Source of the DNA: a virus
Virus record (IMG/VR): IMGVR_UViG_3300009082_000021
Coordinates: 1-64,000 of that record
Reading direction: 5' to 3' (one strand)
DNA: 64,000 nucleotides
In this document: positions 1-64,000 of the stretch, piece by piece
Layout: each line of letters opens with the position of its first letter
Numbering within the stretch: position 1 is the first letter of the stretch
The notes under the pieces: generated by a model
The model's input: only the letters and a program-made list of their open reading frames with translations
Databases searched by the model: none
What the model was told of the DNA's origin: nothing
Made by a program: the position numbers and the translations under genes

Positions 1-584
1 AGGAGATGCTTCGGCTGGAAGGTCTTGCCCTTCACCTTGCTGTGGATGAGGCACATGGCCTCCCCGACCGCCCGGTAGTCCTCGTCCCGGAACATCTCGT
101 CTCCGTCCTTGAGGAACTCGCCGTACCGGCCCTGGACGAGCATGAAGGCCGCGAGGAGGGCCTTGAGGTCCCGGTTCTCGTCCTTCTCGTAGGCGTAGGA
201 CGCCCAGCGAGCCGCGAACTCGTTGTCCACCTTCCAGACCTCGGCGATCTGGGAGTAGAGGTGGACCACGACCTCGGGGAAGAGGCCAGGGTTACGGAAC
301 TGGCCCACAACCTTGTTCCCGTCCTTCACCTCGTTCGTCCCGTTGAGCGTCCCCATCTTCTGTGTCCGCTGGGTCCGCTTTCCGACCTTGGCGGTGAGGT
401 AGACGACCTTCTGGTCGCCTTCCCTCACCCAGGTCGCCTGCGCCCAGCGAACCCCAATGTTGTACCGCGCGTCCGGGACTACGAAGCCCGGACGGTTGTG
501 GACCGCATGGTCCGTGAATTGCGTCAAGCTGTTGATGATGCGCTCGGCCGGACCGAGCGCCTCCACGCGCTGGTTGGCTGCCAT
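1..584 (-). CDS. Unknown protein, 3' end cut by the window edge
   Basis: Open frame from an ATG at 584 with a strong AGGAGG ribosome site 7 bases upstream, running off the left edge with no stop. About 194 residues are visible, beginning MAANQRVEALGPAER. The part seen is soluble and mixed alpha/beta with a basic stretch around residues 66-78 (KVGKRTQRTQK). I do not recognise the family. It is the last visible gene downstream of the minus-strand tRNA array and lies beyond that array's terminator-like hairpin, so it probably has its own promoter between 600 and 650. Confidence 0.75.
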   Translation of the reverse strand, partial: MAANQRVEALGPAERIINSLTQFTDHAVHNRPGFVVPDARYNIGVRWAQATWVREGDQKVVYLTAKVGKRTQRTQKMGTLNGTNEVKDGNKVVGQFRNPGLFPEVVVHLYSQIAEVWKVDNEFAARWASYAYEKDENRDLKALLAAFMLVQGRYGEFLKDGDEMFRDEDYRAVGEAMCLIHSKVKGKTFQPKHL

Positions 585-651
585 CTTCGGCCTCCTGTAA
601 GTTGAGTCTCTGATCGGAATGATCAGGATTCGAGTTTCAGGCTGGATACGG

Positions 652-798
652 CAAAAAAAGAAACCGAACGGGCGAGTGGGTAAGCTGTTTTGGTTGCGAT
701 GGCTGGATTTGAACCAGCTACACTCTGACTATTAGTCAGATGCTCTACCCAATGAGCTACGTCGTCTTGTAGGCTTGCCCTGTTGCCCGTTCGGTTTC
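652..798 (-). terminator. Terminator-like hairpin with a tRNA in its loop
   Basis: The arms 660-685 and 773-798 are inverted repeats of 26 bases with about five mismatches. On the minus strand the distal arm runs directly into TTTTTTT (652-659). That is the layout of an intrinsic terminator, except that its 87-base 'loop' holds a tRNA-like sequence (691-766). It closes the minus-strand tRNA array. Confidence 0.6.
691..766 (-). tRNA. tRNA-like gene, anticodon AAT by position (Ile?)
   Basis: The D-arm (TAGCTCATTGGGTAGAGC), a perfect 5-bp anticodon stem with loop CTAATAG, T-arm GCTGG-TTCAAAT-CCAGC and an encoded CCA are clear. The acceptor stem is poor: GACGACG against CATCGCA pairs at only 4 of 7 positions. 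A bacterial-type tRNA with A34 here is unusual. The decamer GCCTACAAGA directly precedes the acceptor. It may be a degenerate or processed-differently tRNA. Confidence 0.5.
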
Positions 799-897
799 AG
801 AGGTTGATCCGACATCTTTCCGTTTCCCTAACACGATCTCCCCGGATTACCGGCGACAGCGTTAGTGTACTAGGGCGGACAATCGGATCAGATAAGA

Positions 898-1051
898 GGT
901 CATGGGATGATGGGGGGACTTGAGGAGTTGAACCTCATCTTGTAGGCCCATCAGTTTGATCCCCGAAGAGATCGAGTAGTCGGGCGGGTACTCTTGATTC
1001 CACATCAAGTGCCTGTCCGCCAGGCTCTAGTCCCCCCACCATCCCATGACC
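898..1051. repeat. 24-base inverted repeat enclosing a tRNA-like gene
   Basis: Arms 898-921 and 1028-1051 are complementary over 24 bases with one G-U-compatible mismatch near the centre. They extend the acceptor stem of the enclosed tRNA-like sequence well beyond seven pairs. Confidence 0.7.
912..1037 (-). tRNA. tRNA-like gene with about 55-base insertion in the variable region (1)
   Basis: The acceptor arms GGGGGGACT/AGTCCCCCC pair over 9 bp. D-arm GCCTGGCGGACAGGC, anticodon stem CTTGA/TCAAG with loop TGTGGAA, and T-arm TGAGG-TTCAACT-CCTCA follow. Between anticodon and T arms lie about 55 bases: ACCCGCCCG, a hairpin GATCTC-TTCG-GGGATC, and GGGCCTACAAGA. Related insertions occur in the next two genes. 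By position the anticodon would be TGG with G33; shifted by one it is GGA (Ser). I leave identity open. Confidence 0.5.
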
Positions 1052-1055
1052 AAGG

Positions 1056-1179
1056 CGCCGGAGCTGGGAGTCGAACCCAGTTTCTTGTAGGCCCAATCTG
1101 GTGACCTCCGAAGAGATCGAGTGACCGAGCGGGTATTGATCGATGGAATAATCGATTGACCGCCGTGGTCGTCTCCGGC
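1056..1179 (-). tRNA. tRNA-like gene with about 55-base insertion in the variable region (2)
   Basis: Acceptor GCCGGAG/CTCCGGC and T-arm CTGGG-TTCGACT-CCCAG are perfect. The anticodon arm is the self-complementary ATCGAT...ATCGAT with a 6- or 8-base loop, so no anticodon can be assigned. The insertion matches the neighbour closely: ACCCGCTCGG, ACTCGATCTCTTCGG (a UUCG-capped hairpin), then GGGCCTACAAGA just before the T-arm. Confidence 0.5.
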
Positions 1180-1187
1180 AAAAGCAG

Positions 1188-1316
1188 TGGGGAGCCCTGG
1201 ATTCGAACCAGGATGTCTTGTAGGCCAGCCTTATTGGGACTCGAAAGTCCCGAGACGGTTAGCGGGTGTTTGCTTGATTTACCGTCAAGTGCCTTTACCA
1301 ATTCGGCCAGCTCCCC
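1188..1316 (-). tRNA. tRNA-like gene with about 55-base insertion in the variable region (3)
   Basis: Acceptor GGGGAGC/GCTCCCC, D-arm with AATTGGTAAA loop, anticodon stem CTTGA/TCAAG with loop CGGTAAA, and T-arm CCTGG-TTCGAAT-CCAGG are all present. The insertion carries ACACCCGC, a hairpin GGGACT-TTCG-AGTCCC and GGCCTACAAGA. By position the anticodon is GTA (Tyr) with G33 replacing U33; shifted by one it is TAA (Leu). Both amino acids use long variable arms, but not of this length. Confidence 0.5.
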
Positions 1317-1370
1317 ATTCACGGATCAGTATAGCGTCTCGTTTCAGTTTGTCAACAACTATTTCACCAG

Positions 1371-1444
1371 AGCCCTCGCCCGGATTTGAACCGGGGGCCT
1401 CCTGCTTACAAGGCAGGCGCTCTACCACCTGAGCTACAAGGGCT
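1371..1444 (-). tRNA. tRNA-Thr(TGT)
   Basis: Full cloverleaf: acceptor AGCCCTT/GAGGGCT, anticodon arm CCTGC-CTTGTAA-GCAGG, T-arm CCCGG-TTCAAAT-CCGGG. It lies directly downstream of a promoter motif at 1465-1493. Confidence 0.9.
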
Positions 1445-1464
1445 AGTTCTTGGTGGCACTACTT

Positions 1465-1493
1465 CTTATGCCACCGTACCTCGCCGTTTTTCA
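1465..1493 (-). promoter_or_regulatory. Promoter motif inside the tRNA array
   Basis: On the minus strand TGAAAAACG (1493-1485), exactly 12 bases, then GGCATAAG (1472-1465). This is the same bipartite motif found upstream of protein operons. It would restart transcription of tRNA-Thr(TGT) and the tRNA-like genes beyond it. Confidence 0.65.
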
Positions 1494-1498
1494 CTGGG

Positions 1499-1574
1499 TG
1501 CCGCCGACTGGATTCGAACCAGCACTGTCGTGCGCCTGGGGCACGCGCCTCCTACCAGTTGGGCTACAGCGGCA
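1499..1574 (-). tRNA. tRNA, anticodon CAG by position (Leu)
   Basis: Acceptor TGCCGCT/GGCGGCA, anticodon arm CGTGC-CCCAGGC-GCACG, T-arm GCTGG-TTCGAAT-CCAGT. The variable loop is short (5 bases), unlike usual bacterial tRNA-Leu. Position 33 is C instead of the near-universal U. Confidence 0.7.
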
Positions 1575-1577
1575 TGG

Positions 1578-1649
1578 AGCCGGAAGGAGGAGTCGAACCC
1601 CTTTGCCCCGCGTACGAAGCGGGTGATGGCCCGGCCATCAGCATCCGGC
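1578..1649 (-). tRNA. tRNA-Thr(CGT)
   Basis: Anticodon arm CCCGC-TTCGTAC-GCGGG, D-arm TGAT...ATCA, T-loop TTCGACT. The acceptor GCCGGAT/TTCCGGC has one mismatch at the base of the stem. Confidence 0.8.
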
Positions 1650-1650
1650 A

Positions 1651-1727
1651 TGGTCGGGGTGGCTAGAATCGAACTAGCTCCCTTCCGGTCCCGAACCGGA
1701 CGTGCACCCGTATGCACCTCACCCCGA
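1651..1727 (-). tRNA. tRNA-Pro(CGG)
   Basis: Acceptor TCGGGGT/CACCCCGA, anticodon arm TCCGG-TTCGGGA-CCGGA, T-arm GCTAG-TTCGATT-CTAGC, CCA encoded at 1653-1651. Confidence 0.9.
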
Positions 1728-1730
1728 GAC

Positions 1731-1800
1731 GAGCGGGTGCCAGGAATCTCACCTGGCCGGGTTGGGGTTGATCAGACCCCTTTCGTAACTCTCCCCGCTC
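1731..1800 (-). tRNA. Atypical tRNA, anticodon GAT (Ile?), reduced D-arm
   Basis: Acceptor GAGCGGG/CCCGCTC and anticodon arm GGGGT-CTGATCA-ACCCC are perfect. Only 13 bases separate acceptor and anticodon stems, so no normal D-arm fits. The T-loop reads TGAGATT rather than TTCRANN. A second, canonical GAT tRNA is at 3888. This copy may be degenerate. Confidence 0.45.
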
Positions 1801-1807
1801 GGATCGG

Positions 1808-1878
1808 AGCACCTGGCGGGAATCGAACCCGCGTTCTCTGGTTGGAAGCCAGAAACTCTGCCATTGAGTTACAGGTGC
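1808..1878 (-). tRNA. tRNA-Gly(TCC)
   Basis: Acceptor GCACCTG/CAGGTGC, anticodon arm TCTGG-CTTCCAA-CCAGA, T-arm GCGGG-TTCGATT-CCCGC. Confidence 0.92.
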
Positions 1879-1883
1879 GTCCC

Positions 1884-2024
1884 CTACTTCCAGATCACAG
1901 TCACGTTCTTCGGTGGTTTGTAGGGCTTGGTGCTCACCAGCACCTTCAGGGCCGGCTTCATGTTACAGGGATGGGCGAGGACCCCAATGATCGTGTCACA
2001 CTTCACGGTCTTCTGCTTCTTCAT
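1884..2024 (-). CDS. 46-residue basic peptide within the tRNA array
   Basis: ATG at 2024 with GGAGGTCAGG just upstream; the stop TAG is at 1886-1884. The product begins MKKQKTVKCDTIIGV and ends VTVIWK, is lysine-rich, and carries two cysteines (C9, C20). It fills exactly the space between tRNA-Gly(TCC) and tRNA-Gly(GCC), which with the strong ribosome site argues for a real gene. Function unknown. Confidence 0.65.
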   Translation of the reverse strand: MKKQKTVKCDTIIGVLAHPCNMKPALKVLVSTKPYKPPKNVTVIWK

Positions 2025-2037
2025 CCTGACCTCCTGG

Positions 2038-2108
2038 AGCACCCAGAGAGAATTGAACTCTCACCTCAGCCTTGGCAAGGCCACGTGCAGCCATAACACC
2101 TTGGGTGC
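2038..2108 (-). tRNA. tRNA-Gly(GCC)
   Basis: Acceptor GCACCCA/TGGGTGC, anticodon arm TGGCC-TTGCCAA-GGCTG, T-arm GAGAG-TTCAATT-CTCTC. Confidence 0.9.
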
Positions 2109-2140
2109 GCTATACTCCAGCATACACAAAGGAGACTGAA

Positions 2141-2290
2141 ATGCTTACACTGATCATGTGCCTTCTGCTCGCTCTCGCCGTCATCCTTGTCGGCTCTCCA
2201 AGCTGGAAGAACCCTCCCGTGGGAGTCGGGATGCTGATCGCACTCGCCGTGGTGATCATCAGTGTCTATCAGATGGTTGGGCATCGCTAG
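2141..2290 (+). CDS. 49-residue membrane peptide, opposite strand to the tRNA array
   Basis: ATG at 2141 preceded by AAAGGAGACTGAA and a TATACT-like -10 at 2111. The 49-residue product is almost entirely two hydrophobic segments (residues 2-18 and 28-44) joined by a SPSWKNPPVG turn, so a two-pass inner-membrane peptide is likely. It is the only plus-strand gene inside the array and ends one base before the 3' end of tRNA-Ser(GGA). Role unknown; small membrane peptides of phages often act on host membranes or lysis, but nothing here decides this. Confidence 0.7.
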   Translation: MLTLIMCLLLALAVILVGSPSWKNPPVGVGMLIALAVVIISVYQMVGHR

Positions 2291-2373
2291 CGGAGACGGC
2301 GAGGGTCGAACTCGCATGGGTGTTACCCCAGTACGCTTTCCAAGCGTATCTGCTTCCATTACAGCACGTCTCC
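2291..2373 (-). tRNA. tRNA-Ser(GGA)
   Basis: Class II tRNA: acceptor GGAGACG/CGTCTCC, anticodon arm TACGC-TTGGAAA-GCGTA, long variable arm CTGGGGTAACACCCAT, T-arm GCGAG-TTCGACC-CTCGC, discriminator G. Confidence 0.92.
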
Positions 2374-2377
2374 AGGG

Positions 2378-2465
2378 CGGAAGGGGGGAGAGTCGAACTC
2401 CCAGTGGCGTTACCCACACTCGCTTAGCAGGCGAGCACATGGCACCGTTGCATGACGGCCCTTCC
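2378..2465 (-). tRNA. tRNA-Ser(GCT)
   Basis: Class II: acceptor GGAAGGG/CCCTTCC, anticodon arm CTCGC-CTGCTAA-GCGAG, variable arm TGTGGGTAACGCCACT, discriminator G. Confidence 0.92.
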
Positions 2466-2526
2466 AAACGGACCACAAAGGCCGCAGCGTCCTCGCGATG
2501 GAAAGCTACGACAGAGTGTGGCCCGG

Positions 2527-2600
2527 CGGGTGCGACGAGGATCGAACTCGCCTACTCCTGGCTGACAACCAGGCGTCCACAACCAGTGGACCTCGCACCC
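2527..2600 (-). tRNA. tRNA-Asp(GTC)
   Basis: Acceptor GGGTGCG/CGCACCC, anticodon arm CCTGG-TTGTCAG-CCAGG, T-arm GCGAG-TTCGATC-CTCGT. Confidence 0.92.
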
Positions 2601-2722
2601 TCATCCCCCTCCTCAAGCAACCTCTGATTGATCTCCGCGTCATACCTCTGGGGATCTTGAAGGAAGCACAGTGCCAGTGCTACCAACACATCCTCGATCT
2701 CTCCTCGTTCCTCTTTAGTCAT
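2552..2722 (-). CDS. 56-residue acidic peptide overlapping tRNA-Asp
   Basis: ATG at 2722 with a GGGAGAA ribosome site. The first 40 residues (MTKEERGEIEDVLVALALCF...) form a plausible amphipathic helix and lie between tRNAs. The last 16 codons are inside tRNA-Asp, so the C-terminus is constrained by the tRNA. The gene could equally be an expressed leader without selected C-terminus. Function unknown. Confidence 0.4.
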   Translation of the reverse strand: MTKEERGEIEDVLVALALCFLQDPQRYDAEINQRLLEEGDEGARSTGCGRLVVSQE

Positions 2723-2735
2723 CGTTTTCTCCCAG

Positions 2736-2818
2736 CGGTAGGGGAGGGACTCGAACCCTCAAGGGCAGGGCCCCTGCCCGCTTTCGAAGCGGGTTCCTCA
2801 TCCAGCCGGATCCCTACC
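2736..2818 (-). tRNA. tRNA-Ser(CGA)
   Basis: Class II: acceptor GGTAGGG/CCCTACC, anticodon arm CCCGC-TTCGAAA-GCGGG, variable arm CAGGGGCCCTGCCCTT, discriminator G. Confidence 0.92.
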
Positions 2819-3057
2819 TAGCGATACCACTTCCTGAGATGAAAGGGCCGTCCGTTCTTCGTTCCAGCCCAAGTCCAGAATGTGCCTTTGCTCTCTGCCC
2901 GAACGGCTGCTCGTTTCACATCCCGCTCAAAGTTGACGACTTCACGGGACAGGGAATTCGCAGCCATCTGAGCACGGATAATACGATCATGGCAGCTCGA
3001 ACAGAAGCCATCACAAGTCATTGGCATGTTGCAGTAGGAGCTAGTGGAAGCGATCAT
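2818..3057 (-). CDS. 79-residue cysteine-containing protein
   Basis: ATG at 3057 after GGGAGGAATAG. N-terminal cysteines C8, C15, C19 and C22 with H23 (pattern C-x6-C-x3-C-x2-CH) suggest a small metal-binding site. The rest is basic with tryptophans (TFWTWAGTKNGR). It fills the interval between tRNA-Ser(CGA) and the next gene and its stop touches the tRNA 5' end. Function unknown. Confidence 0.75.
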   Translation of the reverse strand: MIASTSSYCNMPMTCDGFCSSCHDRIIRAQMAANSLSREVVNFERDVKRAAVRAESKGTFWTWAGTKNGRPFHLRKWYR

Positions 3058-3077
3058 CTATTCCTCCCGGTGTCCGC

Positions 3078-3398
3078 CTACCTAATTGTAGACCGCCGCT
3101 CTTTCTTCCTTCGAACCGACTTCTTGTCCTTCTTGTTCTTCTTCCACCACTTCTTCGGCTTGTGAATAGGCATGACGTACGACACGCAGCAGTTGTCGTG
3201 GCAGACAACTGATCGTGCCTGAACCCGCCTTCCACATACCGGACAAACGAGGATCACCTTCTTGTAGGGCAGCTTGTGAAAGACATGACCGCTGTCGAAG
3301 ATATCGATGACGTGTCTGGGTGTACCAACGATGAGCGGATTTCCGTCGTAGTAGGAGCACTTGCCTTCTAGCAACGGATGCTTCTTATCAGAACTCAT
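3078..3398 (-). CDS. 106-residue basic zinc-ribbon-like protein
   Basis: The ATG at 3398 is chosen because AAGGAGGCTTTC precedes it; an upstream in-frame ATG would translate tRNA-Ser(TGA). The cysteines CPVCG (57-61) and CHDNCC (70-75) resemble a small zinc ribbon. The C-terminus is extremely basic (KKWWKKNKKDKKSVRRKKERR), which suggests nucleic-acid binding. Nested between tRNAs; no family recognised. Confidence 0.75.
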   Translation of the reverse strand: MSSDKKHPLLEGKCSYYDGNPLIVGTPRHVIDIFDSGHVFHKLPYKKVILVCPVCGRRVQARSVVCHDNCCVSYVMPIHKPKKWWKKNKKDKKSVRRKKERRSTIR

Positions 3399-3409
3399 GA
3401 AAGCCTCCT

Positions 3410-3497
3410 TGGCGGAGAGAGAGGGATTCGAACCCCCGGGGCTGTCACACCCTTCGGTTTTCAGGACCGACGCCTTGAGCCACTCGGCCATCTCTCC
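3410..3497 (-). tRNA. tRNA-Ser(TGA)
   Basis: Class II: acceptor GGAGAGA/TCTCTCC, anticodon arm TCGGT-CCTGAAA-ACCGA, variable arm AGGGTGTGACAGCCCC, T-arm GGGGG-TTCGAAT-CCCTC, CCA encoded. Position 33 is C, not U. Confidence 0.9.
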
Positions 3498-3498
3498 T

Positions 3499-3635
3499 CA
3501 CTCGGGCAGGATCTCCTCCTGCATCTCTGTCTCAGCAAGCCAGCTTACGCCTACTCTCTCCGAGACAGCGTTCTCTTTAGGCCCCCAGGGATCCACCAAG
3601 GGCTGGGTGTCGAGCACCATTGAACTATCCGAGTG
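3499..3635 (-). ncRNA. tRNA-like sequence with long internal insertion
   Basis: The ends pair as a 7-bp acceptor CACTCGG/CCGAGTG. The 5' side continues with a D-arm-like ATAGTTCAATGGTGCTCGAC, and the 3' side has a stem GCAGG/CCTGC with a 7-base loop AGGAGAT where a T-arm should be. Total length is 137 bases; the middle holds a 7-bp hairpin CTGTCTC/GAGACAG and GGGCCTAAAGAGA, resembling the decamer of the genes at 912-1316. No anticodon can be assigned. Confidence 0.4.
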
Positions 3636-3636
3636 G

Positions 3637-3709
3637 TGGAACCGGCGAGAGTTGAACTCGCTACCTCCCGCATGCCGAGCGGGCGCTCTCCCAAATGAGC
3701 TACGGCCCC
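3637..3709 (-). tRNA. tRNA-Ala(GGC)
   Basis: Acceptor GGGGCCG/CGGTTCC (two G-U pairs), anticodon arm CCCGC-TCGGCAT-GCGGG, T-arm GCGAG-TTCAACT-CTCGC, CCA follows at 3636-3634. Position 33 is C, not U. Confidence 0.88.
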
Positions 3710-3710
3710 A

Positions 3711-3782
3711 TGGAACCGCAGGGAATCGGACCCTGACCTCCGCGTTGCGAACGCGGCGTGCTCCCATTATCACTACGGCCCC
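3711..3782 (-). tRNA. tRNA-Ala(CGC)
   Basis: The same acceptor as the neighbouring Ala tRNA (GGGGCCG/CGGTTCC), anticodon arm CCGCG-TTCGCAA-CGCGG, T-arm CAGGG-TCCGATT-CCCTG. The pair probably arose by duplication. Confidence 0.88.
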
Positions 3783-3814
3783 GAATCGAAAACAAGAGAC
3801 GATCTTATTAGCAA

Positions 3815-3885
3815 GGTGACCGGTGGAAGTCGAATCCACACCCCTGGGGCCACAACCCAGTGCTCTACCGTTGAGCTACGGCCAC
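3815..3885 (-). tRNA. tRNA-His(GTG)
   Basis: Acceptor GTGGCCG/CGGTCAC with discriminator C as expected for His, anticodon arm CTGGG-TTGTGGC-CCCAG, T-arm GTGGA-TTCGACT-TCCAC. Confidence 0.9.
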
Positions 3886-3887
3886 AG

Positions 3888-3962
3888 TCCGCCAGGCTGG
3901 ATTCGAACCAGCGACCTATCGCTTATCAAGCGATTGCTCTTGCCAAGCTGAGCTACTAGCGG
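3888..3962 (-). tRNA. tRNA-Ile(GAT)
   Basis: Acceptor CCGCTAG/CTGGCGG, anticodon arm ATCGC-TTGATAA-GCGAT, T-arm GCTGG-TTCGAAT-CCAGC. Confidence 0.92.
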
Positions 3963-4450
3963 TTTCTTGATCGCCAACTCCTCACAGCTCTCGCTGTGGC
4001 AGCCCTACACTCACGACAACGACATCTGTGGTACCTGTACCCCGACACAGTCCCATGAACAAACTCTCGGCTTCCACGCAATTTAGCCTGCTGTGCCTGC
4101 ACCTGATGAGATCGGCAACAGTAGAATTCCTTCTGCCCTCTCTTGGCTCTCTCCCGATACTTCCTACTCAAAATCTCGAATTCGTCTGCACACCAAGCAC
4201 AGTTCAAGCTGATCATAGACGCCGGGACGTGATGATCTGCAACGTGCCTAGAGACTGTCTTCTTCTCCAGATTCCGGTAACGGTTGTCTTGCTTGTCCGT
4301 GTTCTTGTGGTGCACCACGAAGCCTGTGTCTGGCACCTCCCCCGTGTTCCTCCACCAGACCACATGATGCTCGTAGGCATAGCGTCCACGATACCGCTTT
4401 CCAGGGTATTCCTCGGGGGCAACGATCAAGATGTAGTCTCCGTTCTTCAT
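3956..4450 (-). CDS. HNH endonuclease (homing-type)
   Basis: 164 residues. Residues 27-62 carry the HNH core seen in phage homing nucleases: EHHVVWW at 27-33, GFVVHHKN at 43-50 and DNRYRNL at 55-61. A second part has CAWC and CC cysteine pairs and a C-terminal HGTVSGYRYHRCRCREC motif, which recurs in phage proteins and probably binds zinc or DNA. GAGGTG precedes the ATG at 4450. The gene sits between tRNA-Asn and tRNA-Ile, overlaps the latter by 7 bases, and has a tRNA 5'-half fragment directly upstream, as expected of a mobile nuclease that inserted in a tRNA array. Confidence 0.88.
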   Translation of the reverse strand: MKNGDYILIVAPEEYPGKRYRGRYAYEHHVVWWRNTGEVPDTGFVVHHKNTDKQDNRYRNLEKKTVSRHVADHHVPASMISLNCAWCADEFEILSRKYRERAKRGQKEFYCCRSHQVQAQQAKLRGSREFVHGTVSGYRYHRCRCRECRAATARAVRSWRSRNR

Positions 4451-4454
4451 GTTC

Positions 4455-4480
4455 TACGCACCTCACCACTAGACTACACC
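4455..4480 (-). pseudogene. tRNA 5'-half remnant upstream of the HNH gene
   Basis: Minus strand GGTGTAGTCTAGTGGTGAGG, continuing to GTGC, reads as the end of an acceptor and a complete D-arm. The anticodon and T arms are missing; the HNH start codon follows within 10 bases. It probably marks a tRNA disrupted by the HNH insertion. Confidence 0.5.
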
Positions 4481-4499
4481 ATCTCCTAAGTCATTGCAA

Positions 4500-4573
4500 T
4501 GGCTCTGGGACCCGGATTCGAACCGAGAAGAGGTGGTTAACAGCCACCCATGATACCATTTCATCATCCCAGA
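4500..4573 (-). tRNA. tRNA-Asn(GTT)
   Basis: Acceptor TCTGGGA/TCCCAGA, anticodon arm GGTGG-CTGTTAA-CCACC, T-arm CTCGG-TTCGAAT-CCGGG, CCA encoded. Confidence 0.92.
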
Positions 4574-4574
4574 A

Positions 4575-4603
4575 CGGGCGCTACTACCTCTGAGCTACAC
4601 CGG
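4575..4603 (-). pseudogene. Second tRNA 5'-half remnant
   Basis: Minus strand CCGGTGTAGCTCAGAGG, continuing to AGTAGCGCCCG, is an acceptor end plus D-arm that stops at the anticodon stem and abuts tRNA-Asn. No 3' half is nearby. Confidence 0.5.
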
Positions 4604-4622
4604 AATGATCTGGGGAGGGGGA

Positions 4623-4808
4623 CTACTGGACGATGGGAGCTGCGTCTACGACCGCGGCCTCTTTGACCACGGATGCTTCCTTGGCCACCGAGGCTTCCAC
4701 CTGGACAGATGCCTCAACCTTGGGTCCAGCGTCCGGTTTGGGAACGACGGTGTCGTCGCTGCAAGCCACGAAGAACAGACTGAGAATGATCGCTAGTGTT
4801 AGTCTCAT
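4623..4808 (-). CDS. Small lipoprotein with Val/Ala/Glu/Lys repeats
   Basis: ATG at 4808 with an AGGAGGAATCC ribosome site. 61 residues: a short basic start, a hydrophobic stretch LTLAIILSLFFVA and a lipobox ending in C16, so signal peptidase II processing and lipid attachment are predicted. The mature part repeats six-residue units (VEASVQ, VEASVA, KEASVV, KEAAVV), giving a short extended or coiled segment. Phage lipoproteins of this size include Rz1-type spanins and superinfection-exclusion factors; no partner gene is next to it, so I do not choose. Confidence 0.82.
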   Translation of the reverse strand: MRLTLAIILSLFFVACSDDTVVPKPDAGPKVEASVQVEASVAKEASVVKEAAVVDAAPIVQ

Positions 4809-4844
4809 GGATTCCTCCTGTGCCCTGAGGATAGCACAACTCGG

Positions 4845-4918
4845 TCGGGATGAGAGGATTTGAACCTCCGACCCCCTGGTCCCAGGCCAGGTGCGCTACC
4901 AGGCTGCGCTACATCCCG
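4845..4918 (-). tRNA. tRNA-Pro(TGG)
   Basis: Acceptor CGGGATG/CATCCCG, anticodon arm CCTGG-CCTGGGA-CCAGG, T-arm GGAGG-TTCAAAT-CCTCT. Position 33 is C, not U. Confidence 0.9.
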
Positions 4919-4921
4919 AAG

Positions 4922-4992
4922 ATCCCCCGGCAGGAATCGAACCTGCGTACCTGGGGCCAAAGTCCAGGGCCCTACCATTAGACGACGGGGGA
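4922..4992 (-). tRNA. tRNA-Gln(TTG)
   Basis: Acceptor TCCCCCG/CGGGGGA, anticodon arm CTGGA-CTTTGGC-CCCAG (one mismatch next to the loop), T-arm GCAGG-TTCGATT-CCTGC. Confidence 0.88.
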
Positions 4993-4997
4993 AGAAG

Positions 4998-5070
4998 TGG
5001 AGAGGACAGGAATCGAACCTGCATGTCGGCTTTTTCAGAGCCGCGCCGTGACCACGTAGGCTACCTCTCC
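4998..5070 (-). tRNA. tRNA-Phe(GAA)
   Basis: Acceptor GGAGAGG/CCTCTCC, anticodon arm CGGCT-CTGAAAA-AGCCG, T-arm GCAGG-TTCGATT-CCTGT. Confidence 0.92.
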
Positions 5071-5129
5071 AGGAGCCCCACCAGTCTCCGCTCAAAAGGA
5101 ACTTCACAGACCCATGGAGCTGCGCGCGG

Positions 5130-5201
5130 TGGGCACGGAGGGAATCGAACCCTCATCACCCGGTTATGAGCCAGGGGCTTGCACCCTCCAGCTACATGCC
5201 C
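5130..5201 (-). tRNA. tRNA-Met(CAT)
   Basis: Acceptor GGGCATG/CGTGCCC, anticodon arm CCTGG-CTCATAA-CCGGG, T-arm GAGGG-TTCGATT-CCCTC. Its acceptor pairs at position 1-72, so it looks like elongator rather than initiator Met; a lysidine-modified Ile2 tRNA cannot be excluded. Confidence 0.88.
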
Positions 5202-5282
5202 ACGATGTGGCTGGGAGATCATCGCCTTGCGGCTCCTTCCCAGCCTGACCACAACCTCACTATTCTCGTGTCAATCACCACC

Positions 5283-5337
5283 GGAGACGCTGGGGATACG
5301 GCCTCAGCTCCCGTCCTGATTCTCCCAGGACGTCTCC
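5283..5337 (-). ncRNA. Small tRNA-like hairpin structure in a 138-base tRNA gap
   Basis: A 7-bp outer stem GGAGACG/CGTCTCC, identical to the acceptor of tRNA-Ser(GGA), encloses TCCTG-GGAGAAT-CAGGA (5-bp stem, 7-base loop) and a 4-bp GGGA/TCCC arm. No T-loop signature. The rest of the gap 5202-5339 shows no gene. Confidence 0.25.
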
Positions 5338-5339
5338 AA

Positions 5340-5414
5340 TGGTTCGGGGACGAGGACTCGAACCTCGTAGTGCGGATCCAGAGTCCGCCGGTTTGCCTGG
5401 TAGCCTATCCCCGA
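5340..5414 (-). tRNA. tRNA-Gln(CTG)
   Basis: Acceptor TCGGGGA/TCCCCGA, anticodon arm GCGGA-CTCTGGA-TCCGC, T-arm CGAGG-TTCGAGT-CCTCG, CCA encoded. Confidence 0.9.
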
Positions 5415-5415
5415 G

Positions 5416-5487
5416 TGGGTGCGAAAGGAGTCGAACCTTCAACCTCGTGGTTAAGAGCCACTTGCGCTCCCATTGCGCCACGCACCC
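5416..5487 (-). tRNA. tRNA-Lys(CTT)
   Basis: Acceptor GGGTGCG/CGCACCC, anticodon arm AGTGG-CTCTTAA-CCACG, T-arm GAAGG-TTCGACT-CCTTT. Confidence 0.9.
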
Positions 5488-5488
5488 A

Positions 5489-5704
5489 TTACCATTTCAC
5501 AGCCTCATCCGCTTCGAACGTGACCTCCATCTCCAGTTCCACCACCCTGTTCAGGAACTTCCTCTTCGGCTTCGTGCCACCGGCAGGAGTTGAACCTGCA
5601 ACCTCGGGAGTAAAAGTCCCTTGCTCTTCCAGTTGAGCTACGGAGGCGGGTCTCTGAGACTCTGCCTCGCGTTTCAACCGCCAATCGAACTCTCTGATCG
5701 TCAT
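5489..5704 (-). CDS. Possible 71-residue protein spanning tRNA-Lys(TTT)
   Basis: ATG at 5704 has a clear GGAGGCAAC ribosome site and a natural N-terminus (MTIREFDWRLKREAES). The middle 24 codons are the tRNA-Lys gene itself; the end (FLNRVVELEMEVTFEADE) is again protein-like. Either the frame is translated through the tRNA, or only the leader is expressed. Dual use of one segment as tRNA and protein would be unusual. Confidence 0.35.
   Translation of the reverse strand: MTIREFDWRLKREAESQRPASVAQLEEQGTFTPEVAGSTPAGGTKPKRKFLNRVVELEMEVTFEADEAVKW
5575..5647 (-). tRNA. tRNA-Lys(TTT)
   Basis: Acceptor GCCTCCG/CGGTGGC, anticodon arm AGGGA-CTTTTAC-TCCCG, T-arm GCAGG-TTCAACT-CCTGC. Confidence 0.92.
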
Positions 5705-5715
5705 GTTGCCTCCAG

Positions 5716-5793
5716 TGGAGCGGGGAGGACTCGAACCTCCGCGTGGTGTGCCTGGGTTACAGCCAGGTGCCGTCGCCGCTGGGCCACCGCTCC
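5716..5793 (-). tRNA. tRNA-Tyr(GTA)
   Basis: Acceptor GGAGCGG/CCGCTCC, anticodon arm CCTGG-CTGTAAC-CCAGG, 10-base variable region, T-arm GGAGG-TTCGAGT-CCTCC. First tRNA of the array, just after the terminator at 5796-5838. Confidence 0.9.
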
Positions 5794-5795
5794 AT

Positions 5796-5838
5796 AAAAG
5801 AAAAGGCCGCTAGGAATCGCTTCCGGGCGGCCTTTTCT
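5796..5838. terminator. Bidirectional intrinsic terminator
   Basis: Stem AAAAGGCCGC / GCGGCCTTTT (5801-5810 with 5827-5836). Minus-strand transcripts meet TTTTCTTTT, and plus-strand ones meet TTTTCTAT. It insulates the tRNA array from the genes at 6094-6998. Confidence 0.85.
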
Positions 5839-5859
5839 ATCCCTCAGTAGGTGTTAGAT

Positions 5860-5990
5860 CAGCCGCCCGTGCTCCTATGTGCCTGCTCGGGATTCGGGGC
5901 CATCGCTGGCTTTTGAATACCTAGCAGGCACGGATAGGCCACGGCGCACGAATCCGTGCCGGTGCCTGTGGTCCCAAGGGACCAAAAGCG
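5860..5990. ncRNA. Structured non-coding segment between terminator and 6094
   Basis: Three nested or adjacent inverted repeats: GTGCCTGCT (5879) with AGCAGGCAC (5923), GCACGGAT (5928) with ATCCGTGC (5952), and GGTCCC-AA-GGGACC (5970-5983). No convincing frame or ribosome site in 5839-6093. It could be an RNA leader or a small RNA; direction is undecided. Confidence 0.4.
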
Positions 5991-6093
5991 ACTGGACAAT
6001 GATTCTGTGCGGCGTTTCTGTAACATCTGCGTTGGGGTTACCTTTCTCCCTTTGTGACAGGGTCGATCATGGATGTCAAGAGGAAAAGAACAG

Positions 6094-6417
6094 TCAGTTC
6101 TCGAAGGGACCGGGGTGGGTCTTCTTACTCTCCACCAACAACGGCTGGTCGATCTCCCGGTAACGGAACACGCTGTTAGCCTTCAGGTATCCCGTGCGGA
6201 AGAGAGAGCCCGTCTTGTCCATGCATCGAACGACGAAGACCAGGACATCGTTGGCGTGATCATAAGCGGTGAGCTTGATCTCCACCATCCCGGACATGAA
6301 CTGCATGAGGGGAAGTGAGTCCAGATGGAATCCCACCCGCCAGAGGTTCTGGCCCTCAAACCACAGCTCGGGGTCTATTCTCCGAGCTTCGTCTGCTGGA
6401 AGATCGAGTGATGCCAT
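6094..6417 (-). CDS. 107-residue unknown protein
   Basis: Start placed at the ATG at 6417 (MASLDLPADEARRID), which overlaps the metalloprotease 3' end by 43 bases; a weak GGGA lies upstream. Soluble, beta-rich in the middle (MVEIKLTAYDHANDVLVFVVR), ending HPGPFEN. Translationally coupled to, and probably acting with, the upstream membrane metalloprotease. No family recognised. Confidence 0.65.
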   Translation of the reverse strand: MASLDLPADEARRIDPELWFEGQNLWRVGFHLDSLPLMQFMSGMVEIKLTAYDHANDVLVFVVRCMDKTGSLFRTGYLKANSVFRYREIDQPLLVESKKTHPGPFEN

Positions 6418-6998
6418 GTCTCGTCCCACGGTTCTCCTGCCGCGAGTAGAACAAGATGCGATAGCTCGTGCAAGAACAAACCGTGAACGTAGTCTACCCG
6501 CGCAGCCCAGCCAATGACAACGTCCTCTGTCTCCGCGTAGGCCCGAACCCATCTTCCCCAGACACTCAGCTTCTCCTCATCCCGGAAGAAGACCGTCTTC
6601 CCCTCGATCGCTTCTGAGGGGATGTGATTCCCCACCAGAACCTTGGTCCCATCTGGCCGAGTCCAGGCGGCACCGGCCCAGTGGTTGAGGAGTTCCACCG
6701 TCCAGGCCTCGACCTCCTCCAACTTCGGGCGGTTGACGTTCCCCTGGATGACGTAGAGACCATGGACAGTCTTGTAGTGGTACTTCCTCAGCCTCGACCG
6801 GACGAAGTACCAAATGGGGATCGAGGCCAGAAATACGAGGCCGGTCAGGATCGAGATCGTCCGCGCGACCGCTACCCCATCGGCCATCGGCACACCGTAG
6901 ATCGCAGCAAGAGTGCACAGAACAGCAGCACCAATCCCCGTACCCCAAGGTATGATCAGATCGAGCTTCGTGAAGACCCAAAGGCGTTCTTTCTTCAT
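6375..6998 (-). CDS. Membrane-anchored HExxH metalloprotease-like protein
   Basis: 207 residues from the ATG at 6998, chosen for the GAGGAGGCAACC before it. Two hydrophobic segments (about 13-34 and 48-67) are followed by a basic turn (RSRLRKYHYK) and a soluble domain ending with HELSH at 177-181 and a downstream E190 and HH near the C-terminus. This is the metzincin/gluzincin-like zinc site arrangement. A role in cleaving a host or virion protein at the membrane is inference; substrate unknown. Confidence 0.75.
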   Translation of the reverse strand: MKKERLWVFTKLDLIIPWGTGIGAAVLCTLAAIYGVPMADGVAVARTISILTGLVFLASIPIWYFVRSRLRKYHYKTVHGLYVIQGNVNRPKLEEVEAWTVELLNHWAGAAWTRPDGTKVLVGNHIPSEAIEGKTVFFRDEEKLSVWGRWVRAYAETEDVVIGWAARVDYVHGLFLHELSHLVLLAAGEPWDETWHHSIFQQTKLGE

Positions 6999-7030
6999 GG
7001 TTGCCTCCTCGACCAACGTTATCACCATCG

Positions 7031-7059
7031 TGAAAAAGCCGCACCGAAAACGGCATAAG
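7031..7059 (+). promoter_or_regulatory. Bipartite promoter motif (7182 gene)
   Basis: TGAAAAAGC, 12 bases, GGCATAAG (7052-7059). It lies 122 bases ahead of the gene starting at 7182, leaving a leader of about 115 bases. Confidence 0.7.
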
Positions 7060-7181
7060 GAAGGTAGAGACGAGGAAGAAATTCCTCTGTCTCTAGCCCC
7101 GAGTCGGAGCGGGGATCATCGCTTCTCCTTTCAAGTGTCTGGAGGGACTCCGACCCCTCCTCTTTAACCCAGGAGGCCACG

Positions 7182-7565
7182 ATGCAGGTCGAGATCTTGA
7201 AGAATGATCTGACCGCACTTGCCGATGCTCTCCACTGGGTGGAGACACGCATCGATAACCAGAGCACGATAGTCCACGGGTTGAGGGGCACGGGCTTCTT
7301 CCACGTACACTGGAAGAACGCCTACCCCCTCGTCGTCCTGGAAGGCGAGGACTTCACGGAACTCATCCGAGAGGCAGAGGAGTGGTTGGAGGCCCAACAC
7401 TGGAAGATCGCGGAACTCCGCGCTAAGGCGCGGACTCGGAAGATCGAAAAACGGTGGGCGAAGACGCAGCCCATCGAACGATGTCTCCGGGTCCTCCACG
7501 CGGCAGTCCGCCCCAAGCCGCGCGGACTCTGGGACCGGCTTCGCATCCGGCTCTTCGGACGGTAA
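7182..7565 (+). CDS. 127-residue unknown protein
   Basis: ATG at 7182 with CCAGGAGGCCACG upstream. An N-terminal helical part, a GTGFFHVHWKN strand, then a helical, strongly basic C-terminal half (AELRAKARTRKIEKRW ... RLRIRLFGR). Single-gene unit with its own promoter at 7031 and a strong terminator at 7566. No family recognised. Confidence 0.75.
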   Translation: MQVEILKNDLTALADALHWVETRIDNQSTIVHGLRGTGFFHVHWKNAYPLVVLEGEDFTELIREAEEWLEAQHWKIAELRAKARTRKIEKRWAKTQPIERCLRVLHAAVRPKPRGLWDRLRIRLFGR

Positions 7566-7605
7566 AGAGGGGAGGCCGACCACGCCGGCCTCCCCTCTTC
7601 TTTAG
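7566..7605. terminator. Convergent terminator
   Basis: 13-bp stem AGAGGGGAGGCCG / CGGCCTCCCCTCT followed on plus by TCTTTAG. It separates the plus gene at 7182 from the minus operon ending at 7602. Confidence 0.88.
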
Positions 7606-8264
7606 CTCGTGTGCCTCTTGCAGATGTCCGAGACCGTCCGGGTCAAGTATTCCCACTCTTGTTCCGTTCGGATGTTCCCATCGTAGATGATCGAGTGTGG
7701 CTTGACAGAATGGAACCAGGGGACGAGGCCACGCTCGAGCTCCAGGAGAAGCTCCTCGTAGCCAGCCTTCAGTTCCTGGAGATACTCGAGCGGCACGGCG
7801 TTCTCACACGAACGGCTCCGCTCCTTCATCCGAGCGTAGGCGGTTTCCGGCTGGCAGTTGAGGTAGATGAGCGCGGTCGGCGGGTTGTAGTGCCTGGCCA
7901 TCGTGTCGTACCAGGTCTCGTAGAGCTTGAAGCCAAGATCATCGATGTTCCCCTTCCTCCAGTGCAACTTGGCGAAGACACGATCTCCCGGCATGCACCG
8001 ATCGAGGATGTACCCCTTCTCCACGCCCCGCGCGGCTCCGAAAGAAGCCTCCTGCTTCATCACGTAGCGGTTCCGCATCATGTGGAGCTGGAGCTGAAGG
8101 GCGTACGTCTTGGGGTCCTTGTAGAACGCCTCCAGATACTCGTTGTTGTCCACCGGCTCTTCCAGCAAGCGGAAGCCGAGGCGCTTGGCGACTTCACGGG
8201 CGAAGGTGGTCTTGCCGGATGCAATAATCCCCTCCACCCAGATGATGGGAACATTCTTCTCCAT
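7602..8264 (-). CDS. Deoxynucleoside kinase
   Basis: 220 residues, usual length for the dNK/thymidine-kinase-2-like family, which phosphorylates deoxynucleosides to monophosphates in the salvage pathway. Walker A GIIASGKT at 12-19, the substrate-binding LEEPVDNNEYL at 34-44, DRCMPGDRVFAK (family DRS-type motif) around 86-97, and an arginine-rich lid RMKERSRSCE near 144. ATG at 8264 after AAGGAGGGCTC. Last gene of the minus operon driven from 10772-10800. Substrate preference cannot be read from sequence. Confidence 0.9.
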   Translation of the reverse strand: MEKNVPIIWVEGIIASGKTTFAREVAKRLGFRLLEEPVDNNEYLEAFYKDPKTYALQLQLHMMRNRYVMKQEASFGAARGVEKGYILDRCMPGDRVFAKLHWRKGNIDDLGFKLYETWYDTMARHYNPPTALIYLNCQPETAYARMKERSRSCENAVPLEYLQELKAGYEELLLELERGLVPWFHSVKPHSIIYDGNIRTEQEWEYLTRTVSDICKRHTS

Positions 8265-8290
8265 GAGCCCTCCTTGTTGTAGAGGTGATT

Positions 8291-8719
8291 CTACACGTCC
8301 TCCAGGTCACCAGCCAAGTCGGCCAGCATCATGGCGTAGTTCGCAAGGTCTGCGGCCTTCAGACCGATTCCCCGCTTCTTCCCCACCGCTTCCTTCAGCT
8401 CCACCAAGATCTTATCGAGGCCGTCCAGGTACTGCTGGGGACCTGCATCGTTCTTCCAGCTCATGCCACCTCGACCAGGATCGTGCTTCATGAGCTTCAT
8501 CTCCATCAGCCCTGCGAACTTCTTGATCTCCGGCCGGATGTGATCGGCACAGAAGTCGCGGACCAGGAGAGCGATGTTGTGGCGAAGAGGAGAGTTCCCT
8601 GCGAGAGCAGTGACCATCTCCTTCAGGTGTGTCGTGTCAGCTTCGCCTCCGATGTTCGCGAGGAGGCGTTCGGCCAATCGGCTGAGTTGCTGGCGGGCCA
8701 GGGTATCGGTCGTCTTCAT
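8291..8719 (-). CDS. 142-residue helical phage protein
   Basis: All-alpha in appearance, ending GLKAADLANYAMMLADLAGDLEDV, a C-terminal pattern I associate with small phage proteins of unknown role. ATG at 8719 overlaps the stop of the P-loop gene (ATGA), so translation is coupled. Central segment NIALLVRDFCADHIRPEIKKF. Function unknown; its position beside kinase and P-loop genes suggests nucleotide metabolism only by context. Confidence 0.75.
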   Translation of the reverse strand: MKTTDTLARQQLSRLAERLLANIGGEADTTHLKEMVTALAGNSPLRHNIALLVRDFCADHIRPEIKKFAGLMEMKLMKHDPGRGGMSWKNDAGPQQYLDGLDKILVELKEAVGKKRGIGLKAADLANYAMMLADLAGDLEDV

Positions 8720-8943
8720 CTTCGCACCACCTTGGTCGAGATCTCGAACTCAACCTTGTCCCGCAGGGATTCGACTCTCTTCTCCAGCTCTGATTCCGTG
8801 AAGAGGGGGCCGTCGTCGTTGTATTCGACTCCGCCGATCGACTCCAACTCCTTGACCAGCACCTGGGCAACGGTGGACTTGCCGCTCTTCGCCGGTCCGC
8901 TGATCTCAATCTTGATTCGGGGCTTCTTGTTCAGCTCGTCCAT
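8716..8943 (-). CDS. Small P-loop protein (75 residues)
   Basis: ATG at 8943 with GAAAGGAGCTGTC. Walker A GPAKSGKST at 16-24 in a beta-strand/P-loop/helix layout, but the protein stops at 75 residues. It holds only the first nucleotide-binding unit, with no Walker B or sensor. It may bind NTP as a partner of the neighbouring kinase or be a reduced AAA-type fragment. Overlaps the next gene by ATGA. Confidence 0.8.
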   Translation of the reverse strand: MDELNKKPRIKIEISGPAKSGKSTVAQVLVKELESIGGVEYNDDGPLFTESELEKRVESLRDKVEFEISTKVVRR

Positions 8944-8958
8944 GACAGCTCCTTTCAA

Positions 8959-9267
8959 CTAAGGCACCGAGAGTGTGCCGATGCTTCGCCTCAGCATGGC
9001 CTGATCGTACTCCCGCTTGATGTCGTTGTACTTAGCCATATACTCCTTCCAGTGAAACACATCGATCATGTGAGCGAGGAGATAGACCCTGTCTTCGGGA
9101 GACATCTTCACTCCCGACCTCTCCACCTCTTCGATCATCTCACCAAGCGCCTTCTGGAAGGAGCCGGGCTCCTCGAGCGTGGGCTCCTTGGGTGGGCCGA
9201 CATCGAGGAACTCCTTCAGCTTGTTCCAACGCTCCTCCGTGCGAGTAGGCGTCTTCAACGCATCCAT
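8959..9267 (-). CDS. 102-residue helical unknown protein
   Basis: ATG at 9267 with CAAGGAGCCCCC. Predicted mostly helical, mixed charge (ERWNKLKEFLDVG; VYLLAHMIDVFHWKEYM). Overlaps the 3' end of the HAD gene by 13 bases. No recognised domain. Confidence 0.78.
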   Translation of the reverse strand: MDALKTPTRTEERWNKLKEFLDVGPPKEPTLEEPGSFQKALGEMIEEVERSGVKMSPEDRVYLLAHMIDVFHWKEYMAKYNDIKREYDQAMLRRSIGTLSVP

Positions 9268-9629
9268 GGGGGCTCCTTGTACCAGGGTTTGAAGTTCAAG
9301 ATCTTCTGCGCCAGCCCTTCCGTCTCCCCCTCGAACCGGAGTGCCCGGTCATCGAGGTAGACGTAGGCTGCGATCTTGGCGCTGCCATTCGGCGGTTGCC
9401 AAGGATTCTCGTTAATGTAATCAAAGGGGATGTCATGCTTCTTGAGGTGCTCTTTGATCTCCCAGGTGTTGGCTCGGACGGTCCAGATGATGATCGCCCA
9501 ACCAGCAGCCCGGAGGACACCAAGCTCTCGCGCTATGCCCGGGATGGGCTCGCCCAGTGGCTTCTCGATGTCCTCGTACTTCAGGATGGTACCATCCAGA
9601 TCGGCGGCTAGGATTCGCGGTCTAGTCAT
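9255..9629 (-). CDS. HAD-superfamily phosphatase
   Basis: 124 residues, a minimal HAD domain without cap. Motif I DLDGT at 10-14 (nucleophile D10, acid D12), motif II in IIIWTVR (T/S after a hydrophobic strand), and the acidic motif YLDDRA near 92-97. Phosphate-monoester hydrolysis is expected. In an operon with a nucleoside kinase, a nucleotidase role is plausible, but small phage HADs can also be polynucleotide-repair-type. GTG/ATGA overlap with the upstream gene at 9626. Confidence 0.85.
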   Translation of the reverse strand: MTRPRILAADLDGTILKYEDIEKPLGEPIPGIARELGVLRAAGWAIIIWTVRANTWEIKEHLKKHDIPFDYINENPWQPPNGSAKIAAYVYLDDRALRFEGETEGLAQKILNFKPWYKEPPWMR

Positions 9630-10090
9630 TTCTTCTCCTCCAGCCAGACATCACTTCCTTGCTTGACCATCTGCATCCCATCCATCTCCGCGATCACCTC
9701 CCTTGAGGCCAGCATCCTGGGCATGTCGGAAGCCGCGCTCTGGGGAGGCACAGGATGGAAACTCTGACGGATGTCAGGCGGGGGAGGACTGGGGAACGTC
9801 CTCTTCTTCGAGTCAAAGAAGTCGGGGATGCCGGCGTCTGCCCACATCTTATCCTCCTGCTTGATCAACTCCGCATTGCACCTTGGGCAGACTGGGAGGT
9901 AGAGAACTTGGGGGGAGGAGAGACGCGCCATGTTCTCCACGAGGGACTGGGAGACCTCCAGTGAAGTCGTAGCCACGATTGTCATGAGCTGAGAGACCAG
10001 CTCATACTGGGAGACAGCAAGGTGCTGGTACTTCTCCAGCAGGTTCTCGATCTTCTGTTGGGCCAGACAGTAGGCTTCTCCCGGCTTCAT
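9626..10090 (-). CDS. 154-residue unknown protein with one CxxC
   Basis: N-terminal helical half (QQKIENLLEKYQHLAVSQYE), a CPRCN pair at 68-72, then a proline-rich linker (PSPPPPDIRQSF) and a short C-terminal helix. Overlaps both neighbours by four bases (ATGA). A single CxxC might bind metal as a dimer. No family recognised. Confidence 0.75.
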   Translation of the reverse strand: MKPGEAYCLAQQKIENLLEKYQHLAVSQYELVSQLMTIVATTSLEVSQSLVENMARLSSPQVLYLPVCPRCNAELIKQEDKMWADAGIPDFFDSKKRTFPSPPPPDIRQSFHPVPPQSAASDMPRMLASREVIAEMDGMQMVKQGSDVWLEEKK

Positions 10091-10554
10091 TTGCCTCTCC
10101 GTTCCTTGTGTTCCAGGGCGGCCAGGTCCCGCAAGATCTCGGACATCTTAGCAGGTTCATCAGACAGCCTCACCAGGCTCTTGAAGAGCATCCCGTAGGC
10201 GGCCTTGTAGTTCCCCTTCCGCGCCTGGGTGGCGGACTTCCGCAGGTAGCCGGTCACGTTCGACTCCGCGGCCTCCCTCTGCACATCCCTGGTCCCTTTC
10301 TCCCGCTCGAGGTCGGCGAGGCGGAGCAATCGCTGGCCATGTTCCTCCGCGACCTGCTGAAAGGCGGGCTTGATCTCTGCGAGGAGGGCGCGGATGGAGT
10401 AGGAGTCGTGGACCTTCCCAATGGCCGCCACGAGACCGTGGAAGGCGGAGAAGAACTGGGCGGGCTTGGCCTTGAGCTTCTCGATCGAGGAGAGACAGGC
10501 TTGATCGATCTCCAGCCATTGCTTGGCGGCTGGGAGCCAGCGGTTGTCATCCAT
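10087..10554 (-). CDS. 155-residue helical protein
   Basis: Start at the ATG at 10554 (MDDNRWLPAAKQW), which has GGGAGGGAAAG upstream; the frame is open far upstream, but that extension has no ribosome site and reads as an arginine/serine-rich shadow. Long helices with many Lys/Glu/Gln (residues 57-125) suggest a coiled coil. Function unknown. Confidence 0.75.
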   Translation of the reverse strand: MDDNRWLPAAKQWLEIDQACLSSIEKLKAKPAQFFSAFHGLVAAIGKVHDSYSIRALLAEIKPAFQQVAEEHGQRLLRLADLEREKGTRDVQREAAESNVTGYLRKSATQARKGNYKAAYGMLFKSLVRLSDEPAKMSEILRDLAALEHKERRGK

Positions 10555-10732
10555 GGGGCTTTCCCTCCCAGTCCAGGAAGTCCGGCGGGGGGCCGTCGTT
10601 CTGGAGCTCGGGGTGAGAGACCAGGTGGGTCTCGAAGACGGTGATGTAGCTCGTCTCCGAGATGATGTCCTTGATGTCCCGCGGCCGCTCGAGGGTCCAG
10701 GCCGTGATCGTGGTTTTCCAAAGACGTTGCAT
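10547..10732 (-). CDS. 61-residue unknown protein, first gene of the minus operon
   Basis: Start at the ATG at 10732 (MQRLWKTTITAWTLERP) because CGGAGGAATCG precedes it and the operon promoter (10772-10800) lies just upstream, which excludes a longer open reading to 10828. Short alpha/beta product ending DFLDWEGKPHG. Overlaps the next gene by 8 bases. Confidence 0.75.
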   Translation of the reverse strand: MQRLWKTTITAWTLERPRDIKDIISETSYITVFETHLVSHPELQNDGPPPDFLDWEGKPHG

Positions 10733-10771
10733 CGATTCCTCCGTTCGTGGGTTAGACCTGAGAACGAAGAT

Positions 10772-10800
10772 CTTATACCCGGCAAACTGATCGGCTTTCT
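10772..10800 (-). promoter_or_regulatory. Bipartite promoter motif (kinase/HAD operon)
   Basis: Minus strand AGAAAGCCG (10800-10792), 12 bases, GGTATAAG (10779-10772), 40 bases ahead of the ATG at 10732. It would drive the eight-gene operon down to the kinase. Confidence 0.7.
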
Positions 10801-11117
10801 TGGGATAAGGATCATAGTGGAGAACCATGCGACTCTAAATCGCACCATCTCCCGACATACCGCGCCCCACAGGATGGGGCATGAACGGGCTCTCGCCCGT
10901 ACAGGCTGCGGCCGCTGGCCAAGGCCGCTCGGACCGGCCGGAGCGGAGAGTTGCAAACGGGAACTCCCGTCTACTCCGTCACGCCAGGCTCCGGGCAGAG
11001 AAAGAGCGGGAAAGAGATCAGAGGCGAACTTGTTGTGACGGACTGCCACGTCCCTAGCAGACCCTCTCCGGTCTCTTTCCTTAGCCCTTACACAGCCCGC
11101 AGGAGCCCACCCTTAAC
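10801..11117. other. Divergent intergenic region, no gene seen
   Basis: Contains hairpins ACGGGC-TCTC-GCCCGT (near 10890) and AGACC-CTCTCC-GGTCT followed by CTTTCCTTAG (11059-11084), the latter resembling the terminators of the downstream cassettes. A TGCAAACGG box at about 10952 has no GGCATAAG partner. No supported frame. Confidence 0.5.
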
Positions 11118-11146
11118 TGCAAAACCGTCCTGATTCCGGGCATAAG
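11118..11146 (+). promoter_or_regulatory. Bipartite promoter motif (cassette 1)
   Basis: TGCAAAACC, 12 bases, GGCATAAG; 21 bases ahead of the ATG at 11168, with GAAAGGAGATC in between. Confidence 0.75.
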
Positions 11147-11167
11147 CATCTTAGAAAGGAGATCGTT

Positions 11168-11722
11168 ATGATCATCATCGGACTCTGTTTTCTCGTCACC
11201 GCCTTCGCTACCAGGGCCATCGGGACGAAAGTCCTACACCCCAACCGCTTCTACGAGGCGTTGGCGGACTTGATCCGCCAACATGACCACTCCGGGGATC
11301 ACGTCCCCGGGCAGATGTACGTCCCCTGCTCGGGGATGTGCGAGTTGGTGTCGGGAGGGGTCGGACCGGCGTCAAAGAACCCTGACGACTACGTGCTGAG
11401 AGAGTGGCGTGGGGATGTCCTGCCCTTCCTTCGCCGGGAGCTCGCCAGCCCGGTGAAGTCCCTCGCGTGCATCGTCTACACGAGGGAAGCCTACCTGGCT
11501 GACCCGGAGATCGGACCAGACGATCCGGTCCATCAGCACCCGGAATGGACTCACCTCCTGGTAGCTGTACTGGCCGGCTCCTCTCCGCCAAGCGCTCATC
11601 GTCTTGTGGCCAACCTGGCTGGGGGGAACAAAGAAGCCCTGTCCTGGTCCGCGGAGGAGATCCGCGCGAAGGCTCAGGAGACCGCCCTCTACTACGCGAC
11701 GCACTCGATCGTCGCGGATTGA
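11168..11722 (+). CDS. 184-residue protein with N-terminal membrane anchor
   Basis: ATG at 11168 after AAAGGAGATCGTT. Residues 1-18 (MIIIGLCFLVTAFATRA) form a signal-anchor; the rest is soluble with a Cys pair (YVPCSGMCEL, about 50-59) and an alpha-helical C-terminus. First of four single-gene cassettes with the same promoter and hairpin pattern. No family recognised. Confidence 0.75.
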   Translation: MIIIGLCFLVTAFATRAIGTKVLHPNRFYEALADLIRQHDHSGDHVPGQMYVPCSGMCELVSGGVGPASKNPDDYVLREWRGDVLPFLRRELASPVKSLACIVYTREAYLADPEIGPDDPVHQHPEWTHLLVAVLAGSSPPSAHRLVANLAGGNKEALSWSAEEIRAKAQETALYYATHSIVAD

Positions 11723-11726
11723 TCCC

Positions 11727-11751
11727 GGCCCACTTCTGGGCCATCTCCTTA
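11727..11751 (+). terminator. Cassette 1 terminator
   Basis: Hairpin GGCCCA-CTTC-TGGGCC followed by ATCTCCTTAA. Confidence 0.65.
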
Positions 11752-11764
11752 ACCTGCAAACCGG

Positions 11765-11793
11765 TGAAAACTGGCCTAGTTTCATGGGATAAG
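11765..11793 (+). promoter_or_regulatory. Bipartite promoter motif (cassette 2)
   Basis: TGAAAACTG, 12 bases, GGGATAAG; 30 bases ahead of the ATG at 11824. A TGCAAACCG box lies exactly 10 bases further upstream and has no partner at the usual distance. Confidence 0.65.
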
Positions 11794-11823
11794 CACTGTA
11801 GACACCCAAAAGGAGATCGAGCA

Positions 11824-12168
11824 ATGCACATCACCGACGCACAATGGGAAAGGTTCTGCTCCTTGATCAAGGCTGCCCCGAGGGGCACTTGGGAGCACTG
11901 CCACGAGGAATGGTGGAGGGTCAACAACTGCCCCGGGCTGGGGCGGGTGGACTTCCACCAGGAGAGGGGAGGGGAGTACCGCCACATCTCGGTGCAGTTC
12001 GCGGGCGGGGCAACCGTGATCGAGGGGAGGGATCCGGGGGCGCTTCTCCAGGAAGCCATCATCGGCCCCCTGGAGGAGGAGGAGGCGCAGAAGAAGGCGG
12101 CCGAGGAGGAGGCGGCGCAGAGGAGGGCGCGGGAGAACGAGGAGAAGTTCCTCGCTCTGCTCGGCTAG
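11824..12168 (+). CDS. 114-residue protein with acidic/basic helical tail
   Basis: ATG at 11824 after AAAGGAGATCGAGCA. A compact N-terminal domain with W8, W23, W30, W31 and two cysteines, then a long charged helix (GPLEEEEAQKKAAEEEAAQ) typical of a coiled coil. No family recognised. Confidence 0.75.
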   Translation: MHITDAQWERFCSLIKAAPRGTWEHCHEEWWRVNNCPGLGRVDFHQERGGEYRHISVQFAGGATVIEGRDPGALLQEAIIGPLEEEEAQKKAAEEEAAQRRARENEEKFLALLG

Positions 12169-12173
12169 GGTCG

Positions 12174-12206
12174 GGAAGAGGAACCCAAAGGGGTCTCTTC
12201 CTTAAC
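12174..12206 (+). terminator. Cassette 2 terminator
   Basis: Stem GGAAGAG / CTCTTCC enclosing GAACCCAAAGGGGT, followed by TTAAC. Confidence 0.65.
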
Positions 12207-12207
12207 C

Positions 12208-12236
12208 TGCAAACCGACCTGATTCTGCGGCATAAG
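12208..12236 (+). promoter_or_regulatory. Bipartite promoter motif (cassette 3)
   Basis: TGCAAACCG, 12 bases, GGCATAAG. The leader to the ATG at 12314 is longer (about 77 bases) than in the other cassettes and contains an inverted repeat GGATGGATACTC-type segment near 12260. Confidence 0.72.
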
Positions 12237-12313
12237 CTACTTGATGGAGAGAACGGCGAGTATCCATCCATTCCGGGGTAGGAAGCGATCCTTCCACCCC
12301 AGAGGAGAGATCG

Positions 12314-12685
12314 ATGCTGAAGACCCTGAAGGGGATTCTGCGGCCCCAGTCCGCAGCGCAATCTACGGTGGAGAAGGTGGCCTCGTTGCTGGTGGGGACC
12401 GTGCTTGGAACGGCCCTGGGCACCTACCTCGAGACCCGTGATAGGGCCAAGACGATCAAGGAGATCTACGAGGAGGCCGACCGGAGGGAGAAGGAGCTTC
12501 GGGAGAAGGGGATCGTCTCTGAGATGAGCACCGAGGCCCTTTTCGAGGCTCTCGCGAAAAGGGTCCGAGAGGACCAGCTCAGGGACAAGGAGTTCGAGGC
12601 CCGCCGGAAGATCGCCGCGGCCCTCAAGAAGTCCGTCAGCGGGGGAGCCAACGGCAAAGTGATCGACTGCTCGTTCGAGGACTAA
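12314..12685 (+). CDS. 123-residue membrane/coiled-coil protein
   Basis: ATG at 12314 after AGAGGAGAGATCG. A hydrophobic, glycine-spaced segment (VASLLVGTVLGTALGTYL, about 23-40) is followed by a highly charged helix (residues 43-110) of coiled-coil character. Likely a single-pass inner-membrane protein with a cytoplasmic helical domain. Function unknown. Confidence 0.75.
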   Translation: MLKTLKGILRPQSAAQSTVEKVASLLVGTVLGTALGTYLETRDRAKTIKEIYEEADRREKELREKGIVSEMSTEALFEALAKRVREDQLRDKEFEARRKIAAALKKSVSGGANGKVIDCSFED

Positions 12686-12695
12686 CCAAGCCTCA

Positions 12696-12720
12696 GGAGA
12701 GATCTCGCCTCTCTCCTTAG
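12696..12720 (+). terminator. Cassette 3 terminator
   Basis: Stem GGAGAGA / TCTCTCC around TCTCGCC, followed by TTAG. Confidence 0.65.
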
Positions 12721-12722
12721 CC

Positions 12723-12751
12723 CGCAAACCGGTCCCGGAAGCTGGCATAAG
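12723..12751 (+). promoter_or_regulatory. Bipartite promoter motif (cassette 4)
   Basis: CGCAAACCG, 12 bases, GGCATAAG; 21 bases ahead of the ATG at 12773 with GAAAGGAGATCAACG. Confidence 0.75.
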
Positions 12752-12772
12752 AGCCTTGAAAGGAGATCAACG

Positions 12773-12979
12773 ATGGCACGTTTTCACCTGGGGAACCACA
12801 AGAGCCTGGACCTGACTTACGCGCTGATGGAGCAGCGGATAGCGTGGATGGAGCGGGAAGTGTTTGTTCCACTGGAGGAACCCCCACCTCCTTATGCCTA
12901 CGAGGAACTCTCCGAGCTTGAACTCCTCCGGATTGACCCGGGACCTCTGGAAGGAATGCTGAGGTTCGACCGGCGCTAG
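12773..12979 (+). CDS. 68-residue acidic peptide
   Basis: ATG at 12773 after AAAGGAGATCAACG. A helical first half (TYALMEQRIAWMEREV), then a PLEEPPPPYAYEELSE motif with a proline run. No family recognised. Short acidic peptides under strong early-type promoters are often host-takeover factors, but this is context only. Confidence 0.72.
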   Translation: MARFHLGNHKSLDLTYALMEQRIAWMEREVFVPLEEPPPPYAYEELSELELLRIDPGPLEGMLRFDRR

Positions 12980-12982
12980 GCC

Positions 12983-13018
12983 GGGAGGAGAGACCCCACC
13001 AAGGGGCCCTCTCCTTAG
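12983..13018 (+). terminator. Cassette 4 terminator
   Basis: GGAGAG / CTCTCC outer and ACCCC / GGGGC inner pairing, followed by TTAG. Confidence 0.65.
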
Positions 13019-13450
13019 CCCCCAAACCCCCAAGGCCGGGGAGAGTGACCTCCAGAGACCGGCCGGGAGAGAAGACGGCCCGGAAGAGACCTCCCTCCCC
13101 AGCTCCCCCCCAGTACGACAGATGACAGCAGCGATGTTCTAGCTGGCATTGATCAAGGCATACCCAGACCCCCGAAATTCCACCAGGACGGATCAAGGGG
13201 TGGCTTGATCTGATCAACCATCCTGGACCACCCTAAACCCTGGTACTCATGGGACCCCCTGTGCGAAGAACCGCAATCCATCCAGGGATATAGCTAACTG
13301 GGCTACGCATTGCGTGCCCACGGACAAGAGGCTGGGTGAGAAGGGTCTTTTCTGGGCCATCTCTTCACCGGCCGACGCTATGCGTGCATGACCGACCTAA
13401 GTCGGCAGAAGCTCTCAAGGAACCGGCCGGGAGAATAGGCCGCTGGGAAC
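13019..13450. other. Non-coding region rich in short palindromes
   Basis: No convincing frame. Contains GATCAAG-GGGTGG-CTTGATC (about 13191-13210), TTGATC-T-GATCAA immediately after, another TTGATCAA near 13150, and CCGAC-CTAA-GTCGG (about 13393). A CCCCCAAACCCCCAAGG stretch at 13019 looks like a decayed promoter box without GGCATAAG. The clustered TGATCA palindromes may be operators. Confidence 0.45.
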
Positions 13451-13744
13451 CTAGCTGAGTTCCTCCAGCACTGAGCCACAAGAGCATACCCAGCCCTGAA
13501 GCTCATCAGCCTCCAAAGCCCTTCTCAACGGCTGCATCCCCTCCCCACAGCTCGGACATAAGAGAGCCAACGATGACGCCGAACCCAGGGACTGTAGAGG
13601 AGGGGACTGTAGAGGAGGTTGATCCGAACCCAGGGTATGGGGAGGAAGGTCAATCCGGACAGGAGGCACTAGCTGTAGAGCTGGTTTCCTTCCTCTTGGC
13701 CAGTCTCTCTTAGGGGCCTGTAGAGCGACAGATCGTTCGGCCAT
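13451..13744 (-). CDS. 97-residue zinc-ribbon protein
   Basis: ATG at 13744 after GGAGGATCACCGAA. A basic, proline-rich N-terminus with a short repeat (PPLQS PPLQS), then CPSCG at 63-67 and CSCG at 87-90, a four-cysteine zinc-ribbon pattern. It lies alone on the minus strand against a plus-strand promoter region. No family recognised. Confidence 0.6.
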   Translation of the reverse strand: MAERSVALQAPKRDWPRGRKPALQLVPPVRIDLPPHTLGSDQPPLQSPPLQSLGSASSLALLCPSCGEGMQPLRRALEADELQGWVCSCGSVLEELS

Positions 13745-13897
13745 TTCGGTGATCCTCCTCTCCTAAGAGTGACCTCTTCTCGCGTTCTTGCAACTCCTTT
13801 GTAGAGCACCCTTGCAGTAGCTTGGAATCGTTGGTCTTTTCCGGGGAACTGATCAGGACTGATCATGGCGTAGGATCTTACGCCTGCTATGGGGTTC

Positions 13898-13926
13898 AGG
13901 AAGACCTTGATCAATGCCGGTATAAG
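13898..13926 (+). promoter_or_regulatory. Bipartite promoter motif (helicase operon)
   Basis: AGGAAGACC (a weak match to the upstream box), 12 bases, GGTATAAG (13919-13926); 47 bases ahead of the ATG at 13974. Confidence 0.6.
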
Positions 13927-13973
13927 AACCCTAGACCCCCTTCCGTCTTTCACACTGGGGGTAGGAGGGTACC

Positions 13974-14393
13974 ATGGGGATGGCACATCGATCTCCCGGT
14001 TCATCTTCCCGGCATTCCCCCGGCCGGGTCTATGTGAGTCGTCACGCACGGGAGAGATTCAGGGGCAGGGCGCAAGCCCTGGTACATCTTGGGGAGAGTG
14101 CACTGGAAGGTATGCTACAGGAGGCTCTCTTCCACGCACTCTCTTCTTCCCGGCCTGTGGAGGTGCCGGGGCAACAGCTTGTGGAGCTGACAGAGTTCCT
14201 CAACCCCTCGCTTGCAGTTGGGAAGGTGTGGGCTGTCCTCAAACCCGACCTTCACCATCCAGACCGGCCTTGTCTGGCCACGGTTCTTCCTGATGCCGTG
14301 GTTCAGACTCTCTTCTCCCAGTACTTCTCCGGCCAGGGGCTGAGGGCCCCTCTTGGAGAGCTGGCCAAGAAACCCAAAAGGAGACAACCATGA
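13974..14393 (+). CDS. 139-residue unknown protein, first gene of the helicase operon
   Basis: ATG at 13974 with GTAGGAGGGTACC. Residues 18-30 (RVYVSRHARERFR) and the later VGKVWAVLKPD strand recall small 'SRHA..RF' toxin-fold or DUF4258-like proteins, but the match is weak. Basic C-terminus (LAKKPKRRQP). Stop overlaps the next ATG (ATGA). Confidence 0.72.
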   Translation: MGMAHRSPGSSSRHSPGRVYVSRHARERFRGRAQALVHLGESALEGMLQEALFHALSSSRPVEVPGQQLVELTEFLNPSLAVGKVWAVLKPDLHHPDRPCLATVLPDAVVQTLFSQYFSGQGLRAPLGELAKKPKRRQP

Positions 14394-15169
14394 ATCTCAC
14401 GACAGTTCAGATCAAGAAAGCCCAGAGGCGCTTCCAAGAGATGCTCTATCTCGAACAATGGGACGAGATCACGTCAGCAGTCAACGCGTTGACTGCGCTC
14501 TATCCCAAAGCCTTTGGTCAGTGCTGGATGCCAGTCTGGAGAAAGACTCGACAGACATGGCCTAGTGGGACCGAAAAGCTGATGACACGAGAGGAACTCC
14601 AGTGCCTCAGCCGTGTGGCACTCCGCCGACTCTTCATGGAGAATACGGGAGCATCCAACAAAGAGGCGACCGAACAAGCTAGCGTCGATCAGAGGGAGGC
14701 ACTGCTCACTCTGGGAGTGAAGCGAGAAATCCCCCCTCCTCCCCGTCCCATGCCTCCGTGCTGGAAAGAATGCGACGTATTGATGGATCATCTCCGAGAC
14801 CTCGCATATCGCACCTACCACGTCCTCCCAGACCACTACCTGAAGGACTGCCTTCAGACTCTCCAGAAACTCCTGGACCTCTGCGAAGAGTACGCTCTTG
14901 ATCCATACGAAGAGACTTTTGCGGCGGGTTTCGCATGGGAGGATCACTTTCCCAAGAAGCCGACAGCTCGGAAACTCTTCAAAATCGGCCCATTCTCCGA
15001 GACCTACGAAAGAATGAAGGGTGGGTTGCAGTACAGCGAGCTTCTCCACCCGGTTTTCTTCGACAAGGAGAACGGGAAAGGAAGCTGGGAAGCAGAATAC
15101 GCCGAGGAGTACTACAGCCACTTCGTTGACTGCGAGGAGAAGGCATGTACTGGAACTACCAGCGTGTGA
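14390..15169 (+). CDS. 259-residue unknown protein
   Basis: Begins MNLTTVQIKKAQRRFQE; mostly helical with many Cys and aromatic residues (MPPCWKECDVLMDHL; LPDHYLKDCLQTLQKLLDLCEEY). No domain recognised. Coupled to the upstream gene by ATGA; its last 25 bases overlap the start of the next gene. Confidence 0.75.
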   Translation: MNLTTVQIKKAQRRFQEMLYLEQWDEITSAVNALTALYPKAFGQCWMPVWRKTRQTWPSGTEKLMTREELQCLSRVALRRLFMENTGASNKEATEQASVDQREALLTLGVKREIPPPPRPMPPCWKECDVLMDHLRDLAYRTYHVLPDHYLKDCLQTLQKLLDLCEEYALDPYEETFAAGFAWEDHFPKKPTARKLFKIGPFSETYERMKGGLQYSELLHPVFFDKENGKGSWEAEYAEEYYSHFVDCEEKACTGTTSV

Positions 15170-16293
15170 AGGAAGCTCTTGATCCTGACCGCCGGCGCTA
15201 CCACTTCGATGGTCTTCCCATCCCTCTGATCCGAGACATGGAGAAGGAGGTTTGGGAACGGCTGGAGATAGACGGCGGTCCCCTCCTCATAGATCCCTCT
15301 GTCCGGCAGGTCTTTGTGAGTGAGCTAGTAGAACGAACGCTCACGAATCTACCCGAGGGCTTGCCTCTTCGTCCCGGCCTGAGTGAGGGCCTGACCAACT
15401 ACATCTGGGACATCGTACGCACGCTCATCGGGCACTTCGCAGTGAGTGGCATCCTCAGAGTCCCGGGCTGTCCCAAGTTCTTCCTCGAGCCCTTGATCTC
15501 CGAGGCGTTGCTCTCGACCTCTGTGAAGGGTCTCACCACCGCCGACCTACCAGAGATCCCTACTCCTTTGGCCATCTTCCTACCTCCAGAGATGCGCGCT
15601 TACGAGGCGGACGACGAGTTCCACACGAAGATCAAACTCGAGGCGCTCTACCTGGCCTACCCCTCGGTCAACGAAGAGACTGACCAGACAGGCTACACGA
15701 TGATCGGGCAGTCCAACTACCAGGCGTTCGAAGGTCTACCCGACTCCATAGATCATGGCTTCTCGCTTGGGCTGATCGCAATCCCCCGCACCCAGCCCAG
15801 GGCGCTCGAGGACTACATGAGCGGGGACTACACCGTGCTTGACAAGACCCAGCTCAAGCCGAGGCGAGAGAGCGTAAAGAACCTCACGCCTCGGCTCCTC
15901 TTGAACCTCCTGCTCTACTGGAAGAGCACGGATGCCGATGTCTTGAGGCAGCTCAACCCCGAGTGGGAGAAGGTGAATCAGAAGGCACACTCCACGAAGG
16001 GCAAGCAGCACCAGAAGGCTGTGAAGGCTCTCCAGCGCATCCCGAAGACCGAGTACCTGCATCTCGGGAGTCGGCTGGAGATTCTCCAGCGGCGCAAGCC
16101 AGAGGACAAGCTTACAGAGCCCCAAGAGGCTACCCCCACCGGCCGGCATCAACCGCAACACCTGAGAAGAGGGCACTGGAAGTGGCAGCCCTGTGGTCCA
16201 CAGAGCCGCGAGCGCAAGCTCATCTTCGTGGAGACGTACACTGCCGGCCAAGCCCCGCCTGTTGAGAAGGTAGGCTTCAGCGTAAGGAGCTGA
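15145..16293 (+). CDS. 382-residue unknown protein with RRGHW-type C-terminus
   Basis: ATG at 15145 with GAGGAGAAGGC upstream. Long alpha/beta protein. The C-terminal HLRRGHWKWQPCGP...KLIFVETYTAG pattern (about 345-372) resembles the 'RGHWR..G' ending of a family of plasmid and phage proteins of unknown function. Followed after 3 bases by the helicase, so the two are likely co-translated and may work together in replication. Confidence 0.75.
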   Translation: MYWNYQRVKEALDPDRRRYHFDGLPIPLIRDMEKEVWERLEIDGGPLLIDPSVRQVFVSELVERTLTNLPEGLPLRPGLSEGLTNYIWDIVRTLIGHFAVSGILRVPGCPKFFLEPLISEALLSTSVKGLTTADLPEIPTPLAIFLPPEMRAYEADDEFHTKIKLEALYLAYPSVNEETDQTGYTMIGQSNYQAFEGLPDSIDHGFSLGLIAIPRTQPRALEDYMSGDYTVLDKTQLKPRRESVKNLTPRLLLNLLLYWKSTDADVLRQLNPEWEKVNQKAHSTKGKQHQKAVKALQRIPKTEYLHLGSRLEILQRRKPEDKLTEPQEATPTGRHQPQHLRRGHWKWQPCGPQSRERKLIFVETYTAGQAPPVEKVGFSVRS

Positions 16294-16296
16294 TCA

Positions 16297-17649
16297 ATGA
16301 AAGTACCGCATGACTTCCAGAAGAACGCGATCCGCAGAGCTCGGCAAAAGATGCGGACGGGCCGCGTACTCGTCGTATCCCCACCAGGCAGCGGCAAGAC
16401 AGTGATGATTGCAGAACTGACTCGGCTAAACTACCCGAGACGTACCTTGATCATTGCACAACGCCGAGAGATTCTTCGGCAAACCATCTTGCACCTTCGG
16501 GACTGCGGCATCCGGCGAGAAGACATCGGAACGATCTATCCAGACAGCCCGAAGATGGATCTTTCCCTGCCCATCCAGATCGCAAGCGCCGCTACGCTCC
16601 TCCGACGTGAGCTCTATCCGACCACAGATCTCGTGCTCCTGGACGAGGCCCACCATGCTGTGGCAGACGGGCATGCCAGCATCCTGGAACACTACCTCCG
16701 AACCTCTGTCGTGGGCTTCACTGCCACACCTATTCGAATGGATGGGCGCGGTCTTGGAGACATCTTCGATCACCTCATTCTGGCCGCCAAGCCCAGTGAG
16801 CTCATCAACCGACAACTTCTGGCGAAGCCTCGTAGCTTCAGTGCACCCGAGGAATTTCTGCCAGACCTCCGCAACATCCGGAGAGCGATGGGCGATTATG
16901 TTCCACAGGCCCTGGAAGATCGAGTCAACCGTGAGGAGCTCGTGGGAAATGTTATTGAGCACTACCAGCAGCGAGTGAGGGGACGCACCGCATTGGTGTT
17001 TGCCACCTCCATCCTCCATTCTCAGAACCTGGCCAGGCGTTTTCGAGCCGCCAACATCCCCGCACAACACCTCGACTCCATGATGTCCACGATCGAGCGC
17101 GATGCACTCGTGACCCAACTGAGGAGTGGGGCAGTACGAGTAGTGACCAATGTGGGGATCTTGCAAGAGGGTTTTGATCTACCGCGTACCTATGCAGTGA
17201 TCATGGCCCGCCCCACGCTTTCACTAGCACTCTTCCTCCAGCAGACGGGAAGAGCTCTCCGCCGCTACGGCAACCGACAGCCGTTGATCTTGGACCATGC
17301 CAAGAATTGCGTACGGTTTGGGATGCCAGAGGCAGACAGAGACTTTCATCTCCAGCCCACGGTCGAGAGAGAGCCGGGCGAGGCCCCAGCCAAGGTCTGT
17401 CCCTTCTGCCACGCCATCATTGCAGCAGGATGTCATGTTTGTCCGGAATGTCAGGCGCAAGTTCAAGATTCCCCGGGATCTCCCGCAGAGAACCAGCGTC
17501 TCCTCACAGAGATCGCCACACAAGAGAAGCGGATGATGGAGGAACGACTGCGAGCCTTCTTAGCCACCAAGGGAAACGATCCTGAATGGCTGGCTTGGGG
17601 AGAAAAGGTCGTAGAGATCTGGACAGGGTACAACAGTGCTGAACTCTAG
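16297..17649 (+). CDS. SF2 DEAH-type helicase with C-terminal zinc ribbon
   Basis: 450 residues. Motif I GSGKT at 31-35, motif II DEAH at 116-119, motif III-like GFTATP near 137, and RecA-2 motifs EGFDLP and QQTGRALRRYG (motif VI, two arginines) near 285-312. This matches the UvsW/RAD25-like phage DNA helicases that unwind or anneal branched DNA with ATP. A four-cysteine ribbon (CPFCH ... CPEC, about 368-388) and a charged helix complete the protein. Central gene of the 13974-19391 operon. Confidence 0.92.
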   Translation: MKVPHDFQKNAIRRARQKMRTGRVLVVSPPGSGKTVMIAELTRLNYPRRTLIIAQRREILRQTILHLRDCGIRREDIGTIYPDSPKMDLSLPIQIASAATLLRRELYPTTDLVLLDEAHHAVADGHASILEHYLRTSVVGFTATPIRMDGRGLGDIFDHLILAAKPSELINRQLLAKPRSFSAPEEFLPDLRNIRRAMGDYVPQALEDRVNREELVGNVIEHYQQRVRGRTALVFATSILHSQNLARRFRAANIPAQHLDSMMSTIERDALVTQLRSGAVRVVTNVGILQEGFDLPRTYAVIMARPTLSLALFLQQTGRALRRYGNRQPLILDHAKNCVRFGMPEADRDFHLQPTVEREPGEAPAKVCPFCHAIIAAGCHVCPECQAQVQDSPGSPAENQRLLTEIATQEKRMMEERLRAFLATKGNDPEWLAWGEKVVEIWTGYNSAEL

Positions 17650-18331
17650 GCGAAAATACGTGGCAGGCGACGTACTGGGTATCCATAAATTGATCCGGTG
17701 CGTCGATACAACAGGACCTCAGTGGCGCCGTAAGTGGAGTTGGAAATGCGTAAAGTGCGGGCGCAAGAGCATAGCTGTGCTTCAGAACATTCGACGCGCG
17801 ATCAGTTGCTCAGAGTGCGGAGCTCGAACTGCCGATGCTCCAAAAGCAGGAGGTAACTACCCACCAGGCGAACATGTGGGAATCTGGGAAGTGATTGGTA
17901 CCGCTGGGCACACCAACGATTCTCACAAGAATCGACTGTATCGCGTGAGATGCCGGCGTTGTGGAACGGAGTCCATCCTCAAGCTCTCCAACTTCCGCGC
18001 GAGCGCCAAGTACTGCCGGGCCTGCCGCTACAAGGTGATCTTCGCAGGCAAACTCGTTACCTATGACGAACTCAGTGCGCTCTTTGGGATCAAGAAGAGC
18101 TTACTCATGGATAGGACAAGCCGGAGAAGAATGTCGATCGAGGACGCTGTTCTCACTCCGGTACAGATCCAAGATCCACACACTAAGACACGCCGCTGCA
18201 CGGTCTGCAAGATCCCGAAGCCGCTCGATCAGTTCTCTCGGAAGATGGGGCGCTGCAAAGCCTGCCGAAAGATCGAACGTCTGCGAAAGAGAGATCCCCA
18301 CGAAGGACTTGGTAATGCCCAAAAAGGATGA
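17636..18331 (+). CDS. Zinc-ribbon repeat protein (231 residues)
   Basis: GTG start at 17636, 14 bases inside the helicase end, with ACAGGG upstream. Three ribbon units: WKCVKCG...CSECG (38-60), VRCRRCG...CRACR (about 105-130), and RRCTVCK...CKACRK (about 187-213). Between units two and three is a helix-turn-helix-like segment (TYDELSALFGIKKSLLMDR). The 'GD.LG...LI.....W.WKC.KCG' unit resembles DNA-binding repeats of phage homing-type proteins, but no nuclease core is visible. A DNA-binding accessory role is inference. Confidence 0.78.
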   Translation: MLNSRRKYVAGDVLGIHKLIRCVDTTGPQWRRKWSWKCVKCGRKSIAVLQNIRRAISCSECGARTADAPKAGGNYPPGEHVGIWEVIGTAGHTNDSHKNRLYRVRCRRCGTESILKLSNFRASAKYCRACRYKVIFAGKLVTYDELSALFGIKKSLLMDRTSRRRMSIEDAVLTPVQIQDPHTKTRRCTVCKIPKPLDQFSRKMGRCKACRKIERLRKRDPHEGLGNAQKG

Positions 18332-19391
18332 CAGGCCCGGAGACGTATTCGGCGTTCGTCAGTTGATTCAGCGTGTCGGTGAAATCACAGGTAGCACGTA
18401 CCGACAAAAGTGGCGGTGGAGATGCACGAAATGTGGGCACGAGGACGTGGCTCGATGGATTTCTATAATGAAGTCGGTCATCTGCCCAAACTGCCAAGCT
18501 CGCGCCTCTGAGTTGCGAGAAAGAGGAAGTGATCTCACCGGTCTAATGTTTGGTGCCCGAACAATTATAGGCCCAGCTCCTTCGAGACCCGGTATGCGGA
18601 TGTGGACGTGGCGCTGCACATGTGGGCGCGAAGGAGTAAGTGATCTCAAAAGCTTGCGCGGCTCACGAAACTGCGTGGCCTGCACAACGAAGTACAAGGA
18701 GGCAGAGCTGACAGGCACTCGGATAGGGACCTTCACGATCTTAGGACTGGGAGAGCCCGCTAAGAATGGATTGAGAAGGTGGCGATGGCGATGTGATTGC
18801 GGGAAAGAGGGGAGCACCAACATCCACAATCTAATGAAATTGAGGTCCCACCGACATCAACATTCGAGGCCGTTTCAGCCGGCTCACGTGGGAGATCGTC
18901 TGGGAAGACGCACACTCATCGAGTCCTTAAATGATCCATCAGCAAAGTCGGATGGTAGATGGCGATGGCGATGTGATTGCGGGAAAGAGGGCGTTGGAAA
19001 GCTTGGTGGATTGCGGACGTCCAAGGGTGAGTGCCAAAGCTGTAGTCGCGCAGTCTTCCCAGAAGACCTGACAGGTAGACGGTTCGGTTCGATCGTCATA
19101 ACGGGACGGACGATCAAGCAGAAACAAACATGGTGGACATGGGTATGCGACTGCGGCACCGTTGGCTCTTCTGTAGGCTGGCGACTACAGAAACTACGAC
19201 GCTGCAAACGCTGTCGCGGAAGTACAGAGGCATTAGGTAAGCGTATCGGGATCAGGGAGTTGGCCTTTATCCTCAACGTAAACACACGACGAATCGAAAA
19301 GTTGGTTGAAGAAGGATCCGACTTCGAAGAGATCTTGCAGAAACTACGAAGGAGGGCTTCCGCTAAGAGGCCGCCCGGAGGAAAACCGTGA
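18315..19391 (+). CDS. Zinc-ribbon repeat protein (358 residues, five units)
   Basis: ATG at 18315 with GAAGGACTTGGTA; overlaps the previous gene by 17 bases. Five units of the same kind as the neighbour: W(R/T)WRC(T/D)(K)CG followed by about 20-25 residues and a CxxC. Unit 3 has lost its second CxxC (RSHRHQHS instead). Units 3 and 4 share a 31-base identical DNA stretch. The C-terminus carries a helix-turn-helix-like segment (IRELAFILNVNTRRIEKL). Probably a paralogue of 17636-18331 expanded by internal duplication; nucleic-acid binding is inferred. Confidence 0.78.
   Translation: MPKKDDRPGDVFGVRQLIQRVGEITGSTYRQKWRWRCTKCGHEDVARWISIMKSVICPNCQARASELRERGSDLTGLMFGARTIIGPAPSRPGMRMWTWRCTCGREGVSDLKSLRGSRNCVACTTKYKEAELTGTRIGTFTILGLGEPAKNGLRRWRWRCDCGKEGSTNIHNLMKLRSHRHQHSRPFQPAHVGDRLGRRTLIESLNDPSAKSDGRWRWRCDCGKEGVGKLGGLRTSKGECQSCSRAVFPEDLTGRRFGSIVITGRTIKQKQTWWTWVCDCGTVGSSVGWRLQKLRRCKRCRGSTEALGKRIGIRELAFILNVNTRRIEKLVEEGSDFEEILQKLRRRASAKRPPGGKP
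18781..18811 (+). repeat. 31-base direct repeat, second copy at 18961-18991
   Basis: Identical sequence beginning GGCGATGGCGATGTGATTGC, spaced exactly 180 bases. It encodes the WRWRCDCGKEG core of units 3 and 4, recording a recent in-frame duplication or conversion. Confidence 0.85.
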
Positions 19392-19645
19392 GGAACCCAC
19401 ATCAGAAAGCGCCAGTCGTGACCTCAGACCCCGCCGTGCTCTTCTTCTACCTTCTCCTCCGCGGCGTGACGTGCGCGGACCAGGTGGAGGAGATCCTCGC
19501 AAGGATCGAGGGCGCGATCTACGAGGGTGGGGCGGACAAGTTCACCTTGGCCAACCATCACCTGGCGAAGTACGCCCAGGAGCTCTCAACCCGCCTGAGT
19601 ATCGCGGAGGATGCGATGCTCGCTTTGCCCAAGGAGGAGCCATGA
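19388..19645 (+). CDS. 85-residue helical protein
   Basis: GTG start at 19388 overlapping the previous stop (GTGA) with GGAGGAAAACC. One hydrophobic helix (AVLFFYLLLRGVTCADQVEE) and amphipathic helices; may be peripheral to the membrane. First of the small-gene cluster. No family recognised. Confidence 0.72.
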   Translation: MRNPHQKAPVVTSDPAVLFFYLLLRGVTCADQVEEILARIEGAIYEGGADKFTLANHHLAKYAQELSTRLSIAEDAMLALPKEEP

Positions 19646-19974
19646 ATCACCGGAACACCCTGAAACGGTTCGAGCAACTTCAGGCCCAAATCGAGGGCCT
19701 GCTCGTTGAGATGCGTCTACTCCTGGAGTGCCCAAGGAATGATCCCAGCCTTTGCTCCCAAGCACGAGACTGGCTCCAAAAACAGTGGGACAGAGGTGAC
19801 GCGGGGGAGAAGGACATTCGAGACCTGTCCTACTCCGAATTCATCCGTCTCAGTGGGATCTATATCTCAGGCCCTGTCTTCAGCAGATGTCGGAAAGAGG
19901 TACTCACGAAAGCCGGCTATGTGAGAGTTTCCAGATCATGGGGGGACTGGCAACCTCGTAAGGAGGATCTATGA
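19642..19974 (+). CDS. 110-residue protein
   Basis: ATG at 19642 overlaps the previous stop; AAGGAGGAGCC upstream. An N-terminal coiled-coil-like helix (FEQLQAQIEGLLVEMRLLLE) then a small wing-like region (VLTKAGYVRVSRSWGDWQ) that could be a winged-helix remnant. No family recognised. Confidence 0.72.
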   Translation: MNHRNTLKRFEQLQAQIEGLLVEMRLLLECPRNDPSLCSQARDWLQKQWDRGDAGEKDIRDLSYSEFIRLSGIYISGPVFSRCRKEVLTKAGYVRVSRSWGDWQPRKEDL

Positions 19975-20333
19975 AGCCGAGAGCCTGGACCCAGAAGGAG
20001 GTCCAAGAGAAGTTCCTGCACCACTGCTGGACGATGGTGAAGTACTGGGCAGAGGACGCCCGTACCCCCAGCACCAACGACAAGCTCGAGGGCCTGATGC
20101 ACAGCTTCCTCGCACTCCTCGATGGGATGTGTGTGGGCATGCCCGCCTATGAGGTCATCCCCAGCCCACACTCAGACGACAAGGACTTTCACATTGAGCA
20201 GGGAGAAAACTACTACAAGCCCTTCAGGCTTCCAAAGGGTGCGATCACAGTCCACGGGAGCGACATCCTGAACGACATCATGCACGACTTCGGACGGAAG
20301 CACGGATTCCTTCCGCTACTGGAGAAGTCATGA
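19971..20333 (+). CDS. 120-residue phage protein
   Basis: ATGA overlap with the previous gene; GTAAGGAGGATCT upstream. The pattern 'TPSTNDKLEGLMHSFLALLDG' with a later IHSDDKD-like turn and a C-terminal LNDIMHDFGRKHGFL resembles a widespread small phage family of unknown role. Soluble, mixed alpha/beta. Confidence 0.75.
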   Translation: MKPRAWTQKEVQEKFLHHCWTMVKYWAEDARTPSTNDKLEGLMHSFLALLDGMCVGMPAYEVIPSPHSDDKDFHIEQGENYYKPFRLPKGAITVHGSDILNDIMHDFGRKHGFLPLLEKS

Positions 20334-20590
20334 GCGTCACTCACCAAGTTACGATCTGGTGCGACCTCTGTAGCCGCTGGGAGCAGGCAACAGCCACTGC
20401 GGCCCAGCTATGGAAGGAGCTGAGAGGAAAAGGCTGGACACAGATCAGACACTACTACGTCCGGCATTACTGCCCGGAGTGCTCCAAGAAGAAAGCAGAG
20501 ATCTTGGAGCAGATGAAGGCGATGACACCGAAGGAGATAGAGGAGATGCAGACCAAGAGAGGTGAGAAGGATGATGGCCTACAGTCCTGA
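20330..20590 (+). CDS. 86-residue zinc-ribbon-like protein
   Basis: Cysteines C11-x2-C14 (WCDLCSRWEQ) and CPEC at 44-47 give a four-Cys ribbon around a beta-rich core; the C-terminus is a lysine/glutamate helix. ATGA overlap at the start; overlaps the next gene by 20 bases. Confidence 0.75.
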   Translation: MSVTHQVTIWCDLCSRWEQATATAAQLWKELRGKGWTQIRHYYVRHYCPECSKKKAEILEQMKAMTPKEIEEMQTKRGEKDDGLQS

Positions 20591-21401
20591 CCTTCCCAAG
20601 TGGGCACAGAAGAGGGGCTGGAAGATCCAATATGAGGATAGTCCAGGTGGCGTCTACATGCGCCACCTGGATACCCTCCGCTACCTCTTCGCAGAGGTAA
20701 CGGACATGGACGACGCCTGTGGCCGGGACAACGAGGGACATGACCGGTTCATCTGGGAGACCTCTCTGGTCGATCTGATCGAGGTTCCCCCGGTAGAGTT
20801 GGGGCAGGCCATCCGCTCCGGCATCGGGTGGAAGGGGATTCAGGAGATGCAGGACAGGGCCAAGAGCCGGGAAGAGGGCATCCAACTGAGAATGGCCCTG
20901 ATGGCTGAGGCCTGCCACAGCTACGGTATCAAGGCCCCATTGGACCAGGGCTCGGTCGATGGTGACCGCTTCGACTGGGCTCGTTCCAGGGGCATGAAGG
21001 CCGGGGATGCGGCTGTGGCGACAGAGGAGGCCCTGGACGAGAGACTGGACCGAACCGTGAACAAGATCGGCTCTACTGCACGGGACTTCCTCAGGGGAGA
21101 CGGCGAAGCGGGTCTTCGCCGCTCTGCTGTGGAGATCGCAGAGGGGAAGAGGGAACCTACGATGGAGGAGCAGGTCTTGATGAAGATGTATTCCGTGTGC
21201 AAGGGGCAGACCTTGGGTGGGAAGACCACAGAGACCGTGGCTCTCTCAGATCTCTGTTCTTCCGCGCTCAAGAAAGCAGGGATACCTGATGGACGAAAAG
21301 ATGATGCCGGGGCAGAAGCCGTACACCCCGGAGGAGAGGGAGAAGAAGGACCGCCTGCTCCGGGAGGCGATGGAAGCGGAGGAGACCATCCCCCTGGATG
21401 A
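20571..21401 (+). CDS. 276-residue unknown protein with out-of-frame overlap at the 3' end
   Basis: Start taken at the ATG at 20571 (GAGGT seven bases upstream); GTG at 20562 and ATG at 20574 are alternatives. The first about 240 residues look like an ordinary globular protein with a helical centre. The last about 38 (GRKDDAGAEAVHPGGEGEEGPP...) are low-complexity and are read in a second frame of the next gene, so the natural C-terminus may be disordered, or the frame may have lost its original stop. Confidence 0.72.
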   Translation: MMAYSPDLPKWAQKRGWKIQYEDSPGGVYMRHLDTLRYLFAEVTDMDDACGRDNEGHDRFIWETSLVDLIEVPPVELGQAIRSGIGWKGIQEMQDRAKSREEGIQLRMALMAEACHSYGIKAPLDQGSVDGDRFDWARSRGMKAGDAAVATEEALDERLDRTVNKIGSTARDFLRGDGEAGLRRSAVEIAEGKREPTMEEQVLMKMYSVCKGQTLGGKTTETVALSDLCSSALKKAGIPDGRKDDAGAEAVHPGGEGEEGPPAPGGDGSGGDHPPG

Positions 21402-21525
21402 GCTGGAGAACTACGCTCGGACCCACTGCCCACACGGGAAGAAGCTGGGTGAGTGCCAGGAGTGCGATGTGGCCGGTGACCTCGCCTTTGATGCCGCGAG
21501 GGAAGACAGCAGGAGGAACTTCTGA
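21289..21525 (+). CDS. 78-residue protein
   Basis: ATG at 21289 (MDEKMMPGQKPYTPEE) with AGGGATACCTG upstream; lies 112 bases inside the previous gene in another frame. Acidic helix, then HCPHGKKLGECQECD, a Cys/His cluster that could bind zinc. Junction to the next gene is TGATG. Confidence 0.7.
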   Translation: MDEKMMPGQKPYTPEEREKKDRLLREAMEAEETIPLDELENYARTHCPHGKKLGECQECDVAGDLAFDAAREDSRRNF

Positions 21526-21770
21526 TGACCTACCTCAATACCAAGGAGGAGCTCGAGCGTTTCTTCGCCGGCCAGAAGGCGCGGGGAGAGATCATCGACT
21601 ACTGCTTCGACAAGAGGTTCAACGGATTCTGGGTGGAGCCGAAGATCTACAACTACAGCTCCCAGTTCGCCCAGGCCGCCGGCTACGTCAGCAAGGACAT
21701 CTGGTGGCCGAAGGAGATCTCTCATGAACGAGCAGAACAAGGAGAAGAAGAGGAAGTACCTAGCGGATAA
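21525..21770 (+). CDS. 81-residue protein
   Basis: Starts inside the previous stop (TGATG) with AGGAGGAACTTC. Globular: NTKEELERFFAGQKARGEIIDYCFDKRF, aromatic-rich, then a charged tail. 47-base overlap with the next gene. No family recognised. Confidence 0.72.
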   Translation: MTYLNTKEELERFFAGQKARGEIIDYCFDKRFNGFWVEPKIYNYSSQFAQAAGYVSKDIWWPKEISHERAEQGEEEEVPSG

Positions 21771-21999
21771 GCGCCACGCGGAAGTCATGCCCATGATCAA
21801 CTGTCTGGAGTGTGAGCACTGTCAATACCGGCGGCAACTCGATGCTGCCACGACAGGGGTCTGGTGGTGTGGGCACCCAGACGCAGAGTCGCTGCGAGGA
21901 CGGGCTCTACTTGAGAGCGTGGGGCCAGAGTCCATGGACTTCATCAACGCCCCCGCCCAATGCCCGCTTCGCATGGGGGTAGTCTGGAGGAAGACATGA
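21724..21999 (+). CDS. 91-residue Cys-rich protein
   Basis: ATG at 21724 after GGAGATCTC. Lysine-rich start, then CLECEHCQYRR (27-37), WWCGHP (about 48-53) and a late C80, compatible with a small zinc or Fe-S site. ATGA link to the next gene. Confidence 0.72.
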   Translation: MNEQNKEKKRKYLADKRHAEVMPMINCLECEHCQYRRQLDAATTGVWWCGHPDAESLRGRALLESVGPESMDFINAPAQCPLRMGVVWRKT

Positions 22000-22184
22000 C
22001 CAAGCGCGAAGCACTCGCTCGGTTCAAGAAGGAAGTCCTGCCGGGGATCAAGCAGCAGTACGAGAAGGATGGCGTCCCAGACATCCCAGCTCGCTGCGAG
22101 GCATGGAACGACTGGACGGATGGACTGATGAAGAACAAGGAGATCTCCCTCCGCCAGTACGAGGGCTGGGAGAATCCCTTCTAG
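21996..22184 (+). CDS. 62-residue protein
   Basis: ATG at 21996, GGAGGAAGAC upstream. Helical: MTKREALARFKKEVLPG, then WNDWTDGLMKNKEISLRQYEGW, a pattern met in small phage proteins of unknown function. Confidence 0.72.
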   Translation: MTKREALARFKKEVLPGIKQQYEKDGVPDIPARCEAWNDWTDGLMKNKEISLRQYEGWENPF

Positions 22185-22192
22185 GAGGTAGG

Positions 22193-22495
22193 ATGGACAA
22201 CCGGAAGCACCTAGATCAATGCGACTTCTGCGAAGGGGCCATCCTCCCGGACGAAGCCAGCACCTGCCATAACCCCGCCTGCCCCGGCAAGCTCACCAAG
22301 GAGGAGCTGGCCCTCCTGAAGAACGCTCGACTCTGCCTCCATGTCTCTGCCGTCTTCCACCGGCCCGAGTATCGTTCTCTCAGGGAGAAGGGGCTAATCG
22401 ATCTCGAGGATCAGGGACGGGTCTGGTGGAAGCCTTCCTACTACGTCGTGCGAACCCAAGCGGGCAAAGACCTGCTGGCGAGGCTAAAGAAATGA
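22193..22495 (+). CDS. 100-residue zinc-finger protein
   Basis: ATG at 22193 with GGAGGTAGG. C10-x2-C13 and CHNPAC (25-30) form a ribbon; the C-terminal half (LLKNARLCLHVSAVFHRPE ... VVRTQAGKDLLARLK) looks like a small winged helix. DNA binding is plausible. Confidence 0.74.
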   Translation: MDNRKHLDQCDFCEGAILPDEASTCHNPACPGKLTKEELALLKNARLCLHVSAVFHRPEYRSLREKGLIDLEDQGRVWWKPSYYVVRTQAGKDLLARLKK

Positions 22496-22860
22496 TCATG
22501 AAAGTCAAGCCCTGCATCGGCTGTGGCTACTGCTGTACGACCGCAACCTGTGTCCTGGGCATGCTGCGGTATGGAGCTGATCGCCCATGCCCAGAACTTC
22601 AGTTTGACGGAAGGAGATTCTGGTGCACTCTAATCACCGGGGCGGTTGCCCCAGAGAAACAACGGCTCTCGAGCGAGCTCGCCATCGGGGCGGGCTGTTC
22701 GAGCAGCCTGTTCAACACCCAGAGAGAAGCGTGCGAGAGGGGGAAGCTGGGGGAGTATCTCCAGGCCCAGCGTTCCTCATCGCCTTCGTTCGATCTCTTC
22801 TGGGGACACTCACCTCCGACCAAGTCTTCCTCGCCGTTGGACGGGCAGCGAAAGAAGTAG
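22492..22860 (+). CDS. 122-residue protein with CxxCGxCC motif
   Basis: ATGA overlap at 22492. CIGCGYCC (8-15) with C21, C33 and C46 resembles the YkgJ-type 'Fe-S/zinc-chelating' proteins. The C-terminal 40 residues (QRSSSPSFDLFWGHSPPTKSS) are low-complexity and overlap the next gene in another frame. Confidence 0.7.
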   Translation: MIMKVKPCIGCGYCCTTATCVLGMLRYGADRPCPELQFDGRRFWCTLITGAVAPEKQRLSSELAIGAGCSSSLFNTQREACERGKLGEYLQAQRSSSPSFDLFWGHSPPTKSSSPLDGQRKK

Positions 22861-22952
22861 GTCTACCACGCGAGATGGCCGAGCTCGCTCTCTCCAGCCT
22901 CCTCGGCTTCAAAGACCGCAACAACATCTGGCCGAAGGACTTCATGCCATGA
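22731..22952 (+). CDS. 73-residue helical protein in overlapping frame
   Basis: GTG start at 22731 with AGAGAGAAGC upstream; 130 bases overlap the previous gene. The visible fold is convincing: FLIAFVRSLLGTLTSDQVFLA ... MAELALSSLLGF, helices with hydrophobic faces. The ATGA junction with the next gene supports translation of this frame. Confidence 0.6.
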   Translation: MREGEAGGVSPGPAFLIAFVRSLLGTLTSDQVFLAVGRAAKEVGLPREMAELALSSLLGFKDRNNIWPKDFMP

Positions 22953-23185
22953 GCAAACGAAAGACCGTTTGGTTCGCTCGAGGCGGTGGCCTCGCCAAGA
23001 GTGGGCCATACAAAACTCAGATTGAGGCAGTCAACGCCATGCGCCTAGTGAAGAGAGAAGCCGACACGAAGATCGTGGGCGACTTCCGGGACGGTAAGGC
23101 TGATATCAAGCTGGTGCATATCCCAGCGCAAAGGGCTGAATTCCCCGACGACGTGTTCGTGTGGCCAGAGGAGATCGAGAAATGA
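22949..23185 (+). CDS. 78-residue protein
   Basis: ATGA start at 22949. Pattern KTVWFARGGGLAKSGPYKTQIEAVNAMRL with a DDVFVWPEE end is a compact alpha/beta fold seen in small phage proteins (single-strand or dsRBD-like topologies are possible, unproven). Confidence 0.74.
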   Translation: MSKRKTVWFARGGGLAKSGPYKTQIEAVNAMRLVKREADTKIVGDFRDGKADIKLVHIPAQRAEFPDDVFVWPEEIEK

Positions 23186-23361
23186 CTAAGAAGGAGATGA
23201 TCAAACAGATCGTGGATAACCACGTTGAGGACATCCGAGAGTGGGTGATCCGAGACGAGGCGTCTCTTCGTGCCTGGATCAAGGAAGTGCTGAGACTGAG
23301 GGAGATGACCAAGGAGCAACTGAAGGGGGAGTTCAGCCTTTACATGGAGGAAGGGCAATGA
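23182..23361 (+). CDS. 59-residue charged helical protein
   Basis: ATG at 23182 overlapping the previous stop; GAGGAGATCGAGAA upstream. Entirely helical, alternating Lys/Glu. No family recognised. Confidence 0.7.
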   Translation: MTKKEMIKQIVDNHVEDIREWVIRDEASLRAWIKEVLRLREMTKEQLKGEFSLYMEEGQ

Positions 23362-23576
23362 GCTACCGATTAGTGATCTGCGTCGATGTCGATGCGTCCT
23401 CGCTCGAGGAGGCGTATGGCAAGGTCTACGAGGCTATGGGGAAGATCACGGGGGTAGGTACAGGCCTGGACTGGTCGTCAGATGATGAATGGTACGATCC
23501 AGAGGGTAACGCGGGTCTGAGCATGGACCTTGATAACGCAAGGTGGGAGTTCCTCAAGAAGAGGGCACTGCCATGA
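23358..23576 (+). CDS. 72-residue acidic protein
   Basis: ATGA start. MSYRLVICVDVDASSLEEAYGKVYEAMGKI is a ferredoxin-like beta-alpha-beta start, followed by an acidic loop (SSDDEWYDPEGN) and a final helix. Confidence 0.74.
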   Translation: MSYRLVICVDVDASSLEEAYGKVYEAMGKITGVGTGLDWSSDDEWYDPEGNAGLSMDLDNARWEFLKKRALP

Positions 23577-23797
23577 GAACCTGCCACTGCCCGATCTGCG
23601 ATGGCCCACCTGTGGTCCTTGGCCAGCTTGGTAACCTGCTCTGGATGCGCTGCCGGAACTGCGGGATGGAGTACAGCCTGAAGCAACTGGCCAGGAAGGC
23701 CCTCAAGATCGGCCCCAAGAACGTGCGACGTGTCTCCTCCCAGCCGCTCTGTGAGCGGTGTGGGAGCGGGCCATGCTGCTGCAAGGAGACCTACTGA
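23573..23797 (+). CDS. 74-residue double zinc-ribbon protein
   Basis: CHCPICD at 4-10 with CRNCG at 28-32 forms one ribbon; CERCGSGPCCC at 60-70 adds a second cluster. ATGA start. Nucleic-acid or protein adaptor role is possible. Confidence 0.75.
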   Translation: MRTCHCPICDGPPVVLGQLGNLLWMRCRNCGMEYSLKQLARKALKIGPKNVRRVSSQPLCERCGSGPCCCKETY

Positions 23798-24018
23798 TGT
23801 TCATCATCACAGCTATACTCATGATCTGCCTCTCTCTCCTCCTGCGCGTCATCGTCACACTACCACTGGCTGTCATTATCATGTGGTGCTGGGACGTCTG
23901 CATGCCCGCCCTCTTCAATCTCCCCCGCGCCACCTACTGGCAGAGCTTTGCCCTCTGTATGATCGTAGGTCTACTACTTCATCTCGATGTCACGGTGAGC
24001 CGGAAGGAGAAAGAGTGA
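23797..24018 (+). CDS. 73-residue two-pass membrane protein
   Basis: ATG at 23797 with CAAGGAGACCTACTG. Hydrophobic segments about 1-26 (FIITAILMICLSLLLRVIV) and 42-62. Shares one base with the next ATG (GTGATG). Confidence 0.75.
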   Translation: MFIITAILMICLSLLLRVIVTLPLAVIIMWCWDVCMPALFNLPRATYWQSFALCMIVGLLLHLDVTVSRKEKE

Positions 24019-24422
24019 TGCAGAAGTTGATGGATCAAGTACGAGAGTTCGTGAAGGCTACTGGGCAGAAGATTGGCTCAGAACCTGGAGATGCCTTCCG
24101 AAGGGATGTGAAGCTCGGTCTCCAGCTCATCCACCTCATCCGCGAGGAATTGACCGAGTTTGAAGGTGCTCTTCTCGTGGAAGATCCTGAGGGCATCCCG
24201 GACATCGCTTATGGACTAGGTGACCTTCTCTATGTCATCACCTGGACAGCTCTCGTCTTCGGGTTCCCGATGGTGGCGATCATGGACGAGATTCACAGGT
24301 CTAACATGACCAAGTTCGGTCGAGGCGTCTTGCGGGATGAGAACGGAAAGGTCGTCAAGCCGCCTGGCTGGGAGAAGCCGCATATCAAGGCGATCCTACA
24401 GGACGCAAAGGAGGAACCATGA
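24018..24422 (+). CDS. MazG-like nucleotide pyrophosphohydrolase
   Basis: 134 residues, all-alpha. REELTEFEGALL (about 42-53) gives the EExxE-type and DIAYGLGDLLYVI (about 62-74) the ExxD-type metal-binding motifs of the PRA-PH/MazG superfamily, which hydrolyse NTP or dNTP to NMP and pyrophosphate using Mg2+. The DEIHRSNMTKF motif near 90-100 is typical of the phage branch. Probably cleans or balances the nucleotide pool with the dCMP deaminase 1.2 kb downstream. Confidence 0.85.
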   Translation: MQKLMDQVREFVKATGQKIGSEPGDAFRRDVKLGLQLIHLIREELTEFEGALLVEDPEGIPDIAYGLGDLLYVITWTALVFGFPMVAIMDEIHRSNMTKFGRGVLRDENGKVVKPPGWEKPHIKAILQDAKEEP

Positions 24423-24688
24423 TGCAGATGGTAAATCACAACGTCCACATCTGGTTGGACAAGAGACCTATGCAGGTCGTGATCATCCACACCAACTTCA
24501 CCACCGAGATTTACGAGAAGGAGGCGGACGGGACTCTGGGGGAGTTGCTTTTCCAGTCCTACCGCGAGGGGGTGAAGATGTGCCCTGCTCTCGGACGGCT
24601 CTTCAAGGATGTACCGGGGTATGAGCCAGGCTACGGCTGTCCGATCTGCAAAGGGCTCTCGTATCACCTGCCAGTGGAGGAACCATGA
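24419..24688 (+). CDS. 89-residue protein
   Basis: ATGA start. A beta-rich first half (HNVHIWLDKRPMQVVIIHTN) and a C-terminal CPICKG pair. GGAGGAACC upstream. No family recognised. Confidence 0.72.
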   Translation: MMQMVNHNVHIWLDKRPMQVVIIHTNFTTEIYEKEADGTLGELLFQSYREGVKMCPALGRLFKDVPGYEPGYGCPICKGLSYHLPVEEP

Positions 24689-24936
24689 TCGAGAGATTCA
24701 TGAAACGGCCGGGAGAGAGCATCCTCCCATCCACGGATGACCCCACGATGCTCCTCATCATGGATGGGGCACCCGATGATGTCCGCCTCCCTCAAGAGCT
24801 GGGCGGGCATATCGAGAAGGTGACGGACGCCTTCAAGGCGCCCTGCCCTCACTGCCAGGCACCCGTCCGCCACCTCAAGCTCGAGACAGTCTACGTGGCT
24901 GAGTGTGATCAGTTTTACTGGTACAGGAGACGCTGA
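24685..24936 (+). CDS. 83-residue protein with CPHC motif
   Basis: ATGA start with GGAGGAACC. PCPHCQAP at 53-60 and a lone late C74. Ends YWYRRR. No family recognised. Confidence 0.72.
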   Translation: MIERFMKRPGESILPSTDDPTMLLIMDGAPDDVRLPQELGGHIEKVTDAFKAPCPHCQAPVRHLKLETVYVAECDQFYWYRRR

Positions 24937-25190
24937 TGGACGATCCAGTCAAGGCTTTCCACGCACACCTTGACGTCTGCAAGTGGTGTGACGAGCACTG
25001 CTTCGAGCTCTGTCCGGAAGGGCAAAAGCTACTGAAGGCCGCAGCCGAAGATCCTCGGATTGTTAAGATCATGGGAGGCCGTCTTGCTCCGACTCTCAGT
25101 GGGCGGTTTTCTTCAGAGCCGCACTACCAGAACATGCCCGTTACCTCACCACTGGCTGAAGAGATCATAAACGCTTTCAGGAGACGCTGA
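24936..25190 (+). CDS. 84-residue protein
   Basis: TGATG junction with AGGAGACGC. C15-x2-C18, C22 and C26 in HLDVCKWCDEHCFELC resemble a short zinc-binding cluster common to small phage proteins ('CxxC...C..C' near the N-terminus). C-terminus ends FRRR, like its neighbour. Confidence 0.74.
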   Translation: MDDPVKAFHAHLDVCKWCDEHCFELCPEGQKLLKAAAEDPRIVKIMGGRLAPTLSGRFSSEPHYQNMPVTSPLAEEIINAFRRR

Positions 25191-25399
25191 TGAGCTGGGA
25201 GATGCAAGTGCTCGTGAAGGACAAGTGGCGGTCTGTGCACCCCTCCTGTCGAGAGGAACCCTACCGCTACGCAGACCGCGCCTCGGCAGAGAAGATGCTC
25301 AAGATCTGCTACCCAGATCAATGTCGAGACATCCGACTTGGGGGAGAACCTGAAGTGCGGGTGATCGAATCCTCAGAACCAACAAATACGGAGACGTGA
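25190..25399 (+). CDS. 69-residue protein
   Basis: TGATG junction with AGGAGACGC. Compact alpha/beta with VKDKWRSVHPSCREEPYRYAD; no family recognised. Confidence 0.72.
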   Translation: MSWEMQVLVKDKWRSVHPSCREEPYRYADRASAEKMLKICYPDQCRDIRLGGEPEVRVIESSEPTNTET

Positions 25400-25626
25400 T
25401 GCCTAGAGTCTTTAGCGACAAGGAAGAGCCCCTGCCGCAGCTCAAGAAGAAGACGTCGGAGGAGAGACTCCGGGAGATTCGCAAGATAACCAACGAAACG
25501 GATAATGCCATCGAGAGTATGAGGACCGACTCGGCGGAAGATCAACTCGACATCCTCCGAGATGCGATGGCTCGGATAACGATGGCCCTTGGACCGGCCA
25601 TTGACCCGAAGAAGAACAGGAGGTGA
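25399..25626 (+). CDS. 75-residue charged helical protein
   Basis: ATG at 25399 (GGAGACGTG). Helical, KKKTSEERLREIRKI then DQLDILRDAMARITMAL; basic end KKNRR. No family recognised. Confidence 0.72.
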   Translation: MPRVFSDKEEPLPQLKKKTSEERLREIRKITNETDNAIESMRTDSAEDQLDILRDAMARITMALGPAIDPKKNRR

Positions 25627-25628
25627 AC

Positions 25629-26282
25629 ATGCTGCGGATTCCTCGCCTTCCCTGGAACGAGTTCTTCATGCTCCAGGCTCACTTGATAGCTACCCGGTCC
25701 ACCTGCGACCGTGGACCGGAGCTTCTCTTCGACCCCGGACGGCATGGCGTGGGTTGCGTGCTGGAACGCGACCACCGAGTGATCGCTGGGGGCTACAACG
25801 GCTCTCCTCCCGGCCACGTGCACTGTGATGAGATCCGGTGTGTCTCTCGGAGGGATGGGTTCGAAGCTGCAACTGGGTACGGATGCCCTGACGACCGGGC
25901 TGGGTGTGGCTGGAAGAAGGATGGCCCAGTGTTGATCGATGGTGTACTTCCTACCATGCGGTGTCCCCAGTGTAGTGGGGAAGTGGAGGGAGGACATCTC
26001 ATGGTGGAGGGTCATTGCCGGAGGACGATCCATTCGGAAGCCAATGCCCTGCTCCAGTGTGCCTTGGATGGAACGAGCCCGGAAGGAACAACCCTCTATA
26101 CTACCGCCAGTCCGTGTCATGACTGCGCCAAGCTCATCATCCGGGCAAAGATCTCTAAGGTCATCTGGGGCTCTGCCTATCAGTCCAGGTACGGTCTCTC
26201 CGATGATGTCCAGAAGATGCTCACACGAGCGGGGATAGAGACGAGCTGCCTCGCCATGCGGAGAGAGGAGCTGGAGAGATGA
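25629..26282 (+). CDS. dCMP deaminase (zinc-dependent cytidine deaminase fold)
   Basis: 217 residues. Catalytic HSE at 135-137 (zinc ligand H135, proton shuttle E137) and PCHDC at 162-166 (zinc ligands C163, C166) identify the dCMP deaminase family, which converts dCMP to dUMP for dTMP synthesis. Between 85 and 130 is an insertion with CPDD, CGW, CPQC and a C130 just before the active site, probably a structural zinc site as in ComE-like deaminases. ATG at 25629 with AGGAGGTGAAC; a GTG two codons earlier is inside that ribosome site. Confidence 0.92.
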   Translation: MLRIPRLPWNEFFMLQAHLIATRSTCDRGPELLFDPGRHGVGCVLERDHRVIAGGYNGSPPGHVHCDEIRCVSRRDGFEAATGYGCPDDRAGCGWKKDGPVLIDGVLPTMRCPQCSGEVEGGHLMVEGHCRRTIHSEANALLQCALDGTSPEGTTLYTTASPCHDCAKLIIRAKISKVIWGSAYQSRYGLSDDVQKMLTRAGIETSCLAMRREELER

Positions 26283-26467
26283 AACTCTGCGTCGTCTGCA
26301 TGGAACGCCCACGCTCAGGTTCCGTCTTCTGTGAAGCGTGTCGGAAGAGTTGGGAGCAAGACGCGGAGAAGGATGAGACCTTGGCGGCTGCCATCATCTG
26401 GACCGCCAAGCGGGCGCGCAAGTTCGAGAGAGCCCGGAAGGAGAGGAAGCGATGCCAGAGGCAATGA
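26279..26467 (+). CDS. 62-residue zinc-finger peptide
   Basis: ATGA start. C4-x2-C7 and C18-x2-C21 (KLCVVCMERP...FCEACRK), then a basic helix (AKRARKFERARKERKR). Typical small nucleic-acid-binding finger. Confidence 0.76.
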   Translation: MKLCVVCMERPRSGSVFCEACRKSWEQDAEKDETLAAAIIWTAKRARKFERARKERKRCQRQ

Positions 26468-26796
26468 ATTGGGATGACGACCTTATTCAGTTCTCTCGTC
26501 TCCTCTGTGAAATCACAGCGGCACTGGATGAGAGCCAGATGAAATCACTCATCAAAGATCTCAGTTCTTCGATGGACCTGAGCCACGATGACGTGAATGC
26601 CCTATTCGACAGAGCCGAGAAAACGTGGGAGGGGATCAAGACAAAAGCAGGCTGCACCGCGATAGACACGGTCAAGCTGATGGGGTGCTCGTTGGAGAAT
26701 CTCGAGCGTCTGGGACGGCTAGAACGGTACAAGAACATGACCCCCGAAGAGATTGAGAAGCTGGACTGGGAGGTCGAGGAAGAGGACCCGAGGTGA
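26452..26796 (+). CDS. 114-residue acidic helical protein
   Basis: ATG at 26452 (GAGAGGAAGCG), 16-base overlap. All helical, pI acidic, one CTAIDTVKLMGC segment. No family recognised. Confidence 0.72.
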   Translation: MPEAMNWDDDLIQFSRLLCEITAALDESQMKSLIKDLSSSMDLSHDDVNALFDRAEKTWEGIKTKAGCTAIDTVKLMGCSLENLERLGRLERYKNMTPEEIEKLDWEVEEEDPR

Positions 26797-26800
26797 AACG

Positions 26801-26908
26801 ATGAACGACCTGAAACTTCCCCTCGATCATCCGCTGCGTGGGTTCCCGGATGACTTCAAGCTCTACCTCTTGGAAGAAAGACAGGGGCGAAACAATGATC
26901 ACCAATGA
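26801..26908 (+). CDS. 35-residue peptide
   Basis: ATG at 26801 with CCGAGGTGAAACG. MNDLKLPLDHPLRGFPDDF then a charged end. Overlaps the next gene start by 14 bases. Too short for domain assignment. Confidence 0.55.
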   Translation: MNDLKLPLDHPLRGFPDDFKLYLLEERQGRNNDHQ

Positions 26909-27134
26909 CTGGCTCAGGTTGCACATCAAGAAGGCCAATGAGGATGGTGCGGGCATCATAGCTAGCGGTGATGGCAGAATCGAGTGGCGCCACCACATGG
27001 CCACGGTGGATGAGTGTCCTGGTGGGGTTATCGTAGCCTTCGATAACAAGACTGTCACCGTCTGCACCGAGGAGCAGCTCAGTCAGGTGCTTCTTGTTAT
27101 CGGGCGGGAACTCGTAACTGAGGTGGATCGATGA
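26895..27134 (+). CDS. 79-residue protein
   Basis: ATG at 26895 (ACAGGGGCGAAACA). Alpha/beta with a beta-rich centre (MATVDECPGGVIVAFDNKTVTVC). No family recognised. Confidence 0.72.
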   Translation: MITNDWLRLHIKKANEDGAGIIASGDGRIEWRHHMATVDECPGGVIVAFDNKTVTVCTEEQLSQVLLVIGRELVTEVDR

Positions 27135-27340
27135 CCTTTCAGAGACAAGCTACTGAGAGTCGGGAGGAGTGCCAATTCCAACTGTGGTGGAAGCAGGACC
27201 ACTCAAACTGCCGATACAGATTCCGGCCAGATCAAAGGTCAACGCTGTCGCGTACGTTCCTCTGTAGCCGGTCGTTTAGGGCGCACCGCTGCTTGAATAG
27301 ACTCTGTCCCCTACGCTTGGACAAAAGAGGACGAAGATGA
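27131..27340 (+). CDS. 69-residue basic protein, tentative
   Basis: Both ends join neighbours by ATGA-type overlaps, which is the main support. The composition is odd for this cluster (rich in Arg, Ser, Cys; few Glu), so the segment could be a non-coding spacer that happens to be open. Confidence 0.45.
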   Translation: MTFQRQATESREECQFQLWWKQDHSNCRYRFRPDQRSTLSRTFLCSRSFRAHRCLNRLCPLRLDKRGRR

Positions 27341-27615
27341 GAGTTGGATCGAAACTACAGTTTGAAGTCCCGGACAAATGCCCACCAACTTGCGCCTACC
27401 GCCACGACATCCGCAACTTCGGACAGAACGCCATCTGTCGCTACTGTCCCATCTTCGCATGCTTTCCCTTCCCAGCTCCCGAGGGGGAGGACACCATCTG
27501 CATGGTCGAGCCAGAGGAGATGCGGGATGACTGGGCGGAGGAGTGGATGAGGTACTTCAAGGATGGAACACCACCCACATTGCGGTTTGAGATCGCTAAG
27601 AAGGAGGAAGCATGA
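27337..27615 (+). CDS. 92-residue Cys-rich protein
   Basis: ATGA-type start with GAGGACGAAG. CPPTC (15-19), C34, CPIFAC (37-42) and C55 suggest an Fe-S or zinc site in the first half. No family recognised. Confidence 0.74.
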   Translation: MRVGSKLQFEVPDKCPPTCAYRHDIRNFGQNAICRYCPIFACFPFPAPEGEDTICMVEPEEMRDDWAEEWMRYFKDGTPPTLRFEIAKKEEA

Positions 27616-27755
27616 AGACCGACATTGAAAAGAAGATCGAAAAGCTTGAGCAGAATCCCAAGATCTTCGCCTATGGGTATGACCTGGAAGAGGCCCTCAA
27701 ACGGGTGGAGGTGAAGATCTACGACCAAAGGCGATACGCTGGTGAGAAGGGGTGA
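27612..27755 (+). CDS. 47-residue helical peptide
   Basis: ATG at 27612 overlapping the previous stop; AAGGAGGAAGC upstream. KKIEKLEQNPKIFAYGYDLEE... charged helical peptide. Confidence 0.62.
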   Translation: MKTDIEKKIEKLEQNPKIFAYGYDLEEALKRVEVKIYDQRRYAGEKG

Positions 27756-27759
27756 CTTG

Positions 27760-28140
27760 ATGTGTACCATCATCAACGAGAACGGGGTCAAGATCTCTTA
27801 CGATCTCGTCCGGCAAGCCATGAAGAACGAGCCCTATCCCATGACCGTGGTAGGCGAGGACATCGATTCGGTGATGGGGGCAGTGAACCAGGGGATCGAT
27901 GCCCACCTGGAAGCGTGCTTCGTCCCGGACAGGGGAGACCGCTACGAGCATGGAGATCGGCGGGTGAAGGACATGATCATAACTCGCACCCTCAAGTGCA
28001 AGGTCTCCGAGGAGTCTCTCCCCATCCTCATTCGCCGGCTGTTCGAGGCGGAGGACGAGAACTCCAACAACCTGGCTTCCAACATCCTCTCCAGCATCGA
28101 CATCGAGGATGATGGGAAGTGGGAACCGGAGGAAACATGA
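27760..28140 (+). CDS. 126-residue protein
   Basis: ATG at 27760 (GAAGGGG at suitable distance). Globular, with VGEDIDSVMGAVNQGIDAHLEACF and an acidic C-terminus. No family recognised. Confidence 0.74.
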   Translation: MCTIINENGVKISYDLVRQAMKNEPYPMTVVGEDIDSVMGAVNQGIDAHLEACFVPDRGDRYEHGDRRVKDMIITRTLKCKVSEESLPILIRRLFEAEDENSNNLASNILSSIDIEDDGKWEPEET

Positions 28141-28478
28141 AACACGAAGCCACACTCCAAGTCCCTGCATGTTGGAAGGAGCTCATCAAGGTCGAGTTTC
28201 CGGAAGATCTGGTAGGGATCACTTCCGAGAAGCAGTGTACTGGAATTGACGATCCCAAACCACACTACGATGATGATCGTTGTGTCCACTTTGCCTTCTC
28301 AGATGGGATGGTCTTCGCATTGAGTCTCCTGAGTGGGCAGCACAACTACTACGGGAAGTTCTGGTGGGCGAAGAAGCTATCCTCCTTCCAGCTACAAGAG
28401 ATGGAGACGTTCGACTCCGAGTACCACTACTTCTGCTTCGGGGATGAGTACCACGTCAAGATCAACTGGATTCCCTAA
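28137..28478 (+). CDS. 113-residue beta-rich protein
   Basis: ATGA start. Aromatic/acidic, rich in His and Tyr (GQHNYYGKFWWAKKL; EYHYFCFGDEYHVKI). No family recognised. Confidence 0.74.
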   Translation: MKHEATLQVPACWKELIKVEFPEDLVGITSEKQCTGIDDPKPHYDDDRCVHFAFSDGMVFALSLLSGQHNYYGKFWWAKKLSSFQLQEMETFDSEYHYFCFGDEYHVKINWIP

Positions 28479-28507
28479 ACCTCATGGCGGACCATTGGAG
28501 GAAAAGA

Positions 28508-28894
28508 ATGATCAGAGAGTTACGCACCGAACCTCTACCCGGACACATCGTCCACATCGCTCAACAAGACCCCTTCACCATCCTCCTCAAGGCCTATGTC
28601 AGGGCGGCGTGGGAGTTGCCAACTCAAAAGCAGCTCGAGGATGTCGCCGCCCAGAGGCTCCTCTCTCTTCCCCACCTGGACGAGGGGGCAGATTGGGACG
28701 TGTCCTCTGTCATCATCCCCGACCAGGAGTCCCTCAAGAGCCTGCTCGAGCTAGCCATCCAGGTGAAGGGTCGGATGGACGACGTCTTTGCTGTGGTCGC
28801 AGGGGATACGGAAGAGTTCGTACGAAAGGCCCAGGACGCCCTCTTCGTTCTCATCGAGAGCATGAAGGAGGTGCTCGGGCTGGAGGAAGCATGA
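28508..28894 (+). CDS. 128-residue helical protein
   Basis: ATG at 28508 chosen for TTGGAGGAAAAGA; an ATG at 28484 is in frame but weak. All helical, with LLELAIQVKGRMDDVFAVV. No family recognised. Confidence 0.73.
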   Translation: MIRELRTEPLPGHIVHIAQQDPFTILLKAYVRAAWELPTQKQLEDVAAQRLLSLPHLDEGADWDVSSVIIPDQESLKSLLELAIQVKGRMDDVFAVVAGDTEEFVRKAQDALFVLIESMKEVLGLEEA

Positions 28895-29190
28895 AACTTC
28901 AGATACAAGATCCGGACAGCCCCATCCAGTTTGATAAGGAGATCGATGACGGTATGACGATTCACCTCAGTGGATTTGAAGGGGCGGAAGATGTGGAGTT
29001 CGTAATCCACGAGGAGGACGTGGGTATCGTCATCTATAGCAAGCACAAGAACGAGCAGGTGCTGATTAGTCCACAGGACGATGGGATGGTGCTATTCCAC
29101 GTTCTTCGGGAGGGAGGCGAGCGGAATAAGTGGAAGAGGAATCTGAGAGCTCGTAGGCGTCGTTCCCGTCTCTCAAAGGAGGGGCCATGA
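28891..29190 (+). CDS. 99-residue protein with basic tail
   Basis: ATGA start with GGAGGAAGC. Beta-sandwich-like acidic first two thirds (MTIHLSGFEGAEDVEFVIHE), then a very basic end (KWKRNLRARRRRSRL). Confidence 0.73.
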   Translation: MKLQIQDPDSPIQFDKEIDDGMTIHLSGFEGAEDVEFVIHEEDVGIVIYSKHKNEQVLISPQDDGMVLFHVLREGGERNKWKRNLRARRRRSRLSKEGP

Positions 29191-29558
29191 GGGTTTCTCG
29201 AAGACCCTGTGTGAGCTGCGGCGTCCAAGTTCCTGAGACTCAAGCCCCACCCTATCCCGACCACAAAGCTAGTTGCACCTTGGTGAAGACCTGGAGGAGA
29301 TCACTCTGCACCCAAGTGATTGAAACCAAGGTCCCAGGTTGGGGTACTGTCCGGCATTTGAAGGTGTGGCGAGAGAACGGGAAGGACGGCATCACCTGGG
29401 ATGAACTCCAAGTGCTGAAGAACGAACGGCTTGGCCGAAATACGAGGGCCATCGAGGTCTACCCAGACCAGGAAGACCTCGTGAACTCAACCAACATGCG
29501 CCACTTGTGGGAAGTTCCCCCTGGCGTACCTCTGCCGAACTTGGCGGAGAGGGGGTGA
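29187..29558 (+). CDS. 123-residue phage protein, DUF7694-like C-terminus
   Basis: N-terminal CVSCG finger with C31, then a domain whose end (WDELQVLKNERLGRNTRAIEV ... MRHLWEVP) I recognise as a recurrent small phage domain: a conserved 'L...K...LG....A.EVYP....V.....N..HLW' pattern. Role unknown. ATGA start with AAAGGAGGGGCC. Confidence 0.75.
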   Translation: MRVSRRPCVSCGVQVPETQAPPYPDHKASCTLVKTWRRSLCTQVIETKVPGWGTVRHLKVWRENGKDGITWDELQVLKNERLGRNTRAIEVYPDQEDLVNSTNMRHLWEVPPGVPLPNLAERG

Positions 29559-29569
29559 CGGAGGACCAG

Positions 29570-30016
29570 ATGAAGGAGCAGACCATCAAGGCCGGGCAGT
29601 ACTACGCTGCCAAGTACCAGGGGGACAACGGCGACCTGATCGTTGGAAAGGTGAAGAGCGTTCGCACCACTGGGGAAGTCATCCTAGAGAATCTACTCTC
29701 CGGCAAGATTGCCACCAAGAAGGTGAGCGTGCTTCAGGTGCGGAACAAGAGGATCACGAAAGCCCAAGCAGCCGAACTGGTGGACCTCTACGAACAGAAC
29801 AGCAAGGCGGAAGTGAGGGCGTTGGCGGTGCGGATGAAGCCTTACGCCAACGGAGAAGAACCAGCCCAGCAGAAGCTGAAGTTCGACACCGAGAAGGCGG
29901 TCAGCGAGCTCGTGGACTCCTACTACAACGATCTCCGCATGTATGCTCAGAGGCGAACGAACCAGTTCATTGTGGCTGTGGTGAACCTGCTCACGAAGAA
30001 GGCGGGACAGGTATGA
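29570..30016 (+). CDS. 148-residue protein
   Basis: ATG at 29570 after GGAGGACCAG. The N-terminal beta-barrel-like segment (AGQYYAAKYQGDNGDLIVGKV) recalls small nucleic-acid-binding SH3/KOW-type folds; the second half is helical. ATGA link to the next gene. Confidence 0.74.
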   Translation: MKEQTIKAGQYYAAKYQGDNGDLIVGKVKSVRTTGEVILENLLSGKIATKKVSVLQVRNKRITKAQAAELVDLYEQNSKAEVRALAVRMKPYANGEEPAQQKLKFDTEKAVSELVDSYYNDLRMYAQRRTNQFIVAVVNLLTKKAGQV

Positions 30017-30222
30017 TCAAGAAGGGCACACCCATCCTCTGCGAGAAGTGTGGGGCCCACATCCTTACGGCCACGGAGGATATTCTTCCCCACGCCTACA
30101 TGGCGTCCAAGCTGTTCACCCTGCCGGACGGAACGCCCCTCCCTTTCCAGGCGCAGATGATCTGTACGGCCTGCAGGCTGCCCTTCAACACAATCTTCAC
30201 TGACACCGCCAAGACGGATTGA
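30013..30222 (+). CDS. 69-residue zinc-ribbon protein
   Basis: CEKCG at 10-14 and CTAC at 51-54 form a four-Cys ribbon separated by a hydrophobic beta region. ATGA start. Confidence 0.76.
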   Translation: MIKKGTPILCEKCGAHILTATEDILPHAYMASKLFTLPDGTPLPFQAQMICTACRLPFNTIFTDTAKTD

Positions 30223-30231
30223 GGAGGAATC

Positions 30232-30489
30232 ATGAAGTGTGGAGTCGTACCCGGCTCTGCCTTGTCCTTCGGATGGGAGGCCAAGGTTCAGCTTTTCGCA
30301 TCCGAGCACGGCATCAAGATCGACAGCAAGGAGAAGTACCAGCAGGTTCGGGAGCTGATGGCACTCATCAAGCAGATCGACAAGCTCACTGCCAAGCACG
30401 TAGACATCGCCCTCGAACTCGGGTCAGCCCGGCAGAAGAGGGACAAGCTCAAGCTCGCTCTGGACTGGAACAGGAAGGAAGAACCATGA
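30232..30489 (+). CDS. 85-residue helical protein
   Basis: ATG at 30232 with GAGGAGGAATC. Helical, KYQQVRELMALIKQIDKLTAK; basic. No family recognised. Confidence 0.74.
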   Translation: MKCGVVPGSALSFGWEAKVQLFASEHGIKIDSKEKYQQVRELMALIKQIDKLTAKHVDIALELGSARQKRDKLKLALDWNRKEEP

Positions 30490-30833
30490 GCCCCACGTTC
30501 ACCACGACAGGACTCGACTTCTCCGCCCAGGACGTGGATAAGACCATCCAACTGAACGTGTCCTGGTGGCAGCGTTTGAAGTACCTCTTCCTCCGCCACA
30601 TCCTCCGCCGGGATGTGGACCCGCCCGGTCTGTTCATCATCACCGAGGTGAAGACCTGGAGCGTGACGATCGAGCCCGCCTACATCTGTCGAGGTTGCAA
30701 GAGAACAGTCCCTTGGAGCATGGGTGCCGCAGATCACCACCCAGAGCTCTGCGATGACTGCTACGCTGCCCTCGACTGCCCCACCTGCAAAGCCCGCTCA
30801 GGATCACCATGCGATGGTGGTCTCCACGGATAG
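30486..30833 (+). CDS. 115-residue zinc-finger protein, last of the small-gene cluster
   Basis: ATGA start. A basic helical N-terminal part, then three CxxC pairs (CRGC, CDDC, CPTC, about 69-104). The stop is followed by a terminator at 30843. Confidence 0.76.
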   Translation: MSPTFTTTGLDFSAQDVDKTIQLNVSWWQRLKYLFLRHILRRDVDPPGLFIITEVKTWSVTIEPAYICRGCKRTVPWSMGAADHHPELCDDCYAALDCPTCKARSGSPCDGGLHG

Positions 30834-30842
30834 CCCCACCTG

Positions 30843-30871
30843 AAGAGATCAAAACTTGATCTCTTCTTTAG
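30843..30871 (+). terminator. Terminator of the small-gene cluster
   Basis: Hairpin AGAGATCAA-AAC-TTGATCTCT followed by TCTTTAG. The next promoter motif begins inside the stem. Confidence 0.8.
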
Positions 30872-30878
30872 GTATAAG
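30850..30878 (+). promoter_or_regulatory. Bipartite promoter motif (non-coding/32092 unit)
   Basis: CAAAACTTG, 12 bases, GGTATAAG (30871-30878). The upstream box is part of the terminator hairpin, so termination and initiation share sequence. The first gene with a ribosome site is 1.2 kb downstream. Confidence 0.65.
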
Positions 30879-31263
30879 AGCCTTGCCACGAGATACACAC
30901 TTATTGATCTGGGAGACGCTAGATAGCGTGTGGTGTCGGAGGGTAATACGACGGAGGTCCTGGGTGTAGGGGCCGAGCAACGTCCGGCTGCCTTGGTACT
31001 GAACAAGGGGCGGTCGGTGGAACATGGTGGCGTCAGGACTGTGGGTATGCGGCGCGGGACAGGCTGTGGGTAGCAGCGGCCGATAGGAAGTCTGGGGTGG
31101 CGATGAACAGTCCATCGGAGCAATCGGGGCGATGGAAGATGTGGGGTAGAGCAAGCCTGTTGGATCTATCTGGCACATGGCCTTGCTCATTTCTGGGGAT
31201 CTGTGGGTACAAGAGGCCGAGGGACATGTTGTCTATTGTGCGGCGGGCTGGTGGGAAATGATC

Positions 31264-31280
31264 TTCAGCGGTTCGTCCGC
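31264..31280 (+). repeat. Hairpin repeat, copy 1
   Basis: TTCAGCGGTTCGTCCGC, able to fold as GCGG-TTCG-(T)CCGC. It is followed by a second hairpin (CTCAGG...CCTGAG) and AGAATCTCGAGAGG. Confidence 0.85.
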
Positions 31281-31687
31281 GTGTCTCAGGTGTTCCTCGA
31301 CCTGAGAAGAATCTCGAGAGGGCAGCCTTCCTGTCTGTGTTGGAGGAGGTCTGAACGCCGAAGTGTTCAAAGTCTGGGGAAGGGCAAGCCTGTTGGAAAG
31401 AAGCGTCGAGGTAGCTGCGATCTCACTCAGGTGGGCCAGAGTATCGCTGCGAGGGAGGGGCGTATGGAAGGCAAGAATGGATGCATGACGGAAAGTCTTC
31501 TAGGGAGCATGTCGAGGCGCATTGGCGCGAGTCGGTCTGATGCAAGGTGGGAGAGTAGATGCCTTGCTTGTCTGTACCGTCAGAGGGCGGGTTATGGAAT
31601 GGTCAGGTGGTGGAGTCGGTAGGCACTGCTGGGTGGATGCAGTCCAGTGGGTAGTCAGTTTCGGATGGATGCACGCGTGGCATTTGT

Positions 31688-31704
31688 TTCAGCGGTTCGT
31701 CCGC
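31688..31704 (+). repeat. Hairpin repeat, copy 2
   Basis: Identical 17 bases, again followed by a hairpin with different sequence but the same position (TCCTGGG...CCCAGGA) and the same AGAATCTCGAGAGG. Confidence 0.85.
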
Positions 31705-32003
31705 GCGTCCTGGGAGACCCCTCGGACCCAGGAAGAATCTCGAGAGGGATCATGTTCGTCTGAAGGCAGGTAGGGAAGATCGTGGGTAGGGAGGGGATGG
31801 CTTCCGCACGAAAGATTGAACTCAAACTGTCTATAGAATTGGGGCGACGGTAGGAGAGAAGGTGGTCCAGGGAGGAGGTAGTAGGATCATAGCTACCTTC
31901 GGCATGTCGGGGCGGCGGAGATAGAGTAGTGGCGGGCGTGGGTGGAGACGAGGGTCGTAGTTTCCTGGGGGTGGGTATCAGATCGGGATTGCTCGATCTT
32001 TTC

Positions 32004-32020
32004 TTCAGCGGTTCGTCCGC
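32004..32020 (+). repeat. Hairpin repeat, copy 3
   Basis: Identical 17 bases; the second hairpin and AGAATCTCGAGAGG are absent. It lies 72 bases ahead of the 32092 start codon. Confidence 0.85.
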
Positions 32021-32091
32021 ATTCCTTTCACAGGCTTGGGCACTCACTGGGGAGTTGTCCAAGCTACAACAATGATCAGTCGGAGGATCAG

Positions 32092-33282
32092 ATGCAACCA
32101 GCTACGCCCGAAGGCCGGCAATCCGCTGGCAAACCGAGTGGAACCAACAAGGAGACGAGGCCGGGTGGGAATGGCCACGGGGTGAGGGTGGAAGGCATCA
32201 AGTTCACCAAGAAGGACAACTGGCTCGACTTCCTCCTGGTCCTGGCCTACGACATCGGCTCTAGGGGCCAGGCCACCGTGAGCGATGTGCTCCACGATGT
32301 GGAGATCAAGTTCAACTGCACCTTCCACGGCAACCGGGGGCTGAACATGGTCTCGGACGGGCTCGAGGCCCTCCGCAAGCAGGACCTCCTCGCAGAAGCC
32401 CAGAACGCTGACGGGCAGGGCGTGTTCTCCCTGAAGCGCATCAAGTTCAACTGCAACCCGGCCCTGGTCTCCATGAAGGCCATGATCGAGGAGCTGAAGT
32501 CGGACTCCACGGGCATGCTCATCATCGAGCGGTTCACCGCGGGGGAGGGAGCCAAGCAGGTCAAGGAACGGCCCGAGGAGCCGGCGGACTTCCTCATCGA
32601 GTACCTGCTGCTGTGGCCCATCCTCGGCTCCCAGGTCTGGGCTGGGAACCTCTACCTCCAGGAGATGTACTTCGCCCTGGGGAAGTACCTCACCCTTCAC
32701 GAGACCAACCCGGACGGCACCATCAAGCTCGACAAGAACGGCAACAGAGTCATGAAGGAGGAGTTCTCTGATCACACGGACGTCCCCCTCATGTTCGAGC
32801 GTGGAACGGATTGCATCGTGGCGGCTCACACTGCCACCATCTCCGGCTTCCTCGAGAAGGCGTTCGAAGCCTTCCCGCCCTCCACCTACGCCAAGAGGGG
32901 TTATCAGGCGAGAGAGTTCATCGGCAGCGCCCCCATCGTGATCAATCCGCCATCCATCACCATCGAGAAGAAACCCGTCATCCGCAATGAGAAGGGTGTG
33001 GGGCAGGGAGGGCAAGCGTGCGGCCTTCGCAACTACGAGGTGATCAAACCGGGGGTTCAGCTCACCCTCGAGATCGCGTGCTGCACCAAGAACTTCATCA
33101 CCCCGCCCGAGATGTACAAGTGGCTCAAGCGTGTGCTGCGGATGCCGATCCGCTCCATGTCCCCAGCCAGAGGCAAGCAGACGGGCGGAGCCAAGCTCTT
33201 GAGCCTGAAGTATCGTCCCTGGTCCTCCGACAGCGACGACTACCAGGAGGTTCCCGATCCCAGAAACGGGGCCTCCAAGTAG
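32092..33282 (+). CDS. 396-residue unknown protein, possibly RNA-binding
   Basis: ATG at 32092 with CGGAGGATCAG. A polar N-terminal tail (residues 1-35), a winged-helix-like region (SRGQATVSDVLHDVEI ... GLEALRKQDLL, about 58-100), a helical middle, and a C-terminal part whose order (VIRNEKGVGQGGQ, PGVQLTLEI, ITPPEMYKWLKR, SPARGKQTGGAKLL) recalls the 'G-rich loop ... PG ... sPaRG...G.f' layout of some phage RAMP-like proteins. That resemblance is from memory and weak. It is the only gene of a 2.7-kb unit otherwise made of G-rich RNA, so a ribonucleoprotein role is an attractive guess, not a result. Confidence 0.8.
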   Translation: MQPATPEGRQSAGKPSGTNKETRPGGNGHGVRVEGIKFTKKDNWLDFLLVLAYDIGSRGQATVSDVLHDVEIKFNCTFHGNRGLNMVSDGLEALRKQDLLAEAQNADGQGVFSLKRIKFNCNPALVSMKAMIEELKSDSTGMLIIERFTAGEGAKQVKERPEEPADFLIEYLLLWPILGSQVWAGNLYLQEMYFALGKYLTLHETNPDGTIKLDKNGNRVMKEEFSDHTDVPLMFERGTDCIVAAHTATISGFLEKAFEAFPPSTYAKRGYQAREFIGSAPIVINPPSITIEKKPVIRNEKGVGQGGQACGLRNYEVIKPGVQLTLEIACCTKNFITPPEMYKWLKRVLRMPIRSMSPARGKQTGGAKLLSLKYRPWSSDSDDYQEVPDPRNGASK

Positions 33283-33576
33283 GACTGCGTAGGGGGTAGG
33301 AAGGGTATTCTGTGGGACGGGCCTATGGTCGGGATGCGTTGTAGCGCGGATGAATGTGGGTGATGGGACTTGTTGGGCTGGATGGATCCCGGAGTAATGG
33401 AGGGGCGGCTCGCTCGGCAAGATGATCGGAAGAGGGAGTTCGTCTTGAAACGATGTGCCGATGGACATGCCCAGTGCCGGGAGGCGGGAAGGATGGAATG
33501 AGTTGCGGCTTGGATTCTAGTGACTACCGCTCTTCGGAGCGCACTCACGGCTGGCGCCCGTGAGGAAGTCTGAGCC
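33283..33576 (+). ncRNA. G-rich structured 3' region of the 32092 unit
   Basis: The same G-rich composition as 30879-32091, no supported frame. Ends with two strong hairpins: CGCTC-TTCG-GAGCG and CTCACGG...CCGTGAG, then the terminator. Confidence 0.55.
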
Positions 33577-33604
33577 AAGCCGGGGATCATCCCCGGCTTC
33601 TTTA
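33577..33604. terminator. Terminator of the 32092 unit
   Basis: AAGCCGGGGATCATCCCCGG-type perfect stem (AAGCCGGGG / CCCCGGCTT) followed by CTTTAG; convergent with the minus gene ending at 33602. Confidence 0.85.
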
Positions 33605-34654
33605 GCCCTGATCCAGACGTGACCAACCCACCTTGTTGATCCAGTTCACCACATACTTCATCTTGATCTCTGCTGTGTCCTCTCCGGTCATCCGGTAGGA
33701 CTCGATGAGGTCAGCCTTCTTGAGCCCCTCCAGGAACATCTCGTACTGAGACGGCCCTTCCAGCCCTCGACATCTCTCTTGCAGTTCGTTCCAACACTTG
33801 AGGCAGTAAGGCTCCGGCTTGCTTGTCTTTGGGTTCATCTTCTTGATGGGGGCTACCCCAGACTCTCCATGCTTCTCACAAATCACGGTGCCTTTCCTTT
33901 CTGGATGCAGAGTCATCGTCTCTGCCTCTTCCGCCCTCTGTCCCGGCTCACATGGGGATTGGCAGGGCATGTGGCCTTGGACAGCATAGATACTGAAATG
34001 GGGGCCGCGCATCAGTCCATAGATCTTCCCCGCCTTCAGGAGCTTCTCTCGGTCCCTTGCTGTAGAGGTGAAGGACTGGATGCTCTCCAGCACCGCACCA
34101 TCAGCAGTGACGAGGGTTACCCCATTCATCTCTGTCCCCGGCTTGGCCTTGTCCACGTGGAGCTTATGCGTGATGTCCTCAGTGATGATGCACTGCGGGC
34201 AGTAGACATCTCCGTTCGTATTGGGCTCGGCTGTGACCTCACCATGCTTCTCACACTTGATGATCATTGCGCGCCTCCATTCGTAGTCCTTGCAGAACGC
34301 TTCTTGCTCCGCGAGACCCCACCTGAGCACCGCCTGGTTGGCCTCACGGAACAGCTCCAGTGGGATGCCGCCGCTTTCCCTCTCCAGCAGCAGTCGCTGG
34401 CGATCAGCGTTCTGGTAGCTCATCATGCGCTGCTCGTGGTTCACCGGGATGGCCTCTCCGTACTTCCAGCCAGTGCAAGCAGCACGATCGAAACGCTCAG
34501 TCTGAGAATGGTAACGAGCCCAGAGATAGAGGGCTCTTTCCCAGAGCTCATCTGGCACTTCGTAGAAGCTCTTCGATCTGAAGAGGCTGTTCTTCAGATA
34601 CTCATCGGTCTCCTCACGTGAGGTCAAGATCTCTCCTTGGAATCGGCGCGTCAC
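33602..34654 (-). CDS. 350-residue protein with two zinc fingers
   Basis: GTG start at 34654 (GAGGAGGTTCCCGAG upstream, GTGA overlap with the previous stop). A helical N-terminal half (residues 1-130), then two copies of a finger beginning CEKHGE: CEKHGEV...CPQC (about 135-160) and CEKHGES...CLKC (about 255-290). Internal duplication is likely. Neighbour of a PLD-like nuclease and a membrane protein. Function unknown. Confidence 0.78.
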   Translation of the reverse strand: MTRRFQGEILTSREETDEYLKNSLFRSKSFYEVPDELWERALYLWARYHSQTERFDRAACTGWKYGEAIPVNHEQRMMSYQNADRQRLLLERESGGIPLELFREANQAVLRWGLAEQEAFCKDYEWRRAMIIKCEKHGEVTAEPNTNGDVYCPQCIITEDITHKLHVDKAKPGTEMNGVTLVTADGAVLESIQSFTSTARDREKLLKAGKIYGLMRGPHFSIYAVQGHMPCQSPCEPGQRAEEAETMTLHPERKGTVICEKHGESGVAPIKKMNPKTSKPEPYCLKCWNELQERCRGLEGPSQYEMFLEGLKKADLIESYRMTGEDTAEIKMKYVVNWINKVGWSRLDQG

Positions 34655-34842
34655 CTCGGGAACCTCCTCTCGATGAAGTCGATCAGGATGATGAAGAGGG
34701 CCGTGAAGATGCCCATTGTGTACCACCAGGTCGATGGCAATCCCCACATGATCTCGGCTGGACGGAAGAGAAGACTGTAGAGCGCCCAGATGATCACCAA
34801 GTAGGGCGTCAGACGTTGAAGGAAGTTCAGGATGGGCGTCAT
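34651..34842 (-). CDS. 63-residue two-pass membrane protein
   Basis: ATG at 34842 overlapping the PLD-like gene stop. Hydrophobic segments about 9-27 (RLTPYLVIIWALYSLLF) and 38-56. Co-translated with the PLD-like gene, so it may anchor or export that enzyme, or act as a holin-like or immunity peptide. Confidence 0.75.
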   Translation of the reverse strand: MTPILNFLQRLTPYLVIIWALYSLLFRPAEIMWGLPSTWWYTMGIFTALFIILIDFIERRFPR

Positions 34843-35594
34843 GGAAGTGACCACTGTGGTGTAGGGTCTGGGCTCGCCCAGTCCAGCGGTTCTGAGAGAG
34901 CCAAGATCTGTGCGTACTCCTCCAGGTACTTCTGAGCCACCTCCATGCTCTCGATGAAGACAGCGTTCTCGAACGAGGCGCCAGAGTTCCTGGTGATGTT
35001 GAATGAGCCTGTCCAGACCGCCACGGGATGGAGATCGCAGAGTGTGCCGGCCGCCCCCGTGCGGTTCCACTGGCAGAACACGAGGAACTTGTTGTGTGCC
35101 TTGGGAGCCACCGTCTTCTTCTTGGACTGGGCATGAACACCCAGACACCGAATTGGATCGATGAGGCTGGCGCCGGTCCCCATGTCGCAGATGGGCGGGC
35201 ACATCCAGCGGTGCTGGATGACAGGCTTGATGCTAAGGTAGGTAGCCCTCATCTTCACCTTCCAGTCCGTGTAGCTCGTCCTGACCCCACGATCTGGTCG
35301 CCAGAGATCTTCTTTCTGAACCACCAGGCTTACTCCCTCTCTGTGCCGAAGCTCATACAAGAAGTCCCGTGAGGTCAGCCATGCGATCGAGCCCACCACC
35401 ACGGGGTACTGGGCCGTGATGTACAGCAACTCCTGCTCGATGTTGCGGAAGAAGACGGAGACAGACTTGATGCCTTGTACATCTACGCTCCCGTTCAGAT
35501 TCCGGAGGGGACGACTGGGACCGCTTCGGCTGGAGATGCGAAGTTTGTTGAGGTCCGTGTCGCAATCCCAAGAGGGGTTGTTGCTGTAGGTCAC
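34839..35594 (-). CDS. PLD-like phosphodiesterase/nuclease domain protein
   Basis: 251 residues with one HKD-like site: H167-x-K169 in AHNKFLVF and GSFN at 196-199 followed by ITRNSGASFENAVFIES, as in PLDc_2 proteins that cut phosphodiesters through a covalent histidine. The aspartate five residues after the lysine is C174, and about 21 residues separate the halves, so the site is divergent. It overlaps both neighbours by four bases. Confidence 0.8.
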   Translation of the reverse strand: MTYSNNPSWDCDTDLNKLRISSRSGPSRPLRNLNGSVDVQGIKSVSVFFRNIEQELLYITAQYPVVVGSIAWLTSRDFLYELRHREGVSLVVQKEDLWRPDRGVRTSYTDWKVKMRATYLSIKPVIQHRWMCPPICDMGTGASLIDPIRCLGVHAQSKKKTVAPKAHNKFLVFCQWNRTGAAGTLCDLHPVAVWTGSFNITRNSGASFENAVFIESMEVAQKYLEEYAQILALSEPLDWASPDPTPQWSLP

Positions 35595-35821
35595 GCCCTC
35601 TTCTCCCAGTAGGTGAGCATCTTGCCGATGTACTGGCCCGACACTCCCAGGTAGATTCCGATCTCTCTGAGTCGGAATCCCTCCTTCAGCAGGGCCTCCA
35701 CTGCCCGCTGGAAGGACTCGTTCCGTGCCCGGATGAAGGTCATTGTCTCCTTGCGATACTTCGTGGCCTTCGCCACCAACTCTTTGGCCTTCTTGGAAGG
35801 CTCTCTCTTGCGGATCGTCAT
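35591..35821 (-). CDS. 76-residue helix-turn-helix protein
   Basis: ATG at 35821. Basic first half (MTIRKREPSKKAKELV), then a helix-turn-helix-like GFRLREIGIYLGVSGQYIG (about 47-65) with a 'VSGQYI' recognition-helix start. Likely a small DNA-binding regulator, first gene of the minus PLD cluster and divergent from the promoter at 35842. Confidence 0.76.
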   Translation of the reverse strand: MTIRKREPSKKAKELVAKATKYRKETMTFIRARNESFQRAVEALLKEGFRLREIGIYLGVSGQYIGKMLTYWEKRA

Positions 35822-35841
35822 GGGTCCATGATAAACCAAGG

Positions 35842-35870
35842 TTTCAAAAAGTCAACCACTCGGGTATAAG
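35842..35870 (+). promoter_or_regulatory. Bipartite promoter motif (35899 operon)
   Basis: TTTCAAAAA, 12 bases, GGTATAAG (35863-35870); 28 bases ahead of the ATG at 35899. Confidence 0.68.
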
Positions 35871-35898
35871 AAAGCCGAAGATCAAACAGGAGTTACGC

Positions 35899-36381
35899 AT
35901 GAGCTGGCGCATTGATCCCGACAACCCCGACAAGGTCCACGTCGCCCTGACCGAGTTCCATACACTCACGGTCACCCATCAGCCAGATGAGGGGATCGTC
36001 TTGGATGTAGTGGACTCGCGCTTCACCGCGCGGGGAGAGAACGACGTGGTCCACACCCAATGTGAGGACTTCGAGACTCTCAACTGCTGCATGGATGACG
36101 AGTGTCTCTACGACGACTCGGAGGATAAGAAGGGAGGGGTGATGTCGAGGCGCATCCCTAAATATGAGCGGGACGAGTCGTGGGAGCATCAGCAAGATCT
36201 CAAGGCCCATGTGATTGCCTTGAAGGAGTGTGATATTGACGGCAATACCCTGATCGATCCACGAACCGGCATCCGTTATATGGAGTGCATAAGTTGTGGG
36301 ATGATCATGGACATGGACATGGATGAACGTCACAGCGGCGGGGAGTGCAACATCTGCCATGCCATCAACAAGGATGACTAG
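35899..36381 (+). CDS. 160-residue acidic protein with C-terminal zinc ribbon
   Basis: ATG at 35899 with CAGGAGTTACGC. Beta-rich N-terminus, a central acidic/Cys segment (TLNCCMDDECLYDD), and a C-terminal ribbon CISCG...CNIC (about 130-155). No family recognised. Confidence 0.75.
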   Translation: MSWRIDPDNPDKVHVALTEFHTLTVTHQPDEGIVLDVVDSRFTARGENDVVHTQCEDFETLNCCMDDECLYDDSEDKKGGVMSRRIPKYERDESWEHQQDLKAHVIALKECDIDGNTLIDPRTGIRYMECISCGMIMDMDMDERHSGGECNICHAINKDD

Positions 36382-36391
36382 GAGATAGAGC

Positions 36392-36610
36392 ATGACCGAT
36401 ACCATCCGTTCCAGCCCCATTGGCTGGTGGCTCTGCTACAACGAGAGACACTGGTCCGGCCCGTACGAGTCGGCAGATGCTGCGATGAAGGCCGCGGAAG
36501 TCCTTGTGGCCAAGACTCGTAAGACCTTCGAGCTTCTCCAGACCGCACCCTGGGATCGCAGGACTATCGAAATCGAGACCATGACCGAGACCAAGCGGTC
36601 ACGAATCTAG
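36392..36610 (+). CDS. 72-residue protein
   Basis: ATG at 36392 with AGGAGATAGAGC. GWWLCYNERHWSGPYESADAA is a compact WW/beta-hairpin start followed by a helix. No family recognised. Confidence 0.72.
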   Translation: MTDTIRSSPIGWWLCYNERHWSGPYESADAAMKAAEVLVAKTRKTFELLQTAPWDRRTIEIETMTETKRSRI

Positions 36611-36619
36611 GAGGACTCA

Positions 36620-37597
36620 ATGAGCGTGATTTGTTTCTATCACATCGGCGATCTGGACGGGAAGTGCAGCGCCGCCATCGTGAGATTGTCCCACGATCAA
36701 GAGGTCGAATTGGTGGGCATCGACTATGGCTGGAAATTCCCCTGGGAGAAGATCACGAAGGACACCCACGTGATCATGGTGGACTTCTGCCTCGAGCCGT
36801 TCGAGGACATGCTACGCCTTCGAAGGGAGGCCAAAAGCTTCATCTGGATTGACCACCACAAGACCGCCATCGCGGAGTACGAGTCTGCGAAGGAGGGCCT
36901 CTTCATCAGCGACCGCATCAGCCTGAGCATCGATGGCAGGCGGGAGATCGGGACGGCTGGGTGCGAGCTCACCTGGGATCACTTCAGGGGTGGAGAACGT
37001 CCGCTGGCTGTGAAGCTCCTGGGCCGCTACGACGTCTGGGATGAGTCCGCCCATGGTTGGCATGATGAAATCCTACCCTTCCAGTACGGCATGCGGAATC
37101 AAGACAACGGCCCAGAGGCTCCCCTTTGGATCGAACTTCTCACCCCCCAGTATGAGGACTACGAGTCGATCGCGATTCAGAAAATCATCGAGAAGGGAAA
37201 GATTATCCTGGCCTATGAGGAGAGGCAGAACGAGCTCTACGTCAAGGTCTGCTCCTTCGAGACCATCCTGGCCGAGCCCCTTGTGGTCGGTAAGCCCTGC
37301 CGGCAGTTGAGAGTCATCGCCTGCAACAAGGCTCTCGCCAACAGCAAGCTCTTCGACTCGGTGTGGGACCCGGAGAAGTACGACCTGATGGCCACCTTCT
37401 ACCTCCAGAAGAAGGGAACCTGGAAGGTCAGCCTCTACACCACCCGCGCGGATGTGGACTGCTCAGCCATCGCCAAGGCCCGCGGCGGGGGAGGCCACCA
37501 GAAGGCTGCCGGGTTCATCTGTAGCAGGCTGCCCTGGACCATCCTGGGAGTCCCCCAGAGCCCCCAGGAGGCCGGGAAGGGGGTGGAGGGTGCCTAG
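36620..37597 (+). CDS. DHH-family phosphoesterase
   Basis: 325 residues. Motif I HIGDLDGKCSA (8-18), an aspartate in VDFC (about 54-57), motif III IDHHKTA (77-83) and a DHHA1-type glycine loop GGGGHQKAAG near 297 define the DHH/DHHA1 superfamily (RecJ, NrnA-like). These use Mn/Mg to hydrolyse nano-RNA, cyclic dinucleotides or ssDNA ends. Size and single-domain layout fit an NrnA-like oligoribonuclease or cyclic-nucleotide phosphodiesterase. Starts after CTAGGAGGACTCA. Confidence 0.88.
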   Translation: MSVICFYHIGDLDGKCSAAIVRLSHDQEVELVGIDYGWKFPWEKITKDTHVIMVDFCLEPFEDMLRLRREAKSFIWIDHHKTAIAEYESAKEGLFISDRISLSIDGRREIGTAGCELTWDHFRGGERPLAVKLLGRYDVWDESAHGWHDEILPFQYGMRNQDNGPEAPLWIELLTPQYEDYESIAIQKIIEKGKIILAYEERQNELYVKVCSFETILAEPLVVGKPCRQLRVIACNKALANSKLFDSVWDPEKYDLMATFYLQKKGTWKVSLYTTRADVDCSAIAKARGGGGHQKAAGFICSRLPWTILGVPQSPQEAGKGVEGA

Positions 37598-37985
37598 TAC
37601 TACCCCAGAGGAGAAGGTCGCTCCTGAGGCCCTACAGGCGATGAGAGAGGCCCTCAAGACCTACCCCAAGGCCCGCTGGGCAGCCTTCCAGAATATGGCC
37701 ATGGATTCCGCCAGTTTCGGCCACCTTCAGTTCCTGGCCATTGGACCTACCAATACCTACAAAGTCCCACCGCAGCGGATGCCTGACACTCAGGCGGGGA
37801 CGGGTTGGAAGTACCTCTTCGCCGGCTGGGTGGACCTCGAGACCGGGGAGGTCAGGACCGACCGATGCCGGCGGTGTGGAGGAGACACGCCGGCGGGGAC
37901 CTACCATGCGTGCGGGGAGCCCAACGGCTACTGCTCAGTCAACTGCGAGAAGAACGATGCCGAAGAGATCAAGGAGAGACCATGA
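37590..37985 (+). CDS. 131-residue protein with C-terminal Cys cluster
   Basis: GTG start at 37590, overlapping the DHH gene by 8 bases, GGTGGAG upstream. C-terminal CRRCGGDTP, C, and CSVNCEK (about 98-125) look like a zinc ribbon. ATGA link to the next gene. Confidence 0.68.
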   Translation: MPSTTPEEKVAPEALQAMREALKTYPKARWAAFQNMAMDSASFGHLQFLAIGPTNTYKVPPQRMPDTQAGTGWKYLFAGWVDLETGEVRTDRCRRCGGDTPAGTYHACGEPNGYCSVNCEKNDAEEIKERP

Positions 37986-38776
37986 AGATCGAACGAGTTC
38001 GTGTCTTCGGCTTCGAACCCGCTTTCTTTGGAATGCGAAACCCCAAGGAGAGCTGGGATCGAAGCGACAGCACCTTCTACGAACACGCCCCGCACTGGCC
38101 CTACCCCATCGATCCGCTGGACCGTGGGAAGGTGTACAACTCTCCGCACTGGCACCCTAGCGTGATCGTTCCTGAGTTCCCCGAGATCGGTCCGAAAGAC
38201 ATGGACCTTGCCTGCTCCCTCATCAAGGGTGGGAGTGAGCACCGCAAGTTCCTCCGCCAGATCATGATCTGGGTGAACATCACCATCCCCCGCTACTGCT
38301 GGCAGGAGCTCGACACCTACAAGGTCGCGACCGTGCGGATGTCCTGCTCCACCATGCACAAGCTCGGGCACCGCCTCCTCGTCCAGGAGGACTTCGAGCA
38401 ACCCATCGAGGAGCAAGCCCTGAAGCACCTCAACGAGCTCGTGGGCCTTTTCCAAGAGGCCACCGACGTGAGTAAGACAGCCACTCGTGTCATAAGGAGA
38501 AAACTGAAGAACGATCTGCCCGAGGGTTACCTTCAAATGGCCACCTACACGTTGTCCTATGAGACAGCCCTCTCGATTCTCCGACAGAGGCACAACCACC
38601 GGCTGGACGAATGGCACTGGGAAGTGACCGGCTCGATCTGCAACTGGCTTCTCACTCTCCCATACCTGAGGGAGTTCGCGCAGGCGCTGCTGGGAGCATT
38701 GATCGCGCCAGAAATACCTGAAGGCATCTCCTCCGCCGATCTCGGCAGTGAAGCGCCAGCTTCTGATGGCAAGTAG
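37982..38776 (+). CDS. 264-residue conserved phage protein
   Basis: The start FGFEPAFFGMRNPKESW, the central GGSEHRKFLRQIMIWV and the later LPEGYLQM are hallmarks of a phage family found in many large and Firmicute phages, as I recall, with no settled function. The HRKFLRQI and STMHKL segments suggest a ThyX-like or enzyme fold, but I cannot confirm it. ATGA start. Confidence 0.78.
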   Translation: MKIERVRVFGFEPAFFGMRNPKESWDRSDSTFYEHAPHWPYPIDPLDRGKVYNSPHWHPSVIVPEFPEIGPKDMDLACSLIKGGSEHRKFLRQIMIWVNITIPRYCWQELDTYKVATVRMSCSTMHKLGHRLLVQEDFEQPIEEQALKHLNELVGLFQEATDVSKTATRVIRRKLKNDLPEGYLQMATYTLSYETALSILRQRHNHRLDEWHWEVTGSICNWLLTLPYLREFAQALLGALIAPEIPEGISSADLGSEAPASDGK

Positions 38777-38861
38777 GACAGGGCGATTTGAGTGGAAGGG
38801 CGTTGAAGGTCTGAGTAAGATCCTCTAGTTGCTTCTTCTGCTCTTCCGTCAGCTCTTTCAT
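38652..38861 (-). CDS. 69-residue protein overlapping the previous gene tail to tail
   Basis: ATG at 38861 with GGAGAAACCCC. A natural helical N-terminus (MKELTEEQKKQLEDLTQTF) and CPTCHQK at 28-34. The last about 40 codons lie opposite the end of the plus gene and are Arg-rich, so the functional part may be the first 35 residues. Confidence 0.55.
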   Translation of the reverse strand: MKELTEEQKKQLEDLTQTFNALPLKSPCPTCHQKLALHCRDRRRRCLQVFLARSMLPAAPARTPSGMGE

Positions 38862-38875
38862 GGGGTTTCTCCTAG

Positions 38876-38904
38876 CGAAAGATTGATCCGAAAGACGGCA
38901 TAAG
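38876..38904 (+). promoter_or_regulatory. Bipartite promoter motif (38925 operon)
   Basis: CGAAAGATT, 12 bases, GGCATAAG (38897-38904); 20 bases ahead of the ATG at 38925. Confidence 0.68.
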
Positions 38905-38924
38905 AACTCAACAAGGAGAACCCC

Positions 38925-39119
38925 ATGTTATCACTCGTGTACAAGCTGTCGAAACAAGGTTTGCCACCCGTACGAAACGGAAAGGAGTTGCACCGAACCG
39001 AAGCTCGGGGGGACGCTGCGCTCAAGTGGATCAGAGATCACCGGCAGTTGGTGGTCGAACGATTCTCGGGAGCGTTCGTGGGCGAGGAGTTCCGGTTCAC
39101 CGCCTACTACTACGCATAG
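38925..39119 (+). CDS. 64-residue protein
   Basis: ATG at 38925 with CAAGGAGAACCCC. Basic, mixed alpha/beta; ends FRFTAYYYA. No family recognised. Confidence 0.74.
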   Translation: MLSLVYKLSKQGLPPVRNGKELHRTEARGDAALKWIRDHRQLVVERFSGAFVGEEFRFTAYYYA

Positions 39120-39129
39120 GAGCTACTGC

Positions 39130-39324
39130 ATGTCCGAGGAATTGTATCATTGCCAAGCCAAGGCCATCGCCGAGTCGGAGAAAGCAATCAAGGTGGTGAT
39201 CGATGGCGAGGCGCACTGGATCCCCCAATCCCAGATCCACGATGACTCGGAGGTCTGGAAGAAGGGGGACGAGGGCGAGCTGGTCGTAACCCAGTGGATC
39301 GCCGAACAGAAGGGTCTGGTCTAG
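39130..39324 (+). CDS. 64-residue acidic protein
   Basis: ATG at 39130 with AGGAGCTACTGC. KAIKVVIDGEAHWIPQSQIH is an SH3-like beta pattern common in small phage proteins; charged end. Confidence 0.74.
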   Translation: MSEELYHCQAKAIAESEKAIKVVIDGEAHWIPQSQIHDDSEVWKKGDEGELVVTQWIAEQKGLV

Positions 39325-39339
39325 GCCCGGAGGAATCAC

Positions 39340-39543
39340 ATGCCGGATACGACAATCAAGTGCAAGGGATGCAACACAGACTTCATCTTCACGGAGGGCG
39401 AGGAGAGCTTCCTCCGTGAGAAGTTCGGCGATGACTTCTCCCCGCCCAAGTACTGCAAGCCGTGCCGTCAGGCACGGAAGGCCGAGAAGGCCAAGGGTGG
39501 GGAACGAGAAGACCGACAGCCCCCCCGCCAGAACCGCCGCTAG
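39340..39543 (+). CDS. Zinc-ribbon protein (probable zf-trcl type)
   Basis: 67 residues: CKGCNTDFIFTEGEE (8-22), then KYCKPCRQARK (about 40-50), the layout of the 'probable zinc-ribbon' family (C-x2-C-x2-F.FT.GEQ..F...G....P..C..CR). Basic, Arg/Gln-rich tail. CGGAGGAATCAC upstream. Confidence 0.85.
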   Translation: MPDTTIKCKGCNTDFIFTEGEESFLREKFGDDFSPPKYCKPCRQARKAEKAKGGEREDRQPPRQNRR

Positions 39544-39944
39544 TCTTCGCCTACCTCATCAGGAAGAAGGTCCTCATCGGCCTTCTTCTTTAACTCCCCA
39601 TCCAGTTCTCGAAGCCGTTGAGGTGAAAGCCGGCGAGAGAGGCAGGTTGATAGATCTGGGCAAGCCGGATAATCTGAGATCCCGTAGCAGAGAATGCCGT
39701 GCTTGTGTGGGGGATTCTGGTAGAAGAGGCAGTAGGTCTTGAGTTTCTTGATCTTCCCGTCAATCTCCGCCTGGGGGACACGGCCACCAAATCGTATTGA
39801 GAGGATTGGGGCGTGAGTCACTTCTTTCTCCAATCCCACCAGTGTTGGATCATTCTTAGCTCCATACGATCCAACCACGGTATCGCGTAGACCGGCAAAG
39901 TCAAGTGGGAAAACGGCATAAGAACACTTGATCAAGAACCACAA
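39540..39944 (-). CDS. 134-residue protein, start uncertain
   Basis: TTG start at 39944 with GAAGG upstream, or GTG at 39878 (112 residues). The latter avoids coding through the plus-strand promoter at 39894-39922. Globular with PHKHGILCYGISDYPACPD and an acidic end. Convergent with the zinc-ribbon gene by four bases. Confidence 0.55.
   Translation of the reverse strand: MWFLIKCSYAVFPLDFAGLRDTVVGSYGAKNDPTLVGLEKEVTHAPILSIRFGGRVPQAEIDGKIKKLKTYCLFYQNPPHKHGILCYGISDYPACPDLSTCLSRRLSPQRLRELDGELKKKADEDLLPDEVGED
39894..39922 (+). promoter_or_regulatory. Bipartite promoter motif (39969 operon)
   Basis: GGCAAAGTC, 12 bases, GGCATAAG (39915-39922); 46 bases ahead of the TTG start at 39969. Confidence 0.68.
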
Positions 39945-39968
39945 CTAGCCTTCAACAGGAGGTGTTCT

Positions 39969-40520
39969 TTGAGCGAGAAAAGCTACGAGTTGCGCGTACG
40001 GATAGTTCTGGAGGAGGACGCAGATGGAGACCTGCCTGACCACGAAGACCTTGGCGAGATGGTGGAAGAGGTGGTGTGGGCGAAGCTGAAAAAGCGTCTA
40101 AAAGCCATGATCGTGGAGGAAGATGCTCTCTCCAGCGATCTTTCCCATCCGCGAGCGGTCGTCAAAGCTTTGGACCGCATCAGTGAGTACGTCACGATGA
40201 TTGGGGCGCGTTTTGAGGAGGGCTCTTTCAATGACGTCACGAAGAAGGGACTTGAGAAACTCACCGTGGGCGTCTCCTACCTTCAGGGTTGCATGGCTGT
40301 CATCATGGACGTCGCCGATCGTATGGCGGCCTCTCACCACCATCTCGAGGTCAAGCACCTCACACCAGAGACCTTGTCCGAGGCGCCAGAACCCCTGCTT
40401 CATTTCGTGGCCCATGAAATGGGATTGGAGAACTGCGCGGGCATGGACAAGCCAGCCCTCGTGGAGTGGATCAAGGCCAAGATCGAAGAGAAGAAGCAGA
40501 GCATACCCAAGCCGAACTAG
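39969..40520 (+). CDS. 183-residue helical protein
   Basis: TTG start at 39969 supported by ACAGGAGGTGTTCT. Acidic and helical; the C-terminal EPLLHFVAHEMGLENCAGMDKPALVEWIKAKIEEKK is a SAP-like or helix-extended-loop-helix pattern. No family recognised. Confidence 0.75.
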   Translation: MSEKSYELRVRIVLEEDADGDLPDHEDLGEMVEEVVWAKLKKRLKAMIVEEDALSSDLSHPRAVVKALDRISEYVTMIGARFEEGSFNDVTKKGLEKLTVGVSYLQGCMAVIMDVADRMAASHHHLEVKHLTPETLSEAPEPLLHFVAHEMGLENCAGMDKPALVEWIKAKIEEKKQSIPKPN

Positions 40521-40528
40521 GAGGATGA

Positions 40529-40732
40529 ATGGACCCCAATGTCGCACTTGAGCGACTGCGTCGCTTGGCCGCTCAAGTGCTGAAAGACATCGACCACGAG
40601 TCGCATAGCCACATACGAACTACCCGGGACACGACAGGCGATGAGCTGGCCCAGCTTTTCGATGTCCTGGACAAATGGATCACTGGTGGGGGCTTTCTCC
40701 CCCGTGACTGGAGAAAGGAATGCGGCCACTAG
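40529..40732 (+). CDS. 67-residue protein
   Basis: ATG at 40529 with AGGAGGATGA. Helical, ALERLRRLAAQVLKDIDH then TTGDELAQLFDVLDKW, a pattern frequent in small phage proteins. Confidence 0.74.
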   Translation: MDPNVALERLRRLAAQVLKDIDHESHSHIRTTRDTTGDELAQLFDVLDKWITGGGFLPRDWRKECGH

Positions 40733-41268
40733 ACGAAGAGACCATCAAGAAAATCAGGAAGCTACGGAAAGAGGCTGGCGACTCCGAGAGCTTCCCACCC
40801 GTGCTCATACACAACCAAGATCGGGTCATCGTAACTGATGGCTCGATGCTCTTCGACTGGCCGGTGGAGTCCGTAGACCAGGAATGCTCGGGATACCACA
40901 AGCTTCTCAGTGTCCAGCAACATCCCCACTTTGGCCCGAGACTCGGACGTCTGAAGGACGAGTCCTGGCAGAGCTTCTTCATCAAGCCGGGCGTGAGGTT
41001 GGTACCGGCGGTAGAGGTGGACCCTACGGAGGTCGAGGTACAGAAGATGAAGAAGGAGGGCTGTCCCTTCCACATCTTCGTGCCCAAGAAGGGTAAGACT
41101 ACCTGGTACTATAACTGGTCGATGATCGCCCTGGCTGAATTCCTCATCGAAGAGCCCTCCTATCAGATGGTAATCCCAGCTAACGCCACCAATGTAGATA
41201 TCAAGAGAGCGATGATCGTTACCGAAGGTAATGCGACCGTGGGTATCTTCGCAAACCGGCTGAAGTAG
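40720..41268 (+). CDS. 182-residue protein
   Basis: ATG at 40720 with AAAGGA; 13-base overlap. Alpha/beta, with RVIVTDGSMLFDWPVE and a beta-rich end (KRAMIVTEGNATVGIF). No family recognised. Confidence 0.75.
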   Translation: MRPLDEETIKKIRKLRKEAGDSESFPPVLIHNQDRVIVTDGSMLFDWPVESVDQECSGYHKLLSVQQHPHFGPRLGRLKDESWQSFFIKPGVRLVPAVEVDPTEVEVQKMKKEGCPFHIFVPKKGKTTWYYNWSMIALAEFLIEEPSYQMVIPANATNVDIKRAMIVTEGNATVGIFANRLK

Positions 41269-41276
41269 GAGTTCGC

Positions 41277-41567
41277 ATGGATACATGGAAAGTGGAGATC
41301 ATCAAGCAAGATGACATGACTGACCAAATCGTGGACTGGGTGGAGGGGCCACCGACCCCGAATACACGCCACAAGGTATGCCACCTATTTGAGCCCGGTT
41401 TCCGCGTCTTCCTGATCGTCAAGCATCTACCTTCAGGAGACTATCGCCGGCTGGAAGTCGAAAATCACGGAGGTCTCTGCAGGATTCAGCGGCGGTTCTA
41501 CGCTCTGTCATTGGGACAGGCGGCCAAGATGCTTCAGAGGGAGCTCGAAGAGCGACATGGCGCGTAA
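41277..41567 (+). CDS. 96-residue protein
   Basis: ATG at 41277 with TAGGAGTTCGC. Beta-rich centre (FRVFLIVKHLPSGDYRRLEV), C-terminal helix (LGQAAKMLQRELEERH). No family recognised. Confidence 0.74.
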   Translation: MDTWKVEIIKQDDMTDQIVDWVEGPPTPNTRHKVCHLFEPGFRVFLIVKHLPSGDYRRLEVENHGGLCRIQRRFYALSLGQAAKMLQRELEERHGA

Positions 41568-41784
41568 AACCCACCTGAAGCGGGAGGAGGATCGAAAAGA
41601 AACCATCGAGCGCAGCTTCACGCTCTTCCTCTCACCTGGGATGCACGAGTTCCTGGAGATCGAAAGTAAACGCCTGACAGAGAAAAAGGGGAAACGGGTG
41701 TCCCCCAGCATCATTGTCCGGGCGCTCATCACGGCGTATTATGAGAAACGCGTTGCCGGACTACTGGTAGATCCCGATGACTGA
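41557..41784 (+). CDS. 75-residue ribbon-helix-helix-like protein
   Basis: ATG at 41557 (GGGAGCTCGAAGAGCGAC). A strand TIERSFTLFLSPGMHEFLE followed by KKGKRVSPSIIVRALITAYYE is the beta-helix-helix order of RHH/CopG DNA-binding proteins. Probably a small regulator. Confidence 0.72.
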   Translation: MARKTHLKREEDRKETIERSFTLFLSPGMHEFLEIESKRLTEKKGKRVSPSIIVRALITAYYEKRVAGLLVDPDD

Positions 41785-42262
41785 GTGCCTGTTCTGCAAG
41801 GGTCCACACGAGCACAGCAAGTGCCCGCTGTTTGGATCGACCAAGACCTACCTTCAGCAGTTCGCCCCCAAACCACCCAGCCCACCGAGGTTGGGGTTCC
41901 CGCCCAAGGATGAACCTCGTCGTTCATCCTTACCTACCACACAATGGGAACGGTTCTTCGGGCCTGGGCAAGAAGGTCTTCTCCAAGACGTCGTAGATCA
42001 TCCCGATCTCTTCACCCACGATGAGGTGAACCTCGCATGGGCCATCCTGGGCGGGGTCAAGAAGGTGAAGGCACTGGACGAAGACGACAGGGCGCTCCTA
42101 GATCACATCGCCCAGCTCCTGGCTGAAGGCACCACTGCCCAGCCCAAGGTCAAGAACGAGCCTCCGCGCGAACGTCCACTCGAAGCGGACGAAGGCCCAC
42201 CTCGAGACGAAGACTACGAGACGTTGGTCGCCAAGGGTCAAGTCGATCCATCTGACGGATAG
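41777..42262 (+). CDS. 161-residue protein with N-terminal zinc knuckle
   Basis: ATG at 41777, 8-base overlap. CLFCKGPHEHSKC (4-16) matches a CCHC-like knuckle; a proline-rich linker, a central helical domain (HDEVNLAWAILGGVKKV) and an acidic tail follow. Last plus-strand gene before the virion module. Confidence 0.75.
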   Translation: MTECLFCKGPHEHSKCPLFGSTKTYLQQFAPKPPSPPRLGFPPKDEPRRSSLPTTQWERFFGPGQEGLLQDVVDHPDLFTHDEVNLAWAILGGVKKVKALDEDDRALLDHIAQLLAEGTTAQPKVKNEPPRERPLEADEGPPRDEDYETLVAKGQVDPSDG

Positions 42263-42366
42263 AAACCCCCGACGCAGGGGCCGAATCCTGGTCGGGGATG
42301 GACTGTAGCTGGAGGCGTGAGGTTTCCCTCACGGTGGCTGAGACACGTGGAGGACCAGCTACAGGA
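42263..42366. other. Structured convergent boundary
   Basis: CCCCGAC (42267) pairs with GTCGGGG (42292). CTGTAGCTGG (42302) pairs with CCAGCTACAG near 42354-42363, enclosing GTGAGG-TTT-CCTCAC. Two stacked stem-loops without U-tracts separate the plus accessory operon from the minus virion module. Confidence 0.55.
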
Positions 42367-42951
42367 TCAGCCTCCGTAGCCCATCGATGCTTGCCCGGGA
42401 CCCCAGGGAGTGGAGCCGTAGCCGTAATCGACCGGGCTCCAGCCCATGGAGGGGGCCATCGTTTGGCTACTGGAGTGTTCGAGCTGACGTGCTGCCCAAG
42501 GAACACCCTTCATCAGACCGTAGGTGAGACCAGCGCCAGCAACCCATGGCGCCACCTTTCCGAACGTCGCGAGGCTCCTTCCCACGCCCGCCAGAGCTCC
42601 GGGCTTGGCCACGGCTTGAGTAGCCTTGGAGACAGTCTGGGTAGCCTTCTGAGCCAGTTCTGGATGAGTCTTCAGGTAGCCCCGGCCGTAGGAAACCTGT
42701 GGGCTAGCGCCCCATGAACGGCGTATCCCAGAGATGCCCTGTTGGATGGCTCCTCCGATTCGGCTGAAGATTCCAGCCGACTTCCGGAACTCCCATTCCT
42801 CCGCGCTCAGACTTCCGGAAAGGGCAGCTCCTGCAAGCTCAGCTAGCTTTTCCACACCCAGTTCTCGTGCCTGCTCGCGACCCATGCTGTCCGCGGCTCG
42901 AAGAGCGGCTGCCTTCGCCAGGAGGGCTTGTTGTGGCACCAGGTGCGGCAT
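42367..42951 (-). CDS. 194-residue virion-module protein
   Basis: ATG at 42951 overlapping the stop of the tube-like gene. Alanine/lysine helices with ELGVEKLAELAGAAL (about 31-45), a hydrophobic, glycine-rich stretch (KVAPWVAGAGLTYGLM), and a Gly/Tyr/Pro-rich end (DYGYGSTPWGPG). Last gene of the structural module; probably a minor virion protein. Confidence 0.72.
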   Translation of the reverse strand: MPHLVPQQALLAKAAALRAADSMGREQARELGVEKLAELAGAALSGSLSAEEWEFRKSAGIFSRIGGAIQQGISGIRRSWGASPQVSYGRGYLKTHPELAQKATQTVSKATQAVAKPGALAGVGRSLATFGKVAPWVAGAGLTYGLMKGVPWAARQLEHSSSQTMAPSMGWSPVDYGYGSTPWGPGQASMGYGG

Positions 42952-43682
42952 CAGTCGGTCGTCCCTACTCCCAGGGCGCTGCCGGAAGCTCCGGTGATGA
43001 GTGAAAGGGCGCTGACGGCCACCGGAACGACACGCTCGAACTGGATGGCCACGCTCTCCTGGATGATCACGCCCTGAGCGTCCGTTGCCCAGGTGTGGTT
43101 CGGGACGTAGCAGCCTTCCATGTAGACCGCACCGTAGGTATCGAGGTTCGAGTCCCTCATGTACATCAGGAGCCCGATCGGCTGGTTGAACAGATCGGAC
43201 GCCAGGTTGATGAAGAGATTCTCGTAGCCCGGCGGGATGATGACGTCGTGGGGGTTGGCCACGGTCGCGATGCCGGCGTTCGAGAAGATGGGGGCTACGA
43301 TGGTCGGGGGGATCGCGTCCTCGTAGTAGGCGTAGATCACGCGGAGGAGCGAGGGGCCATGGTAGAGGATGCGCGCGATGGCGAGCTGACCGATGGTCCG
43401 GCCGGAGATGAAGTAGGACCGCTCGGACCCGATCTCGAAGATCCGGTTGAAGGTCCTGTTGTGACTCAGGTTGACGTTCTGGACAACGCCAATGGGCCAT
43501 ACCATCTGGTCCGCGCCTGTTCCCGTCGCCAACGCACCCGCCACGGCTGTGGCTCCGCCAAGATTGGCCAGCCGCGGGGGACCAGCAGCGATGACCGTGA
43601 ACCCGGCATTCAGGAACTGCCCATCAACCAGTCCGCCCTGAACGAACTTGCTGTATGGTTCCCACTCGGAAAACTTGGCCAT
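42951..43682 (-). CDS. Probable tail tube / virion structural protein
   Basis: 243 residues, directly downstream of the sheath block. Beta-rich, with NRTFNRIFEIGSERSYFISG (about 75-94), a 'R.....iyeiGs...~f..G' pattern of myovirus tube-type proteins that bear gp19-like folds, and VNLSHNRT. ATG at 43682 with GGAGGCATCC. A small-minor-capsid role is the alternative. Confidence 0.55.
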   Translation of the reverse strand: MAKFSEWEPYSKFVQGGLVDGQFLNAGFTVIAAGPPRLANLGGATAVAGALATGTGADQMVWPIGVVQNVNLSHNRTFNRIFEIGSERSYFISGRTIGQLAIARILYHGPSLLRVIYAYYEDAIPPTIVAPIFSNAGIATVANPHDVIIPPGYENLFINLASDLFNQPIGLLMYMRDSNLDTYGAVYMEGCYVPNHTWATDAQGVIIQESVAIQFERVVPVAVSALSLITGASGSALGVGTTD

Positions 43683-43691
43683 GGATGCCTC

Positions 43692-44852
43692 CTATGCAAC
43701 CAGCGCGGCGGCCACTGCTGACCAGTGCTGGTCTGACGCTAGTTTCTCATGTCTCAGGTCGAGAACTCCAGCGTTCTTGGCGATCTCGATCACGCGTTTG
43801 TAGTCCGTGCTGCCAGGATGAAGCCCCGCAGCCCGAAATTTCTCTGCCGGCACGTGTTTTATGGCGATTTTGCCCGTTACCTTCGAAAAAGCACCCCCAA
43901 GACGCTCTCGCACCTTCTGTTTGGCGGTTGGGGGAAGGGAAGCGTAGATGATTGGGGCTGCCACACCAAGTGAAAGTGCTCCCAAACCCAGCTTTTTGAC
44001 CAATCTGTGACTGAAGGGCTTCCGTTCTGGTTCCTTTTTCGCCTCGGCAGCTTTCTTGAGGGGTTTGAGGGGTTCAAGAAGTACCCCACCGCGGTTGACG
44101 ATGTCCTGTCCGACCTCCGGAGTGCCCTTGTGGACGATCTTTCCGAGCTCGGCGATCTCTTTGTCAGAGGGAGTGTGCAGACTTTCAGGATCGAAGCGAG
44201 CGTAGGCGGACCCAATCGCCTTCGAACCGACTGGCCCTAGCCTATGGAGACCGGCTTTAGCTCCCATCGCTGTCCGCATTTCCTCTGCTTGCTCGGGAGA
44301 GATCAGCGATCCACCGCGCATGTGCTTCTTGAGGCCAATGTGGGGCAATCCAGAACCCAACGAGAGTCCAGCGAGGGGCAGAGCGGCCGATATCGCGCCA
44401 GAACCCTGAGGATCGAGCCTGGCCTTCCGTAAAGCGGGCCAAAGTTTCGCCGCTCCAGCCGCGCCCGCAGCTTCCCCAAGTGCCCCCCCCAGGTAAGTTC
44501 CGCCCGCGTGGAGTAGGAGATTTCGTGCCGACTTGAGCTCTTCAGGAGAGTACTGCCCGGACTCCTTCATAGCCTTGAGTCCCCGCAAGCTGGCTCCAGC
44601 CTCTTCCACCAGAGTAGGAAGATGCCGAAGACCAGCCATGCCGGCAGCCATGAGAGGACGTCCAGTTAAAACTCCCGCGATCTCCCCACCTAATCCACCC
44701 AGTGACACACCAGACTCCAACGCTTCTCGAAGACGAGGGTACTTGCGTCCCTCGTATCGTGTGGCATGCCCGAACTCATGAGCCGTCACAGGAGCTGAAA
44801 AGAGAGGTGCCCCTCTCTTCTCGATCTCCTGACGTGGAATGAGACGTGTCAT
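43692..44852 (-). CDS. Virion-module zinc metalloprotease-like protein
   Basis: 386 residues. HEFGHA at 25-30 is an HExxH zinc-protease motif near the N-terminus, then long glycine/alanine-rich helices (GAAGAAKLW ... LGALSLGVAAPIIYASL) and a lysine-rich part. It lies between sheath and tube genes, so it is likely a particle component; a maturation or host-entry protease is possible. The third zinc ligand cannot be placed by eye. Confidence 0.7.
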   Translation of the reverse strand: MTRLIPRQEIEKRGAPLFSAPVTAHEFGHATRYEGRKYPRLREALESGVSLGGLGGEIAGVLTGRPLMAAGMAGLRHLPTLVEEAGASLRGLKAMKESGQYSPEELKSARNLLLHAGGTYLGGALGEAAGAAGAAKLWPALRKARLDPQGSGAISAALPLAGLSLGSGLPHIGLKKHMRGGSLISPEQAEEMRTAMGAKAGLHRLGPVGSKAIGSAYARFDPESLHTPSDKEIAELGKIVHKGTPEVGQDIVNRGGVLLEPLKPLKKAAEAKKEPERKPFSHRLVKKLGLGALSLGVAAPIIYASLPPTAKQKVRERLGGAFSKVTGKIAIKHVPAEKFRAAGLHPGSTDYKRVIEIAKNAGVLDLRHEKLASDQHWSAVAAALVA

Positions 44853-44865
44853 GCGACCCTTCTGA

Positions 44866-47800
44866 TCATACGACGAGTGTCAAGCGGATGTAGTTGCAGG
44901 GGTAGGGAACGTCGAGGGTGACGTCGATGAGCACCGTGTCCGGAGCGTCCTCGTCCTGGACGATGTTGTTCAGGTCACCACCGATGAGCACTCCCGACTC
45001 CGTGAGGAATGAGAGCTGTCCCTGGATGACCGTGCTGAGGGTATCCAGGAACGGCTGGGTGATGTTGAACTTCCCGATGAAGTTCCGTAGGCCAGCCCGC
45101 ATGAACTTCGCGGTGAAGTCCACGACCTTGGTGATGGACAGCTCACGGGTCTCGATGCTCGTGAGGTCCGTAGTGAGCTGATGCCGACAGGTGAGGGCCC
45201 CACCGGTCACCTCCTGGATGACCCAATACGTCCCACCGGCTGCACCGATGTTCATCTGCTTGTTGCTGAAGACATCGTTGGAGCCGAAGGGCCGGGTGAA
45301 GCCGATGATCGGGAAGTTCGTGAAGCCCTGCTGCGGAGGCTGCTGACCACACATGCCGGCGATGGCCGCGCAGAGGTAGTACCCCTTGATCTTCTGCTCC
45401 GTGCTCTCGATGTTGGCTCCCACGTACTCTGGGGCCACCATGACCACCCGGCGATTCGCGTAGGTCTTGCCGAGATCCTGGTACGCCTGGGCGATGGCGT
45501 CGTAGTCCGGGTCACCATCGCTGTCCACCAGCGCCTCGCCCCTCACGTAGAGGGTAAAGGCTTCGCTGATGAGGGTGAGCGGAAGGTTGGTCTCGGAGTA
45601 GAAGTCGTCGTCGTTCTCGCCGGCGCTGAAGGCCACCCGGACCGTGACCTTCGTCCCGCTGATTGAGGCGACGCTGTACCGCTTCGTGTTGGTCGCGATG
45701 TCGAGGTACAGCCCCGCGCTCGCCGTCAGGTTTCCTGGATCCAGGCCCGCGGCCACGATGTCGGCCGAGAGGCTGGCGAGCTTGGTGTCGAACTCGTTCG
45801 TGACCGGAGTGCTATCCCCGTCCGTGCCGCTGTTGACCATCGTGGGGACGGCCTCGCCCGGCATCTCGGGGTTGATGAAGACGATCCGTTCGCCCTTGGC
45901 ATCGGGATCGCTCATCTCATCGACGTGTGCGATGCAGACCTGGTGGACGTTGGGGTCCTGGCTGGAGGGCGCCAGAGCGTAGACCTCCTGGGCCTCCAGG
46001 AAGGTTAGGGCGCGGGTGAAGCCATCCACCGTCCCATCCGGGTTGCTGGAGCTGGTCTCGTCCACGCCGATTCCCGACACCGTGATTCCCGGAGCGTTGA
46101 TGCTCATGAAGTACAGCATCAGGCCCAGGGGGTTGTCCGTGGTGATGGGTGCCAGTGCACTCTCGAGCTCGGTCGTGTCATCGATGCTCAGGAGGCTGGG
46201 GGTCGTGGCCCTGGCAGTCACGTCCAGCCGGAGGGCCTTGTAGGCGATGATGATCGCGGCCGAGGCGTAGATCGGGATGCCCTCGGAGTCGCGGAGGATG
46301 TCCTGCTTCAGGTTCAGGGCCCCCGTGGAGTCGATGACCAGGTCGGGAGTCGGCCTGGAAGAAGACGACACGATGTTGAGGGCCTCGATGTAGTAGGCGT
46401 AGCCATAGAAGCTGGTCGAGACCTCCCGGTCGAGCTTCAGACGGTTGGTGTACCCACTGGGGGAAACCACCGTGATGTAGCCAACGAGCTCACCGTCCAC
46501 GTAGACGCCATCACCCACGACCGGGGCGAAGGGAGCGCCCTCATCGTACTGGGCCGAGGTGAAGCCGAGCAGCGTGTTGGCCGACCCGGCGCCGATGGAG
46601 ACCTTCGATTCCGCTCCCGTGATGGAGGAGAGGAGCTTGAGGTAGTTGCTGGAGTTCGAGGCGAAGCTCGCGCCGAAGGTCGCGTTGATGAAGGTCACGA
46701 TCTCAGCCAGCGTCATCGTCTGGTAGATATCGACAACGCCTGTGAGACCGAGGTCTGCCCAAGCGGTACCCGTCGCTCCGCTGTAGTCCAGCCAGATCTC
46801 TCCGCCCTCGACTGCCGTTGCCCCGCCGACCTGGAACGAGATGTAGGTTCCAACCGGGTCGGCCACGCCAGAGGCGTTCGAGCGGTAGCAGACCGTGAGG
46901 CCGGCGGCCGCATTGATTTGGCTGATGGCCGAGCTGATGGAGATGGGATCGGTTCCGCTGAAGGTGCAGGTCTTGGTGGTCCCGTTCACGACGAAGACGA
47001 GGGCAGAAGTGTTGAGTGTGTTGCTGGTGTTGAAGACCGAACCCGGGATGATCGGGCCAGCGTCGAAAGTGAGCGTCTGGGGTGTGCCACCATCGAGGGA
47101 AGCGATGAAGGTCTTGTTGTGGATCTGGACGGGGCTCGAGAGGAGAGCCGAGCCGGTGAGGGTGGCTGCGTCGGCCGGGACGTTGAAGTCCTCCTGATCC
47201 ATGACGATGTAGGGGGTCTTGGCGTCCCCGTCACCGTCATCCACCGGCTCCACCGTGTATGCCTTGTCCCCGTCCGTCCAGCCCAGGCTCGTGTGAGCGG
47301 AGGTCGCGGAGGGCTGCACGACCTCGAAGTAGCCGTAGGTGGACTTCGCGTCCAGGTACGTCCCATTCACCACGAACGTGATGCCGGTCAGGGCCGAAAC
47401 CAGCGTGTTCATCGCGCTGGCGAGGGCGGAGATGGTAGCGGGCTCACTGGCGAAGGTGAACTCGTGGGTGGTGTCGCCCTTCTTGTACTTGAAGGCGAAC
47501 TTCTTGGTGTTGAAACTGCCATAGGTGATCGTCCCGCTGGTGTAGGTGGCACCCTTCAGCCGGCGGAGGAAGGACGCGTCGTCCAAGATCTCTGTCAAGA
47601 TCGGCGTCCTGGTCGTCCCGCTGACTTCCACCCGGCCGGTGTTCACGAACACGCGGATGGAGGACTCGTCCACGTCCAGCTCGTCCTCATCGAGGTCCCG
47701 CGGGTCGGGGAAGTTCGCCTGCTCGATGTGGACGTCGTAGTTCTCGTAGGTCGAGACGCCCTCGGCCGTGAAGTTGTCGGGGAACCCGAGGATCGAGTTG

Positions 47801-48264
47801 GCATCCCCATCCAGCACCGTGAGGAGCTGACCCGAGCCTGCATTGGTTGAGCGGAGCTGGAGGTAGTAGTCGGTGCCGTCCGTCACCACGTAGGGGCTGA
47901 AGCCACTGGGGGCCGGTTCGGTGGCGTTGATCTGGTCCTTGAGGTCGGACGCGCTCAGGCCGAGCGAGGTCGGGTCACTGAACTCGAACTCCTGAGTGGC
48001 TCCGCCATTCACGCTCACCTTCAGAATCAGGCCGTCCAACCCGGCGTAGTCGCCGGCGATGCTGGCCGTCAAGACCGCGGGGACGGAGGCCAAGGCATCC
48101 GAGTTCACGGTCTTGTTGCCAGTGGAGTCGGTCTCATACGCCTCGAGCACCTGGAAGGCGGGCGCAATGGAGCAGGGGACCAACGTCGGAGTCACGATCG
48201 TCGGGCTGACAGTTCGAAACTCCTGGATGACTGATACGCCAGGTTGAAGCAACTCGGTAGCCAT
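44866..48264 (-). CDS. Contractile tail sheath protein, very long
   Basis: 1132 residues. The N-terminal QPGVSVIQEFRTVSPT is the classic sheath start. The C-terminal third has the conserved domain ending (VVDFTAKFMRAGLRNFIGKF ... TLDVPYPCNYIRLTLVV) that forms the sheath core around the tube. Residues about 120-650 are beta-rich, Thr/Ser/Gly/Asp-rich insertions with repeated 'F.FKYKKGDTTHEFTF'-like and 'TLTFDAGP' strands, probably surface domains. Usual sheaths have roughly 380-700 residues. ATG at 48264 after GAAGGAGGCCCGCA. Confidence 0.9.
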   Translation of the reverse strand: MATELLQPGVSVIQEFRTVSPTIVTPTLVPCSIAPAFQVLEAYETDSTGNKTVNSDALASVPAVLTASIAGDYAGLDGLILKVSVNGGATQEFEFSDPTSLGLSASDLKDQINATEPAPSGFSPYVVTDGTDYYLQLRSTNAGSGQLLTVLDGDANSILGFPDNFTAEGVSTYENYDVHIEQANFPDPRDLDEDELDVDESSIRVFVNTGRVEVSGTTRTPILTEILDDASFLRRLKGATYTSGTITYGSFNTKKFAFKYKKGDTTHEFTFASEPATISALASAMNTLVSALTGITFVVNGTYLDAKSTYGYFEVVQPSATSAHTSLGWTDGDKAYTVEPVDDGDGDAKTPYIVMDQEDFNVPADAATLTGSALLSSPVQIHNKTFIASLDGGTPQTLTFDAGPIIPGSVFNTSNTLNTSALVFVVNGTTKTCTFSGTDPISISSAISQINAAAGLTVCYRSNASGVADPVGTYISFQVGGATAVEGGEIWLDYSGATGTAWADLGLTGVVDIYQTMTLAEIVTFINATFGASFASNSSNYLKLLSSITGAESKVSIGAGSANTLLGFTSAQYDEGAPFAPVVGDGVYVDGELVGYITVVSPSGYTNRLKLDREVSTSFYGYAYYIEALNIVSSSSRPTPDLVIDSTGALNLKQDILRDSEGIPIYASAAIIIAYKALRLDVTARATTPSLLSIDDTTELESALAPITTDNPLGLMLYFMSINAPGITVSGIGVDETSSSNPDGTVDGFTRALTFLEAQEVYALAPSSQDPNVHQVCIAHVDEMSDPDAKGERIVFINPEMPGEAVPTMVNSGTDGDSTPVTNEFDTKLASLSADIVAAGLDPGNLTASAGLYLDIATNTKRYSVASISGTKVTVRVAFSAGENDDDFYSETNLPLTLISEAFTLYVRGEALVDSDGDPDYDAIAQAYQDLGKTYANRRVVMVAPEYVGANIESTEQKIKGYYLCAAIAGMCGQQPPQQGFTNFPIIGFTRPFGSNDVFSNKQMNIGAAGGTYWVIQEVTGGALTCRHQLTTDLTSIETRELSITKVVDFTAKFMRAGLRNFIGKFNITQPFLDTLSTVIQGQLSFLTESGVLIGGDLNNIVQDEDAPDTVLIDVTLDVPYPCNYIRLTLVV

Positions 48265-48279
48265 TGCGGGCCTCCTTCA

Positions 48280-49143
48280 CTAGACCTTGTGCTTTGTCAC
48301 AAGCGAGACCGATCCCGATCCCGGCTGTGAGTTTTCTCTGATCACCCGTCCTCGGATGCGGGCGGGCTTGAGCTTGTTGTACTTCGCGGCCAGTTGACTC
48401 GCGTGAGTACGAGCAGCTTCTTCGCCCCACAACATCGGCCCCGCATCCTGGGCATGAGTGAGATTCGATTGCGCTTTTCCCATACGTGTTTGGAAGTTGA
48501 GCATGATCTTCTGCAACGAATGGATCGGTCTTCCGTTCCAGTCGTGCGTCAATGGAGTCACGCTATCGGTCCACTGGAGAAAGAATGGGCAAGACACGGA
48601 AACTGCGTGCCACTCACCCTCGGTGTCCCCCGTTACCAGCGCACCAGCCGGGGACACCGATCCCACTGTGATCTTCCGTCCGACCTCGTGGAAGAGGGCC
48701 TCACGGATGAAGATCTTGCGGAGATTCCAGATGGTCCTGGCAGAAAGCCAGCCGATGAAGCGGGCCTCCTGAGGCACCTTGCTCATGCAGGCTAAGGTCA
48801 TCGTGCCGGGAAGAAGGTCGGTGTGGATCTCTTGTGCGTTTGAGCTCTTCACGGTCAGCAAGTCATCCAGGGACGAACCGTTGAACTGGGTGGGCCCAAG
48901 GATGACTGAGATCACCGGCTTGCGCTCGATCGTGTCCACCTTCACCGGGTTCTCTTCCGTGATCACGATTTCGGTCTCTTCGAGCTGTGGTCTCCAGTGG
49001 AAGTACCCTATCGGGGCGATCTCGTAGATGGTCTGGAGGAACGCAACGAAGCACTTCACCGCATAGTTCAGCGGATCGTTGGTCCAGTCAGCATCGAGCG
49101 GACCGGCGCTGTAGACTGAGCTACTTGGGTCGCTTGCTTTCAT
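48280..49143 (-). CDS. 287-residue head-tail or tail-completion protein
   Basis: Upstream of the sheath in a tight minus operon; ATG at 49143. Starts with an acidic, aromatic region (DADWTNDPLNYAVKCFVAFLQTIYE), contains GWLSARTIWNLRKI, ends basic. Position and size suit a tail terminator or neck protein; no motif decides. Confidence 0.6.
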   Translation of the reverse strand: MKASDPSSSVYSAGPLDADWTNDPLNYAVKCFVAFLQTIYEIAPIGYFHWRPQLEETEIVITEENPVKVDTIERKPVISVILGPTQFNGSSLDDLLTVKSSNAQEIHTDLLPGTMTLACMSKVPQEARFIGWLSARTIWNLRKIFIREALFHEVGRKITVGSVSPAGALVTGDTEGEWHAVSVSCPFFLQWTDSVTPLTHDWNGRPIHSLQKIMLNFQTRMGKAQSNLTHAQDAGPMLWGEEAARTHASQLAAKYNKLKPARIRGRVIRENSQPGSGSVSLVTKHKV

Positions 49144-49459
49144 CGCCGTGCTCGATGTAACGATCTGTCTTGTGCCGGAGGAGCTTGTGTGCGATCACAC
49201 CACCGCCTGCTAGGCCACCGGCTACTGCTGGACCGTACTTCAGAGCCCAGGGCGGTAGCTTCTTGAGCTGATCGACACCCCTCTTGCTCTGAAGGTAGTC
49301 CCCAACCAGCTTCCCTGCCCCCACTCCCAAGCCAGTCCCGAGTCCAATGGCCCCGACAGTCTTGAGATGCCGCTTAAACTTCTCGCGGTCCACGTACTTC
49401 TGCTCTTCTTCCGCGATCTTCGACAGCTCATCGAAGAGCGCGGGATAGCTAGCGTCCAT
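49121..49459 (-). CDS. 112-residue membrane-like virion-module protein
   Basis: Start at the ATG at 49459 (MDASYPALFDELSKIAEEEQ). An N-terminal 'FDELsKIA' motif shared with other structural genes here, a basic stretch, then two glycine-rich hydrophobic segments (AIGLGTGLGVGAG; YGPAVAGGLAGGGVIA). It overlaps both neighbours. Confidence 0.72.
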   Translation of the reverse strand: MDASYPALFDELSKIAEEEQKYVDREKFKRHLKTVGAIGLGTGLGVGAGKLVGDYLQSKRGVDQLKKLPPWALKYGPAVAGGLAGGGVIAHKLLRHKTDRYIEHGDESKRPK

Positions 49460-50357
49460 AACCGTAGACCGCGAAAGCATTCTTGACTGCCTCGAGCTCG
49501 AAGCTCTCAAGGTTCTGCGGGTTCGTGAAATTCCGACCCGGGCTCGGTTCAAAGTCTCGCAGATTATCCAACCGTATGGGAAGCTGGAATTCTATGTCTC
49601 CCTTGACGATCTCGTGCAGACGCAGCTCTTGATGCACGACATTCCTCAGACGCTCGGTCTGGCTCACCTGCACTACACGCCAACGTCTGTTCTCAGCCTC
49701 CACAATGATATCCCGTGGTTTCACCAGTGGGAAGTTGGGTAGTCGTGCGGTGGTGTCGTTCTGCTGTCTCTCCGCGATGGGCAGCGTCTGGATCGACTGG
49801 GGAGAGGGATCGAACTGCATGAAGATCTCGATCGGATCGAAGTATCCCCGGACGTAGCCCGTGTCGTAGCAGGTGAGACACTGACTGCGCCTCCGCTGCA
49901 TGGTGAACCCCTTCCCCTTGTCCGGTCCATCCATGCAGGACGGGCAATGCTGACCGAAGGTACGGACGGGGAAGATGAAGCAAGCGCGGCCAGCGAACTC
50001 CTCCCAGAGCATCCTCTCCAACCGCTGGATCTCTGCGGAGACAAGATCTGGTTCGGCGGTGAAGGTGAATGGCTCGGACTCGTAGACGTTGGTTGCGTCC
50101 AGCTTCTGGATGTACCGGATGCGGTAGTAGAGCTGCCTCCAGCGATGCTGGAGGTTGACCCGGTTGTCCACGAAACGGTAGCGGTCCTCGAATGGGCCGG
50201 CGACCATGTCCCATGGCCCCATCGGGGATTCACTGCGATCGATGTAGCCTACGAAATCGTGGGGATCACGAGGAGTGTTCTCGATCTCCCAGGTGATCTC
50301 CAGGAAATCGAGAGAGAAGCTCCTGACGAGCGGGCTCTTGACGACGAGGTTGGCCAC
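49449..50357 (-). CDS. 302-residue virion protein with zinc finger
   Basis: Beta-rich start with a fibronectin-III-like strand order (LDFLEITWEIENTPRDPHDFVGY ... YYRIRYIQKLD), a finger CPSC...CLTC (about 138-163), and a late 'RRWRVVQVSQTE' beta segment typical of neck/baseplate proteins. Start shares one base region with the upstream stop. Confidence 0.68.
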   Translation of the reverse strand: MANLVVKSPLVRSFSLDFLEITWEIENTPRDPHDFVGYIDRSESPMGPWDMVAGPFEDRYRFVDNRVNLQHRWRQLYYRIRYIQKLDATNVYESEPFTFTAEPDLVSAEIQRLERMLWEEFAGRACFIFPVRTFGQHCPSCMDGPDKGKGFTMQRRRSQCLTCYDTGYVRGYFDPIEIFMQFDPSPQSIQTLPIAERQQNDTTARLPNFPLVKPRDIIVEAENRRWRVVQVSQTERLRNVVHQELRLHEIVKGDIEFQLPIRLDNLRDFEPSPGRNFTNPQNLESFELEAVKNAFAVYGYGR

Positions 50358-52075
50358 TATTCACTCGGCATCGCCACCGGAGCTCCCCCATCTTCGGCGC
50401 CTCCCCCTGTCAGGGCCATGCGACGTTGCTGTTGCTTGCGTGCAGCCATGATTCCACTCAGTGCCCCAAGACCAGCGCCCCCGAGTGCCCCGATACCCGC
50501 TCCAAGACCGGGATGACCGTAGTCTGCCCCCACTACGTTCCCCAAACTGGCACCGCCGATTCCACCAAGGATACCGTGGATGATGCCTCTTCGCGGCACG
50601 CTCTCCCCTTTCCTCTGAGTCTCCAGCGCTCCGGCCATAGCTGGTGTGATCTCTCCTCCCTCTGTCGCCGCTCGGAGTGCTGCATGATGCTGTCTCGCTC
50701 TATGGGCACCAAATGCACCGATCCCCGCTCCCAAAGCCCCCCCGGCGAGGGCCCCCGGGATTGCGCCCCCAAGATGCCCGGCCATACCCGCTCCCGCCAG
50801 CCCACCCAGAAGTCCGAACGGTATCCCACCCGCGAGCATCTGGCGAGGAGTTGACTCCAGCTTCGCTTGCTGTGCCTGCATCGCAGCCGCTTCGAGTGGG
50901 CTGGGCGGTTCGGCCTGAGAGATGCCTGCGAGTTTGGCAATCTGCACACCCGTCATGGCCGCCGCGATCTTCCGGATGTGGTCCGGAGCTCCCCTCGTGG
51001 AATGAAAGGCTCTAGCAGCGAGCTTCGCCTTCACGTGAGCGATCGTGGTCTTGTCCGTCCCGACTCCCGTATCCCCAAGGCCACCGAGGGATTCGATGCC
51101 TTGGCCCGCGCCCTGACCGGACAGGCCCATACCGGCGGAGTCACCAACGCCCTGGGACTGCTTTCCCTTCCCAGCCATGTACCGCTTGGCCGCCCGATGC
51201 CCACCGATGGCGGCGCCGATCGGAACCCCGATAGATCCGAGAGATGTACCAAGAGCGGCTCCAGGGCCGGCCAGCCCGTACCGGCGGCCGAGAAGGGCTC
51301 CCAGACCAGCACCCACTCCCATTCCCCCAAGTCCCCCCGCGAGCATTCCCTTTACACCCCCCAGTTGAATGGCCCGGTCGTATCCAGGATCGTATCCCGG
51401 CTCATCCTCGTACTCGGAGATCGGGGCCCCGCCCTGCTTCTTCATGTTGGAAGCGACCGCGCTGACGAGCTGCTTCCTTTGGGCCTCCGGCTTACCATCG
51501 CCGGCCTTCATGGCCTTTGCCATGACGCCCGCCTTCTGCTTGGCCTCGGGGGTGGTGAACTCGGTCTCCTTGCCCATGCAAGCCGCTGCGAGCTTCTTGC
51601 CCATCCGGTCAGCCCAGATCATGGAGCCTTTCTTCTCAACCTCTTTTGCCGCCACACTGGGGCCATCGTAGTTGACCTTGCCCGCCGTCTCGGCCTGTTC
51701 CCTGGTCGGGGGCGTCTCGAGCCGCGCCTTGGCGCTGTACTCATCGATCGCCTTCATCTTCGCGTCCAGGGCCCTGCCGGGCTTGGAGTCGGGAAGCTGT
51801 GCCTCAGCTCCGCCCGGCTCAGCTACTGCCTTTTTTTCTTTCAGCATGTCTCGTCGTTCCTTGCTGAACGGGCTACTGAGAGGATGCTTCATCTTCTTCT
51901 GGGCCCACTCCTTGACTGCACCCAACGCTTCATCGGCAGATGCGGCCTTTTTAGTCAGTCCCAAGAAAGCCTCGAGCTCCTCGAGAGGCTGCTGGGCGAG
52001 GAAGTTCTCGAGCTCGGCAGCCGCGGTCTTTTCCTGCTCTTCGCGGTACAGATTGGCCAGAAAGCGTTCCATCAT
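50357..52075 (-). CDS. 572-residue glycine-zipper virion protein
   Basis: ATG at 52075 overlapping the previous gene. N-terminal 'EKTAAAELENFLA' helix, a charged region, then at least four glycine-zipper hydrophobic segments (GMLAGGLGGMGVGAGLGAL; GIPFGLLGGLAGAGMAGHL; GALGAGIGAFGAH; LGAGIGALGGAGLGAL) separated by basic helices. Such segments insert in membranes, so an internal virion protein ejected to breach the host inner membrane is a reasonable guess. Confidence 0.68.
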   Translation of the reverse strand: MMERFLANLYREEQEKTAAAELENFLAQQPLEELEAFLGLTKKAASADEALGAVKEWAQKKMKHPLSSPFSKERRDMLKEKKAVAEPGGAEAQLPDSKPGRALDAKMKAIDEYSAKARLETPPTREQAETAGKVNYDGPSVAAKEVEKKGSMIWADRMGKKLAAACMGKETEFTTPEAKQKAGVMAKAMKAGDGKPEAQRKQLVSAVASNMKKQGGAPISEYEDEPGYDPGYDRAIQLGGVKGMLAGGLGGMGVGAGLGALLGRRYGLAGPGAALGTSLGSIGVPIGAAIGGHRAAKRYMAGKGKQSQGVGDSAGMGLSGQGAGQGIESLGGLGDTGVGTDKTTIAHVKAKLAARAFHSTRGAPDHIRKIAAAMTGVQIAKLAGISQAEPPSPLEAAAMQAQQAKLESTPRQMLAGGIPFGLLGGLAGAGMAGHLGGAIPGALAGGALGAGIGAFGAHRARQHHAALRAATEGGEITPAMAGALETQRKGESVPRRGIIHGILGGIGGASLGNVVGADYGHPGLGAGIGALGGAGLGALSGIMAARKQQQRRMALTGGGAEDGGAPVAMPSE

Positions 52076-53616
52076 CCTTCTCCTTGGGCTACCGATTGCT
52101 GCGGTTTCTCCGACTTCGGTGCTTTCACGTTGACGGTCACTCCCGCTCCTCCACCGGCCGGTGGGGGAGTTGGAGGAGCACCTGCCGCCTCTGGTGGCAT
52201 CCCTTCCGGGGGAGCCCCACCCTCAGCTCCTGGGGGTGGACCACCCTCTGCGCCAGCTTCGGCTCCCGGAGGCCCTCCCTCAGCTCCTGGAGGGCCTCCT
52301 GGGCCCGCTTCTCCACCTGGGCCGGCTGGTGGGCCTGGAGGTCCCGGAGGCGGCCCCTGAGGCACCTGGGGAGGCCCGGCGGCCATAGTCGGGTCCTGGG
52401 CCAAGAGGTCCATGAGCTGTTGCCGGTACTGGGTAATGGCCTGCCGCAGGGCGATGTTTTGTTGCTGGGCGTTCAGGCTCTCGTCCCGGGCGGTCACGGC
52501 ATCCTGCTGGGCCATTTGGGATTCCTGCTGAGCCTGCTGCGCCTGTTGGGTGGCCATCTCTGCTTGTTGCGCGCCCTCTTGCTGAACCTGCTGGCTCTGC
52601 TGTTGGAGCTGCTGGTTCTGCTGCTGGAGCATCTGCGTCTGCTCCTGGAGCTGTTGGGCCTGAGCCGAGGCTTCCTCTGCCTGCTGGCGGAAGAACTCAG
52701 CCTCGTTGGCCTGCTGCTGGGCCTGAAGGAACTCCTGGAGCTCCGAGGGATTCATCTCGCCCTCTCCGCCCATTCCATGCCCCATTCCAGGCTGTGCCGC
52801 TTCCGGCTGAACAGGGATGGTAAGATCGTCATCCGCGGCCCGTTTCCGAATGGACGCTTTCTTCCGCAACATCTCCAAGACAGCGGCGACCTTGGGCTCG
52901 CCCTCGTAGGAGGTCCATTTGCTGAGCCAGCTAGTCTTCTTGGGTAGGTCGGCAACCTTCTTGGATGCCGCCGCGCTGGTACGCTTGATGATGTCCAGCA
53001 AGCCGGCGCTGCCCTCATTCATTGGAGCGGCAGCGACCTTCGCGTTGGGGTGGGCGAGAGCCATAGATGGGTTCGCCGTTTCCTTCTCCAACTCGGCTTC
53101 CTTGGAGGCCGGGAGAGCAGACATCATGCGGCTACGATCGATTTCCTCCCCGATCGTCTTGCCGGTCATGTGCCCGCCCAGCCCACCAGCAGCCATGCCC
53201 AGAGCTGTCCCCGCCAGACCATGGGAACGCCCAGCTAGGCCGCCCGCAGCCGCACCACCCAAGGTACCCAAGAGCTTCCCGAAGTGCTCTCCTCTCTTCC
53301 GCCGCACGCCCTCGGCCCGGGCCATATCCCCCGTGGTCTTAGATCGGAGACCAGAGAGCATCGCACCGTGAAGAGCTCGCTGCTCCTCTTCTGGCGTGAT
53401 CGGCTTGTCGAGGACCGCCTGGCCCTCCTTACGAAGGTGCATGCCGATCCGGTTGGCGATGGCGAGCTTGTGCCCGAGCTTGCGGAGCTGCTCTTTCTCC
53501 TCCGGTAGGAGACCACCGGACGCGACCTTCAGCTTGAGGAACTGCTCCGCGCCCTCTACCCAACTCGCCTGGGTTTGAGGCCCGCGCAGCCGCTCGTATA
53601 GTTCGTCGTCACGCAT
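52072..53616 (-). CDS. 514-residue virion protein: glycine zipper, Gln-rich coiled coil, Pro/Gly tail
   Basis: ATG at 53616 (GAGATCTCC). An N-terminal helical domain, a glycine zipper (TLGGAAAGGLAGRSHGLAG, about 117-160), then a glutamine-rich coiled coil (about 290-410, QQQNQQLQQQSQQVQQE-like), and a collagen-like/proline-rich tail (GPPPGPPGPPAGPGG). Low-complexity composition makes homology hard to judge. Probably a fibrous or internal virion component, paired with 50357-52075. Confidence 0.65.
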   Translation of the reverse strand: MRDDELYERLRGPQTQASWVEGAEQFLKLKVASGGLLPEEKEQLRKLGHKLAIANRIGMHLRKEGQAVLDKPITPEEEQRALHGAMLSGLRSKTTGDMARAEGVRRKRGEHFGKLLGTLGGAAAGGLAGRSHGLAGTALGMAAGGLGGHMTGKTIGEEIDRSRMMSALPASKEAELEKETANPSMALAHPNAKVAAAPMNEGSAGLLDIIKRTSAAASKKVADLPKKTSWLSKWTSYEGEPKVAAVLEMLRKKASIRKRAADDDLTIPVQPEAAQPGMGHGMGGEGEMNPSELQEFLQAQQQANEAEFFRQQAEEASAQAQQLQEQTQMLQQQNQQLQQQSQQVQQEGAQQAEMATQQAQQAQQESQMAQQDAVTARDESLNAQQQNIALRQAITQYRQQLMDLLAQDPTMAAGPPQVPQGPPPGPPGPPAGPGGEAGPGGPPGAEGGPPGAEAGAEGGPPPGAEGGAPPEGMPPEAAGAPPTPPPAGGGAGVTVNVKAPKSEKPQQSVAQGEG

Positions 53617-53625
53617 GGAGATCTC

Positions 53626-54042
53626 CTACTCGTGCACGACCGTGAACCGGTTCGTGAATTCCGTGATCGAGATGATGTCGGCCTTCGCCACCGCCGTGGC
53701 TCCCACAGTTACATCGGCTGTTGTGGAAAGGCCCAGAAGGCTGTTGGCGGTACCGTCCTTGTCGATGACCTGAGCCGCCAAGATGAAGGCCAGCTTGGAC
53801 CTCGGCGGCGCGGCCGTTCCATAGTTTCGGATGGATGCGGCGCCCCCCACGATAGCGTTGATCTGCGCCACGATCTGATTAGGCGTGAGCGCCGTTCCCA
53901 CAAACGTCGTTGTCCCCCCGGTAAGGATTAGCGTCAACCCATCCAGATTGAGAGTCGGCTCAAGGTCCCTGGACAGCACGACCCCATTGAGGTAATCCAC
54001 GAGCTCCGCAAGGTGACTGAACTGACGTGCGGTGATGGCCAT
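53626..54042 (-). CDS. 138-residue virion-module protein
   Basis: ATG at 54042 with TAGGAGAAGCAC. Beta-rich, with LDGLTLILTGGTTTFVGTAL (like the repeat strands of the sheath insertions) and TADVTVGATAVAKADI. Likely an assembly or decoration component. No family recognised. Confidence 0.65.
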   Translation of the reverse strand: MAITARQFSHLAELVDYLNGVVLSRDLEPTLNLDGLTLILTGGTTTFVGTALTPNQIVAQINAIVGGAASIRNYGTAAPPRSKLAFILAAQVIDKDGTANSLLGLSTTADVTVGATAVAKADIISITEFTNRFTVVHE

Positions 54043-54051
54043 GTGCTTCTC

Positions 54052-54567
54052 CTAATATACCCCGTACCAGCCGTTCACGAAGAAGTACTCGGAGTGGCTG
54101 CCGGTGAAAGTCCCCAAGAGCTGGGCGATGTTCAGGCTCACCTTTCGGGCAACCTTCTCTTGCTCGTACTTGCCCTGGAAGTCCCGGATCCACTGCATCC
54201 ACATCGGGCCCTTGTCGCTGGCGTTGACGTTGATTCCCCCGTCCGAGAACTGGAGGAAGTTCCTGGTCTGAAGAATACCGACAGACTGAAGGAGCGACAC
54301 CACCGTGCCACGAAGCGCGAAGCTCTGGTAGTGCATGTTGAAGAGCTGGTCCAGGGAGTAGTACCCCAGGCTCGGCGGAGTGCCTGCGAAGTCGCTGAGG
54401 AAGTCGAGGATCGCCCAGGCAATCATCCGATCAGAAGATTCCTCGCCCTTGATGAGCCGGTTGAGTTGAGGATGATCCCGCATGAAGAATCGGACAGTCT
54501 GGATGAACGAGTTGAAGATGTCGCTCACCCCCGGAATACCAGAGAGACCTTGAAGCTGTGCTGTCAT
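54052..54567 (-). CDS. 171-residue virion-module protein
   Basis: ATG at 54567 overlapping the previous stop. Helical/aromatic: FNSFIQTVRFFMRDHPQLNRL ... YFFVNGWYGVY. No family recognised; tail or neck by position. Confidence 0.65.
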   Translation of the reverse strand: MTAQLQGLSGIPGVSDIFNSFIQTVRFFMRDHPQLNRLIKGEESSDRMIAWAILDFLSDFAGTPPSLGYYSLDQLFNMHYQSFALRGTVVSLLQSVGILQTRNFLQFSDGGINVNASDKGPMWMQWIRDFQGKYEQEKVARKVSLNIAQLLGTFTGSHSEYFFVNGWYGVY

Positions 54568-55064
54568 CCAACCAGTCCCTTTACTCCGTGGCGCTGGACC
54601 TGATTCTTCAAGGCCCTTCCCACATCCCCGAATCCCCTCTTCAGCCTCGGTAGGAGAGGGCCGTATCCTGGTGTGATGTCTGTGGAAAGCGCCTTCATGA
54701 TGCCTCCACCTCCGATTTTCTCCAGCTCGTCAAAGAGGCCATGGACCATGGCCTCTTTGTACTTGTCCTCCATCTCTTTGAGATGGGTGTAGTACTTCCG
54801 GTCCTCATCCAGATGGTCGGAAGCAATGCTGCGGGTGGCGGCCTCCAAAGGAGCATCGGGGTTCTTCTTGAGCCAGCCGATTGTGTCCTTGTGTTCCTTC
54901 TCCACCTCCTGGCCCTTGAGAAGCTGTCGCCCATAGGGAGACTGCTGATCAGGGTTCTTGATCCCTGGAGGTGCCTCAGGAGAGCTGTACTTCAAGGCTG
55001 CCCTCTCCCCCTTGGCCACGTCTCCTATCTCATCAGCGAAACTGGAGACCGTTCCCGCGTCCAT
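54564..55064 (-). CDS. 166-residue virion-module protein with FDELEKI motif
   Basis: Charged helical protein. GLFDELEKIGGGG at about 112-124 repeats the motif seen in 49121-49459 and 59209-59520; a basic C-terminus follows (RLKRGFGDVGRALKNQV). ATG at 55064 shares a base with the upstream stop. Confidence 0.68.
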   Translation of the reverse strand: MDAGTVSSFADEIGDVAKGERAALKYSSPEAPPGIKNPDQQSPYGRQLLKGQEVEKEHKDTIGWLKKNPDAPLEAATRSIASDHLDEDRKYYTHLKEMEDKYKEAMVHGLFDELEKIGGGGIMKALSTDITPGYGPLLPRLKRGFGDVGRALKNQVQRHGVKGLVG

Positions 55065-55336
55065 TACTCGTCCTTGGCCTTCTTCTTCCGGATGATGGGG
55101 TCTACGGAAGCACGTGGCGCCTCAGCCTTGACTGGAACCGCCTTCTGGGGATGGTACCCCTCCAGCTCCAGGACACCCTGATCGGCCAGGTGCTTGGCGA
55201 CTGAACTGTAGGCGATCTCAGCCGGCATCAGTTCCCTCTTCGCCCCACGCGGATCGCGGAGCACAGAACTCTTGGGCATGACCCTCCAGTGCAGAAAGCC
55301 CGCTACCCGATCAGTGAGATTGGTGACTTTCACCAT
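55064..55336 (-). CDS. 90-residue virion-module protein
   Basis: Begins MVKVTNLTDRVAGFLHWRVM, a beta-rich start like small head-completion proteins; basic tail (IIRKKKAKDE). No family recognised. Confidence 0.68.
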   Translation of the reverse strand: MVKVTNLTDRVAGFLHWRVMPKSSVLRDPRGAKRELMPAEIAYSSVAKHLADQGVLELEGYHPQKAVPVKAEAPRASVDPIIRKKKAKDE

Positions 55337-55339
55337 TGG

Positions 55340-55966
55340 CTATCTCCGTTTCTTGGACTTGTGATGCGATCTCGTTGGCTCAGATGCGGCTGCTGACTCC
55401 TCATCTGCGACCGACATCTCTTCCTCAGCTTCCTTCGCCTCTCGAGAAAGCTCGGAGAGCTTGACGGACCCGAAGACAGATTCCGTGACCGGCTGGTCTT
55501 TGGGTAGTGGGGCGACCTCGACCACCTCCGGCTGGACCTCTTCCGCGATCTCCTCGAGAATCTCCTCGGCCTTCTCTACCTCTTCCGGGGTGGTCGTCTC
55601 CGGGGTGGCAGGGATTTGATCTTCCGGCTTGACCTTCTGGAAACACTCCGGCAGCTCTCCCTTGGGGAGTGCCTTGAACGCCCCGTCCGGTCGGCTGAGG
55701 ATGAACTCACCCGTGGAGGCGTAGGTGATCCGCAGTCGGCCTGGAGCGGTGAGAACGATCATCCCCTCCTTCAGCATCCATAGGAGCTTGGCTGCCTCAC
55801 GCTGGAAGATCTCCTCGGAGAAGGTGATCTTCTTGCCTGGCAGGGTTCGTCTCCCGGCGATGTATTGCTTGTTACGCCGCACGCACGCGGACCTGTGACG
55901 GTGCGCTCTCGTGCGGGCATTCCCCACGATGTTCTCGACCGTGTAGAACGACTGTGTCTCGGCCAT
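55340..55966 (-). CDS. 208-residue virion-module protein with acidic tail
   Basis: ATG at 55966 with AGGAGGAGACAA. Basic N-terminal domain (HRHRSACVRRNKQYIAGRR), a compact beta region, then from about 115 a strongly acidic disordered tail (EEVEKAEEILEEIAEEVQPE) ending in a basic HHKSKKRR. First gene after the capsid terminator. Confidence 0.68.
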   Translation of the reverse strand: MAETQSFYTVENIVGNARTRAHRHRSACVRRNKQYIAGRRTLPGKKITFSEEIFQREAAKLLWMLKEGMIVLTAPGRLRITYASTGEFILSRPDGAFKALPKGELPECFQKVKPEDQIPATPETTTPEEVEKAEEILEEIAEEVQPEVVEVAPLPKDQPVTESVFGSVKLSELSREAKEAEEEMSVADEESAAASEPTRSHHKSKKRR

Positions 55967-55978
55967 TTGTCTCCTCCT

Positions 55979-56021
55979 AAGAAAAAGCGCCGGCGCCTAC
56001 AGCGAGACGCCGGCGCTTTCA
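55979..56021 (-). terminator. Strong terminator after the capsid gene
   Basis: Minus strand AAAGCGCCGGCGTC ... GGCGCCGGCGCTTT with a following TTTTTCTT (55986-55979). The only strong intrinsic terminator seen inside the virion module, as usual behind a highly expressed capsid gene. Confidence 0.88.
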
Positions 56022-56050
56022 GCCCGTACGTTCACCCCGAAGGGCCGGGG

Positions 56051-57175
56051 CTAGTAGACCTCGATGCCCGGGTAGACCAGGCCGGAGTCCACGCGGTTGT
56101 TCTCGGCGCCGAGGTCCTCCTCCGCCTTCGGGCTCTTGGCGGTGAGGATGCTGTCGGTGTCGATGGTCGTGGCGTCACCGGAGTAGAGCTCCAGCTTCCG
56201 CACCGATGCGATGTTGATGACAGCGACCGCGATGTCCTCCCAGGACTGCCAGGTGATCAGGTTCGCGATCTTGTCGATGTAGAACTTGGTGTTGTTGAGG
56301 ATGTAGAAGCGGCCCAGGAAGTCCGGGGCGGTGAAGCAGTAGACGTTGCCCGGCCGCAGGATGTCGGTCTTGATGGTCCGGATGTACTGCCTGCCGAGAA
56401 GCAGGTTGTACTTGTATCCGTCCACCGTGGTCTCCGACTGGAGCTTGTCGCCGAAGTCCTCGAGCGTCCACTGGAGGACGTCGTCCCAGTCCACCTCGGT
56501 GATCAGGATCTGCTCGGCGCGCAGCCTGTTGCCATCGATCAGCTTGAAGAGGTTGACGAAGTCCGGCCTCTGAACCGGCCAGACGGTCGCGTCGTCCGTG
56601 GTGGCCTCGCGGGCGAGCTCGCCCTTGCGGACGGAGAACTCGACCGGCGGGGTCGCTCCCTGGAGCGCCGAAGCGTTCAGGGCGGTGACCGAACCACCGT
56701 TGGCCTCGGCCTGGAGGGCCTGGACAGCGGCCTCGATGTGGATGGTCCACTCGCGGTCCTCGATCTCCTGGATGTCCTTCACCGAGTTGTCCTCGATGAC
56801 CTTGGTGATCGGCATTTCGTAGGCCAGGAGCTCCTGCTCCGTCTTCTCGAACTTCTCCGAGCTGACGGTCCAGAAAGCCACCTCGGCACGGGGCGCGCGG
56901 ATGAAGCGGGCCTCGGGCTGACCGCGGAAGGTCAGGGCCATCGCGCGGCTCTTGGGCTCCACGTCCACGATCTTCACGAGCGTGTCGTGGTTGACGGACC
57001 GCTGGCAGTCCGCCCTGGTCACCATCTGGGGCGGCTGGACCTTGCGGGCGTAGCTCACCTCACGGAGACGGTCGCGGACGTAGGTGCCGGCGTACTCGGC
57101 GATCTTCTCTTTCCCCTCGGCCGTCCCCACCTTGTTGGTGAAGAGGTCGTTCAGGACTCTTGCGGGAACGCTCAT
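56051..57175 (-). CDS. Probable major capsid protein
   Basis: 374 residues, ATG at 57175 with GAAGGAGAATCACG. Mixed alpha/beta. Within it: EVAFWTVSSEKFEKTEQELLAYEMPI, a long helical 'spine' (VIEDNSVKDIQEIEDREW ... AVQALQAE), VDWDDVLQWTLEDFGDK, and LRPGNVYCFTAPDFLGRF. This order and the size suit an HK97-fold capsid subunit of large phages. Support is from genome position (after scaffold-like and protease genes), its own strong terminator and length; sequence similarity is not obvious by eye. Confidence 0.72.
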   Translation of the reverse strand: MSVPARVLNDLFTNKVGTAEGKEKIAEYAGTYVRDRLREVSYARKVQPPQMVTRADCQRSVNHDTLVKIVDVEPKSRAMALTFRGQPEARFIRAPRAEVAFWTVSSEKFEKTEQELLAYEMPITKVIEDNSVKDIQEIEDREWTIHIEAAVQALQAEANGGSVTALNASALQGATPPVEFSVRKGELAREATTDDATVWPVQRPDFVNLFKLIDGNRLRAEQILITEVDWDDVLQWTLEDFGDKLQSETTVDGYKYNLLLGRQYIRTIKTDILRPGNVYCFTAPDFLGRFYILNNTKFYIDKIANLITWQSWEDIAVAVINIASVRKLELYSGDATTIDTDSILTAKSPKAEEDLGAENNRVDSGLVYPGIEVY

Positions 57176-57205
57176 CGTGATTCTCCTTCGTGATCCTCTC
57201 CTGGC

Positions 57206-57658
57206 CTAGACCAGGGTCTGGATGAAGCGCAGCTTGTTGCCGTTGTCGTTCGGGTGACGGGTGACGTAGCCGATGACCTCGCCGGACGAGTAGTTCGCCA
57301 GGCCGGACTTCGTTTTCCCATCCGGTCCGGTGACGCTCGCGCTGATCTGGAGCTTGCCCAGGAGCGTGAGGCCAGCGGCGGTGAAGATCAGGGTGTCGGC
57401 TTCGTAGGTCATGCCGAACAGCACCGTCGTCTTCCCAAGAGCCTGGACGTCGAAACGCCCCTTCTCCGCGAAGACTGCCCAGCCGATGCTTCCATCGACG
57501 CCACGGATGAGCTTGTAGCTGCTGTTGAGGTTCATGAACTCGCCATCCAGTAGCGGGTTCGTTCCGTTCGGATTCGCCAGGGTCCGGTCGTTGAGGGGGA
57601 AATCCCTCCGGAGGACCGGAATGAGTTCCGTGATCAGAGTGAAGTTCGAAACGGACAT
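57206..57658 (-). CDS. 150-residue capsid-associated (decoration/cement-like) protein
   Basis: Immediately upstream of the capsid gene; ATG at 57658. Beta-rich throughout (YKLIRGVDGSIGWAVFAEKG; ADTLIFTAAGLTLLGKLQISA), compact and Gly/Thr-rich, as head decoration proteins are. Function by position. Confidence 0.6.
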   Translation of the reverse strand: MSVSNFTLITELIPVLRRDFPLNDRTLANPNGTNPLLDGEFMNLNSSYKLIRGVDGSIGWAVFAEKGRFDVQALGKTTVLFGMTYEADTLIFTAAGLTLLGKLQISASVTGPDGKTKSGLANYSSGEVIGYVTRHPNDNGNKLRFIQTLV

Positions 57659-57688
57659 TGAAGTTCTCCTTGGTTTTCCGGTTGGCTG

Positions 57689-58081
57689 CTACTCGGAGAG
57701 CCCACCCAGGATGTACGCCGTGAGAGCATCCGCACCGTTACCCGGCGCCTCCGCTCCTGCCAGCTTCCCGAGAGCCCCATTGGGGGCCGACATCTCGATC
57801 GCCTCTTCGATGACGTCGAGCTTCCGGCCACGAGTCTCCGCCTCCTTGATCCGCTCGACCTTCTCCTCGAAGGTGGTGCCAGGGTCGATGCCCTTGGTCT
57901 CCATCGTGCGAGCGATCTTCTCGATTCGGTCGGATTTCTCGTACTCCCGCAGCTTGGTCTCCACACCCGCCAGCTTCGTGCGCAACTCGTCCCTCTCGGA
58001 GACGAGTGCCCGAAGAACACCTGGAACCTCGGCGTAGACCTGCGCGGCCTGGGCAGCACTGATCTTGGTCTGGCTCATCAT
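57689..58081 (-). CDS. 130-residue coiled-coil protein, possible scaffold
   Basis: ATG at 58081 with TAGGAGGACATG. A long charged coiled coil (ERDELRTKLAGVETKLREYEK ... FEEKVERIKEAE, about 28-95), then a small Gly/Ala-rich end. Size, coiled coil and position before the capsid gene fit a scaffolding or assembly protein. Confidence 0.62.
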   Translation of the reverse strand: MMSQTKISAAQAAQVYAEVPGVLRALVSERDELRTKLAGVETKLREYEKSDRIEKIARTMETKGIDPGTTFEEKVERIKEAETRGRKLDVIEEAIEMSAPNGALGKLAGAEAPGNGADALTAYILGGLSE

Positions 58082-58087
58082 GTCCTC

Positions 58088-59185
58088 CTAGTACCCACCC
58101 GAGATGGGCATTGCGCTGCTACCGAAGGCGGCTTCCTTCTTCTCTTCCTGCTTGGCCTTGAGGGCTTCGTGCAGCTTCGCAGCCCTCTCCTTCTCCTCGG
58201 GCGAAGCATCGTCCTTCGCCCCCTCCTCCGCGATCTTGCGGAGGAGAGCCCTTGCCGCCACCGCTGATGAGAGCTTCACGCCCGCGCCGGCAGCAGAGTC
58301 GAGGTTTTCATGAAGCACCGGATCCGTGGACTTCTTCTGGGCTGGTTCGTCGATCACCTCACCCATCCGTTCCTTGGGTACGGCCTTCGCCTGCTGCTTG
58401 GTGTAGTCCCTTGCAGCTTCGTTGGAGTTGATCATGCTCTCCTGCCGGCTGGCTTCGCCGGGAAGAGAGGGGACGTCCTCACCGCTCTTGGACGCATCCG
58501 GGGGGACGTCATTGTGCGTGGCCTTGATCTGGGCGGCGGATACGTCCTCGCCGGCCATCTTGCTCATGATACCCAGGACGCGGTTGACCTGCGCTGTCTT
58601 CTGCTTCCTGCTGATGAGGAGAGCAGCCGACTGTTTCATCTTGTCCTGGTGCGTCCAGTTCTCACTCCCGCCGGGAGGAGTGGTGGCGTCGGTCTTGAGG
58701 GAAGTTCCGGGGTTGGTCTGGCCGGGAGACTTGGTGTCCGACCCCGTGGCCATCGGCGGCTTGCCGGTCTTGGCCTCTCCCGTCTCCTCCGACTGGACGC
58801 CGGGGGTGGGGGAGTTGACGTTGGTCTCCAGGGACGTCTGGCCGATGCCAGGTCCGATCCCCGGGGTGACGGTGTGGGGCGGGGGCGGCATGGTCTCGCC
58901 AACCGCTTCCTTCGTCAGGAAATGGTTGTTGAGATACTCCACTGCCGACGCGAGCTTCTCCACGAACACGGAGGAGGTCTTCTCCCCATAACTCTCGTAG
59001 TTCCGCTCGGGGGTGTTGCCCGTCTCCTTGGGAGCGCCCTTGTTTTCGAAGCCGCTCTCTTTTTCCTTCTCGTCTTTCTTCTTGGACTCGTCCCGATCAG
59101 GCTCCTGCTGAAGCTGCGCGATCTTGACCCGCTCCTCAGCTTCGGCAAGCGACTGCCGGACCATGTCCTGTAGAGAGAATCGCAT
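58088..59185 (-). CDS. 365-residue disordered/helical virion-module protein
   Basis: ATG at 59185 after GAGGAGAAATCAG. Helical ends with 'ERVKIAQL' and 'FVEKLASAVEYL' motifs, a long polar, Pro/Thr/Ser/Gly-rich middle (about 95-190), and a C-terminal 'LLRKIAEEGAKDD' helix. Composition like scaffold or head-core proteins processed by the prohead protease. Confidence 0.65.
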   Translation of the reverse strand: MRFSLQDMVRQSLAEAEERVKIAQLQQEPDRDESKKKDEKEKESGFENKGAPKETGNTPERNYESYGEKTSSVFVEKLASAVEYLNNHFLTKEAVGETMPPPPHTVTPGIGPGIGQTSLETNVNSPTPGVQSEETGEAKTGKPPMATGSDTKSPGQTNPGTSLKTDATTPPGGSENWTHQDKMKQSAALLISRKQKTAQVNRVLGIMSKMAGEDVSAAQIKATHNDVPPDASKSGEDVPSLPGEASRQESMINSNEAARDYTKQQAKAVPKERMGEVIDEPAQKKSTDPVLHENLDSAAGAGVKLSSAVAARALLRKIAEEGAKDDASPEEKERAAKLHEALKAKQEEKKEAAFGSSAMPISGGY

Positions 59186-59208
59186 CTGATTTCTCCTCTC
59201 GTGTCCCA

Positions 59209-59520
59209 TCATCGTACCCCAAAGACCACATTGGGAGGCGGAGTACTTCGCTCCGCCGCACCCTGAGCAGGGTTGGCTGATGGGGAGGTGTCGATGTTCG
59301 GTTGCGCGTAGTCTGGTGGTCGCTTGCCGTACTGCGACGCTGGACCAACCAGCTTGGGGCTGAGAGAGGCAGGAGGTGTCGGCGCTCGGTCTGCCTGGAT
59401 CGGTGGGGTCTTCGCCCGTGGTGCACCCACGGTCTTTGACGACCACACGCTCGAGGAAGATCGAGCTTGTGCCCCGATCTTCTCCAGCTCATCCCAGAAC
59501 GCCGTCATCATCTCTTCCAC
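59209..59520 (-). CDS. 103-residue virion-module protein
   Basis: ATG at 59520. N-terminal AFWDELEKIGAQ motif, then a proline/serine-rich disordered remainder. No family recognised. Confidence 0.66.
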   Translation of the reverse strand: MEEMMTAFWDELEKIGAQARSSSSVWSSKTVGAPRAKTPPIQADRAPTPPASLSPKLVGPASQYGKRPPDYAQPNIDTSPSANPAQGAAERSTPPPNVVFGVR

Positions 59521-59545
59521 GCTCAGTCACCCAAGCTGTTCGGAC

Positions 59546-60385
59546 CTACTGCTCCCACTCCACCGGAATGCCGGACTCTTCGCAGATCTGGAGGGCGCGG
59601 AGCTCGAGCGCCTGGTCGAGAGCCGATGCCTGCTTCTCCTGAGTCTGGACCAAGAGGTTGCCCTGCTCGTCCACGTACCCGGCCTGCTTCGCCATCTCGA
59701 ACGCCCTCTGCTGGGCGAGGGCTTCGAACGCGGAGCCTTCCTTCGTCGCCTCGGGTTCCTTCTTGCCCTTGACGGCGCTGTGGACACCCTTGGTTGCGAG
59801 CGCGGTCGCCCCGAGAGCTGCGACTGCCCCTTCCGGCGACGACTTGATCGCCCGACCTACCTGCTTCGCCCTGTCCGCGAGGGAGGTACCTTTGCCAACG
59901 GCGCCCTTCAGGTGGCTCACTGCCTCACGCGCGGCTGCCCCACGGCCGCCGGCGAAGTTCTTCAGCTTGTTCACGAGCCCCAGCCCCTTCTCCGACATCG
60001 CCTGCTTCTCGATGTCGCGGAGCTCCTGCACCATGGAGTGCGCCATCACGCGCCCCAGGAAGTCGGCCTCGGCTGCCTTCTCCTTGGCCTCTTCTTCCTT
60101 CTCTTCCTTCTCCTTGGACTCGCCCTTCTCGTGCTCCTGGCCGAACTGGCTGTCCTTCTCCTTGGCCTTGGCCTCTTCCTTCTTCTCCTCCGCCGGGGTC
60201 TCTTCCGCTGACTTGTAGAGGTTGCCGATCATCTCGGCGATCTCATTGTCGTTGAACCGAGCGAGGTCCACACCCTCTTCCTCCGCGAGCTTCACGAGGA
60301 GCTCCGCGGCGGCCATCTTCTCGATGTCGTTCTGCTCGGGCTCGTAGTTGCCGGTGCCGTAGATTGCGGCGAGGTCACGATCCAT
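59546..60385 (-). CDS. 279-residue highly charged helical protein (head core-like)
   Basis: ATG at 60385 with AAAAGGAGATCTTCAA. 'IEKMAAAELLVKLAEEEG' near 22-39, then a very acidic/lysine segment (about 60-110, EEKKEEAKAKEKDSQ-like), a basic middle and a final helix. Prohead core or scaffold composition; located between protease and capsid genes. Confidence 0.66.
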   Translation of the reverse strand: MDRDLAAIYGTGNYEPEQNDIEKMAAAELLVKLAEEEGVDLARFNDNEIAEMIGNLYKSAEETPAEEKKEEAKAKEKDSQFGQEHEKGESKEKEEKEEEAKEKAAEADFLGRVMAHSMVQELRDIEKQAMSEKGLGLVNKLKNFAGGRGAAAREAVSHLKGAVGKGTSLADRAKQVGRAIKSSPEGAVAALGATALATKGVHSAVKGKKEPEATKEGSAFEALAQQRAFEMAKQAGYVDEQGNLLVQTQEKQASALDQALELRALQICEESGIPVEWEQ

Positions 60386-60471
60386 TTGAAGATCTCCTTT
60401 TCGGTTGCGTTCGTTCTGTTGCCTTCGATGATCCGTTTCTTCGAGGTCTCAGCCCCTCACGCTCACCGAAG

Positions 60472-62472
60472 CTAGACATCCGGCTTATCTGCGAAGCCTG
60501 CGATGCCTTGGACGATCCTACGGGGGATCGTTGACCCTTGTTGGTGCAATGCTCCCATGCCCGCCAGGAACATGAGCAGCTTTGGATACTCCGCTGCGAA
60601 GTTCGTGATCGGGCCGACTGGCTCTTGTACACCCATCCGAGCTCGTTCCCTCTGCCACCGTGCGTATTCACTGAGAGCGTAACCACCACCGATTGCACCT
60701 AACAACACCGCTGGATTAACCTTTGCGCCAGCGGCGTTTTTCTCGAAACCGGTTGCCAGTCCCTCTCGGAAGACCGTTTCCCAAAGATCGGAATGGCTGC
60801 TCACAATATCTGCTGCTTGCTTCAGGCAGTCAACTGCCCGATCTAGGTAGCCATTATAGGCTGCCGCGATCTTGCATAGGAAGGGACTTTCTGCTGTCTT
60901 CAACTTCTCCACCTTCAAGGTGTTACCCCAAGGCTCCTTGTGCAGCTCTGGAGGCTCACCCTCACCACCGATGGAGGTCGGGATCATACGACGCTTGGCG
61001 ATCGGCTCCAACATGCTGCGCCCTTCCAAGAACGGCATCAGGAGTCTCTTGATGATATCGCTGAAATGTTCAGGACCCATCGGCACGGTCGTGTCACGTT
61101 CCCCAGACTGGGGAATGACCATGCTATCGCGATCCATCTGATCTGCCAGATCTTTACGACCCAAGCTGATGATGGTGATGCGCTGGAATTCACGGGGCCG
61201 GAGGAGCATGCCCATAGAGGTGGGTGTAGATAGGGCCTCGTGTAGGGGACACTTTCCGAGTTGATCGAGAATCTCGTTTGGAAGATCGGGAGTTGAATGT
61301 TCTGTGGGCACTGCCTTACCGCCAAACTGCGATGGCACGACCTCTTTTGTAATCTCCGCACCCTTGTGATGGGAAGCCTTTTTTTCCCGCAATCTCGCAC
61401 GCACCAGGTCCAAACCAGCCTGCTTCTCCTCCGGCATCTCGGACTTGGCCACGCCCTTCCGCGCCATAGTGATTGCACGGTTGAGACTCATCTTTTCGGG
61501 ATGGTATCTCTTCCCCGTCGCACGGACTACCTCACGCAGCACTTGCCGAACTGGGACGGCCGCGACTTTCTCGAAATCCTTCTCGATCTCCGGCTGATAC
61601 CCTAACTCCTCCGCGAGATGCCATGAAGGCACGACCTCGGAATGATAACCCAGGGTCACGTGAGCTAGCTTCGCCATCACCTTTGCGGTCTTGTCGGCTC
61701 CGATGAAGACGAAACTGATGTCGAAGAACCTGGGGAAGTCGTTGATCGCGTAGATCTTAGTCCCATCCGACAAGATCTTGTTGAGCTGAGTCTTGAGGTG
61801 CTCGCAATAATCATTCCTCGTGACCGACAATCCACGGATCGGATTCCGGCGATGGAAGACAAGAACAGCCTGCCCCACCGACTGGTGGAGGGAAGGATCG
61901 TAGGTGGACTGGGCATCACGGTATTTCGCCCAGTCTGTACACTTGGAGCAGAGGTCGTAGGGCACCTTGCATCCCATACTGACGTCGGGGAAGAGACCGT
62001 GATCGAGCTTGTCGCAGATGTCCTGAGCACCGAACTTAGCCGCCAACTCGCGATCTATGCAGACCACGAGCTCGACACGCTTCATCTCATCATGCCAGGC
62101 ACTGATCTTCACCTCGCCGAAGGACCGGCTGGGATCTTTGTTGACGTGGTGCTTGTAAGGATGGGCCTGGTAGAAGGTCTCGTAACCGTAGATTGGGCCA
62201 CGATGAATCAGCGACCCTTCTGGGAAGTAGTCGCCGTTGATGTTCGATCCCCAGTACTCTCCCGCGCCCAGGGCGTTGACCAGGACGTAGATCTTCGAGG
62301 GGTCCGGCATGAGATGCTGGAGGAACTGCTGAACCTCCGGCAGCATCGGCTGAGCCGTCTTGCCCATGGCGAAGAAGGCAGCCGCCTTCTCGATCTCACC
62401 AGGTCGGAAGACCTCGACTAGACGCTCACCCTGATCGCGCCGAGCGCGAAACTGGCAGACCTTGATGATCAT
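60472..62472 (-). CDS. Probable prohead protease fused to a large C-terminal region
   Basis: 666 residues. The first about 230 include LGAGEYWGSNINGDYFPE (about 69-86), HPYKHHVNKDPSRSFGEVKIS (His and a buried turn) and DVSMGCKVPY with a serine. This is the layout of phage capsid-maturation serine proteases (a 'N.NGD.F' strand, H in 'H.nKdp', S in '(V/I)S.G') found in large myoviruses. A CSKCTDW finger follows. The C-terminal 430 residues are helical with a final hydrophobic, glycine-containing part. It would cleave scaffold and head proteins during maturation. The Ser/His assignment needs an alignment. Confidence 0.6.
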   Translation of the reverse strand: MIIKVCQFRARRDQGERLVEVFRPGEIEKAAAFFAMGKTAQPMLPEVQQFLQHLMPDPSKIYVLVNALGAGEYWGSNINGDYFPEGSLIHRGPIYGYETFYQAHPYKHHVNKDPSRSFGEVKISAWHDEMKRVELVVCIDRELAAKFGAQDICDKLDHGLFPDVSMGCKVPYDLCSKCTDWAKYRDAQSTYDPSLHQSVGQAVLVFHRRNPIRGLSVTRNDYCEHLKTQLNKILSDGTKIYAINDFPRFFDISFVFIGADKTAKVMAKLAHVTLGYHSEVVPSWHLAEELGYQPEIEKDFEKVAAVPVRQVLREVVRATGKRYHPEKMSLNRAITMARKGVAKSEMPEEKQAGLDLVRARLREKKASHHKGAEITKEVVPSQFGGKAVPTEHSTPDLPNEILDQLGKCPLHEALSTPTSMGMLLRPREFQRITIISLGRKDLADQMDRDSMVIPQSGERDTTVPMGPEHFSDIIKRLLMPFLEGRSMLEPIAKRRMIPTSIGGEGEPPELHKEPWGNTLKVEKLKTAESPFLCKIAAAYNGYLDRAVDCLKQAADIVSSHSDLWETVFREGLATGFEKNAAGAKVNPAVLLGAIGGGYALSEYARWQRERARMGVQEPVGPITNFAAEYPKLLMFLAGMGALHQQGSTIPRRIVQGIAGFADKPDV

Positions 62473-63132
62473 CTACGCGTACTCTTTTTCAGTACGTCCA
62501 AGTTCTTCCCCGCCCGGCCCAAAACGACGTTCGCCGATCAGACGTGGCTGGGGAGACTGGACCTGCGCCGGTGCCAGTGCGGGCAGGGGGGAGAACTTCA
62601 TCGAATCCAGGAATGGATGGCTCCCTCGAGCTTGAGACAGATTCCTCGTGGTCTCGCTCAACAGCTTCGACGTCTCGATCGGGATCATGGGTCCACCCTC
62701 GGGGGCCCGTTCCATCATCTGGTGAACGAAAGAGCCCGCGATGAGCGGATCCTTAGCCATGTCCGGTGACATGGCACGAAGGGAGTTGTAGAGGGACTGG
62801 ATATGCCCAGCGTCCTCTTTGTGCAGGCGAGGATTGGCCTCCATCATCTGCTTGAAGTCACGCGCTTTCGCGAATCGTTCTCGGATGGCGCCGACTCCTT
62901 TGCCAGCTCCCGCGAAAGCAGCGCCCAGGAGTCCTGTGCCGATGGCCCCCGGCAGGATCGAGCCCGTTCCTCGAGCTATGACCTGCCCCAGACTTTGAGC
63001 TGCCTCCGACGTGGGCGGATGTTGCTGTAATCCTTCGGAGAAGGCGTGCCAGAGGTTCCCCAAGAAACCCGCTTCCTTTGTCTTAGGGGCCTCCTGAAGA
63101 GCAAGAAACTCCTCGACTGGATTTTTCGACAT
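62473..63132 (-). CDS. 219-residue virion-module protein
   Basis: ATG at 63132 (MSKNPVEEFLALQEAPKTKEAG). A helical N-terminus, a hydrophobic, glycine-rich segment (SILPGAIGTGLLGAAFAGAGKGVGA, about 76-100), helical remainder and a Pro-rich end. Possibly internal, membrane-active or portal-vertex-associated. No family recognised. Confidence 0.66.
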   Translation of the reverse strand: MSKNPVEEFLALQEAPKTKEAGFLGNLWHAFSEGLQQHPPTSEAAQSLGQVIARGTGSILPGAIGTGLLGAAFAGAGKGVGAIRERFAKARDFKQMMEANPRLHKEDAGHIQSLYNSLRAMSPDMAKDPLIAGSFVHQMMERAPEGGPMIPIETSKLLSETTRNLSQARGSHPFLDSMKFSPLPALAPAQVQSPQPRLIGERRFGPGGEELGRTEKEYA

Positions 63133-63134
63133 GG

Positions 63135-63425
63135 CTAGTACCCGTAACCTTGCTGGGCCTGGCGGAGAGCCCTCTCGTACTTCCACTGCTGGTACTTGTT
63201 CTTCAGGGCCTGCCCCGTCTGAGTCTGAAGGGCCTTGTGGATGCCGTAAGCGCCCGCCGCAGCCGGAAAAAGGCCAACCGCTGTCCCCGCAATCGGGTGA
63301 CCTGCTTCCGCCAGTTCCTTACCGGCCTTGCGAGCTGTCTGGTGCAAGGCTCTGAGAACTCCTACCTTCTCCGCGATCTTCTCCCGGCTCAGGAGTGCCA
63401 TCGCTAGGGCAAGCTTCGGTGTCAT
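63135..63425 (-). CDS. 96-residue virion-module protein
   Basis: ATG at 63425 overlapping the upstream gene. 'REKIAEKVGVLRALHQTARK' helix, a hydrophobic GTAVGLFPAAAGAYGIH segment and a basic, Gln/Tyr-rich end. No family recognised. Confidence 0.66.
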   Translation of the reverse strand: MTPKLALAMALLSREKIAEKVGVLRALHQTARKAGKELAEAGHPIAGTAVGLFPAAAGAYGIHKALQTQTGQALKNKYQQWKYERALRQAQQGYGY

Positions 63426-64000
63426 GCCATCGCCTCCAGCCTGCGATTCACATCGTGGAGCTGGTCATTGACGATCTCGATCGCCTTCTCCAGTTTGGCG
63501 TGCTCGTGGGAGATTTTCGTGAGGGCGATGAAGCGATCGACGACTGGATGGTTGGTGTTGGGAATCCTCTGGCCAGCCAGCTTGGCGATCGGGGTGAAGG
63601 ACAAGCTGGCTTCCTTCGTCATCCCACTCGCCTTCAGATGCCCGGAGACCATCAGCATGGCCTCCTTCCACATCTGGGTCGGGGCGTAGCCATGCCAGGC
63701 CTTTCCGATGTCCTCCAGAGCCGTCCCGGCCAGAACTTCCCGGCGAACGGACTCGCAGAGGTCGTGGCGGACGTCGTGGAGGAGCACGCCGGAGGAAGCG
63801 TACTTGCTCCTCAGGTCGTCCCGGACACCTTCCAGACGTACGCGAAGGTCTGCGATCTCCTCCCCCGGGTTCGCCCGGATGGCGTGATCGAGCTGGGCGG
63901 TCTTTTCCATCTCCGACTTGATGCCGAATGCCTCGGCCAGGATCGAATCGGAGGCCATCGCGGTCTTGTAGTGACCGATGGGCGGCTGGTATCCGGCGGT
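63422..64000 (-). CDS. Virion-module protein, 5' end beyond the window
   Basis: The frame is open from 63422 to the right edge. The first ATG (63958) has no ribosome site and the 14 codons before it stay open and protein-like (TAGYQPPIGHYKTA), so the true start probably lies outside. Helical and charged; 'SEMEKTAQLDHAIR' echoes the KIA-type motifs of the module. No family recognised. Confidence 0.65.
   Translation of the reverse strand, partial: TAGYQPPIGHYKTAMASDSILAEAFGIKSEMEKTAQLDHAIRANPGEEIADLRVRLEGVRDDLRSKYASSGVLLHDVRHDLCESVRREVLAGTALEDIGKAWHGYAPTQMWKEAMLMVSGHLKASGMTKEASLSFTPIAKLAGQRIPNTNHPVVDRFIALTKISHEHAKLEKAIEIVNDQLHDVNRRLEAMA

Follow-up and report, generated by a model that had tools for sequence, protein, structure and literature searches.

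A single RNA arm of approximately 55 nt is shared across dozens of uncultured phages, most of them very large, where it accompanies tRNA genes in three layouts. Judging from its sequence and its placement, the arm is probably a tRNA-splicing element of large phages and would define a new class of tRNA introns and permuted tRNA genes. In the cis layout, it is a closed hairpin inside a tRNA gene, in most cases after the anticodon arm and before the T stem. In the permuted layout, the 3' half comes first, and the arm, opened at its tip, is the junction of a circularly permuted tRNA gene. In the enclosed layout, the arm, likewise opened at its tip, brackets a whole tRNA.

tRNA-like genes of the window virus

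The window, the 64-kb stretch analyzed here, comes from a 68-kb IMG/VR virus record (G000). A second IMG/VR contig (G001, 137 kb), with 100% identity to the window virus over 5.7 kb, represents the same virus and carries approximately 40 ordinary tRNAs and one tmRNA. The tail sheath and helicase genes indicate that the window virus is a tailed phage. Three minus-strand genes, A (1188..1316), B (1056..1179), and C (912..1037), sit at the end of its tRNA cluster. An earlier note on this DNA had credited them with good acceptor and T arms, and in all three the acceptor indeed has 7 Watson-Crick pairs and the T stem 5 pairs. Each gene also has a D hairpin and an anticodon-like one, and the shared arm lies between the latter and the T arm. 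The anticodon loop of gene A is CGGUAAA (GUA, Tyr-like, with G33), gene B has an 8-nt anticodon-type loop (UUAUUCCA), and the loop of gene C is UGUGGAA. Folding of genes A, B, and C exceeds that of dinucleotide shuffles (z of -2.5, -4.4, and -4.0), and a covariance model of the arm plus the T arm (CM R1) scores them at 67.1, 71.1, and 59.6 bits, respectively. ARAGORN called none of the three. The covariance search proposed in the earlier note succeeded in part: the Rfam tRNA model at relaxed thresholds detected gene A (47.8 bits, with approximately 57 nt set aside as an insertion) and did not detect genes B and C.

An inverted-repeat search showed that the acceptor of gene C is extended by a 27-nt inverted repeat (898-924 and 1025-1051, minus strand, 93% complementary); its stem, within 898-1051, is much longer than any tRNA acceptor. 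Two other tRNA-like genes of the window virus are located on the minus strand of locus L143 (G001:117000-125500). The first (approximately 4145-3995, GGGGCGU...ACGCCCCA) has an insertion that is much longer than the arm and different in structure, with no Rfam match at the gathering score. The second (approximately 3967-3890) resembles tRNA-Gly and has an elongated anticodon hairpin (CCUGUGCUCCCGUAAGGGCACGCAGG).

Anatomy and covariation of the arm

In genes A–C, the arm consists of a linker ending in ACCC, an 8-bp stem1, a 4x4 internal loop, a 6-bp stem2, and a UUCG cap, and it returns through stem2', a 4-nt ANNN strand, stem1', and CUACAAG, which is followed after 1–4 nt by the T arm. The 5' side of the internal loop is N-CUC, opposite the ANNN return strand. 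A geometric detector placed the arm of gene A at 1217..1268 on the minus strand, with CACCC at 1268-1264, stem1 at 1263-1256, UCUC at 1255-1252, stem2 at 1251-1246, UUCG at 1245-1242, stem2' at 1241-1236, AAUA at 1235-1232, stem1' at 1231-1224, and CUACAAG at 1223-1217. The arm of gene B (1084..1135, minus) has a UACCC flank, stem1 (1130-1123), ACUC, stem2 (1118-1113), UUCG, stem2' (1108-1103), ACCA, stem1' (1098-1091), and CUACAAG (1090-1084). The arm of gene C (939..990, minus) has the same UACCC flank, followed by stem1 (985-978), ACUC, stem2 (973-968), UUCG, stem2' (963-958), AAAC, stem1' (953-946), and CUACAAG (945-939). The shared insertion described in the earlier note, with its 6-bp UUCG hairpin and GCCTACAAGA, is exact in all three genes. 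ACCCGC and GCCTACAAGA, which it had taken as flanks of the hairpin, are present as described but are not mere flanks: their inner ends (GC...GC) pair to close the 8-bp stem1 below the 4x4 loop. The number of decamer matches in the 64-kb window was reached by no shuffle of the window. An attachment site was rejected as the identity of the decamer, which belongs to an RNA arm that covaries.

The consensus of 28–31 aligned sequences comprises 8 bp, a symmetric 4x4 loop, and 6 bp, and alignments of relatives contain compensatory changes in every helix. The covariation score was 0.68 in one alignment (0.19 shuffled) and 0.76 in another (0.23 shuffled), and 0/500 shuffles reached the observed value in either; these scores are 3–4 times those of shuffles and slid pairings. 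The least variable letters are CUC, the G-C pair opening stem2, and YNACA[AC]G. The earlier note had considered that the same loci in relatives might be random decayed tRNAs; the structure instead covaries strongly across relatives. It is thus very improbable that these loci are remnants, that is, decaying tRNAs or a mobile DNA repeat devoid of RNA function. Tandem, partly duplicated copies and a window tRNA-Ile with an imperfect acceptor (described below) would suit such an origin, but strong compensatory change in each helix contradicts decay, and the arm recurs in unrelated large phages.

Distribution among phages

An initial broad pattern over viral contigs gave chance matches almost throughout, with a T loop behind the motif in the window virus alone. 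Scanning viral contigs for the motif plus a T loop, followed by a tighter scan, located the arm in many large phages. At E <= 1e-5, CM R1 gave 75 matches spread over regions from 22 phage contigs, with at most eight per phage. Together, the covariance model and the geometric detector found the arm at approximately 48 loci from approximately 35 large-phage contigs, where the 48 loci include several from one contig or from sister contigs. The detector requires the motif, CUC, stem1, stem2, and the T arm, and does not require acceptor pairing. Over all loci, it counted approximately 77 cis, 20 permuted, and 25 enclosed elements. In 245 kb of carrier regions, the counts were 19, 11, and 8, respectively; the reversed carrier regions, 10 shuffles, and 1.2 Mb of other viral contigs all gave zero. 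At least six of the seven acceptor pairs form in 30/32 parsed elements, 27 of them with all pairs Watson-Crick, and the T stem has 4–5 pairs in 32/32. In bacterial genome collections, strong matches were confined to three contigs of metagenome-assembled genomes (L331, L338, and L340), which are perhaps phage contigs. BLASTn of the window cluster and three other carriers against INPHARED phages returned ordinary tRNAs or nothing, and no arm-bearing isolate.

Letters of the motif also occur in other RNAs. Another conserved tRNA-like RNA (ACAUUACUUGCCCGACCGUAAAAGUCGUGGUAAACUACAAGAGAAAGAGGUUCGAAUCCUCGGGACUGGUAGUGU) also has CUACAAG and is usually found beside tRNA genes in other phages (L150, L166, L169, L177, L186, L192, L214, L217, L222, L226, and L249). 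Ordinary class II tRNAs with UACAAG in the variable arm (GUUCUACAAGGAAC and similar) occur at L147, L156, L168, L183, and L212; this UACAAG is probably unrelated to the new arm.

Cis genes and the anticodon-loop insertions

The Rfam tRNA model fits cis genes with the insertion in the variable region or in the anticodon loop. The arm is inside the anticodon loop in three genes, two in G020 (L326; 57.7 and 48.2 bits) and one in G012 (L230; 55.8 bits). In these genes, the model sets aside 66–78 nt in the loop, and the tRNA is otherwise canonical. Because an arm in the anticodon loop would block decoding unless it were excised, tRNA splicing is the likeliest mechanism. A giant class II variable arm was rejected as a full account, as an ordinary class II variable arm precedes the inserted arm in L258 and L153 and follows it in L315. 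When the arm was deleted in silico, ARAGORN called 48/58 cis genes, well separated from the swapped-half control (407/1160, 35%).

If cis genes were cut at CUACAA^G, the modal variable loop would be 5 nt (30/77). As a universal 3' cut site, CUACAA^G suits enclosed genes and this modal loop but fails for the anticodon-loop genes. There, the exon restarts 3–8 nt past CUACAAG, and the motif is therefore not a fixed cut site. A search for exon borders using intronless homologs gave one useful case, L230 compared with a tRNA-Val.

Among 7-nt anticodon loops of cis genes, U33 is absent in 23/44, compared with 18/270 in ordinary tRNAs of the same regions (p 2e-12), and loops such as CGGUAAA are recurrent in unrelated phages. 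The missing U33 would fit decoys or anticodon-nuclease resistance. As decoys, the genes would give tRNA-like RNAs, perhaps circular after ligation, that absorb host anticodon nucleases or other tRNA-directed defenses, and the carrier phages already possess near-complete sets of ordinary tRNAs. We nevertheless regard a decoy role as improbable, partly because cis genes have almost flawless acceptors and T stems and varied tRNA identities.

Permuted genes

Genes with the 3' half upstream and acceptor pairing over a short linker are found in relatives and not in the window. Three of them lie in one cluster of G014 (L317). Each begins with stem2', the internal loop, stem1', CUACAAG or AUACAAG, the T arm, and the 3' acceptor; a small-hairpin linker then leads to the 5' acceptor, D arm, anticodon arm, stem1, ACUC, and stem2. 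Further permuted genes are present in approximately 10 phages, and in some the acceptor strands are only 4–7 nt apart. The acceptor pairs across the linker even though the detector did not demand an acceptor. ARAGORN called 15/15 permuted genes after deletion of the arm, but this is a weak test, as swapped halves were also called in 247/300 cases (82%). U33 is present in 3/4 permuted 7-nt loops. The gene at L246 (minus strand, 3470) is a permuted tRNA gene whose UCA anticodon would decode UGA stops.

The permuted layout also points to splicing as the likeliest mechanism, given that studied permuted tRNA genes mature by cutting and joining (PMC3978253). The arm might alternatively be retained, as a giant fifth arm bound by a phage protein in cis genes and as a clamp holding two-piece, unligated tRNAs in permuted genes. 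The arms fold stably and frequently end in GNRA or UUCG loops, permuted tmRNAs and rRNAs function as two unligated pieces (PMC3978253), and most cis genes could be functional even with the arm kept. Retention is nonetheless unlikely in our assessment, as it conflicts with the three anticodon-loop genes and leaves the enclosed layout unexplained.

Enclosed genes and tRNA-Ile

Approximately 25 enclosed cases include a tRNA-Ile(AAU) in the window (691..766, minus), identified by ARAGORN, the Rfam tRNA model, and the detector. It lies in an open arm (660..798, minus), which was recognized as an inverted repeat with a fold z of -7.9 and assigned to the enclosed type by the detector. Ahead of the tRNA come stem2' (798-785), AACA (784-781), stem1' (780-773), and CUACAAG (772-766), and behind it come stem1 (685-678), ACUC (ACTC in DNA, 677-674), and stem2 (673-660), the last forming a perfect 14-bp helix. 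Nucleotide 1 of an enclosed tRNA is the last G of the motif, here G766. The fourth decamer that the earlier note had seen before this tRNA is thus present; rather than standing alone, it forms the end of the open arm's 3' strand.

The acceptor of tRNA-Ile is paired at 4/7 positions, and enclosed tRNAs in general have acceptors of 2–7 pairs, often just 2–6. These tRNAs might become circular. Their short acceptors would suit decoys, whereas the presence of U33 in most enclosed 7-nt loops, as in the permuted ones, argues against them, and a decoy would have no need of a common arm in three layouts.

Candidate enzymes

RtcB performs the ligation step of tRNA splicing in archaea and animals. It is encoded in 8/27 carrier contigs and in 0/18 other contigs, which are smaller on average (Fisher p 0.014); among contigs of at least 200 kb, the difference (7/13 carriers vs 0/4 others, p 0.10) is not significant. 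The carriers with RtcB are G002, G004, G014, G019, G020, G024 (two copies), and G042, and G012 has a fragment. RtcB was not found in several large carriers (G011, G018, and G044) or in the incomplete window-virus records. We regard this association as supporting evidence only. An Rnl2-type ligase is present in G003, G019, and G020, and the PF09511 (Rnl1) profile matched neither the contigs nor its positive controls.

The archaeal-type endonuclease (PF01974) was found in 0/21 carrier contigs, and its positive control matched in four archaea. Proteins around rtcB at eight loci include no common nuclease. These two results accord with a retained arm; it is also possible that a host endonuclease acts as a bulge-helix-bulge (BHB)-type cutter.

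Proposed splicing pathway

We propose a splicing pathway based on the three layouts. The precursor RNA would fold so that the arm closes, and both strands would be cut at the arm base, either by an endonuclease of the phage or host or by the RNA acting alone. The exon ends would then be sealed, plausibly by RtcB or another ligase. The product would be an armless tRNA from a cis gene, a tRNA whose halves stand in the correct order from a permuted gene, and a tRNA that is trimmed or circular from an enclosed gene. In the window, A, B, and C would accordingly be tRNA genes with one intron each, and 660-798 would hold an enclosed tRNA-Ile. Among the introns, giant variable arms, and decoys offered in the earlier note, introns are best supported, by the anticodon-loop and permuted layouts, both of which the variable arm fails to cover. 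We suggest more tentatively that bacteriophages may have a third tRNA-splicing route, in which a new endonuclease or the arm RNA itself makes the cuts and RtcB seals the ends, so that introns are removed, permuted tRNAs are put in order, and enclosed genes give circular tRNAs.

Comparison with known systems

Permuted tRNA genes and tRNA introns that are not self-splicing are known from archaea and eukaryotes. The BHB motif of such systems has two 3-nt bulges 4 bp apart, and the introns lie at 37/38 or elsewhere in a tRNA whose joined exons are canonical. Like the BHB introns of archaea and red and green algae, the phage arm lies within tRNAs at canonical and non-canonical positions, and, like algal and archaeal permuted tRNA genes, the permuted phage genes have the 3' half first and a junction with the same motif as the introns. 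The algal and archaeal genes mature by splicing (PMC3978253). The phage arm differs from the 3-nt/4-bp/3-nt BHB in having a 4x4 internal loop and a CUACAAG linker, in its occurrence in bacterial viruses, and in that no EndA-family endonuclease (PF01974) accompanied it in the 21 contigs searched.

Bacterial two-piece tmRNAs, which contain a tag reading frame, also have a permuted order and pieces joined by base pairing. However, the phage genes are tRNAs with anticodon arms, and the arm is also found closed in unpermuted genes; ARAGORN and Rfam called no tmRNA at genes A–C, and the phage's own tmRNA is separate. Group I introns have a catalytic core (P3–P8) and a length of approximately 200 nt or more. 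They too interrupt tRNA genes, but the phage arm is far shorter, does not have the group I core, and did not match RF00028. No family in Rfam 15 matched the arm at the gathering score, the matches, also at E <= 1, being to tRNA and to one separate group I intron. This true group I intron (L302 351-581, 76.6 bits) is in the same tRNA region of G004, a 436-kb phage with new arms, and appears to interrupt a tRNA. Class II tRNAs share an extra arm between the anticodon and T arms; by contrast, several phage members have a class II arm plus the new arm, which also occurs elsewhere in the tRNA. As with RtcB in jumbo phages, the ligase would join cyclic-phosphate and 5'-OH ends, but that RtcB has been interpreted as tRNA repair, in a source that reports no connection with introns (PMC7824862).

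The earlier note knew of no matching class, and we likewise found none in Rfam 15 or in the literature searched, which reports no permuted tRNA genes or non-self-splicing tRNA introns in bacteria or their viruses. If the arm is spliced, large phages carry a novel RNA-processing enzyme or ribozyme, and many of their tRNA genes have been missed by standard tRNA finders. Furthermore, splicing would require the role of phage RtcB to be rethought and would provide a new route to RNA circularization.

Follow-up and report, generated by a model that had tools for sequence, protein, structure and literature searches.

A phage locus of G-rich tracts phased every four nucleotides around a single gene probably works like the VIPR guide-RNA system

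A locus in an uncultured tailed phage probably works in the manner of VIPR (Viral Interference Programmable Repeat), as a cassette of guide RNAs combined with the protein that coats them. The DNA analyzed, henceforth referred to as the window, is a stretch of 64 kb from a 68,079-base IMG/VR contig. Within it, one protein gene is embedded in ~1.5 kb of non-coding, G-rich DNA that has a four-nucleotide periodicity and carries four tail-like elements with covarying stems. The same anatomy was found around RAMP genes in relatives of the phage.

The main text of the preprint describing VIPR (bioRxiv 2026, PMC13142463) presents it as a means by which viruses find and silence rival DNA with patterned RNAs. 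The system comprises a phage RAMP protein, Vipr, and its vrRNAs, which are discrete small RNAs that Vipr binds and by which it is directed to DNA. Each vrRNA consists of a tract of tandem 5-nt units, YNNGG (GGY/NN), followed by a structured and conserved 3' tail, and DNA is recognized through the NN positions by a one-nucleotide-skip code. Vipr is a protein of ~20 kDa with a RAMP fold that includes an RRM core, a G-loop and a thumb. In the minimal phage locus, the vipr gene is flanked by long intergenic guide-coding DNA; in SUSP1, the model phage of that study, one guide lies before the gene and three after it. The same text mentions types with "a related consensus" and proposes that CRISPR class 1 effectors descend from VIPR.

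The window contains genes of a contractile-tail phage, including those for a tail sheath and a major head protein. An array of 25 tRNA genes occupies positions 691–5793 on the minus strand. The unit of interest, all features of which lie on the plus strand, comprises the gene with 1.2 kb of DNA upstream and 0.3 kb downstream of it, between two terminators that had been proposed in a preliminary description and were again recognized here. The upstream one, read from the sequence, is an intrinsic-terminator-like hairpin at 30842–30869 (11 bp, 3-nt loop, followed by TTT) that appears to close the preceding operon; it was not flagged by a terminator scanner. The downstream one, also read from the sequence, is a strong hairpin with a T-run at 33575–33604 (AGCCGGGG-AUCAU-CCCCGGCU-UCUUU), directly after the last structured element; a weak SorX match placed its terminator stem here. 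The single gene of 396 codons was likewise recovered as an open reading frame at 32092–33282 with a GGAGG site upstream, and a codon-usage model trained on the contig found no gene in most of the 1.2 kb preceding it, as the preliminary description had held. The promoter motif noted there was not borne out, as a promoter scanner found no sigma-70-like promoter. Base composition is indeed the same on both sides of the gene, with 38% G and 19% C at 30879–32091 and 40% G and 20% C at 33283–33604, while that of the gene between them is balanced. No comparable G skew over 1 kb was found elsewhere in the window.

Both the four-nucleotide periodicity of G and the four structured elements had escaped the preliminary description. 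The G-rich DNA is divided into tracts of tetrads, each with an anchor position that is mostly G or U. Tract S2 (31419–31682) runs through 66 successive tetrads without a change of frame (58 of 66 anchors G/U) and gives the strongest signal. Tracts S3 (31754–31977; 56 tetrads, 52 anchors G/U) and S4 (33292–33523; 58 tetrads, 51 anchors G/U) each also keep one frame, so that S2–S4 run in a single frame over 56–66 units with 88–93% G/U anchors. S1 is weaker and its frame is broken, with a weak phase in S1a (30918–31105; 36 of 47 anchors G/U) and a four-nucleotide phase in S1b (31127–31258; 28 of 33). Among 260 tetrads in all, G occupies the anchor in 66%, T in 21%, A in 9% and C in 5% (G/U 87%), percentages that are somewhat inflated because frame and anchor were picked by fit. 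The position preceding the anchor is G-biased (42%), and the two positions following it are near even in composition and differ between tracts.

The mean local Fourier power of G at period 4 across S1–S4 was 2.23, compared to 1.02 (s.d. 0.17) for 1,500 random equal-length sets drawn from related phage DNA, none of which reached the value of the tracts (z 7.1). Against dinucleotide shuffles, G alone gave a z-score of 7.3 and G or T together one of 8.9, with none of 300 shuffles reaching the observed power. These z-scores are not inflated by the choice of frame, since the statistic is free of phase. In the same Fourier test of the tracts, period 5 gave a z-score of 0.2, periods 5, 6, 7, 8 and 10 were all ordinary, and power at period 3 was low, as in non-coding DNA. 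A cyclic hidden Markov model gained 36 nats at period 4; other periods gave 0–11 nats, and shuffled sequence no more than 9 nats. In a period-4 scan of 4 Mb, the S2 stretch ranked only fourth, which indicates that chance or coding DNA also produces single stretches of that strength elsewhere; the case for the period therefore rests on the agreement of three of the four adjacent tracts.

One structured element follows each tract, and all four share the plan of a short hairpin, a linker and a second hairpin. The first hairpin, GCGG-UUCGU-CCGC, is identical in three of the four copies and is replaced by CGCUC-UUCG-GAGCG in the fourth; its 15-mer occurs three times, against an expectation of 0.18 when as many as two mismatches are tolerated. 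The second stems differ in all four copies yet are fully paired. In E1 (31262–31322), the second hairpin is formed by UCUCAGGU/ACCUGAGA and followed by GAAGAAUCUCGAGAGGG, with CUCAGGU/ACCUGAG as the pairing segments. The second stem of E2 (31686–31748), UCCUGGG/CCCAGGA with CCUGGG/CCCAGG as its core, takes the same position as that of E1 but has another sequence. The corresponding stems are GGCUUGG/CCAAGCU in E3 (32002–32065) and CUCACGG/CCGUGAG in E4 (33522–33576). The structural evidence for these elements is this compensation, from four copies only; in the lowest-energy predicted folds, E1 and E3 form both hairpins, E4 forms just the first and E2 forms neither. Because each element comes after a tract and the last one abuts the terminator, the elements are read as 3' tails, and E1 is proposed to be the tail of guide RNA 1.

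Element patterns gave seven matches among viral contigs, which were read as chance, and another pattern set gave three. Rfam covariance models, including those of GOLLD and ROOL, matched nothing in the unit, nor did Rfam match any of six array-bearing loci. A hammerhead or other ribozyme was considered for E1–E4 and rejected, there being no CUGANGA/GAAA core and no Rfam match. A repeat search for a CRISPR array in the unit returned only the element copies and short pairs, with no near-identical direct repeats separated by spacers. Two further repeats were observed. The upstream block contains six copies of the heptamer GTGGGTA (31041, 31066, 31203, 31647, 31782 and 31971; 0.26 expected from shuffling), and two guide tracts of SUSP1 end in TGGGTA just before the tail; the motif may mark guide ends. 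Near-identical 23-mers, TGGGG[TA]AG[AG]GCAAGCCTGTTGGA, lie outside the elements at 31142–31164 and 31375–31397 and were assigned to S1 and S2.

The gene product, P0001, is a candidate RAMP protein resembling Vipr, with the putative RAMP part at about residues 230–390. Residues 305–330 (QGGQACGLRNYEVIKPGVQLTLEIAC) were aligned, by eye and with hhalign, on the strand pair that precedes the last helix and the G-loop of Viprs; in this alignment the segment RGKQTGGAK coincides with the Vipr G-loop. P0001 scored 21.5 against the Viprs in hhalign at a probability of ~1%, compared to at most 15.8 for all 22 other window proteins, and one of 60 shuffles scored higher. When undoubted Viprs were withheld from the profile, they scored between 26.7 (SUSP1) and 53, which indicates that the Vipr family is hard to detect by sequence. 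Profile searches of P0001 gave no match in Pfam, PHROG, PADLOC or PDB. Homologs were found neither in IMG/VR viral contigs or 85,000 genomes with exact 8-mer seeds, nor in phages and plasmids by tblastn, nor in 35 related virus records. Two AlphaFold (AF2) runs produced no confident model (pLDDT 39 and 36). The weak profile match and the anatomy of the locus are no more than suggestive of a RAMP fold.

Relatives of the phage were located through the major head protein, which yielded 302 related stretches. Thirteen of those virus records, including the contig of the window, were scanned for long non-coding G-skewed stretches. A scan of GC skew alone returned only coding regions in the relatives, and counterparts of the locus were recovered once a coding model was added. 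Two relatives contain such G-rich non-coding blocks. In IMGVR_UViG_3300017987_000006 (G017), a 1.2 kb block (39.4–40.6 kb) lies beside a gene for a 273-residue protein; in IMGVR_UViG_3300044981_000338 (G019), blocks of 0.6 and 0.9 kb, 1.5 kb in total, flank a gene for a 257-residue protein on both sides. The two proteins share 35% identity and match RAMP families (PADLOC Csm3 at 1e-5 and Csm4 at 2e-4; PDB Csm3 at 3e-4), and by these matches they are undoubtedly RAMP proteins of a Csm3/Csm4/Cas6-like kind. The blocks show a 5-nt autocorrelation of G with z-scores up to 8.7, and the hidden Markov gain for G017 was 116 nats at period 5. Both loci fit VIPR as the preprint (PMC13142463) describes it.

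Within these 5-nt arrays (G017 39500–40605; G019 161925–162490 and 163300–164150), TGTC[A/G] recurs at spacings of 23, 28, 33 and 38 nt, that is, 5k+3, which implies that the frame of the array shifts at each motif. They are possibly of the "staggered, overlapping" type named in the preprint's main text (PMC13142463). In both phages the guide strand is opposite to that of the RAMP gene. A 5-nt-phased G-rich array was also observed on the strand opposite to a RAMP-like gene, annotated as hypothetical, at the genome end of Microcystis phage Mae-JY09 (PP395641, 37713–38976).

The Mae-JY09 array served as one control for the scans. SUSP1 was another, and there they picked up clean GGTNN tracts. 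A placement of its Vipr at 72.9–75.2 kb proved wrong, the phased tracts putting it at 28.5–29.1 kb. In a further control, 5-nt arrays were found to adjoin Vipr-like genes of three gut phages. These genes are unannotated, and the arrays lie at 4600–5110 in L190 (MT835520), 3100–3400 in L194 (MT835513) and 2276–2473 in L193 (MT835477); their repeat letters look unlike GGYNN and may represent a further consensus.

Compared to VIPR as set out in the main text of the preprint, the window locus is likewise phage-encoded, with one main gene amid long non-coding DNA, G-anchored short tandem units with hypervariable positions, and a structured element after each tract in the manner of the vrRNA 3' tail. 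As in SUSP1, guides would flank the gene on either side and share its strand, here with three before it and one after. The unit of the window locus is 4 nt, [g][G/U]NN, in contrast to the 5-nt GGY/NN of VIPR; its S2–S4 tracts are 56–66 units long rather than 9–16; its protein has 396 residues and no clear sequence similarity to the ~20 kDa Vipr; and no separate accessory (vap) gene was seen. The loci of G017, G019 and Mae-JY09 share with it the same anatomy of phased G-rich RNA beside a RAMP gene, and the first two also belong to the same phage group by capsid, but they differ in having a 5-nt phase, the regularly spaced TGTC[A/G] motif, a guide strand opposite the gene and a RAMP protein recognizable by sequence. 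The proteins of the relatives belong to the fold family of the CRISPR-Cas class 1 RAMPs (Csm3, Csm4, Cas6 and Cas7). Unlike class 1 systems, the window locus has neither CRISPR repeats nor other cas genes, and the units here and in the relatives are 4 or 5 nt, whereas CRISPR class 1 uses a 6-nt spacing on a continuous spacer. TIGR-Tas, which needs a Nop-domain protein, was also considered for the locus and dropped.

In the proposed mechanism, three guide RNAs would be transcribed from the DNA upstream of the gene and one from the DNA downstream, each made of a long tract of [G-biased][G/U]NN units and a structured 3' tail (E1–E4). P0001, as a divergent RAMP, would coat the tract and grip the G/U anchor of every unit, so that the variable nucleotides stay exposed and spell a non-contiguous code by which DNA is recognized; the probable purpose would be to silence competing phages or satellites. 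If P0001 is a RAMP, the locus would be a 4-nt version of the VIPR code. The chances are about even that it represents a guide-RNA system in which a RAMP-like protein reads a non-contiguous tetranucleotide code of G/U-anchored units in tracts of ~60, distinct from the 5-nt VIPR and 6-nt CRISPR rules, in which case the spacing rule from RNA to DNA would have evolved between phage families. The locus was not filed as VIPR because no 5-nt repeat was detected in it and the RAMP fold of P0001 is putative. Several results were counted against the VIPR-like reading, namely the lack of a 5-nt signal, of a P0001 homolog and of an informative AlphaFold model, the weak RAMP call and the length of the tracts. 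The search for targets counted in the same direction: at skips of 0, 1 or 2, 4 Mb of related and control phage DNA yielded no match of 22 bases, and an 8-unit S2 pattern matched 17 IMG/VR contigs, about the number estimated to arise by chance, none of which extended. Both searches are weak tests of targeting.

The preliminary description had argued that non-coding DNA retained in this genome must have a use, and a functional RNA unit that belongs with the protein gene is very likely. Its suggestion that the RNA is coated by the encoded protein comes close to the reading preferred here, in which the coated RNA would in addition guide the protein to DNA. A structural phage RNA bound by an unrelated protein in a 4-nt register, as a scaffold or sponge with no sequence-specific targeting, is an unlikely alternative: a protein that coats filaments would fit unbroken tracts of 56–66 units in such a register, a RAMP fold of P0001 is unproven, and targets were found neither in 4 Mb nor by the IMG/VR pattern search, but the two positions after the anchor are near random and vary from tract to tract, as stored information would, and the RAMP genes of the relatives adjoin phased arrays with the same anatomy. 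Decayed coding sequence or functionless, low-complexity G-skewed filler is very unlikely; among the collections searched, the P0001 region was seen in this phage alone, yet codons cannot yield a 4-nt period, four elements have compensated stems, and the same phased G-rich sequence flanks the gene on both sides.

Two explanations based on RNA folding are less credible again. A large ornate RNA of the GOLLD or ROOL kind would be phage-encoded, more than 1 kb long, non-coding and at home in a tRNA-rich phage, as is the case here, but we consider it highly improbable given the lack of an Rfam match and a fold no better than that of dinucleotide shuffles (z −0.77 for the whole upstream part, 0.36 for the downstream part). 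Outside E1–E4, the constraint is the 4-nt phase and not helices, and of the many hairpins of the preliminary description only the four repeated elements stood. A sponge for a CsrA/RsmA-type regulator, with GGA in hairpin loops, is scarcely credible. The preliminary description gave ~45 GGA triplets; the count is 45 upstream (mean 35, s.d. 4.7 in mononucleotide shuffles), and another 20 lie downstream (mean 9.3, s.d. 2.5), an excess that is modest upstream and clear downstream. Predicted folds place only 3 of the 45 and 3 of the 20 in hairpin loops, and a sponge leaves the 4-nt G/U phase unexplained; since so few GGA are in loops and G is enriched at a regular 4-nt step instead of in loops, this suggestion is unsupported. 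For a replication or packaging element, which had also been raised, there is no indication.

Whether the locus is an undescribed system, as first suggested, receives a divided answer: loci of the same anatomy in the relatives match published VIPR, whereas a 4-nt repeat does not appear in the main text of PMC13142463. The supplement of that preprint may already include a 4-nt type, in which case the locus belongs to a known type; otherwise it is new. The 5-nt unit of VIPR sets how the RNA is read against DNA. If the VIPR-like reading is true, the existence of a 4-nt unit in a related phage locus would mean that this register is not fixed, would offer a natural test of the protein features that set the step, and may provide a new programmable DNA reader. 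As the phages concerned share a capsid protein, the 4-nt and 5-nt versions are directly comparable within one group.
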